Part shown: positions 1-27,329 of the stretch, piece after piece
Numbering within the stretch: position 1 is the stretch's first letter
How the letters are laid out: each line of letters starts with the position of its first letter
Origin: a virus
Length of the DNA: 27,329 nt
IMG/VR virus record: IMGVR_UViG_3300022743_000015
Coordinates: 1 to 27,329 of that record
Reading direction: 5' to 3' (one strand)
Notes under the pieces: generated by a model
What the model saw: the letters and a program-made list of their open reading frames with translations, nothing else
Told to the model about the DNA's origin: nothing
The model's database searches: none
Translations under genes and position numbers: made by a program

Positions 1-121
1 AAGTTGCTGGTGCGATACGAGAAGCTCGAACGCAGCTTTGTTGCGCTCAACCACATCGCAGCCGCGATCATCGCGCTACGCAAGGTGCCGTTGAAGATCA
101 ACATAATTTACGGATAGATTC
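1..121 (+). mobile_element. IS5-family insertion sequence, 3' end (left copy)
   Basis: Bases 1-117 encode the last 38 residues of a transposase, ending in RKVPLKINIIYG and a TAG stop. The motif RYEKLERSFVALNHIAAAII is typical of the C-terminus of IS5-family DDE transposases. The element end is placed at base 121 because bases 1-121 are identical to the reverse complement of 27207-27327 and the two sequences diverge after that. The next bases are TAA here and TTA (read outward) at the other copy, which fits a TNA target duplication as used by the IS1031/IS427 groups. The rest of the element lies outside the window. The subgroup assignment is an inference. Confidence 0.85.
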
Positions 122-1754
122 TAAGCCCGTCCTTCTCGGCACTCGGCGGCTCGCCTTCCGGCGTCGCTGGGCGCTCCTCTCGGGGAGTCTGAACGAACGT
201 GTACGGTTCGAATCCACACCACCATCGCTCTTCGATTTGCTCGAGCTTCAGGAAGATGCCTTCCTGGAAGGGATAGCCGAGCTTTGGTACTACCCCTGTG
301 AGTGCACTGGCATAAGCCTGCTTGAGCCCGGCTAGGTCCTCAACACGCCTTTGGGTGTGCAGTTCGTCTTCACCCTCGCGAGGGGCTGTTACGACCAGGG
401 AATGGCCCGATGTGCGCAGCCTGGGGTTCAACGGACGGTGTCTGGACAGCGCCTGCACCAGCGCGTCGTAGAGCAGGCCCATAGCCCAACTGTTGCGCGC
501 CGCGTCGAGCTCGACAGTTCCTGCCAGCTTCGGACCCAGGGGAGTGAGCGCGGTGAGGATAGCATCGTCCCTGCCAAACACCGCAAGGTCCTTACCATTC
601 GCGGCCACCGCAGCGCGCACCTTTTTCTCCTTCAGCATCGACCGCACAACCGGTGAAGTCGCGGCCTGATTGAGCATTATCCGGCGGGCGAGCCGGGGCA
701 TAGACTCGATCAGCAAGGCCGAGTACCGCAGGACCGGAAATTGTCGAGCGTCACTTTGGGGCAACTGCACAGGCACCAGCCGCGGTTCTGCCCTTCCCTG
801 CTCAAGTTGGTCCATGAGGACCTTGGGGAGGTCAACATGCTTCAGCACGTCAGCGGCCAGCTCATCAAACGTCTTGCACTCCACGACGGCCACGTCGACG
901 CCAGCGAGCTGAGCGTTCGCCAGGAACTCCACCACGGCAGGAAGTAGCTTCGACGATGATTGAGTGACCCAGTACAGCCCGTTGGGGAACGGCGTGGTTT
1001 CCTTGAGGACAGCATTCAACGCCTCCATCACGGACGCATCACGGCCGCTGTAACCGACGAGCACCATGCCAAGTCGCTGGCTCACTTCGATCAGTACGTG
1101 CCGCATACGCTCGTCTTGCTTCTCGAGTTCCGAGCCGGTGTTCTTGATTTCAATGGATTGGTAGTCGCCGTGAAGCTTTGCCACCAGAGGCCAGTCGGCC
1201 TCGGTCAGGCACCGCTTGGCCCGTGCTGCTGAATCTAGGCCTGCGACTGTCGTACGGCGCTGGTCAGTAACCGGAAGCAACGTATTGGCTGCGACAGCAG
1301 CATCCTCTACCAAGGGGTCGAAGTTCGTGGTGAAGACGCAATCGACCTTGCCGCCAGCCATCATGCTTGCCAGGACCTTGTGTCCGTAGCATGGCGTGCC
1401 CTTCTTTATCGCGTCGTCGATGTACTGACGCCGCAACCGGGGGTGCGGGTACACCGCCTCGAACGCCTGGGCATATTCGGTGGGGTCACCATCGGGCGGC
1501 AACAGGGAGGACCCGCGAAAGAAGGCGTCGATTCGTTCGATCCACACCGGGTCGCCGGTGTCAATTTCGCGTTTGGAGAGGTTGTTCTCGCGGCAGTAGA
1601 TTTGGGCCTTGAAGTCCCGGATCATCATGTAGCCAGTCGGGATGCCAGACGCCGCCGAGGCACCTGCACCGAGAAACCATGCAACCAAGTTCGGCCGGAG
1701 CGCGATCGCTGTAGCGAATTCCCTCGCCGAAATCGTCGGAACTGAATCTGTCAA
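108..1754 (-). CDS. SIR2-like domain defence-type protein, C-terminus altered by IS
   Basis: The N-terminal ~290 residues form a SIR2-like (Rossmann, NAD-binding) domain: GAGAS at about residue 29, TTNFD at about 142, KLHGDY with the candidate catalytic His at about 195, and GYSGRD further on. Proteins of this class usually hydrolyse NAD in phage defence rather than deacylating proteins. The C-terminal ~250 residues are not clearly recognised. The stretch near the end with LKLEQIEERWWCGFEPYTF, and the total size, recall SIR2-APAZ partners of short Argonautes, but this is a guess. The last residues, LRIYP plus the stop, come from the flanking IS, so the native tail is lost or changed. A TTG start at 1754 is chosen because GGAGG lies 7 nt upstream; an ATG at 1817 (or TTG at 1820) would give about 570 aa without a visible ribosome site. 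No Argonaute or other partner is in the window. Confidence 0.8.
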   Translation of the reverse strand: MTDSVPTISAREFATAIALRPNLVAWFLGAGASAASGIPTGYMMIRDFKAQIYCRENNLSKREIDTGDPVWIERIDAFFRGSSLLPPDGDPTEYAQAFEAVYPHPRLRRQYIDDAIKKGTPCYGHKVLASMMAGGKVDCVFTTNFDPLVEDAAVAANTLLPVTDQRRTTVAGLDSAARAKRCLTEADWPLVAKLHGDYQSIEIKNTGSELEKQDERMRHVLIEVSQRLGMVLVGYSGRDASVMEALNAVLKETTPFPNGLYWVTQSSSKLLPAVVEFLANAQLAGVDVAVVECKTFDELAADVLKHVDLPKVLMDQLEQGRAEPRLVPVQLPQSDARQFPVLRYSALLIESMPRLARRIMLNQAATSPVVRSMLKEKKVRAAVAANGKDLAVFGRDDAILTALTPLGPKLAGTVELDAARNSWAMGLLYDALVQALSRHRPLNPRLRTSGHSLVVTAPREGEDELHTQRRVEDLAGLKQAYASALTGVVPKLGYPFQEGIFLKLEQIEERWWCGFEPYTFVQTPREERPATPEGEPPSAEKDGLRIYP

Positions 1755-2175
1755 GCCTATACCTCCGCTACGAGTGCCGCCCGCATCTGCGCCAAGCTTG
1801 TGCACTTTTGTAACCATCAATATAACGTGAACCCGTAGGCAAATTCATTTAAAACGTCAAGATCCCGATCCCTCAAGCGGATGACCGACGTTTTGTGAAG
1901 CCGGTCAGCGCACGCTGCCAGCTTACTTCGCGTAGGCTTCGGCGCCCGATCTTCAGCTCGCGGAAGTCTCACCCCAGGTCTCCATACATGACCTTGCCAG
2001 TCACCCCAATTACGTCAGCTGCCTCGCCTAAACCGGCCGTAGATGCCGCCATCGAGATCACGCGGCAATGACCGTAAAGTGCCCGACACCGTGAGCTTGG
2101 CTGTGGGAACTGACAGACGGCTTCCGCAGCCTTGGAGTCAGTCGCCATCACTATCCTTTTACAGTTTCCGCCTCA
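1755..2175. other. intergenic region between the sir2-like gene and the recombinase cassette
   Basis: About 420 bases without a convincing gene. A 60-codon open frame on the minus strand (2151-1969) has no clear ribosome site or recognisable family and is not called. A TTGACG on the minus strand near 1860-1855 could be a -35 box for the sir2-like gene, but no good -10 follows at standard spacing. Because large serine recombinases often lie next to their attachment site, this gap is a plausible place for one attachment half-site. No repeat pair in the window confirms it. Confidence 0.35.
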
Positions 2176-2613
2176 TCAAATCCGTAACCGCTGCTCCTCC
2201 CACAACGCAGGCGGATCCACAGCAAGATCAAACAACGTCAGGTGGTCCGGCAGCGCATCCTCCAGAATCGCCTCGACGATGTCCGGTGCCAAGGTAGTCA
2301 GATTGACCATCCGACTGACGTAGCTGTTGTCGACTCCCTCCAGCGCTGCAATTTCAGTCAGATTTCTCACCTTGCCGGACTCCAGCATAGCCAGCCACCG
2401 GTGGCCTCTGGCCAGCGCCAGTTGCAGCGGTGTGGCCGCCACATCCCAAGGTCGCAACAGTTTGCCCGGCTGCCCTGATTGCCCGTTGGGCAGAGTCATT
2501 TGTTTGCGCCCGCTGCGGCGCTTGATCTGAATCGGTACCGACAGCGTGATCCGGCCGTCGCTGGACTGGATTACTTCTGTGGTGCCGGTGGCTCGGATTT
2601 GAAGTTCGCTCAT
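2176..2613 (-). CDS. small HTH (ParB/KorB-like) protein of the recombinase cassette
   Basis: A 145-aa protein. Residues ~84-105 (LTEIAALEGVDNSYVSRMVN) form a helix-turn-helix like those of ParB/KorB or sigma-like domains. The N-terminal part is basic (KRRSGRK at ~31-37). It overlaps the stop of the serine recombinase gene by the four bases ATGA and has a strong GGAGG ribosome site about 7 nt before its ATG, so the two are probably co-translated. In many proteobacterial prophages a similar short HTH protein follows this recombinase type. A role as recombination directionality factor or accessory DNA-binding protein is a reasonable inference but not shown by the sequence. Confidence 0.75.
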   Translation of the reverse strand: MSELQIRATGTTEVIQSSDGRITLSVPIQIKRRSGRKQMTLPNGQSGQPGKLLRPWDVAATPLQLALARGHRWLAMLESGKVRNLTEIAALEGVDNSYVSRMVNLTTLAPDIVEAILEDALPDHLTLFDLAVDPPALWEEQRLRI

Positions 2614-3980
2614 GCCATGGCCTCCGCTTCCAATTCCGTTTCAGTGGTGCGCAGTTTTTTGTGATGCAACTCAAGCAACAGTCGCTGGATGCCCGTGGGG
2701 TGCAAATCCATTGACATGTTGTTTGGTGAGACATTTACCTGGCGAACCAGCAACCGCACAATCCGCATCTGCTCCGCAGGGAATAACTGGTCCCAGACAT
2801 CGTCAAGCCGCTTCATGGCCACCGTCACGACGGCTTCATCCAGCGTCGGCTCGTATTTCAGGGCCTGCGGCAGGACATCTCTAACCACATCCGGCGAGCG
2901 CAAATGACCGCGCAGTTGCTCCAGCACCGCTGACTCCAACTCCGCCGCTGGCATGCGGGGCAGGCCCGATGCACCGGCGTGCTCCTTGATGTCGCGCTGC
3001 GGCACGTAATACCGGTAGCGGCGACCGTTTTGTTTGGCGGTTTGGAATGGCGACATAGCGCGGCCGTCACTGCCAAAGACGATGCCTTTGAGCAGGTACT
3101 GCGTGGCTGCCCGGGTCGTGCCTGCCCGCACCCGGCCGTTGGTGCTGAGGATCGCGTGCGCATCATCCCAAATGGACTTCGTGATGATCGGCGGGTGCTC
3201 CGCCTGGTACCAAAGCTCCTTGTGGCGCAACTCACCCAGGTAGGTGCGGTTGTTCAGTACCTTGTAAATCAGTCCTTTGTCGATCGGCTTGCCCTCCCGG
3301 ACTCGACCGTCCTGGGTGGTCCAGGCTTTGGAGGTCACACCGTCCAGCCGCAACTCCTTGACCAACTTGGTGGTCGAGCCCAATTCCACAAAACGCTGGA
3401 AGATGTGCGCGATCGTCTTGGCCTCGGCCTCATTGGGAATCAGACGCCGATTGGCAACGTCATAGCCAATCGGGGGGATGCCGCCCATCCACATGCCCTT
3501 GCGTTTGCTGGCTGCAATCTTGTCCCTGATGCGCTCGCCAGTCACCTCCCGCTCAAACTGGGCAAAGGACAGCAGCACGTTGAGCATCAGTCGGCCCATG
3601 GATGTGGTCGTGTTGAATTGCTGGGTGACCGACACAAAGGACACGCCCTGGCGCTCAAAGACCTCGACCATCTTGGAAAAGTCAGCCAGGCAGCGAGTCA
3701 GCCGGTCGATCTTGTAGATCACGATCACATCAATTTTCCCGGCCTCAATGTCGGCCATCAGGCGCTTGAGAGCGGGGCGTTCCATGTTGCCGCCGGAGAA
3801 TGCCGGGTCGTCATAGTCATCAGCCACCGCAATCCAGCCCTCGGCGCGCTGGCTGGCGATGTAGGCATGCCCGGCGTCGCGCTGGGCATCAATCGAGTTG
3901 TATTCCTGGTCAAGTCCTTCTTCGCTGGACTTGCGCGTGTAAACCGCGCAGCGCATGCGGCGTTTCAATACTTCACTCAT
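2610..3980 (-). CDS. large serine recombinase (integrase)
   Basis: A 456-aa site-specific recombinase of the serine family, the likely phage integrase. The N-terminal resolvase domain shows YTRKSSEEG with nucleophile Ser18, and DRLTR at ~92-96 followed by the GERIRDKIAASK long-helix region. A recombinase domain (~170-280, PPIGYD..., LNNRTYLGELRHKE) and a C-terminal region follow. The usual Cys-rich zinc beta-ribbon is not obvious: no clear CxxC pairs are visible around 290-330, so this is a shorter, zinc-poor variant. The start at 3980 overlaps DUF2924 by ATGA, with AAGG upstream. The gene sits in a four-gene minus-strand cassette at the prophage edge, as expected for an integration module. 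A full-length, undisrupted frame suggests it was functional recently. Confidence 0.93.
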   Translation of the reverse strand: MSEVLKRRMRCAVYTRKSSEEGLDQEYNSIDAQRDAGHAYIASQRAEGWIAVADDYDDPAFSGGNMERPALKRLMADIEAGKIDVIVIYKIDRLTRCLADFSKMVEVFERQGVSFVSVTQQFNTTTSMGRLMLNVLLSFAQFEREVTGERIRDKIAASKRKGMWMGGIPPIGYDVANRRLIPNEAEAKTIAHIFQRFVELGSTTKLVKELRLDGVTSKAWTTQDGRVREGKPIDKGLIYKVLNNRTYLGELRHKELWYQAEHPPIITKSIWDDAHAILSTNGRVRAGTTRAATQYLLKGIVFGSDGRAMSPFQTAKQNGRRYRYYVPQRDIKEHAGASGLPRMPAAELESAVLEQLRGHLRSPDVVRDVLPQALKYEPTLDEAVVTVAMKRLDDVWDQLFPAEQMRIVRLLVRQVNVSPNNMSMDLHPTGIQRLLLELHHKKLRTTETELEAEAMA

Positions 3981-4489
3981 TTGGAGCCGCCTTTCTTGGC
4001 TGAAGATTTGGCTGCGTCGTCCTTGAGCCCAAAAAAGACGGGACCTGACCAGCGGCTGCTGGTGATCTCTCGCGCAATCATCGAGAGGCTGCGGTAGGGG
4101 CGACCTTCAAACTCGTACTGGCCGTCGGCCGTGGCGATCACCTGGTGCACCTTGCCGTGGTACTCGCGGGTGAACAGTGTGCCGGGCGTTGGGTGGAAAT
4201 CTCGGTCTCGCTTTCTGAGCTTGCCGGTGGCAATCAGCGAGGCAATCTTTTTGTTATTGCGCTCCAGCAGCCCCGGGTCGACCTTGCGGAACTCGACCTC
4301 CTGCAGTTTGTAGGCAATGCGGCGCTCCAGAAATTGCCGGTTGTGGGTGGGTGTTTCACCGCCGAACAGCTTTCGCCACAGGGCTTTGATTTCTGCAAAC
4401 GGCAGGCTGGGCAGTTCATGCACCTGGGCCACTGCGGTCCGGTGAAGGGTTGGTGGAGTTTTGCTTGGTTTCATTTGAACCTCGTTCAT
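3977..4489 (-). CDS. DUF2924 family protein
   Basis: A 170-aa basic protein of the DUF2924 family, recognised by the order ...LPFAEIKALWRKLFGGETPTHNRQFLERRIAYKLQE..., then RDFHPTPGTLFTREYHGKVHQVIATADGQYEFEGRPYRSLSMIAREIT...SRWSGPVFFGL (quoted only in part). The family is almost always found directly upstream of this kind of serine recombinase; its biochemical role is not established to my knowledge. An ATG at 4489 overlaps the upstream gene by ATGA. An ATG at 4474 is the better start by ribosome site (GAGG 6 nt upstream), and it lies 44 nt from the CAGAGCG core of the control element at 4505-4537, a spacing matched at the two other copies. The C-terminal KSSAKKGGSK is a basic tail. Confidence 0.88.
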   Translation of the reverse strand: MNEVQMKPSKTPPTLHRTAVAQVHELPSLPFAEIKALWRKLFGGETPTHNRQFLERRIAYKLQEVEFRKVDPGLLERNNKKIASLIATGKLRKRDRDFHPTPGTLFTREYHGKVHQVIATADGQYEFEGRPYRSLSMIAREITSSRWSGPVFFGLKDDAAKSSAKKGGSK

Positions 4490-4695
4490 TTGTTGATGAG
4501 GTCTGTATGAACGCTCTGGTCACCAGAGAAGCCAAGTAAAACTTTTCGCTCAGTGGCAGGTATCTGACGTTTGGCCGGGCTTGACTGACGCAGCCTGACC
4601 AGGCCCTTTGCGAGGATGGAGGCGATCTCCAGCCGACGCTGATCAGGGGTCATGCGCTCAGGCGGGAGGTGGTTAATGCTGTTTTTTAGGCTCAT
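4486..4695 (-). CDS. small protein at the head of the recombinase cassette
   Basis: A 69-aa protein with MTPDQRRLEIASILAKGLVRLR in the centre, a helical segment common to short proteins encoded ahead of DUF2924 in recombinase cassettes. It ends with LGFSGDQSVHTDLINK. The DNA of this tail is the control element described separately, so its coding role and its regulatory role overlap. It overlaps DUF2924 by ATGA. No strong ribosome site precedes the ATG at 4695. The function is unknown. Confidence 0.6.
   Translation of the reverse strand: MSLKNSINHLPPERMTPDQRRLEIASILAKGLVRLRQSSPAKRQIPATERKVLLGFSGDQSVHTDLINK
4505..4537 (-). promoter_or_regulatory. shared control element, copy 1 (ahead of DUF2924/recombinase)
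   Basis: On the minus strand it reads ACTTGGCTT, 10 variable bases, CAGAGCGTTCATAC. The same arrangement with identical spacing occurs at 19544-19512 (minus) and, with a diverged 3' end, at 18095-18127 (plus). A 15-bp imperfect-centre palindrome, CTCTGGT-G-ACCAGAG, overlaps it (4514-4528). It lies about 30 nt ahead of the ATG at 4474. It may be a promoter or operator, or an mRNA leader element. Confidence 0.65.
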
Positions 4696-4770
4696 TGGGT
4701 AGCGTTCCGTGTTGACAAACTTGTGTAGCCAAAATTGTCTTTAAGGGTTGCCTCCAAGGCCAGCAGGGAG

Positions 4771-4810
4771 TTGCGGGTGGTTGTGGGTTGGTGCGGGTTC
4801 CTGCGGGTTA
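4771..4810 (+). repeat. four tandem 10-bp repeats (TGCGGGTTnn)
   Basis: Four copies of TGCGGGT, one with a single change (TGTGGGT), begin at 4772, 4782, 4792 and 4802, exactly one helical turn apart. They lie about 55 bp upstream of the -35 box of the repressor gene and about 75 bp upstream of the recombinase cassette start, so they could bind a regulator cooperatively on one face of the DNA. Confidence 0.7.
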
Positions 4811-4862
4811 ACGCCTGAAATCATCGTAAAAAATGTTTTTTGCAATTGAAGACACAAGATCA

Positions 4863-4897
4863 TTGCAAAGTGAACGATCGTTCTCTACAATGATTCC
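4863..4897 (+). promoter_or_regulatory. repressor promoter with palindromic operator; probably leaderless
   Basis: TTGCAA (4863-4868) and TACAAT (4886-4891) are separated by 17 bp, a good sigma70-type promoter. The spacer carries the perfect palindrome GAACGATCGTTC (4872-4883), which resembles the GAAC-N4-GTTC boxes of some LexA proteins and is well placed for self-repression. The predicted transcription start, about 7 nt after the -10, falls at the GTG start codon (4898), and no ribosome site precedes it. The mRNA is therefore probably leaderless, as for lambda cI from PRM. Promoter and operator are seen in the sequence; function is inferred. Confidence 0.75.
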
Positions 4898-5485
4898 GTG
4901 AAGAAAACAATCAACGATCTCGAACACCTGGCCACCCTGCAGGACTATTACGCCCAGCACCGGGTGTTGCCCTCGTACACCCGGCTGATGTCGCTGTTGG
5001 GGTTCGCCTCCAAGTCCGGTATCAAAAAGGTGCTGGAGCGGCTGGAGGTTGCGGGCATGCTGGAGCGCACCTCGGATGGCGACTGGTCTCCGACCGATCG
5101 CTTCTTTGACCGCTCCATTGCAAATCTGCCAGTTGCCGCTGGCATGCCCTTGCCAACTGTAGACGAGGGTGGCGAGCAGATGACGCTGGACCGCTTTTTG
5201 ATCGCCCGGCCCGCCAACACGGTGCTGGTGCGGGTCAAAGGCGACTCAATGATCAACGCCGGTATCCACAGCGGGGATCTGGCTGTCGTCGAGCGACGCA
5301 GTCAGGCCAACCCCGGTGAAGTGGTGGTTGCGATCGTTGATGATGAATTCACACTGAAAACACTCGGACGAGACAAAGACGGATATCACCTGCTTCCCGC
5401 CAACCCGGATTTCCCCACCATCCGGCCCAACGGCAAACTTGAGATTTTTGGGGTTTTGGTTGGCCTTGTGCGCAAATACTCATGA
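4898..5485 (+). CDS. LexA/CI-like S24 self-cleaving repressor
   Basis: A 195-aa protein with LexA architecture: an N-terminal winged HTH (about 1-65, with FASKSGIKKVLERLEVAGML) and a C-terminal S24 peptidase domain. The likely cleavage bond is Ala81-Gly82 in VAAGMP, with catalytic Ser117 in KGDSM and Lys154 in FTLKTL. The Ser-Lys distance of 37 residues equals that of E. coli LexA. RecA-stimulated self-cleavage and SOS-linked derepression are therefore expected. It starts at GTG 4898, directly at the predicted transcription start. It could be the prophage repressor, or a dedicated regulator of the two genes that follow 12 bp downstream. Its size fits LexA (about 200 aa) more closely than a long CI. 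Confidence 0.9.
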   Translation: MKKTINDLEHLATLQDYYAQHRVLPSYTRLMSLLGFASKSGIKKVLERLEVAGMLERTSDGDWSPTDRFFDRSIANLPVAAGMPLPTVDEGGEQMTLDRFLIARPANTVLVRVKGDSMINAGIHSGDLAVVERRSQANPGEVVVAIVDDEFTLKTLGRDKDGYHLLPANPDFPTIRPNGKLEIFGVLVGLVRKYS

Positions 5486-5497
5486 GGCAAACTAACA

Positions 5498-6739
5498 ATG
5501 AAAATATTCAACCCTGCACATTTCCTGCGTCACATTTCGATGCCAACCCTGCGCGAATTTACCGACGCGCATCCCCTGGGCCAAAGCCTGGTCATTGACT
5601 GGAGCCTGGCGCAGGAACTGCTGCCCGCCGTGGTCAATGATGCGGTCGCGTTGCTTGACGCTTCCATGCAGGGTGCCGAGATGACGCACGCCGAGCGCGA
5701 GTCGGTTGAATACAACCTGCATCTCTGGCATGACGACCTGCGCCGCGCTCACCTGATGTCCAACGATCTCTCCATCCAAGAGTTTCAGACCTCATGCGCT
5801 GGTGATCGCGAGGTGCAGGAAGCATTTGCCAGCCGCGATGCCCGCGAGCAGTCGCTGTGGATGCTGACCTTTCGGGACACCGCCTTTCGCAACGCTGAAA
5901 TGCACATTGCCTTTCAGGCCAAGTCCAATGGCAAGTACTGGAAAAAACACCGCATCCAGCCTGGGCTTGACCCGATGCAAGACCGCAGCAAACTCGATGC
6001 CTTTTGCCACGAGGTGGCCAAACTCTACAAAAGCGTGGGCGGTGGCGACGGCACCCACATTGAGGTCAGCAAACGGGCCGCCGACGGCAGCGTGCAACTG
6101 ACCATCTACATCGAAGGCCCCGTCACGGCGATTGCACATTTTTCGGAAAGCAGTTTCAAACGCATCAACACCCGCATCGCGCTGGAGACTGCGCTGGTGT
6201 ACCAGCCCTCGACCGGTTTCATTGAAACCGTCGTTAAGGGTGGTGCCAAGAATCATGGCGCGGTGCTTGAACTCTTTGGCAAGCATGTGGTCGAGGCAGC
6301 CATCAAGCCTGAAGAAATAGAGAAGACCCGCTACAAACTCAATGCCTTGCGCGACGGCATGATGGAGCCGTTTGAGGACTGGTCAGCCTATGGCGTCGAG
6401 AAGGTTCGTCTGCGCCGGGCACGCTTCACGCCCATGGGACGCACCGGCATTTCGTTTCAGGTGGAAGCACCATCGGCCAAAGACCAGGACGATGCGATCC
6501 GACTGGCGCTGACAGGGCTCAAGGTGCATCACTCTTTCGAGTCGGAATACAACATGAGCAGTGCCTCGGTCATCGTCTACACACTGCCAACTGAAAGCCG
6601 CAAGGCCGGACATTTCAGCTTTGATATTTCTGCCACAGGCTCTTCGACCATCAAAAACCTGGCTGACAAGAATCAGCCAACGGCACTGGCTGTTCTGCAT
6701 TCGCTGAACGTGATCGAAGCAGAAGAGGTTGCGGCGTGA
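5498..6739 (+). CDS. unrecognised 413-aa protein of the repressor cassette
   Basis: I do not recognise the family. It is soluble in character, with no membrane segment or signal peptide. The N-terminal third is largely helical (WSLAQELLPAVVNDAVALLDASMQ). A middle part alternates beta-like stretches (HIEVSKRAADGSVQLTIYIEG) with the charged segment EEIEKTRYKLNALRDGMMEPFEDWSAYGVEKVRLRRARF (quoted in parts). The C-terminal part is again beta-rich. It follows the LexA-like gene by 12 bp and overlaps the next gene by GTGA, so all three are probably one transcript. A GAGG lies 10-13 nt before the ATG. Its position between repressor and terminator suggests a phage accessory or immunity cassette, but no function can be assigned. 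Confidence 0.85.
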   Translation: MKIFNPAHFLRHISMPTLREFTDAHPLGQSLVIDWSLAQELLPAVVNDAVALLDASMQGAEMTHAERESVEYNLHLWHDDLRRAHLMSNDLSIQEFQTSCAGDREVQEAFASRDAREQSLWMLTFRDTAFRNAEMHIAFQAKSNGKYWKKHRIQPGLDPMQDRSKLDAFCHEVAKLYKSVGGGDGTHIEVSKRAADGSVQLTIYIEGPVTAIAHFSESSFKRINTRIALETALVYQPSTGFIETVVKGGAKNHGAVLELFGKHVVEAAIKPEEIEKTRYKLNALRDGMMEPFEDWSAYGVEKVRLRRARFTPMGRTGISFQVEAPSAKDQDDAIRLALTGLKVHHSFESEYNMSSASVIVYTLPTESRKAGHFSFDISATGSSTIKNLADKNQPTALAVLHSLNVIEAEEVAA

Positions 6740-7701
6740 GTCTTGCGCAAATCAGTGCCACCAGTGTGTTATGCCAACTCCTTGAGCGTGAAAAACCCGA
6801 GGTCAACGGCATGACTCTGTTGGGTGGTGAATATGGGGACGCCGGACGTGATTTGTTGCGTGAACGACTGCTTGTCGTTGGCGCGTCACTCTCGCACGTG
6901 ACGTGCCCTGAGTGTGGTGTGGAACTGGCGCGCGTCGTTCGTGATCTCGCCCATGAAAACATCCTGCTCTACTGCGATGAATGCGGCGAAGTCACCGGCT
7001 CAAGGTCCTTGCAAGAAACCTACAAAGTGAGCCTGCCCAAGTTCATTGACCGCCTGATGCTTGGGCTTGGAACGCCGACCAGCGCCAAGAAAGAAGTCGC
7101 CACCGAGGTGGCCTGGCGCATCGGGGTCACGGAGCCTGCGCGTGGCAAACCGCTCACCTGGTACTTCGCACGCCACTTGCATGACCACAAGACGGCGCAG
7201 CGGCTGGTGGAAACCATCTGGCAGGACCAGGCGCACAAGTCGGCGAAGGTGCTCACCAGCAGCGCGTTACCACTGCCCGAGGGCTCGCCCCTGAGTGACT
7301 TTGATGTGGTCCATCTCAGTGATGTCGCCCGCATCTCGCAAAGCAAATTTGTGTTCTTCAATGACCGCATGAGCGTGCCCGTTTCAGCGCCGGTTGAAGA
7401 CACCCTGTTTCAAACCACGCTGCGCCTGGTACGCACGGAGGGCAAGGCGCGTGTGGATGGCATTGACTATCCGCTGGAGCCACGGCAGAAGGATTTGTTG
7501 TTGGCGCTGATGGACGACTTTGATCGTGAGATGGACCGTGATGCATTGCGTACAGCATGTCGATCACAAGCCGATCCGTTTTCACCAATCAAAGTATTCG
7601 ATCGAAATAAGGTGGTCTACAAACAGTTCATCAAATACCAGTCTGGTGACGGCGTTTACGCCTTGCAAATACCCGCGGAAGACCGTGACTGGCTGACCTG
7701 A
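6736..7701 (+). CDS. unrecognised 321-aa zinc-ribbon protein of the repressor cassette
   Basis: A protein with a four-Cys zinc ribbon near the N-terminus, CPEC at 57-60 and CDEC at 80-83 (19 residues apart). The middle section is charged and contains WYFARHLHDHKTAQRLVETIWQ. The last ~75 residues (from PLEPRQKDLLLALMDDF to GVYALQI) resemble a winged-helix DNA-binding domain of the OmpR type. It starts at GTG 6736, overlapping the upstream stop (GTGA), with AGAGG about 8 nt before. The layout suggests a DNA- or RNA-binding partner of the 413-aa protein. The zinc ribbon is seen directly; the winged helix is an inference from pattern. Confidence 0.85.
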   Translation: MSLAQISATSVLCQLLEREKPEVNGMTLLGGEYGDAGRDLLRERLLVVGASLSHVTCPECGVELARVVRDLAHENILLYCDECGEVTGSRSLQETYKVSLPKFIDRLMLGLGTPTSAKKEVATEVAWRIGVTEPARGKPLTWYFARHLHDHKTAQRLVETIWQDQAHKSAKVLTSSALPLPEGSPLSDFDVVHLSDVARISQSKFVFFNDRMSVPVSAPVEDTLFQTTLRLVRTEGKARVDGIDYPLEPRQKDLLLALMDDFDREMDRDALRTACRSQADPFSPIKVFDRNKVVYKQFIKYQSGDGVYALQIPAEDRDWLT

Positions 7702-7731
7702 GTCACTGCAACCCTCTTAGACCTAAGCTTT

Positions 7732-7795
7732 AACCTGCACCAGCCCGCAGGTTCATCTCAAACCCGGCGCTCGCCAGTACGAGCCCGGGTTTTTT
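7732..7795 (+). terminator. hairpin plus rho-independent terminator after the repressor cassette
   Basis: A first hairpin pairs AACCTGC (7732-7738) with GCAGGTT (7747-7753). A second, stronger one pairs AACCCGG (7761-7767) with CCGGGTT (7785-7791), with an inner CTCG/CGAG stem, and runs directly into six T. This should end the transcript of the repressor-413-321 cassette and insulate it from the replication operon. Confidence 0.85.
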
Positions 7796-7820
7796 GCATT
7801 TTGTCCGCACGAATCGCATT

Positions 7821-7862
7821 TGAGGAATGCCGCTGAGGAGTCTGAGGAATGGCTTGAGGAAT
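7821..7862 (+). repeat. four direct repeats of TGAGGAAT
   Basis: TGAGGAAT at 7821, 7843 and 7855 and TGAGGAGT at 7834, in the gap before the replication operon. The copies lie 13, 9 and 12 bp apart. They could be regulator sites for the early operon promoter; no clear -35/-10 pair is visible nearby. Confidence 0.6.
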
Positions 7863-7910
7863 CCCGATTGTTGAAATTCATCTCACTGGTTAGCGAGGCA
7901 AACGAGCTTC

Positions 7911-7928
7911 AAAAAACCGGGGTTTTTT
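7911..7928. promoter_or_regulatory. A/T-flanked palindrome before the replication operon (possible attenuator)
   Basis: AAAAAACC and GGTTTTTT are separated by two G, ending 8 nt before the AAGGAG ribosome site of the first operon gene. It could act as a weak terminator or attenuator in either direction, or as a protein-binding palindrome. Confidence 0.45.
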
Positions 7929-7947
7929 CAACACCAAGGAGATTCAA

Positions 7948-8166
7948 TTGCAATCAGCAGAAAAGGTCAAGCACCTCAACCAAACCCAGTTAGCAGAGCG
8001 CTGGGACGTCGCTGAAGCGACGTTAAAAAGATGGCGCAGTGACGGCATCGGTCCGGTCTTCATGAAGATCCAGGGCCGCGTGCTGTACCGCGTCGAAGAC
8101 ATCGAAGCTTTCGAGTCCGACAGCTTGCGTCAGAGCACTTCCAGTGCAGTGGGAGGTGCAGCATGA
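7948..8166 (+). CDS. small HTH (MerR/excisionase-like) DNA-binding protein
   Basis: A 72-aa protein with the helix-turn-helix of the HTH_17 type (QTQLAERWDVAEATLKRWR, residues ~12-30), followed by GPVFMKIQGRVLYRVEDIEAFE, the wing and helix typical of excisionases and short phage regulators. The TTG start is supported by AAGGAG 6 nt upstream. It is the first gene of the replication operon and overlaps the next by ATGA. It could act as excisionase or as an early regulator. Its distance from the recombinase, and its position heading the early operon, favour a regulator. Confidence 0.85.
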   Translation: MQSAEKVKHLNQTQLAERWDVAEATLKRWRSDGIGPVFMKIQGRVLYRVEDIEAFESDSLRQSTSSAVGGAA

Positions 8167-8648
8167 GCACGCTACCGCTTGATCATCCCGATCAAATTTT
8201 GTCCATCTCTGTGGGCGCATTGGCTGAGCAGTCCGGCGAGTCGCTGTTTCAGCTCAAAAACAACGCGGCAGATTTTTTGGTGATGGCCAAGACCATCGTC
8301 GAGCACATCGACCGGGCGCTGGATTTGAAGTACGCAGCGCAGGCCCACCAACTGCGACTGGCCGCAGGCAAAGACACCGGCGTTGTTCATTTCGACGACG
8401 GCCGCGTGCACATCACCGCCGACCTGCCCAAAAAGATCGAGTGGGACCAAGCCCGCCTCGCTGACATCACACAGCGCATTGCCGCCAACGGCGACAACCC
8501 GGCCGAGTACGTCGAGATCAGCTACCGCGTCTCGGAAACCAAGTTCAACGCGTGGCCCGAATCGCTTAAGAGCTCGTTCTCTGCGGCCCGCACCCTCAAA
8601 ACCGGCAAGCCGGGCTTTCGTCTCGCACTTCAAGGAGAAAACAAATGA
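8163..8648 (+). CDS. conserved-looking phage protein of unknown function (161 aa)
   Basis: I do not recognise a named domain. The first half is helical (ESLFQLKNNAADFLVMAKTIVEHIDRAL). The second half contains GVVHFDDGRVHITADLPKKI and SYRVSETKFNAWPESLKSSF. GGGAGG lies about 6 nt before the ATG, and both ends overlap neighbours by ATGA, so expression is tied to the Sak4-like ATPase downstream. A role in replication or recombination is inferred from context only. Confidence 0.8.
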   Translation: MSTLPLDHPDQILSISVGALAEQSGESLFQLKNNAADFLVMAKTIVEHIDRALDLKYAAQAHQLRLAAGKDTGVVHFDDGRVHITADLPKKIEWDQARLADITQRIAANGDNPAEYVEISYRVSETKFNAWPESLKSSFSAARTLKTGKPGFRLALQGENK

Positions 8649-9589
8649 GCCTTCCCATCATCACCGCTGACCAGCGGTTGGCCGAACGTCGTGGCGTCAA
8701 AGGCGTGCTCGTCGGCAAAAGCGGCATTGGCAAAACCTCTCAGTTGTGGACCCTCAAACCCAGCGCCACTTTGTTCTTTGACCTGGAAGCTGGCGACCTC
8801 GCAGTAGAAGGCTGGGCCGGTGACACGGTGCGCCCACGCACCTGGCAGGAGTGCCGTGACTTTGCCGTCTTCATTGGCGGCCCCAACCCCGCGCTGCGTG
8901 ATGAGCAGCCCTACAGCCAGGCCCACTTTGATGCGGTGTGCCAGCGCTTTGGCCAGTCCTCGTCTATGGACAAGTACGACACCGTGTTCGTGGACTCGAT
9001 CACGGTGGCCGGTCGTCTGTGCCTGCAGTGGTGCAAAGGTCAGCCCCAGGCGTTTTCAGAAAAAACCGGCAAGCCCGACAGCCGGGGTGCTTACGGTTTG
9101 ATGGGCCAGGAAATGATCGGCTGGCTCACGCACTTGCAGCACACCCGGCGCAAGAACGTGTGGTTCGTCGGCATCTTGAACGAAGCGCTGGACGACTTCA
9201 ATCGCCGCGTTTTTTCTCTGCAGGTTGATGGCTCCAAAACCGGACTGGAGTTGCCCGGCATCGTCGATGAGGTGGTCACGCTGACCGAACTCAAAAGTGA
9301 TGACGGCACGAGCTACCGCGCCTTTGTCTGCCACACGCTCAACAACTGGGGCTATCCGGCCAAAGACCGTTCGGGTCGCCTTGACGCCATTGAGGAGCCC
9401 AACCTGGGCCGCCTCATGGAAAAGATTGCTGGCCCGGCCAAACCCGCACCAGAACGACTCGACTTTGCGCGGCCCGCCACCAGCGTTGCGCCTTTGCCAA
9501 AAGCCAGCACCTCAAGTGAAGACACCACTGAGGGCAACACAGACACCAGCTTCGACCCCACTTCCTTCAACCCCACTCAGGAGTCCTGA
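8645..9589 (+). CDS. Sak4-like RecA-fold ATPase (phage recombination)
   Basis: A 314-aa AAA_24-type P-loop protein with Walker A GKSGIGKT at 24-31, Walker B YDTVFVDSI at ~111-119, and a RecA-like core to ~250. The C-terminus is an extended Ser/Thr/Pro-rich tail. Phage proteins of this type (Sak4 group) help single-strand annealing or strand exchange and work with an SSB-like partner, which is exactly the next gene (2 bp gap). It overlaps the upstream gene by ATGA. The core shows no disruption. Assignment to Sak4 rather than another AAA_24 branch is by pattern and context. Confidence 0.85.
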   Translation: MSLPIITADQRLAERRGVKGVLVGKSGIGKTSQLWTLKPSATLFFDLEAGDLAVEGWAGDTVRPRTWQECRDFAVFIGGPNPALRDEQPYSQAHFDAVCQRFGQSSSMDKYDTVFVDSITVAGRLCLQWCKGQPQAFSEKTGKPDSRGAYGLMGQEMIGWLTHLQHTRRKNVWFVGILNEALDDFNRRVFSLQVDGSKTGLELPGIVDEVVTLTELKSDDGTSYRAFVCHTLNNWGYPAKDRSGRLDAIEEPNLGRLMEKIAGPAKPAPERLDFARPATSVAPLPKASTSSEDTTEGNTDTSFDPTSFNPTQES

Positions 9590-9591
9590 AC

Positions 9592-10206
9592 ATGACTTAC
9601 TTCGATTTCAATTCCGCGTCCGAGCAAACCTCTTTTGACCTGATCCCCAAAGGCACGCTGGTGCGGGTGCGCATGACCATCAAACCAGGCGGCTTTGATG
9701 ACGCCTCGCAAGGCTGGACCGGTGGTTATGCCACTCGCAGTGTCAGCACCGGCTCGGTGTACCTGAACTGCGAATTCGTGGTGACCGATGGTGAGTTTGC
9801 ACGCCGCAAGATGTGGTCACTCATTGGTTTGCACAGTCCCAAGGGACCTGAGTGGGCCAACATGGGCCGCACCATGGTGAAGGCCATCCTGAACTCGGCA
9901 CGCAACGTCCAGCCGGGTGACAACAGCCAGGCCGCCCAGAACGCCCGGCGTATCAGCGGCTTTGCGGATCTGGATGGCATTGAGTTCCTGGGCAAGGTGG
10001 ACTGGGACAAAGACCAGAACGGCCAGGACAAGGCGGTCATCAAGGCGGCAGTGACGCCGGACCACAAGGACTACGCCGCTGCCATGGGTGCACCGCGAAC
10101 AGCAACGCCAGCTACTGCATCTGCCGGTGTTGCGCCCGCAGCCAATGCCTATGCCCAAGCCACAGGTCGTGCGCCGGTTCCCGGTCGTCCGAGCTGGGCG
10201 CAGTAA
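9592..10206 (+). CDS. SSB-like single-stranded DNA-binding protein of the Sak4 module
   Basis: A 204-aa protein. The N-terminal ~145 residues are beta-rich (GTLVRVRMTIKPGGF..., SVYLNCEFVVTDGEFARRKMWSLIGL..., GIEFLGKVDWDKDQNGQDKAVIKAAVTP) as in OB-fold-like phage proteins that accompany Sak4-type ATPases. An Ala/Pro/Thr-rich linker then leads to a short conserved-looking tip, GRAPVPGRPSWAQ, comparable to the protein-interaction tip of SSBs. AGGAG lies about 9 nt before the ATG. Single-strand DNA binding is inferred from fold pattern and neighbours. Confidence 0.75.
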   Translation: MTYFDFNSASEQTSFDLIPKGTLVRVRMTIKPGGFDDASQGWTGGYATRSVSTGSVYLNCEFVVTDGEFARRKMWSLIGLHSPKGPEWANMGRTMVKAILNSARNVQPGDNSQAAQNARRISGFADLDGIEFLGKVDWDKDQNGQDKAVIKAAVTPDHKDYAAAMGAPRTATPATASAGVAPAANAYAQATGRAPVPGRPSWAQ

Positions 10207-10221
10207 GCGGGGATCACAGCC

Positions 10222-11934
10222 ATGATGCTTCGACCCCGCCAATCCCTGCTGGTCCAACGTACCCTGGACGCGCTCGCTCTGCATGGCAACACGCTGGCTG
10301 TCGCGCCCACCGGGTCTGGCAAGACCATCATGTTGTCGGCGGTGGTCGGCAAGATGTTGTCTGAGCCGGATGCCAAGGCCTGTGTGCTGGCGCACCGCAC
10401 CGAACTGACCGGTCAGAACCGGGCCAAGTTTTCCCGCGTCAATCCGGGCTTGAGCACCTCAGTGTTTGATGCCCAAGAAAAGTCCTGGGCGGGTGACGCC
10501 ACCTTTGCGATGGTGCAAACCCTCTCGCGGCCCATGAACCTTGCGCAGATGCCCACGCTTGATGTGCTGGTCATCGATGAGGCGCACCACGCGTCCTCAC
10601 CCAGCTACCGGGTAGTCATCGACCAGGTCTTGGCCAAGAATCCCAAGGCTGCAATCTGCGGGCTGACCGCCACGCCCAACCGGGGTGACGGCAAAGGCCT
10701 GCGCGAGGTGTTCTCCAACGTGGCCGACCAGATCAGTCTGGGCGAGATGATCGCCAGCGGCCATTTGGTGTCGCCCCGTACTTTCGTGATTGATGTCGGC
10801 GCGCAGGAAGCATTGCAAAACGTGCGCCGCACAGCGATCGACTTCGACATGGAGCAGGTGGCCACGATTCTCAACAAATCGTTGATCACTAACGCCGTGA
10901 TTGGGCACTGGAAACAAAAAGCGGCTGACCGCAAGACCATCGTTTTTTGTTCCACCGTGGCCCATGCGAAAAATGTCTGCGAGGCGTTTGTGGCTGCCGG
11001 TGTGCCGTCCGTGCTGATCCATGGCGAACTGTCGCCGGTTGAACGCCAAACAAGGCTGCAAGCATTTGAGACCGGCAGCGCCCAAGTGGTGGTCAATGTG
11101 GCGGTGCTCACCGAGGGCTACGACTACACACCCACGGCGTGTGTGGTGTTGCTGCGCCCGAGTTCCTACAAGTCCACCTTCATTCAAATGGTTGGGCGTG
11201 GTTTGCGCACGGTGGACCCGCAGGAGTTTCCGGGCGTCATCAAGTCCGATTGCGTGGTGCTGGATTTCGGCACCGCCAGTCTGATGCACGGAGCGCTGGA
11301 GCAAGAGGTCAACCTCGATGGCCATGCGCATGAGGGTGAAGCACCCACGAAAGAGTGCCCGGAGTGCGAGGCCACAGTGCCGCTGTCTTGCATGGAGTGC
11401 CCGCTCTGCGGCCATGTCTGGGAGCGCCAGCCAGAGGACACCGGCGCACTGTCGGATTTCATCATGAGTGAAATCGACTTGCTCAAGCGCTCGAATTTCC
11501 GGTGGTGCGATCTTTTTGGTTGTGACGACGCCTTGATGGCCACGGGCTTTACCGCATGGGGTGGCGTGTTTTTCCTGAACGGCAGCTGGCATGCCATCGG
11601 TGGTGCCAAGTCGCTGCGTCCCACCTTGCTGGCAGTGGGCGAGCGCACTGTTTGCATGGCGCGTGCTGATGACTGGCTGAACGACCACGAGTCGGCCGAC
11701 TCGGCGCACAAGACCAGGCGCTGGCTCAACGAGCCGCCCACGGTCAAGCAACTGGTCTACCTGCCAGAGGCGATGCGGACCGATTTCGGCATGACCCGCT
11801 ACCAGGCCTCCGCTTTGTTGTCGTTTCAGTTCAACCGCAAAGAGATTCAGCGCCTGGTCACTGCTGCCAATGACGCGCATCACAGAAGCGCCACCAGCCA
11901 CAGCAGCCACGCCCATGTTTTGGAGGCGGCTTGA
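10222..11934 (+). CDS. superfamily II DEAD/DEAH-box helicase
   Basis: A 570-aa helicase with Walker A APTGSGKT at 28-35, IDEAHH at 118-123, GLTATPNRGDG (motif III region), and the helicase C-terminal domain with TEGYD and QMVGRGLRT (motif VI). From about residue 379 there is a zinc-ribbon-like segment, CPEC...CMECPLCGHVW, then a C-terminal part of ~160 aa. This composition matches phage replication/recombination helicases encoded next to Sak4-like ATPases. It unwinds or remodels DNA using ATP, with loading on forks or recombination intermediates inferred. GGGGAT precedes the ATG. Confidence 0.92.
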   Translation: MMLRPRQSLLVQRTLDALALHGNTLAVAPTGSGKTIMLSAVVGKMLSEPDAKACVLAHRTELTGQNRAKFSRVNPGLSTSVFDAQEKSWAGDATFAMVQTLSRPMNLAQMPTLDVLVIDEAHHASSPSYRVVIDQVLAKNPKAAICGLTATPNRGDGKGLREVFSNVADQISLGEMIASGHLVSPRTFVIDVGAQEALQNVRRTAIDFDMEQVATILNKSLITNAVIGHWKQKAADRKTIVFCSTVAHAKNVCEAFVAAGVPSVLIHGELSPVERQTRLQAFETGSAQVVVNVAVLTEGYDYTPTACVVLLRPSSYKSTFIQMVGRGLRTVDPQEFPGVIKSDCVVLDFGTASLMHGALEQEVNLDGHAHEGEAPTKECPECEATVPLSCMECPLCGHVWERQPEDTGALSDFIMSEIDLLKRSNFRWCDLFGCDDALMATGFTAWGGVFFLNGSWHAIGGAKSLRPTLLAVGERTVCMARADDWLNDHESADSAHKTRRWLNEPPTVKQLVYLPEAMRTDFGMTRYQASALLSFQFNRKEIQRLVTAANDAHHRSATSHSSHAHVLEAA

Positions 11935-12335
11935 AGTGCGCGGTGTGTGCCCGCCAAGCCAAAGGCTACGGCTGGTTTAACCCCAGCCTCAAACGCAGCG
12001 ACCCCGGTCGCTATTCAGACCAATGGGTGTTTTGCTCGCGCCGCTGTCAAAACGCCTTCTCAACACTCATGAACAAAACGGAGGGACAAATGATTGATCC
12101 AAGTGAAATGGAAACCACGGCCATGAGCGCGTGCCTGCAGCCATTGGGCGAGTTCGTGGGCTCAATTGGCATGGACCGTCCGCTGGCCAGTTACAGCCGT
12201 ATGGAGGTGCTGACCTTGATTGACGTCGTGGTCACGGCCTACCAAGGCCAGATGACGGCTGAACACGAGCGTATGGCGGCGCGCGACCGGTCGTTTTTGC
12301 AAGAGCGCCTGAGCTTGCAGAAGGGGCGTGTGTGA
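11931..12335 (+). CDS. DUF6511 zinc-binding protein
   Basis: A 134-aa protein whose N-terminus carries a treble-clef-like zinc motif: CAVC at ~3-6 and CSRRC at ~36-40, with GYGWFNPS between. The second half (MDRPLASYSRMEVLTLIDVVVTAYQ) is helical. This matches my memory of the DUF6511 family, found in phage replication clusters. The TTG start at 11931 overlaps the helicase stop (TTGA) and has GGAGG 4 nt upstream. Function unknown; DNA or protein binding through zinc is likely. Confidence 0.75.
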   Translation: MKCAVCARQAKGYGWFNPSLKRSDPGRYSDQWVFCSRRCQNAFSTLMNKTEGQMIDPSEMETTAMSACLQPLGEFVGSIGMDRPLASYSRMEVLTLIDVVVTAYQGQMTAEHERMAARDRSFLQERLSLQKGRV

Positions 12336-13090
12336 TGCTGGACTTCAATGCCCGCCCCAAAATTCAAGAACAGATCAGCCAGCTCATTGATACAGCCTTG
12401 ATCCGCGAACGCGCTGGCCAGACGCCGCGCGACTACCTGGGGGCATCGCGCTTGGGTGTTTCATGCGAGCGCGCGCTGCAATATGAGTACACGCACACAC
12501 CGGTGGACGACGGCCGTGATTTCTCAGGCCGCTTGCTGCGCATCTTCGAGGTGGGCCACACGCTGGAAGACCTGGCCATCCGCTGGCTGCGCATGGCGGG
12601 GTTTGACTTGTACACGCGCAAAGTCCAGGGTGGCCAGTTCGGCTTTTCCGTGGCAGGTGGCCGCATCCGGGGACACGTCGACGGCATTTTGAACACCGGT
12701 CCTGCCGATCTGGGCGTGAGCTACCCGGCGCTGTGGGAGTTCAAGACCATGAACGACAAGTCCTGGCGCGACACCGTCAAGCACGGGGTGGCTAAGTCCA
12801 AGCCGGTCTATGCCGCACAGGTTGCGGTCTACCAGGCGTACATGGAAGCCAGCATTCCGGGCATCTCTGCCAACCCGGCGCTTTTTACGGCCATCAACAA
12901 AGACACCCAGGAATTCTGGTTCGAGTTACTGCCATTTGATGGCGGGCTGGCGCAGCGCATGTCGGACCGCGCTGTGCGCGTAATCACCGCCACCAGCGCA
13001 AGCGAGGTCTTGCCGCGCTTTGCCACCACGCCTACCCACATGGAGTGCAAGTTCTGCGCGTGGCAGGACCGCTGCTGGGGGACTCAATGA
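12335..13090 (+). CDS. Cas4/RecB-like PD-(D/E)XK nuclease with Fe-S cluster cysteines
   Basis: A 251-aa nuclease of the Cas4/RecB/AddB type. Active-site candidates are Asp in GHVDGIL (~116), Glu and Lys in WEFKTM (~135-137) and Gln in QVAVYQAY. Four cysteines (one at ~44 in SCERAL, three near the C-terminus in ECKFCAWQDRC) match the layout that binds a 4Fe-4S cluster. It probably resects DNA ends for the Sak4/SSB annealing system. The ATG at 12335 overlaps the upstream stop by one base; a GTG one codon earlier is possible. The 3' end overlaps the primase-helicase start by ATGA. Confidence 0.88.
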   Translation: MLDFNARPKIQEQISQLIDTALIRERAGQTPRDYLGASRLGVSCERALQYEYTHTPVDDGRDFSGRLLRIFEVGHTLEDLAIRWLRMAGFDLYTRKVQGGQFGFSVAGGRIRGHVDGILNTGPADLGVSYPALWEFKTMNDKSWRDTVKHGVAKSKPVYAAQVAVYQAYMEASIPGISANPALFTAINKDTQEFWFELLPFDGGLAQRMSDRAVRVITATSASEVLPRFATTPTHMECKFCAWQDRCWGTQ

Positions 13091-15279
13091 CGGCTGACAA
13101 CATCGGCTGGCTGGACTTTAACAACGCCCCCGAACAAAGGCTGGAATCTGCGGCTGACACGCAGGCGCTGCGTATTGGTCTGCTGGACCGGCTCGAGTCG
13201 GTGCTGCTGTACCTGTTTCCCAGTGGCCGCATTCGCGGCAACAAGTTCTATGTCGGCGACATTGATGGCGCACCGGGCAAGAGCCTGGTGGTGGAGCTTG
13301 ATGGTCCCCGGCGCGGGCTGTGGAAGGACTTCGCCGATGACGATGGCGGCGACCTGATTGCAGCCTGGGCCAAGTCCCGGGGGCTGTCGACGCAGCACGA
13401 CTTTCCGCGCATCGCCGATGAAATCCGGAAGTGGCTTGGCTTTGCGCCGCCCCTGAACCATGGGGCCAGACGCGACGGGCGAACGGTCCCGATGGATGAA
13501 CTCGGTCCCTACACCGCCAAGTGGGATTACGTCGGCCTGGATGGCGAGCTGATTGCCTGCGTCTACCGCTACGACCCCCCGTCGGGCAAGGAGTTCAGGC
13601 CGTGGGATGTGCGCGCGCGAATGTGGCGTGCTCCCGATCCGCGCCCGCTTTACAACCTGCCTGCGTTGATGACGGCCAGCACCGTGATCCTGGTCGAGGG
13701 CGAAAAGTGCGCCGACGCCCTGATTGGCGCAGGCATCGTGGCCACCACCGCCATGAACGGGGCCAAAGCACCGGTAGACAAGACCGACTGGTCCGCGCTC
13801 AAGAACAAAGATGTACTGATCTGGCCCGACCGCGATGCGCCGGGCTGGGACTATGCCGAGAGCGCTGCACGCGCCTGCGCGGCCGTGGGCTGCCAGTCGG
13901 TGTCCATCCTCGTGCCGCCTGCTGACAAGCCGCTCAAGTGGGACGCCGCCGACGCAGCGCAGGAGGGCTTTGATTGCGCCGCCTTCATCGCGCAGGCTGA
14001 ACGCCGGGTGATCAAAGCTGCTGCGCCCATGGTGCCGACATTCACGTTGGGCGCGTTGCTCGACGATGACTCACCGTTGCCCGAAGATTTGATTGAGCCG
14101 CGCGTGCTGACCCCGGGCGGCTTGCTGGTCTTTGGCGGTGCGCCCAAGGTGGGCAAAAGCGACATCCTGCTGGCCTGGCTCACCCACATGGCCGCTGGTG
14201 CCTCGTTTTTAGGGATGAGGCCGCCCCGGCCACTGCGGGTGTTTTACCTGCAAGCCGAGGTCCAGTACCACTACCTGCGCGAGCGGGTGAAGGGCATTCG
14301 CCTCTCGCCAGAGCACCTCACGCTGGCGCGTACCAATTTCATGGCCACGCCGCAACTGCGCCTGATTCTGGACGACGACGGGCTGGCGCAGGTCATCCCG
14401 GCCATGGTGGCTGCCTTCAATGGCCTCGCGCCCGACATCATCGTGATCGATCCGATCCGAAACGTGTTTGACGGCGGAGACGCCGGCGGCGAGAACGACA
14501 ACGGCGCGATGCTGTACTTCTTGTCGCAGCGCGTGGAGCGCATTCGCCAGGCGGTGAATCCCGAGGCGGGCGTGATCCTGGCGCACCACACCAAGAAGCT
14601 GGGCAAGCGCCAGTTTGAAGAAGACCCGTTTCAGGCTTTGGCAGGTGCTGGCAGCCTGCGCGGCTACTACTCGTCGGGGATGCTGTTGTTTCGCCCCGAT
14701 GAGGCGCAATCCACCCGTCACCTGATATATGAGCTGCGCAACGGCCCGGCCATTGAGACCAAGTTCGTCGACAAGATGGACGGCCAGTGGCACGAGGTCG
14801 ACGTGAACGACAGGCTGGTACTCAAGGAGTACGGCGAGCGGCTCGATGCCGAGCGCAGGCGTAAGCGTGATGCCATTTTGCAGATCCTCTTTGAGGAGGC
14901 GGCGCAGGGGCGTTGCTACACCGCCAACCAACTTGCCGAGTCCTTCGAGGGCAAGGCCGGTCTGGGCGGCGAGCGCACGATCCGGGAGCGGATATCGGCC
15001 CTGTCCACGCAGGGCTACATCAAGTTTTTTCGCAACAGCACTGACTACGGGCTGCCCTCGATTGGGCGCTCCAAGTTTGGCTACCTGTGCGTCGAGGGCA
15101 TGGTCCTGAATACGCATACCGACGAGCCCGACCCAGACACCGGCGAGCTGCCACTGCGCGCGCTCGGGGTGCTTCCAACCCATTACAAATGCCCGCAATC
15201 CGGGGCCGCGATGCCCGTCGAAAACCCGGATGTGTGGGTGTACCAAGAAATTAGCAACGACCCGCAGGAGCAAGAATGA
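13087..15279 (+). CDS. phage primase-helicase (TOPRIM plus RecA-like AAA_25)
   Basis: A 730-aa two-domain replication protein. The N-terminal part (GKSLVVELDGPRRGLWKDFADDDGGD) resembles the substrate-binding part of phage primases, without an obvious CHC2 zinc finger. A TOPRIM-like fold follows with VILVEGEKCADAL (~200) and IWPDRDAPGWDYA (~244). The C-terminal half is a RepA/DnaB-like RecA ATPase with GGAPKVGKSD (~350) and DIIVIDPIRN (~452), ending in a winged-helix-like segment (~590-660). The start at 13087 is chosen for its ATGA overlap and GGGGG upstream; a longer frame from 13045 would run into the nuclease gene. It probably primes and unwinds at the phage origin. Confidence 0.9.
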   Translation: MTADNIGWLDFNNAPEQRLESAADTQALRIGLLDRLESVLLYLFPSGRIRGNKFYVGDIDGAPGKSLVVELDGPRRGLWKDFADDDGGDLIAAWAKSRGLSTQHDFPRIADEIRKWLGFAPPLNHGARRDGRTVPMDELGPYTAKWDYVGLDGELIACVYRYDPPSGKEFRPWDVRARMWRAPDPRPLYNLPALMTASTVILVEGEKCADALIGAGIVATTAMNGAKAPVDKTDWSALKNKDVLIWPDRDAPGWDYAESAARACAAVGCQSVSILVPPADKPLKWDAADAAQEGFDCAAFIAQAERRVIKAAAPMVPTFTLGALLDDDSPLPEDLIEPRVLTPGGLLVFGGAPKVGKSDILLAWLTHMAAGASFLGMRPPRPLRVFYLQAEVQYHYLRERVKGIRLSPEHLTLARTNFMATPQLRLILDDDGLAQVIPAMVAAFNGLAPDIIVIDPIRNVFDGGDAGGENDNGAMLYFLSQRVERIRQAVNPEAGVILAHHTKKLGKRQFEEDPFQALAGAGSLRGYYSSGMLLFRPDEAQSTRHLIYELRNGPAIETKFVDKMDGQWHEVDVNDRLVLKEYGERLDAERRRKRDAILQILFEEAAQGRCYTANQLAESFEGKAGLGGERTIRERISALSTQGYIKFFRNSTDYGLPSIGRSKFGYLCVEGMVLNTHTDEPDPDTGELPLRALGVLPTHYKCPQSGAAMPVENPDVWVYQEISNDPQEQE

Positions 15280-15599
15280 ACACGATTTGCCAAGATAGAA
15301 CCCGCACAAATGCAGCGTTGTCATACGCCCGCATTGACCCTCACCAACCCGCAAACGCCCTCAACGGCCATCCTTTAGCAACGGCTGGCGTGGACCCGCA
15401 GGAGTACGCAGGAACCCGCAAGAGTTTGCGCAAACAAGTTGGCAAAAGTTTTGCCAACTGGCCCCCACTTTTTGCCAACTGGATTCAGTTGGCAGACCCT
15501 TGCCAACTTCATTCCCATATAAATCAACCACTTACGCGTAAGTTGGCAAAGTTGGCAGTTGGCAACGCTGCCAACTTGCCAACTGGCCGCAAACCCGCA
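15260..15599 (-). repeat. ACCCGCA repeats (reverse of TGCGGGT)
   Basis: Six copies of ACCCGCA begin at 15260, 15300, 15347, 15394, 15414 and 15593. Those at 15394 and 15414 are 20 bp apart with an intermediate ACGCA in phase, again a 10-bp rhythm. The 12-mer GACCCGCAGGAG occurs twice, at 15259 and 15393. The motif is the same as in the tandem repeats at 4771-4810, on the opposite strand. Confidence 0.6.
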
Positions 15600-16190
15600 T
15601 GGATGCTGGGTTTTCATGAAAAATCCAGTTGGAGAAAACTCTCCTCCTACTACGTAGGAGAGGGACCTGTGGTTCCCTCTGACCTACGTCGGAGTGTTTC
15701 AACGGTCGATACACCGTTGCCGGGAACCCGGGTGGTGGTTCTGGCCATTGATCTGGGAACTACAACCGGCTGGGCACTGCGATCCAAAGACGGACAGATC
15801 GCGCATGGCTTTGCCAGCTTCAAGCCCCAGCGGTTTGAAGGCGGCGGTATGCGTTACCTGCGCTTTAAACGCTGGCTAACCGAGATCAAAGCGCTGGCCA
15901 CCGACATCCACGCCGTGTACTTCGAGGAAGTGCGTCGCCATGCAGGGGTGGACGCAGCCCACGTCTACGGCGGCCTGATGGCCACGCTCACCACCTGGTG
16001 CGAGCACCACAACATCGCTTATCAGGGCGTGCCAGTTGGCACGATCAAAAAGCACGCCACCGGCAAAGGCAACGCGGGCAAGGGCGAAGTGATTGCTGCT
16101 ATGCGCCTGCTTGGCCACCCGGTTACCGATGACAACGAGGCCGATGCACTGGCGCTCTTGCATTGGGCCATTGACACGCAGGAGGTGTGA
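15276..16190 (+). CDS. RuvC-like Holliday-junction resolvase, with unusual N-terminal extension
   Basis: Residues ~153-304 are an RNase H-fold resolvase: Asp159 in AIDLGTTTGW, Glu217/218 in YFEEVRRH, the basic KKHATGKGNAGKGE segment, and DDNEADALALL near the end. A normal protein of this kind is about 150-160 aa. The 5' ~150 codons form an open frame that is made largely of DNA repeats (GTTGGCA and ACCCGCA copies) and gives low-complexity FANW/LPTG peptides. The ATG at 15276 overlaps the primase stop by ATGA and has GGAG upstream, so translation may begin there. Alternatives are ATG 15603 or GTG 15732, which would leave the repeats as non-coding control DNA. The resolvase itself is confident; the start is not. 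Confidence 0.85.
   Translation: MNTICQDRTRTNAALSYARIDPHQPANALNGHPLATAGVDPQEYAGTRKSLRKQVGKSFANWPPLFANWIQLADPCQLHSHINQPLTRKLAKLAVGNAANLPTGRKPAWMLGFHEKSSWRKLSSYYVGEGPVVPSDLRRSVSTVDTPLPGTRVVVLAIDLGTTTGWALRSKDGQIAHGFASFKPQRFEGGGMRYLRFKRWLTEIKALATDIHAVYFEEVRRHAGVDAAHVYGGLMATLTTWCEHHNIAYQGVPVGTIKKHATGKGNAGKGEVIAAMRLLGHPVTDDNEADALALLHWAIDTQEV
15438..15583. repeat. iteron-like array of ten GTTGGCA/TGCCAAC copies
   Basis: Forward GTTGGCA lies at 15438, 15488, 15542, 15551 and 15558; reverse TGCCAAC lies at 15452, 15473, 15501, 15569 and 15577. The first pair is a perfect 11-bp inverted repeat around a single G (15437-15459). An AT-richer stretch with the palindrome CTTACGCGTAAG (15531-15542) lies in the middle. 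It follows the primase-helicase gene. Such clusters of short direct and inverted repeats are typical of replication origins or of cooperative operator arrays. Confidence 0.8.
15644..15719 (+). other. two short hairpins before the resolvase domain
   Basis: CTCCTAC (15644-15650) pairs with GTAGGAG (15654-15660) around TAC; CAACGGT (15700-15706) pairs with ACCGTTG (15713-15719) around six bases. GGTTCCC near 15671 and GGGAACC near 15722 could form an outer stem. Together they suggest a structured leader just upstream of the resolvase domain. Confidence 0.45.
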
Positions 16191-16191
16191 G

Positions 16192-16599
16192 ATGGCCATA
16201 CCCACACCAAGGGGCGGCTGGTCTGCGGACGAGGTCGCAGACTATTTCATCCAGGCCTCACGCACGGCCCACAAACTCCCGCCGGTTCGGGTGCAGGGCC
16301 ACTTCAACGTCTGGCCCACCATTGTGCGAACCGATTACGAGCGCATGGCCAGTGACGATGCCCCGGTCTACCGGTTTCCACCCACTCCGGCCGAGGTGGA
16401 CTGCATGCTTGAGGTCATGGGCTGGGTCCAGTGGCTCGAAGTGGAGCAGCGCCACCTGGTCTGGATGCGGGCAGCGCGTTACCGCTGGTACGACATCGGA
16501 AAGCGCTTCGGTTGCGCCCCCCGCACGGCCCAGCGCCGCTGGGAAATTGCCATGTACATCGTGGCCCACAACCTGGCGCAGGGAGTTTGGGTGAGGTAG
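16192..16599 (+). CDS. DUF6362 family HTH protein
   Basis: A 135-aa protein. The C-terminal half (YRWYDIGKRFGCAPRTAQRRWEIAMYIVA) is a helix-turn-helix like that of sigma-type or Trp-repressor-like regulators. The N-terminal WSADEVADYFIQASRTAHKLPPV is typical of DUF6362 phage proteins. The ATG at 16192 has GGAGGTG 5 nt upstream and follows the resolvase stop closely. It is the last gene of the replication operon, a position often held by a late-gene regulator. That role is inferred. Confidence 0.8.
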   Translation: MAIPTPRGGWSADEVADYFIQASRTAHKLPPVRVQGHFNVWPTIVRTDYERMASDDAPVYRFPPTPAEVDCMLEVMGWVQWLEVEQRHLVWMRAARYRWYDIGKRFGCAPRTAQRRWEIAMYIVAHNLAQGVWVR

Positions 16600-16600
16600 T

Positions 16601-16660
16601 TGCAGGTAGTTGCGTGCCAGATACAAGTGGCGCGTGCTCCTGCGGGTTGTTGCGGAGAAA
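16601..16660 (+). repeat. phased TGCGGGTT-like decamers after DUF6362
   Basis: TGCAGGTAGT (16601), TGCGTGCCAG (16611), TGCGGGTTGT (16641) and TGCGGAGAAA (16651) keep the 10-bp register over 60 bp, with two degenerate units between. They are related to the repeats at 4771-4810. This covers the first part of the 203-bp gap before the methyltransferase gene; no further gene is seen in that gap. Confidence 0.5.
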
Positions 16661-16753
16661 ACGCGGATTTGAGCGTGTCGCGTTTTGCCGGAATTTCGCT
16701 TACATTTTGTCTACGGTTGCGAGAGATGTGTCTTGCAGCCACCCTCATTCAAC

Positions 16754-16788
16754 AGCCCGCGACGAGTAAGACTCTCGCGGGCTTTTTC
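16754..16788 (+). terminator. rho-independent terminator
   Basis: AGCCCGCGA (16754-16762) pairs with TCGCGGGCT (16775-16783) and is followed by a T-run (16783-16787). It closes the replication operon, or a short RNA starting in 16600-16750, only 15 bp before the methyltransferase ATG. Confidence 0.88.
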
Positions 16789-16802
16789 GTTTCCGAAGCA
16801 GC

Positions 16803-18074
16803 ATGAAGCCCACCATCAAAATCCAATACCGGCCGATTGAGTCCCTGATCCCTTACGCCCGAAATGCCAAGCTGCACTCGGACGCCCATGTGGCACAGAT
16901 CGCGGCCAGCATCACCGAGTTTGGCTGGGGTGCACCGATCCTGGTGGACGGACAAAACAACGTCATCGCCGGTCACGGTCGACTGCTGGCAGCCCGAAAA
17001 CTCGGCATGCCTGAAGTGCCCGTCGTGGCCATGGAACATCTGACTGAGATTCAGCGCAAGGCACTGATCCTGGCCGACAACAAGATCGGCGAGAACGCGT
17101 CCTGGGATGACGATCTGCTGGGTCTGGAACTGGCTGAGCTGCAGGAAGCTGGCTTTGATCTGGGCCTCACCGGCTTTACCGCCGAAGAGTGGGACAAGCT
17201 TATTGCGGGCGACCCCAGCAACGATGGCCTGACAGACGAAGACCAGGCACCCGAGGTGGCCGAGACAGCCGTCTCCCAAACCGGCGACATCTGGGTCCTT
17301 GGCGAGCACAAGCTGTTGTGTGGCGACGCCACCAAGGTAGAAGATTACAAGGCGCTGCTGGGCGACGAACTGGTGGACATGACCGCCACCGATCCGCCCT
17401 ACAACGTCAACTACGCCAACACGGCCAAGGACAAGATGCGCGGCAAGGACCGTCCCATTCTGAACGACAACATGGGCGCGGACTTTGGAGCGTTCTTGCA
17501 GTCGGCATGCCAGAACATCCTGGACGTCACCAAGGGTGCGGTCTATATCGCCATGAGTTCATCCGAACTCGATACCTTGCAGGCAGCGTTTCGCGCCGCA
17601 GGGGGCAAGTGGTCCACCTTCATCATCTGGGCCAAGAACACCTTCACCATGGGTCGCGCTGATTACCAGCGCCAGTACGAGCCGATTCTCTACGGTTGGA
17701 AAGACGGTGCTCAGCACTACTGGTGCGGTGCACGCGACCAGGGAGATGTGTGGCACATCAAGAAGCCGCACAAGAACGATTTGCATCCGACCATGAAGCC
17801 GGTGGAGTTGATGGAGCGCGCGGTGCGCAACAGCAGCAAAACAAGGGACATCGTGCTGGATCCGTTCGGCGGCTCTGGCACCACCCTGATCGCCTGCGAA
17901 AAGTCGGGTCGTCGTGCCCGGCTCATTGAGCTCGATCCCAAGTACGTGGACGTAATCGTCAAACGCTGGCAGGACTTCAGTGGCAAGCAAGCGGTGCGTC
18001 AGGCTGACCAATTGAAGTTTGACGACATTAGCCCGGCACTATCCGCGATTCAAGTGGCTGAAACGCCACTGTGA
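16803..18074 (+). CDS. ParB-domain DNA methyltransferase (N6-adenine/N4-cytosine, beta class)
   Basis: A 423-aa fusion. Residues ~1-110 are a ParB/sulfiredoxin-like domain (IQYRPIESLIPYARNAKLHSDAHVAQIAASI..., ending GHGRLLAARKLG). Residues ~170-410 are a DNA methyltransferase with the catalytic TDPPYN motif at ~196 before the AdoMet-binding DPFGGSGTT at ~352, the order of the beta class. It probably modifies phage DNA against restriction or affects gene control. The target sequence cannot be read from the protein. It starts 15 bp after a terminator and has no strong ribosome site (GAAGCA only), so it is probably transcribed from a promoter in the preceding gap or by read-through. Confidence 0.92.
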   Translation: MKPTIKIQYRPIESLIPYARNAKLHSDAHVAQIAASITEFGWGAPILVDGQNNVIAGHGRLLAARKLGMPEVPVVAMEHLTEIQRKALILADNKIGENASWDDDLLGLELAELQEAGFDLGLTGFTAEEWDKLIAGDPSNDGLTDEDQAPEVAETAVSQTGDIWVLGEHKLLCGDATKVEDYKALLGDELVDMTATDPPYNVNYANTAKDKMRGKDRPILNDNMGADFGAFLQSACQNILDVTKGAVYIAMSSSELDTLQAAFRAAGGKWSTFIIWAKNTFTMGRADYQRQYEPILYGWKDGAQHYWCGARDQGDVWHIKKPHKNDLHPTMKPVELMERAVRNSSKTRDIVLDPFGGSGTTLIACEKSGRRARLIELDPKYVDVIVKRWQDFSGKQAVRQADQLKFDDISPALSAIQVAETPL

Positions 18075-18094
18075 TGGCAAGTATTTAAGAAGTC

Positions 18095-18127
18095 ACTTGG
18101 CTTCCTGTTTGGTCAGAGCGTGAATGG
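18095..18127 (+). promoter_or_regulatory. shared control element, copy 3 (ahead of 67-aa gene)
   Basis: ACTTGGCTT, 10 bases, then CAGAGCGTGAATGG, with the same spacing as the copies at 4505-4537 and 19512-19544. The CAGAGCG core begins 42 nt before the ATG at 18156. No start codon opens the frame through it, which argues for a DNA or RNA signal rather than a coding remnant. Confidence 0.65.
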
Positions 18128-18155
18128 TTTAAGTGCAAGTTAGCACAGGAACACG

Positions 18156-18359
18156 ATGAACGAACAAAAAATTGAACAGGCTAAGCGGATGGTGAAGGGA
18201 CTGCGAGGTCAGTCCAAAGCACATGTTTTTAAGGTTTGGTTCCAGGTCTGCCTGGGACGTGTGCACAACGCCAAGGTGGGTGAGCAACGCAAAGACTGGA
18301 TGATCTACGACATCATCAAAGCGAAATTTGACAAAGAGGTAGCAGACCAGGTTGCCTGA
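18156..18359 (+). CDS. small basic protein of unknown function (67 aa)
   Basis: A Lys/Arg-rich, helical 67-aa protein (MNEQKIEQAKRMVKGLRGQ..., WFQVCLGRVHNAKVGEQRKDWMIYDIIKAKF). I do not recognise it. It is preceded by AGGAAC about 6 nt before the ATG and by the shared control element, which suggests its own regulated transcript. It converges with the minus-strand DUF6900 operon over a terminator. Confidence 0.7.
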   Translation: MNEQKIEQAKRMVKGLRGQSKAHVFKVWFQVCLGRVHNAKVGEQRKDWMIYDIIKAKFDKEVADQVA

Positions 18360-18367
18360 TCTGCTTT
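18342..18367. terminator. hairpin between convergent genes
   Basis: GCAGA (18342) pairs with TCTGC (18360-18364), and CAGG with CCTG around a TTG loop, with one C-A mismatch and a short T-run. It overlaps the end of the 67-aa gene and may serve both converging transcripts. Confidence 0.55.
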
Positions 18368-18380
18368 GCTGGGAACGAAT

Positions 18381-18740
18381 TTAGCCGAGTCTGGCAACGT
18401 AGCGACCGTAATCTCCACCGGAGGGATCGACGTACAAGGTGGGCCTGCCGGTGGCACGGACCTCAACGCAAAGCCTGCCGTCCGCAAGGTAGCCGCCCTT
18501 GCCATTGAGCCAGTCGCGTGACTTGAGCAGTTGACTGGCAAAGTTATCGAACTCCGCAGGGGACATCTCCCGGGTCTCGGTCACGAACACCTTGTAGTTG
18601 CCTTCGCCGCCCACCTCACTGAGGTTGGCAGATTTGCGGGCAAATGGCAGGCGAACGCTCAACTCCTCAACCTCAATGGCACTGCCCTCAAATTGCAGGG
18701 TGCGAGGCGTACGTTCAATGGTGATGGTCATGGATGTCAT
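18381..18740 (-). CDS. unknown protein, last gene of the DUF6900/DUF3489 operon
   Basis: A ~119-aa protein rich in beta-like stretches (MTITIERTPRTLQFEGSAIEVEELSVRLPF at the start; RLCVEVRATGRPTLYVDPSGGDYGRYVARLG at the end). I do not recognise a family. The ATG at 18740 is chosen; a TTG at 18752 would overlap the upstream stop (TTGA), and an ATG at 18731 is possible. Its position directly behind DUF3489 suggests joint expression. Confidence 0.7.
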   Translation of the reverse strand: MTSMTITIERTPRTLQFEGSAIEVEELSVRLPFARKSANLSEVGGEGNYKVFVTETREMSPAEFDNFASQLLKSRDWLNGKGGYLADGRLCVEVRATGRPTLYVDPSGGDYGRYVARLG

Positions 18741-18748
18741 GGCTGGTC

Positions 18749-19255
18749 TCAATTCGTGGTGATGCGGTAAGTCCGCTCGCTGCCGTCGGCTTTGCTGGAG
18801 GTGATCTCCAGTCCAAGTTTCTTTTTAAAGGCTCCGGCAAAGGTGCCGCGCACCGTATGGGATTGCCAACCGGTGGCCTCGCAGATTTGCGTGATCGTTG
18901 CGCCCTCGGCTCGCTTGAGCATCGCAATCACCTGGGCCTGCTTGCTGTTGTCACGCGTGCGTGGCTTGGCTGCAAGACTTGCTTCAGCAGACTCAATCAC
19001 TGCGTCCAGTGCCGCCAGCGTGATGGGTGCTCGGCGCGGCATTCCCAGCGCTTCGTAGCCCTCGGCGGCTACAAACCAATATGTGCCGTCGGTCGTGATC
19101 AGCGCACGGTTGAAGAGGCTGTCGAGAACTTTCTTTCTGGCACCGCCCTTGAGGGTCTCGGGAAACCAGACCAGCTTGCCATCCGTGTTGACGGCAGCGT
19201 GGTTAAGGATTTGTTGCTGCGATGCGCTCAGTTGCGCTGCGGCTGGTGTGGCCAT
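18749..19255 (-). CDS. DUF3489 family protein
   Basis: A 168-aa protein. The C-terminal ~75 residues (DNSKQAQVIAMLKRAEGATI, then TQICEATGWQSHTVRGTFAG and a KKKLGLEI strand) are the DUF3489 domain, a winged-helix-like fold. The N-terminal half (LSASQQQILNHAAVNTDGKLVWFPETLKGGARKKVLDSL) looks like a second winged-helix-like unit. DNA binding is therefore likely. The ATG at 19255 has AGGAG 6 nt upstream; a longer frame upstream is not supported. The family is common in the same prophages that carry DUF2924 and serine recombinases. Its exact role is unknown. Confidence 0.85.
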   Translation of the reverse strand: MATPAAAQLSASQQQILNHAAVNTDGKLVWFPETLKGGARKKVLDSLFNRALITTDGTYWFVAAEGYEALGMPRRAPITLAALDAVIESAEASLAAKPRTRDNSKQAQVIAMLKRAEGATITQICEATGWQSHTVRGTFAGAFKKKLGLEITSSKADGSERTYRITTN

Positions 19256-19268
19256 GTTGATCTCCTGA

Positions 19269-19478
19269 TTACTTTTTAGGTTGGGTTTGTGCAGGGTTGG
19301 CAGCGGCGTTGCGGCCTGCCTCAAAGGCGGCTTGCAATGCGGTCTTGATGGCCCACACGCTCACGTCATGGAAGTCGAGGCTGTCGCTGCTGCGGGTCTC
19401 AAGGGTTGCGATAAACAAGTGGTCCAGCGCGATTTTTTGGAGTTGCTGGTCTCGGGTGCTGTTGTTGCTGCTGGTCAT
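19269..19478 (-). CDS. DUF6900 family small protein
   Basis: A 69-aa protein with the conserved pattern LQKIALDHLFIATLETRSSDSLDFHDVSVWAIK (quoted in part) of DUF6900 and a short basic C-terminus. The ATG at 19478 is supported by AAAGGA about 9 nt upstream; the longer open frame to 19601 is not needed. It is the first gene of the minus-strand operon and lies 47 nt from the CAGAGCG core of the shared control element. Function unknown. Confidence 0.8.
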   Translation of the reverse strand: MTSSNNSTRDQQLQKIALDHLFIATLETRSSDSLDFHDVSVWAIKTALQAAFEAGRNAAANPAQTQPKK

Positions 19479-19511
19479 GATTGCTTTTCCTTTGGGTTGT
19501 TGCTGGTGTTC

Positions 19512-19544
19512 GTATGAACGCTCTGAACACAAGTAAAGCCAAGT
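19512..19544 (-). promoter_or_regulatory. shared control element, copy 2 (ahead of DUF6900 operon)
   Basis: On the minus strand it reads ACTTGGCTT, 10 bases, CAGAGCGTTCATAC, identical to copy 1 outside the 10-base spacer. It lies in the 121-bp gap between the divergent DUF6900 and HNH genes. Two related 9-mers, ACCCACAAA and TCCCGCAAA (19550, 19559, plus strand), sit beside it and resemble the TGCGGGT repeats read on the other strand. Confidence 0.7.
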
Positions 19545-19599
19545 CCTGAACCCACAAATCCCGCAAATAGTTCCGAACATTTTTAAGACTGTCGACTTC

Positions 19600-19965
19600 A
19601 TGCCACTGTCAGCACCAACCCCTTGCAGACACCCCGGTTGTGGTGCTGTGTTGGCAAGACCCGGCTACTGCGATACCCATCGCAGAGCGGTGCACCGTGA
19701 CTACGGACGTGCCCGGCGCAGCTTTGATGCGGAGCTTGGCTTTTATCAATCAGCCCAGTGGCGCGCGGTGCGTGCGGCTTTCCTGCGGCAGCACCCGGTG
19801 TGCTGCGCATGCGAGCAGCGTGGTCGTGTGGTGCCAGCCGTTGTCGCTGATCACGTCACCCCGCTCAAGGATGGCGGTGCGCGCTTTGACACGGCCAACC
19901 TGCAGGCGCTGTGCGTCTCTTGTCACAACCGAAAGACGGCGCGCGAGACCGCCGGTCGGCGCTGA
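19600..19965 (+). CDS. HNH endonuclease of the packaging module
   Basis: A 121-aa HNH nuclease. The motif is DHVTPLKDGG (Asp84-His85), Asn100 in TANLQAL, and CVSCHNRK (His109-Asn110), with zinc cysteines CxxC at ~68-71 and 105-108. An extra N-terminal zinc cluster (C9, C14, C24, H27) is present. In HK97-type phages such a protein is encoded just ahead of the terminase genes and is needed for cos cleavage together with large terminase. The position here fits that role. No clear ribosome site precedes the ATG. Confidence 0.9.
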   Translation: MPLSAPTPCRHPGCGAVLARPGYCDTHRRAVHRDYGRARRSFDAELGFYQSAQWRAVRAAFLRQHPVCCACEQRGRVVPAVVADHVTPLKDGGARFDTANLQALCVSCHNRKTARETAGRR

Positions 19966-20090
19966 CCACCCCTCCTTAGGGGGGTAGGGGGTCTGAATCT
20001 CTACAGACGGCGGCCAGCGATGCGTGTGCCTGCACAGATTTTTGCGCGTGCAAATTGAAAACATTTTTTTGAAGAATTGAGTCCAACCCC
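19966..20090 (+). other. candidate cos/packaging region before terminase
   Basis: A 125-bp gap between the HNH and small terminase genes. It contains CCCCTCCTTAGGGG as an inverted repeat (~19971-19984), then G-runs (GGGGGGTAGGGGG), and later AT-rich, bendable-looking DNA (AAAACATTTTTTTGAA). Phages with an HNH-terminase pair carry cos next to these genes, so this is the best candidate here. No cleavage site can be read from the sequence alone. Confidence 0.4.
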
Positions 20091-20555
20091 ATGGCTGGTC
20101 GTAAGCCGCTTCCGCTGGCAATCAAACAGATCAAAGGCACCGTGCAGAAATGCCGGACCAACCCCCACGAGCCCCGGCCTACCACGGCGCTGTGCACGCC
20201 GCCCGAGTACATGAGCGACGCGGCCAAGGAGGCGTGGAACTACGCTGTGGCCAATTCGCCGCCCGGACTCTTGTCCGCGCTTGATGGTGCCGTGCTGGAA
20301 CGCTGGGCCAATTGCTCGGGTCTGTATCGGGAGGCGCTGGCCAAGATTAATCGCGCCGGTGTCTCGGGGATGATCATCAAGACACCCAGCGGTATCTTGC
20401 GTCGCTCGCCACTGATGGACGTGATTCGCGAGTTGGCTATGGAGATGAAGGTGTACGAAACCGAGATGGGTTTCACCCCTGCGGCTCGTTCACGGATTTC
20501 CGCACCCAGTGACGCCCCAAGGGATAACGACCCTTGGGCCGATATTGCTGGTTGA
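20091..20555 (+). CDS. phage terminase small subunit (P27 family)
   Basis: A 154-aa P27-type small terminase: basic start MAGRKPLPLAIKQIKGT, then EYMSDAAKEAWNYAVANSPPGLLSALDGAVLERWANCSGLYREALAKI (quoted in part) and LRRSPLMDVIRELAMEMKVYETEMGFTPAARSRI. It recognises the packaging site and guides the large subunit. The end overlaps the large terminase start by one base (TGATG). Confidence 0.92.
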   Translation: MAGRKPLPLAIKQIKGTVQKCRTNPHEPRPTTALCTPPEYMSDAAKEAWNYAVANSPPGLLSALDGAVLERWANCSGLYREALAKINRAGVSGMIIKTPSGILRRSPLMDVIRELAMEMKVYETEMGFTPAARSRISAPSDAPRDNDPWADIAG

Positions 20556-22273
20556 TGCAGATGGCAAAACATGACTACGTTGCGATCGCACGCCAGTACG
20601 CCAAAGATGTTGTTGCCGGGAAAATCCTGACCTGCAAGTGGGTCCAGCGCGCATGCGAACGCCAACTGGCAGACCTGAACCGGTTCAAAGGCAAAGACAG
20701 CCCGTATCGATTCAATCCTAAGCTGGCGACCAAAGACGGTCGGGCCTTTCATCCCGCCGACAACCTGTGCGCGTTCATTGAGAGGCTGCCCCACGTCAAA
20801 GGACCACTGGCAGGCGAGACGATCAAGCTGGAACCCTGGCAGGTGTTCATCCTGACCACCGTGTTTGGCTGGGTCAAGCCAGACGGCAACCGCCGCTTTC
20901 GGCGCTCGTACATCGAGGTGCCTCGTGGTAACGCCAAGTCAACCCTGTCGTCTGCGCTTGCGCTGTACATGCTGGCCGCCGACGGTGAAGGTGGTGCGGA
21001 GGTTTATTCCCTGGCCACCACACGCGACCAGGCACGCATCGTGTTTGGTGATGCGCAGACCATGGCGCGCAGGTCACAGGGGTTTCGCAGTCGGTTTTCT
21101 GTCAATGTCGGCGCGCACAACATGAATGTGCTGCAGACCGGCTCCAAGTTTGAAGCGCTCTCGGCAGAAGGCTCGACCCTGGACGGCCTGAACATTCACT
21201 TTGGCTGCATTGATGAATTGCACGCTCACAAAACCCGCACAGTCTATGACGTGGTGGAGACCGGCACCGGCAAACGAGACAACTCACTTTTGTGGGTGAT
21301 CACCACCGCAGGCAGCAACCGCTCAGGCATTTGCTACGAGGTACGTACCTTTGTGACCCGATTGCTCGATGGCGTTTTCGAGGACGACAGCCAGTTTGGC
21401 ATCGTCTATGGCCTGGATGACGGGGACGACTGGACCAGCGAAGACTCGCTGATGAAGGCCAACCCCAACTGGGGCATCTCGGTGCGCCCGGAAATTCTGG
21501 GACCGCTGCAGGCCAAGGCCATGCAGTTGCCCAGTGCGATGAATAACTTCAAAACCAAACACTTGAACGAGTGGGTCAACGCCGACACCGCTTGGATGGA
21601 CATGCGCTCCTGGGACGCCTGCGCTGATCAGGACCTGGACATCGAGTCCTTTGTGGGCCAGCCCTGTTGGGTGGGCCTGGACTTGGCCAGTAAGACAGAC
21701 ATTGCCGCCTTGGTGATTGTGTTCGCCCATCCCGAGATTGCCGATGCGTTTGTAGTGTTTGGCAAGTACTACCTGCCAGAGGACACGGTCAATGCCAACG
21801 GCAACAGCCAGTACCCTGGTTGGATGCACACCGGACGCCTCACCGTGACGCCGGGCAATGTGATTGATTTCAGTTGGATCGAAGCGGATCTGAACGATCT
21901 GTCTTCGCGGTTTGCTGTGCAGGCCGTCGCGTTTGATCCGTTTCAGGCGACGCAACTCTCGACCCGAATGATGAGCGAGGGTCTGCCCATGATTGAAGTG
22001 CGTCCCACGGTGCTGAACTTTTCAGAGCCGATGAAGACGCTCGAAGCCCTGGTGCTTCAAAAGAAATTGGTTCACGACGGCGACCCGGTGCTGGACTGGA
22101 TGGTCAGCAACGTGGTGGCCCACCTGGACGCCAAAGACAACATTTACCCACGCAAGGAGCGAGCAGAAAACAAGATCGACGGCATCGTGGCACTGATCAT
22201 GGCGCTGTCGCGCGCGATCAAACCGGGGGACTCGGTGGTGCTGGGATCCGACTACGAACTCATGCTGCTCTGA
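20555..22273 (+). CDS. phage terminase large subunit
   Basis: A ~572-aa DNA-packaging motor. The ATPase domain has the Walker A-like PRGNAKST at ~125-132 and an acidic Walker B, CIDELHAH, at ~217. The C-terminal RNase H-like nuclease starts at GLDLASKTDIAAL (~374) with later acidic residues (FDPFQA). The start is set at 20555 (ATG) or 20561, because the longer frame from 20534 runs inside the small subunit gene. Length and order (small terminase, large terminase, portal) match HK97-type packaging modules. Confidence 0.95.
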   Translation: MQMAKHDYVAIARQYAKDVVAGKILTCKWVQRACERQLADLNRFKGKDSPYRFNPKLATKDGRAFHPADNLCAFIERLPHVKGPLAGETIKLEPWQVFILTTVFGWVKPDGNRRFRRSYIEVPRGNAKSTLSSALALYMLAADGEGGAEVYSLATTRDQARIVFGDAQTMARRSQGFRSRFSVNVGAHNMNVLQTGSKFEALSAEGSTLDGLNIHFGCIDELHAHKTRTVYDVVETGTGKRDNSLLWVITTAGSNRSGICYEVRTFVTRLLDGVFEDDSQFGIVYGLDDGDDWTSEDSLMKANPNWGISVRPEILGPLQAKAMQLPSAMNNFKTKHLNEWVNADTAWMDMRSWDACADQDLDIESFVGQPCWVGLDLASKTDIAALVIVFAHPEIADAFVVFGKYYLPEDTVNANGNSQYPGWMHTGRLTVTPGNVIDFSWIEADLNDLSSRFAVQAVAFDPFQATQLSTRMMSEGLPMIEVRPTVLNFSEPMKTLEALVLQKKLVHDGDPVLDWMVSNVVAHLDAKDNIYPRKERAENKIDGIVALIMALSRAIKPGDSVVLGSDYELMLL

Positions 22274-22277
22274 ACTG

Positions 22278-23759
22278 ATGGGATTTTTTAGCTTCTTTGA
22301 TCGCTTTCGCGGATCCGGTGAACCCGGTGCCTCCAGCGGTGACCGCAGCCCGTACGGCGAATTTTGGTTTGAGCCGGTCTCTGCCCGGACTGGCAGCGGT
22401 ATGCGTGTCTCGCCTGACAGCGCGCTGCGCGTGGCTGCGGTGTATGCCTGTGTGCGCATCCTGGCCGAAACCATGGCATCGCTGCCTTTGGTGGTTTACC
22501 AGCGCCGTGCGGATGGCGGCAAGGACAAGGTCACGGACCATTGGCTCTATCGCTTGATGGCCAAGCGGCCGAACCGGTTTCAAAACCCTTTCGAGTGGCG
22601 CGAGATGCTGCAAGGCCACCTGGCTTTGCGCGGCAATGCATACAACCAGATCATCACGAACCCGCGCGGCGAGATCATCGAATTGATGCCGATCCACCCG
22701 GACCGGGTCAAGATCGAGTTACTGCCCTCTGGTGAATACCGCTACCGTGTCACTGACCGGGCGGGCACCGAGGTCATCATGCCCAGAGGTGAGGTCTGGC
22801 ACCTGCGCGGCCTGTCCTCGGACGGCTTGATGGGCATGAGCCCGATTGAACTTGCCCGAGAAAACCTGGGCATGGCTTTGGCGGCCCAGGATTACGGCGC
22901 ACGTTTCTTTGCCAACGACGCCAAACCGACCGGTGGTTGGATCGAGTTTCCTGGCTCCTTCAAGGACAACGAGGCCAAGAAGGTGTTTCGTGAGTCGTAC
23001 CAACAAGCGCAGTCTGGTGCCAACAGGGGCAAGGTCCTTGTGCTGGAAAACGGCATGAAGTTCCATGAAGTGGGTGTCACCAACAAAGACGCCCAGTTTC
23101 TGGAACTGCGCAAGTTTCAGATCACTGACATCGCCCGACTGTTTCGCGTGCCGCCACACATGATTGCCGACTTGGAGCGCGCCACGTTCTCCAACATTGA
23201 GCAGCAAAGCCTCGAGTTTGTCATGCACACCATGACGCCCTGGGCCGAGCGTTGGGAGGCCAGCATTGAGTCCGAGTTGCTGCTAGAGGTCGACGACATC
23301 GAGATTGAATTTGACTTCGCCAATCTGATGCGCGGCGATGCCGCCAGTCGCTCAAGCTACTACCAAAGCGGGATTCAAAACGGTTGGCTCACGCGAAATG
23401 AGGCACGCATTGCAGAAAACCTGAATCCGATTGACGGACTGGATCAGCCACTACGCCCACTCAATATGGTTGAAGAGGATGCTGCAGAGGATCTGGAAAT
23501 CGATACGCAAGCTGAAGCGATTGAGCCCACGGCGGATGCCAGTAAAGCCCGGTTTGTTGCCCTTGTTCAAACGACCTCTGAGCGACTTGCTCGCCGAATT
23601 GGCCGATCAGGTCATTTGGCAGACAAAGACATCTTGTTGATCTCACAAGCTTTGGCAGTTCCGCTAGACAGAGTTCAGCTTTGGGCAAACCAAATAGCCG
23701 AGCCGTTAGATCAAAAACTGCTCACCCAATCACTTATTTCCCTCGGACTGAATGTATGA
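22278..23759 (+). CDS. phage portal protein (HK97 gp3 type)
   Basis: A 493-aa portal. Conserved features are ALRVAAVYACVRILAETMASLPL near residue 30-60, NPFEWREMLQGHLALRGNAYNQI, EVWHLRGLSSDGLMGMSPIELARENLG, and RLFRVPPHMIADLERATFSNIEQQSLEFV. It forms the dodecameric ring through which DNA enters the head. The C-terminal ~85 residues (from EEDAAEDLEI) form an acidic, variable extension, longer than in HK97 itself. The stop overlaps the protease start by ATGA. Confidence 0.95.
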   Translation: MGFFSFFDRFRGSGEPGASSGDRSPYGEFWFEPVSARTGSGMRVSPDSALRVAAVYACVRILAETMASLPLVVYQRRADGGKDKVTDHWLYRLMAKRPNRFQNPFEWREMLQGHLALRGNAYNQIITNPRGEIIELMPIHPDRVKIELLPSGEYRYRVTDRAGTEVIMPRGEVWHLRGLSSDGLMGMSPIELARENLGMALAAQDYGARFFANDAKPTGGWIEFPGSFKDNEAKKVFRESYQQAQSGANRGKVLVLENGMKFHEVGVTNKDAQFLELRKFQITDIARLFRVPPHMIADLERATFSNIEQQSLEFVMHTMTPWAERWEASIESELLLEVDDIEIEFDFANLMRGDAASRSSYYQSGIQNGWLTRNEARIAENLNPIDGLDQPLRPLNMVEEDAAEDLEIDTQAEAIEPTADASKARFVALVQTTSERLARRIGRSGHLADKDILLISQALAVPLDRVQLWANQIAEPLDQKLLTQSLISLGLNV

Positions 23760-24700
23760 AAAACCAACTGTTAGTCGCTGAATTTTTGGCAACGCCATGG
23801 GCTTTGATGCCTGAGCGATTGAGTGCCCTGGCCACGGTCATTTCCCGGTGGTCACAAGGCACGCCTGCCAGCGACGCCGCCATGTTTCAGGTCCAAACAG
23901 ACCGTGTGCTGCGAGACACTCGCAGACAGACCTCGGCTGCCATTTCGGGCGGCGGCATTGCCGTCATCCCAATTTACGGTGTCATCACACAGCGTGGAAA
24001 TATGGTGGATGACGTCTCCGGCCCTGGCATGGTCAGCACCCAGATCGTCACCCAGATGCTGAGGCAAGCCGTTGCAGATGATGCGGTCAGTCAGATCTTG
24101 CTCGACATCGATAGCCCTGGCGGAAGTGTCTATGGCGTTTCTGAATTGAGCGATGTGATTTTGAGTTCCCGTGCACAAAAGCCTGTGGTGGCCATCGCCA
24201 ACAGTCTGGCCGCTTCGGCTGCTTACTGGGTCGGCTCCCAGGCCAGTGAGTTCTACGTCACCGCCGGTGGCGAAGTTGGCTCAATTGGCGTGTGGCAGGC
24301 GCACCAGGACTACAGCAAAGCCATGGATGAGGCAGGCGTTAAAACCACGCTCATTTCGGCGGGGAAGTTCAAAGTGGAAGGAAATCCCTACGCCCCGCTG
24401 AGCGAGGAGGCGCAGGGTTTTATGCAATCGCGAGTGGATGATTACTTTCAGGCATTCACAAAAGCCATCGCCAAAGGTCGAAATTTACCGATCTCTCAGG
24501 TTCGAGATGGCATGGGCCAAGGCCGTGTCTTGGGCGCTGATGCGGCTTTGGCACAAAACATGGTGGACGGCATCGCCAGCTTCGATCAGGTCTTGAGCAA
24601 GATGCAAAAAGATGCAGCATCAAGCGTCAAGTCCAGCCCGCCTGCCAAACCCAAAACCTCCCGCTTGGCCCAAGCCCGCACTGAGCTTGGGATTTTGTAA
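23756..24700 (+). CDS. S49/SppA-type capsid maturation protease
   Basis: A 314-aa serine protease of the S49 (signal peptide peptidase A) group used as prohead protease. The nucleophile is Ser154 in SLAASAAYWVG and the general base Lys is in SAGKFKVEG (204/206). DSPGGSVYGV at ~119-128 is the oxyanion region. It probably trims the capsid scaffold domain. The start at 23756 is set by the ATGA overlap with portal; a longer frame from 23681 is inside portal. The C-terminus (PAKPKTSRLAQARTELGIL) is a basic tail. Confidence 0.93.
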   Translation: MKNQLLVAEFLATPWALMPERLSALATVISRWSQGTPASDAAMFQVQTDRVLRDTRRQTSAAISGGGIAVIPIYGVITQRGNMVDDVSGPGMVSTQIVTQMLRQAVADDAVSQILLDIDSPGGSVYGVSELSDVILSSRAQKPVVAIANSLAASAAYWVGSQASEFYVTAGGEVGSIGVWQAHQDYSKAMDEAGVKTTLISAGKFKVEGNPYAPLSEEAQGFMQSRVDDYFQAFTKAIAKGRNLPISQVRDGMGQGRVLGADAALAQNMVDGIASFDQVLSKMQKDAASSVKSSPPAKPKTSRLAQARTELGIL

Positions 24701-24853
24701 TTTGGACTGCTCAGGAGTTGCTCCGTTGAGCGTCTCCAGTCCGAACGGCGACCCGTAGGTCGCAACCCTGATGCGTGACTAGCTTCGCGCATTTTTCAAT
24801 CTTTCCAATCCCGCCACCCAAGAGGTGGCTTTTTTACGTCTGGAGAAACCCAA
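24701..24853 (+). ncRNA. structured leader between protease and capsid, with terminator-like hairpin
   Basis: A run of hairpins. A nested stem uses GGACT/AGTCC (24704-24708, 24738-24742), GCTCA/TGAGC (24709-24713, 24727-24731) and GGAG/CTCC around TTG. GCGACC/GGTCGC (24748-24753, 24758-24763) closes a CGTA loop. A weaker stem is ATGCG/CGCAT (24771-24775, 24788-24792) followed by T. GCCACC/GGTGGC (24813-24818, 24824-24829) is followed by six T, a good terminator or attenuator. The capsid ribosome site (GGAG) follows. RNA function is inferred from the stems. Confidence 0.6.
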
Positions 24854-26179
24854 ATGAGTAAGCAATTGCGCGAGCTTCAAGCTCGCAAGTCTGATCTTGT
24901 CAAAGAGGCGCGTGCCTTAACCGACATTGCCGCCCAAGAAAACCGCGATCTGACGGATGAGGATGTCATCAAATTCAATGGACTTAAAAGTCGAATCGAA
25001 GCCACTTCGGCGGCGATTGACCGCGAATCGGCCTTGATTTCAGAAGAGGCCCAGATGGGCATCCATGTGGGCGCTGGTCATGGTTCTGCTTTTTCCAGTG
25101 TGATGGTGAGCGACAACCGCGAACTTGATCCCAAGCATGGCTTTCAGAGCCTGGGTGACTTTTTGCAAAACGTCTGTCATGCGCAAAAGCCAGGCAACCC
25201 GATTGACGATCGCCTGCTGATTGGCAGCGGTCGTGGTGCTGCCGCTCCCGCTACCTTTGGCAGTGAAGGCTCCGGTCAAGACGGTGGCTTCTTTGTGCCG
25301 CCACAGTTCTCCAAGGAGATTTTTCAGCTGTCTTTGGGCGAAGACTCGTTGCTGCCGCTCACCGATAACGTGGAGATCAGCGGAAACACCATGGCGTTTC
25401 CCAAGGATGAAACCACGCCTTGGGGCACCAACGGCATTCGCGCTTACTGGCAAGGCGAAGCGGCTCCTTCGGTCACCACTAAGCCCGTGTTGGGACTTTC
25501 TACTTTGCGGCTTAAGAAGTTGATGGCACTGGTGCCGACGACCGATGAGTTGCTCGAAGATGCCAATGCCTTGTCGACCTATCTTCCCGAGAAAATTGCA
25601 CTTTCCATTCGCTGGAAAACCAATGAATCGATCCTGTTTGGCTCGGGCTCTGGCGTACCGGTAGGCGCGCTCAATGCTGGCGCGACGGTCAGCGTGGCCA
25701 AGGAGACCGGGCAGTTGACGCAAACGCTGCTTCCACAAAATCTGGCCAAGATGATTGCGCGTCTGCCGACAGGCTCATTCGCTAACGCGGTGTGGATCGT
25801 CAACAACGATGTGTTGCCAGCATTGTTCACCCTGACCTTGGGTAACTACCCGATCTACTTGCCCACCGGATTGAACGTTGGCGGCATTCAGGTATCGCCC
25901 TACGGCACGTTGCTGGGTCGCCCGGTGTTTGTGTCTCAACACGCCAATACCTTCTCCGCACAGGGTGACATCTTGCTGGTGGACCTGAAGTACTACCAGA
26001 CCATCACCAAAGCGGGCGGTATGCAGACCGCCACGTCGATGCACCTGTATTTCGATGCCGATCTCACGGCGTTTCGAACCACCTTCCGCATGGATGGCCA
26101 ATCGAAGATTTCCACCGCGATCACGCCCGCCAAGGGCAGCGCCACGATGTCGCCGTTTATTCAACTTGGCGCTCGCTAA
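24854..26179 (+). CDS. HK97-fold major capsid protein
   Basis: A 441-aa capsid protein. Residues ~1-75 are a charged coiled-coil delta (scaffold) domain (MSKQLRELQARKSDLVKEAR...). A Gly/Ala-rich linker (GSGRGAAAPATFGSEGSG) and GGFFVPPQFSKEIF mark the likely protease cleavage zone and the start of the mature protein. The core shows FPKDETTPWG, KLMALVPTTDELLEDA, GLNVGGIQVSPYGTLLGRPVFVSQHA and DLTAFRTTFRMDGQ, typical of HK97 gp5-like capsids. Its expression is probably separated from upstream genes by the structured leader. Confidence 0.95.
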   Translation: MSKQLRELQARKSDLVKEARALTDIAAQENRDLTDEDVIKFNGLKSRIEATSAAIDRESALISEEAQMGIHVGAGHGSAFSSVMVSDNRELDPKHGFQSLGDFLQNVCHAQKPGNPIDDRLLIGSGRGAAAPATFGSEGSGQDGGFFVPPQFSKEIFQLSLGEDSLLPLTDNVEISGNTMAFPKDETTPWGTNGIRAYWQGEAAPSVTTKPVLGLSTLRLKKLMALVPTTDELLEDANALSTYLPEKIALSIRWKTNESILFGSGSGVPVGALNAGATVSVAKETGQLTQTLLPQNLAKMIARLPTGSFANAVWIVNNDVLPALFTLTLGNYPIYLPTGLNVGGIQVSPYGTLLGRPVFVSQHANTFSAQGDILLVDLKYYQTITKAGGMQTATSMHLYFDADLTAFRTTFRMDGQSKISTAITPAKGSATMSPFIQLGAR

Positions 26180-26206
26180 ACCCCAAGACCTCATAGGAGA
26201 GAACAT

Positions 26207-26653
26207 ATGTTTCCCAACGCAAAAGCAAGCGAGATGCTCGCAGTACTTGCAACCATCGATCCGGCCACCCAGGCCGCAGGTGCGGTCAGCACCGGCTGGG
26301 TGTCAGTTGCCAACCACCTCGGATTTCTGGCGCTGGTGCAAACCGGCGTGCTGGGCACCTCGGCCACGGTCGACGCCAAGTTGCAGCAGGCGCTGGACAG
26401 TTCAGGCACGGGTGCCAAAGACATCAATGGCAAAGCGATCACCCAGATCGTCAAAGCCACGGGTGACAACAAACAGGTGCTCGTCAATGTCAAGCCTGAA
26501 GAGCTCGACACCGTGAACGGCTTCGGTTTTGTGCGCGTCACAGTGACCGTTGGCGTGGCCGCCAGCATCACCTCGGCCCAGTTGCTTGGGGTCAACCCCC
26601 GCTATGCACCGGCAGACGTGGGCAATCAGGCCGCTGTGATTCAGGTGATTTAA
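26207..26653 (+). CDS. unknown virion-module protein (148 aa)
   Basis: A 148-aa protein between capsid and head-tail connector. I do not recognise a family. It is low in charge and rich in Ala/Thr/Val, with beta-like segments (VNGFGFVRVTVTVGVAASITSAQLLG, quoted in part). AGGAGAG lies about 7 nt before the ATG, and the next gene begins directly after its stop. A head decoration or accessory head protein is plausible from position and composition. Confidence 0.8.
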   Translation: MFPNAKASEMLAVLATIDPATQAAGAVSTGWVSVANHLGFLALVQTGVLGTSATVDAKLQQALDSSGTGAKDINGKAITQIVKATGDNKQVLVNVKPEELDTVNGFGFVRVTVTVGVAASITSAQLLGVNPRYAPADVGNQAAVIQVI

Positions 26654-27220
26654 ATGCCATTGCAACTCGTCACCCCACCTTCAGAGGAGCCGGTGTCCTT
26701 GTGGGAAGCCAAACTCCATCTGCGGGTGGATTTTGACGAGGATGACATGCTGATCGCATCGCTCATCACTGCGGCCCGGCAAGCAGCCGAGACCCTGACC
26801 GGCAGGCAATTCACCACTGCCCGCTGGAAGCAAGTGCTCGACTGCTTTCCCGGGCCGTCTCTGATGGGCGTACCTGCAGGTCAAGCTTTCAGCTTGCCGG
26901 GGCACGCCATTTTGTTGTTCAAGACGCCGGTGCAGTCCGTGGTCTCGATCAACTACCTGGACATGGGGTCTGTGCAGCAGGTCATGCCCGCAACCACCTA
27001 CACGGTGGACACCGCCTGTGAGCCAGGGCGCATCACTCCCGTGTTTGGTCAGATCTGGCCGATTTGCTTGCCGCAAATTGGCGCAGTATCGGTCACCTTC
27101 GACGCTGGGTACGGCAGCGCCGCACAAGTGCCAGAGGGAATCAAAAGCTGGATCAAGTTGCGTGTCGGCAGCCTTTATGCCCATCGCGAAGAGATCGCAG
27201 TTCTAAGAATCTATCCGTAA
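26654..27220 (+). pseudogene. gp6-like head-tail connector, truncated by IS
   Basis: The 188-codon frame starts MPLQLVTPPSEEPVSLWEAK and includes LRVDFDEDDMLIASLITAARQAAETLTGRQF, the typical N-terminal helix bundle of HK97 gp6-like (phage_gp6) connectors, and IKSWIKLRVGSLYAHREE near the end. The phage part stops at 27206; the final residues, RIYP and the stop, come from the IS. Homologues usually continue about 10-25 residues past AHREE, so the loss is small but lies in the region that contacts neighbouring subunits. Function may be impaired. Confidence 0.88.
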
Positions 27221-27329
27221 ATTATGTTGATCTTCAACGGCACCTTGCGTAGCGCGATGATCGCGGCTGCGATGTGGTTGAGCGCAACAAAGCTGCGTTC
27301 GAGCTTCTCGTATCGCACCAGCAACTTGC
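27207..27329 (-). mobile_element. IS5-family insertion sequence, 3' end (right copy)
   Basis: Reverse orientation of the left copy. On the minus strand it encodes the same transposase C-terminus (stop at 27213-27211). The 121 bases 27207-27327 are identical to the reverse complement of 1-121. The adjacent TAA (27204-27206) fits a TNA target. The rest of the element is outside the window. Confidence 0.85.

Follow-up and report, generated by a model that had tools for sequence, protein, structure and literature searches.

In SXT/R391 elements, the two-subunit activator SetCD is repressed by SetR, an S24 LexA-like repressor with a leaderless mRNA; DNA damage lifts this repression, and SetCD then switches on the genes of the element (PMC4542580). 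In phage lambda, the repressor is encoded first in the cI-rexA-rexB operon, and RexA shares a common fold with RdgC, Iml3 and Chl4 (PMC11077077). Related S24-family proteins, the non-canonical LexA proteins and UmuDAb, control umuDC, and a phage origin has been proposed for those of Bacteroidetes (PMC8565304).

The locus described here lies in a viral sequence of 27,329 nucleotides (IMG/VR record IMGVR_UViG_3300022743_000015, hereafter the window), and comprises genes for an S24 repressor and two proteins of 413 and 321 amino acids, P413 and P321. It is similar to SetR-SetCD in that an S24 LexA-like repressor, in a leaderless-type arrangement, controls a two-protein candidate activator. However, SetR has four operators and S24 only one, setCD is on the divergent PL transcript whereas here a single operon encodes both the repressor and the candidate activator, and neither P413 nor P321 matches the Pfam FlhC/FlhD families, models that are reported to be unsuitable for SetC/SetD-type proteins. 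With lambda cI-rexA-rexB it shares a repressor gene in first position, a leaderless-type promoter with operator and, at the fold level only, an RdgC/RexA-type protein in second position, but in sequence P413 does not resemble RexA, P321 is a predicted DNA-binding zinc-ribbon protein whereas RexB is a membrane protein, and the S24 operon is co-oriented with the replication genes and has a single operator. We propose that S24-P413-P321 is probably a prophage induction switch triggered by DNA damage.

A single operon with one promoter and one operator

The features of the operon are:

4863–4891, + strand: S24-P413-P321 promoter, TTGCAA-N17-TACAAT, arrangement kept in relatives
4872–4883, unstranded: putative S24 operator GAACGATCGTTC, a palindrome inside the promoter spacer
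4898–5485, + strand: S24, predicted LexA-like self-cleaving repressor, 195 aa (Pfam Peptidase_S24, E 5e-27)
5498–6739, + strand: P413, 413 aa, helical N-terminal part and RdgC/CENP-N/L-like domains (AF2 model, phrog_37634)
6736–7701, + strand: P321, 321 aa, predicted zinc ribbon and OmpR-type winged helix (AF2 pLDDT 86)
6904–6984, + strand: P321 zinc ribbon, C57-x2-C60-x19-C80-x2-C83 (conserved Cys, weak Pfam zinc-ribbon matches)
7408–7692, + strand: P321 winged helix, residues 225–319 (structural matches)
~7763–7795, + strand: intrinsic terminator at the operon end (hairpin and T run)

Coordinates, promoter and terminator analysis indicate that the three genes, all on the same strand, form a single operon. 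A gap of 12 bp separates S24 from P413, and P321 is translationally coupled to P413 by a GTGA overlap (6736–6739). The promoter is the only sigma70-like site within positions 4400–8200, and its predicted transcription start would approximately coincide with the S24 GTG at 4898, making the mRNA of the leaderless type. The hairpin and T run downstream of P321 are found in nearly all relatives. An earlier note on this DNA had described closely packed genes behind one promoter with a palindrome in its spacer and closed by a terminator, and all of these elements were confirmed.

The operator motif GAACGNNCGTTC is present once per element, at the S24-P413-P321 promoter. GAACN4GTTC occurs once in the whole window, at 4872–4883, as can readily happen by chance (at least one occurrence in 44 of 100 shuffles), and the significance of the operator therefore comes not from this single occurrence but from its conserved position across loci. 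With overlapping retrieved sequences counted once, it is located 26–44 bp upstream of S24 in 47 of the 58 loci that have this gene, and all exact matches in 668 kb, where ~0.6 would be expected, sit at the S24 promoter position. A more divergent S24 subclade (L027, L100, L101, L105 and L110) carries different palindromes, and three loci devoid of S24, L086, L087 and L107 (35% identical P413), retain AGAACGAWCGTTCT directly upstream of P413. A search for a second, lambda-type S24 site gave one-mismatch matches only. That S24 might also repress the replication operon is unsupported, as the operator is absent there.

S24 has the sequence traits of the S24 self-cleaving repressors, namely a predicted Ala-Gly cleavage site (residues 81–82) and the catalytic Ser117 and Lys154, which are intact in all 39 aligned sequences. 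Against the LexA equivalog model TIGR00498 it scores 98.4 bits, under the curated cut-off of 110.95. The proposal of a self-regulated cassette released by damage appears well supported at the sequence level, by these residues and by the single, putatively autoregulatory operator of each element.

Predicted folds of P413 and P321

The only family that includes P413 is phrog_37634 (full-length match, E 4e-43), which has no assigned function, and no match was obtained in Pfam, NCBIfam or PADLOC. The AF2 model of P413 (pLDDT 82, pTM 0.67) has RdgC (2owl) as top Foldseek match (E 6e-4), followed by CENP-N. Its Z-score is 7.1 against RdgC and 7–8 against CENP-N/L, with an overall range of 7.1 to 8.4 (VIA), where values below 8 can be coincidental. 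The RdgC/CENP-N/L-like predicted fold spans residues ~75–410, and the extra helical N-terminal part distinguishes P413 from RdgC (PF04381) and CENP-N/CENP-L. No signal was found in a profile–profile comparison of P413 with RdgC (hhalign), and PF04381 was also unmatched in Pfam. The nearest fold of the P413 model is that of RdgC and CENP-N/L, a moderate match that is not accompanied by sequence similarity. A separate, true RdgC is present in 10 of the 12 host genomes tested.

In P321, Cys57, Cys60, Cys80 and Cys83 are invariant in 30 of 30 sequences, in agreement with the zinc ribbon recognised earlier, and the Pfam zinc-ribbon matches are all sub-threshold. For the winged helix, the top structural matches are nearly all of the OmpR/PhoB type (Z 6–7.5, rmsd ~3); there is no receiver domain, and the Pfam Trans_reg_C match is also sub-threshold. 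The protein is modelled as soluble, not as a membrane partner of the RexB kind.

Neither protein had a match by tblastn among isolated phages and plasmids, nor to BstA or any other defence profile (PADLOC, E up to 1). PDB sequence searches from both alignments gave nothing useful, and Foldseek against viral structures returned one uncharacterised protein (E 2e-4) and otherwise weak matches. The description of both proteins as unrecognised holds, with a function-less family for P413 and sub-threshold zinc-ribbon matches for P321.

A repeat array upstream of the replication operon

Downstream of the terminator, the following features were identified:

7821–7862, + strand: four-copy direct-repeat array, proposed P321 site, TGAGGAAT / TGAGGAGT / TGAGGAAT / TGAGGAAT
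7885–7920, + strand: two-part inverted repeat/hairpin between the array and the HTH gene (covariation)
7948–8166, + strand: 72-aa HTH_17 protein, gene 1 of the replication operon (Pfam HTH_17)

The array, missed in the earlier note, falls just beyond the region considered there (4863–7795). Its repeats start at 7821, 7834, 7843 and 7855, and agree with each other at 31 of 32 positions, versus 24–25 in shuffles. The 13-9-12 spacing is kept in ~60 loci while the bases are genome-specific, and the distance to the first gene of the replication operon is near-fixed, 126–128 bp in most loci. A search with a simple three-repeat pattern found nothing. The hairpin (named by hand) has a covariation of 0.226, compared with 0.149 in shuffles (0/500), with 13 cells changed on both sides; RNAalifold predicted no structure downstream of the array, and Rfam gave no match. 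The HTH_17 gene is followed by genes for a 161-aa protein, a Sak4-like protein (phrog_124), a 204-aa protein in the SSB position, a helicase and a primase-like protein (AAA_25/Toprim), and no recognisable sigma70 promoter was found for this operon.

Residues 250, 265 and 289 in the P321 winged helix vary with the array bases. Among all columns of six proteins, R250 and D289 have the highest two values of mutual information with the variable bases. In a tree-based test of 974 columns, D289 came top for array positions 4–5 (p 4e-5), as did R250 for position 3 (p 3e-4). Correction for this number of columns makes these values borderline, and with some labels the P321 columns are outranked by fast-evolving ones of Sak4 or g161. 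Two GGG-type array lineages, separate on the tree, both have K290 and a 3-residue insertion in P321. Since the array is only 120 bp from the P321 C-terminus, the association may be inflated by shared recombination. HTH72 is not favoured as reader of the array, its mutual information being lower.

Distribution, and the same operator in host repair genes

We found ~90 loci, nearly all in betaproteobacterial prophages, and P413 and P321 form a fixed unit, being next to each other in all relatives that are not fragmentary. S24 is directly upstream in 55 of 76 loci and swapped or missing in the other 21, so that the three-gene synteny contemplated in the earlier note is strict for the pair but not obligatory for S24. 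The S24 slot is taken by an HTH and Peptidase_M78 protein (ImmA/IrrE type) in L090, with look-alikes in L015, L017 and L091, and by UmuC in L094; these replacing modules are damage-linked too. The note had also set the cassette apart from the replication operon. It is indeed transcribed as a unit of its own, but in most relatives the replication operon accompanies the pair, and the control region of that operon is the likely P321 site. Several elements (L085, L101 and L107) have the cassette but lack both the array and the replication operon, an arrangement not expected of a pure activator, except in remnants. A self-mobile mini-element (L100/L101/L106) was considered and rejected, because the right-hand boundaries of L101 and L106 differ, which makes them remnant-like.

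In some host genomes an operator of the same type precedes umuDC, uvrD and recG. A Chitinibacter genome has three exact matches, of which umuDC accounts for one and prophage P413 for two, and a Gallionella and a Nitrosomonadales genome have three each, at prophage P413, at a chromosomal S24-umuD operon (whose S24 is 56–57% identical) and at one further, unassigned site. Across 31 genomes of the Chitinibacter family there are 65 operator sites, whereas the reversed control gave 12, and the sites inspected from two group searches include promoters of umuDC, S24, SRAP, uvrD and recG. As the operator is common to the host umuDC/repair regulon, the host S24, the repressor of DNA-repair genes, probably controls those prophages that have dropped their own. 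Unlike the described non-canonical LexA and UmuDAb proteins, here prophages and betaproteobacterial hosts share an operator and a 51–57% identical repressor.

Proposed mechanism and alternatives

In the mechanism that we favour, S24 bound to the single operator in its own promoter would keep the operon low, as suggested by the site and its conservation. Upon DNA damage, active RecA would promote S24 self-cleavage at Ala-Gly, and P413 and P321 would then be made together, as expected from the operon and the coupling observed. The P321 winged helix may bind the four-repeat array, as the co-variation supports, and array-bound P321 would activate the replication operon. P413, with its predicted DNA-clamp fold of the RdgC/CENP-N kind, would most likely be the DNA-binding partner of P321, or a modulator of RecA/recombination during induction, which is the weakest step. 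The sequence of P321 cannot distinguish an activator from a repressor or a replication initiator.

Among the roles raised earlier, immunity, anti-host function or induction control, the last fits best, in view of three findings: the single operator of each element, which is shared with host repair genes and retained upstream of P413 in prophages lacking S24; the predicted zinc ribbon and winged helix of P321; and the array whose variable bases follow P321 residues 250 and 289. Immunity or exclusion is less probable, and is suggested by the predicted RdgC/RexA-type fold of P413 behind a repressor. A Rex-like exclusion system, in which the repressor operon of the lysogen would supply P413 as a RexA-like DNA-binding sensor, and P321 as a partner that blocks other phages or biases the lysis–lysogeny switch, has in its favour the order repressor-P413-partner and leaderless-type promoter, as in lambda, the common fold of RexA and RdgC given the best structural matches of P413, and the RexAB defence demonstrated in a P. 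putida prophage (PMC12894663). We nevertheless consider it unlikely, since RexA is absent from the structural matches listed for P413, P321 is of a different nature from RexB, and such cargo is usually variable, yet no non-fragmentary relative has P413 and P321 apart. The hhalign probability of P413 against RexA is 0.1, but RexA against RdgC, known structural relatives, fails likewise.

Distinctly unlikely, in our view, is a replication-initiation module, with P321 as an iteron-binding initiator, the array as origin, P413 loading or protecting DNA and S24 timing replication to damage. The winged helix would suit it, as would the presence, directly upstream of the replication genes, of iteron-like repeats and an inverted repeat that is conserved, but the spacing of the array is irregular compared with plasmid or phage iterons, its near-fixed distance from the first gene resembles that of a promoter element, and the downstream genes include those for a helicase and a primase-like protein. 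Finally, P413-P321 could inhibit the replication of other phages as BstA does, the array conferring self-immunity on the prophage in the manner of aba. The cognate short direct-repeat DNA of BstA differs in specificity between variants (PMC8585504), which recalls the lineage-specific array. However, this is very improbable, given that the BstA element lies within the bstA locus and the array in a replication operon control region, that predicted expression is SOS-induced rather than constitutive, and that defence profiles are unmatched.

Beyond the induction switch itself, we tentatively suggest a new class of lysis switch wired into the host repair regulon. In it, a non-canonical LexA would be common, together with its operator, to the phage and to betaproteobacterial hosts without canonical LexA, some prophages, having dropped their own repressor, would obey that of the host, and the output would be a two-protein activator formed by a DNA clamp of RdgC/CENP-N fold and a winged-helix reader of a four-repeat array with co-evolving specificity.

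These results provide a likely function and testable, predicted binding sites for two function-less protein families, P413 and P321, which belong to the core gene set of a prophage group, mainly of freshwater betaproteobacteria, that is unmatched among the isolated phages searched. The array with its lineage-specific bases is a ready series for protein–DNA specificity, and the natural pairs of phage and host repressors on one operator make the proposed exchange of cellular SOS regulators and phage repressors directly testable.

Organization and neighbourhood of the S24-P413-P321 operon

The LexA-like repressor gene S24 and the next two genes of its operon, P413 and P321, are packed as tightly as the earlier note had described (a 12-bp gap, then a GTGA overlap), and the cassette has, also as described there, one promoter with a spacer palindrome and a closing terminator. 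The portal and major capsid genes are encoded to the right of this cassette in the 27,329-base IMG/VR virus record. The features considered are the following:

108-1820 (-), SIR2-domain protein
4872-4883, operator, a GAACN4GTTC-type palindrome in the S24 promoter spacer
4898-5485, S24, 195 aa
5498-6739, P413
6736-7701, P321
7821-7862, array, a four-copy direct repeat
7885-7920, two-part inverted repeat
16803-18071 (+), early-region DNA methylase (N6_N4_Mtase) that also has a weak ParB_N domain

The SIR2 gene, at the left contig end and adjoining the serine recombinase gene, matches PADLOC models for Argonaute-associated SIR2 proteins (E 5e-195), and is a defence gene carried as prophage cargo.

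Relatives were retrieved from IMG/VR and from a genome set of one per species, where the records containing them are nearly all labelled Betaproteobacteria, with one metagenome bin labelled Alphaproteobacteria. P413 and P321 lie next to each other in all relatives that are not fragmentary, and S24 lies directly upstream of P413 in 55 of the 76 loci with enough upstream sequence. Usually, c145, a serine recombinase and DUF2924 precede the cassette on one strand, and P321 is followed by the 72-aa HTH protein, a 161-aa protein, Sak4, a 204-aa protein and more replication genes. Loci without S24 have in its slot a repressor of XRE type that carries a Peptidase_M78 domain (locus L090, Pfam-tested), look-alikes of this repressor (L015, L017, L091), UmuC (L094), an Abi_2 gene (L031), or, in the remaining loci, other genes or none.

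Some relatives have unusual surroundings. In L085 (5929-9470), subtilase (Peptidase_S8) and AAA ATPase genes lie immediately 3' of P321, in the usual place of the replication module. Chromosomal-looking genes, not phage genes, are found downstream of the cassette in L100, L101 and L106; S24, P413, P321 and the recombinase are all intact in L101, and P413 is truncated in L106. One Chitinibacter contig carries two copies (L107 and L108, 6255-11094) of a 4.84-kb block running from c145 through the P321 stop codon, 99% identical, about 52 kb apart and with unrelated flanks.

The S24 repressor and its operator

The peptidase domain of S24 is clear, its LexA-like winged helix scores slightly below the Pfam cut-off, and the protein scores below the LexA cut-off. 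The Ala-Gly cleavage site, Ser117 and Lys154 are intact in all 39 aligned S24 sequences. LexA, CI and SetR-like proteins cleave themselves on RecA filaments, and by analogy S24 would do the same.

A single GAACN4GTTC site in 27 kb is not remarkable by itself, and it becomes so by comparison among relatives: GAACGNNCGTTC lies 26-44 bp upstream of S24 in 47 of 58 S24-bearing loci, and all exact matches in 668 kb fall at that position. The central bases differ among loci, and the palindrome is kept. The lone operator, at its own promoter, makes S24 most plausibly an autoregulator, with P413-P321 as its main output. A divergent S24 subclade (L027, L100, L101, L105, L110; 46-49% identical) has other palindromes at the promoter, an operator switch inside the family.

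The operator is also common to host repair genes. Several prophages with no adjacent S24 carry it in the promoter immediately upstream of P413, as AGAACGAACGTTCT in L086 and L087 and as AGAACGATCGTTCT in the Chitinibacter copies L107/L108, whose P413 is only 35% identical. In whole-genome searches, the exact operator occurs in Chitinibacter at the two prophage P413 promoters and one umuDC operon; one Gallionella and one Nitrosomonadales genome each have it at a prophage P413 promoter, at a chromosomal S24-umuD operon and at one further, unassigned site. A search of 31 Chitinibacter-family genomes gave 65 operator sites, compared with 12 sites for the reversed control; of 60 genomes sampled at the level of the order, only 9 have the operator. 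Among the sites examined are ones at umuDC, S24, SRAP-like, UvrD and RecG genes. By eye, operator-adjoining genes of five Chitinibacter-family loci (L196, L198, L199, L204, L206) resemble SRAP, YcaQ-type and FAN1-type repair genes; those of L199 and L206 had no match in NCBIfam.

No LexA above the curated cut-off was found in four of the five host genomes tested, and the best LexA-like proteins of those four are S24 relatives. The S24 proteins of hosts group as a single clade (support 0.89) between two phage clades in a small tree, a placement compatible with phage-host exchange in either direction; a phage origin has been proposed for the non-canonical LexA proteins of Bacteroidetes (PMC8565304). 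Because the operator is common to both, the S24-less prophages are probably under the control of the host's S24.

Predicted P413 fold and probable recognition of the array by P321

In structure searches with the AF2 model of P413 (pLDDT 82, pTM 0.67), Foldseek places E. coli RdgC first (E 6e-4), followed by kinetochore CENP-N. With VIA, the top thirteen rows are filled by CENP-N, CENP-L and RdgC alone, with Z of 6.9-8.4, a range in which values below 8 can be coincidental according to the method; the match is persuasive because the top rows agree on one superfamily. Sequence-level comparison gave no support for this fold in P413, and the model supports its assignment as a predicted RdgC-type DNA-binding protein.

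In the AF2 model of P321 (pLDDT 86), a zinc ribbon whose four cysteines are invariant is followed by an alpha/beta middle part and then by a C-terminal domain that resembles, in almost every structural match, a winged helix of OmpR/PhoB type (Z 6-7.5). Between the operon terminator and the HTH gene, the first of the replication operon, lies the array, with four direct repeats of a TGNNGAAY-like unit spaced 13-9-12, whose copies in the window agree at 31 of 32 positions, against 24-25 in shuffles. This spacing recurs in some 60 loci, in most of which the array lies 126-128 bp upstream of the HTH gene, and the loci scanned have a single array per element. No array was found in L085, L100, L101, L103 and L107, where the replication operon was likewise undetected. 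The inverted repeat between array and HTH gene shows covariation over 16 relatives, and may act either as DNA or as a hairpin in an RNA leader.

The variable bases of the array are mostly common to the copies within one genome and differ among lineages. When every column of six proteins from 35 representatives was ranked by mutual information with the variable dinucleotide, P321 R250 and D289 were the two best, E265 third and D267 fifth, all within the winged helix. Array type AG pairs with Arg250; CA and CC with Met250 and Gly/Ser289, mostly also Arg265; TGT and CGT with Gln289; and GGG with Lys290 and a three-residue insertion, in two lineages far apart on the tree. A tree-aware co-change test placed D289 first for array positions 4-5 and R250 first for position 3, with p-values borderline for 974 columns; with other labels it favoured unrelated fast columns. 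Taken together, these associations argue well, though not conclusively, for P321 reading the array, and support its designation as an array-binding protein.

A proposed SOS-controlled switch

A Rex-like exclusion operon would account for the gene order and for the P413 fold, which lambda RexA shares with RdgC/CENP-N (PMC11077077), and a RexAB pair has been described in P. putida (PMC12894663); against it, the cassette has no membrane partner. An initiator/origin module fits parts of the data, as does a defence protein with cognate DNA, of which BstA is an example (PMC8585504). The nearest known logic is that of SetR-SetCD (PMC4542580), from which the cassette differs in its proteins and layout.

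In the mechanism we propose, DNA damage would lead to S24 cleavage, P413-P321 would then rise, and activation of the replication operon would follow, with P413 presumably having a role in induction. That the effect is activation and not repression is argued from logic, because repression of the replication operon by a damage-raised product would prevent induction, and because no sigma70-like promoter was found upstream of that operon. In our view, the cassette is neither ordinary cargo nor a wholly new kind of system, but a new variant of the SOS-controlled lysis switch, built from two families of uncharacterised proteins, a repeat array with co-varying bases and a repressor-operator system shared with the host.
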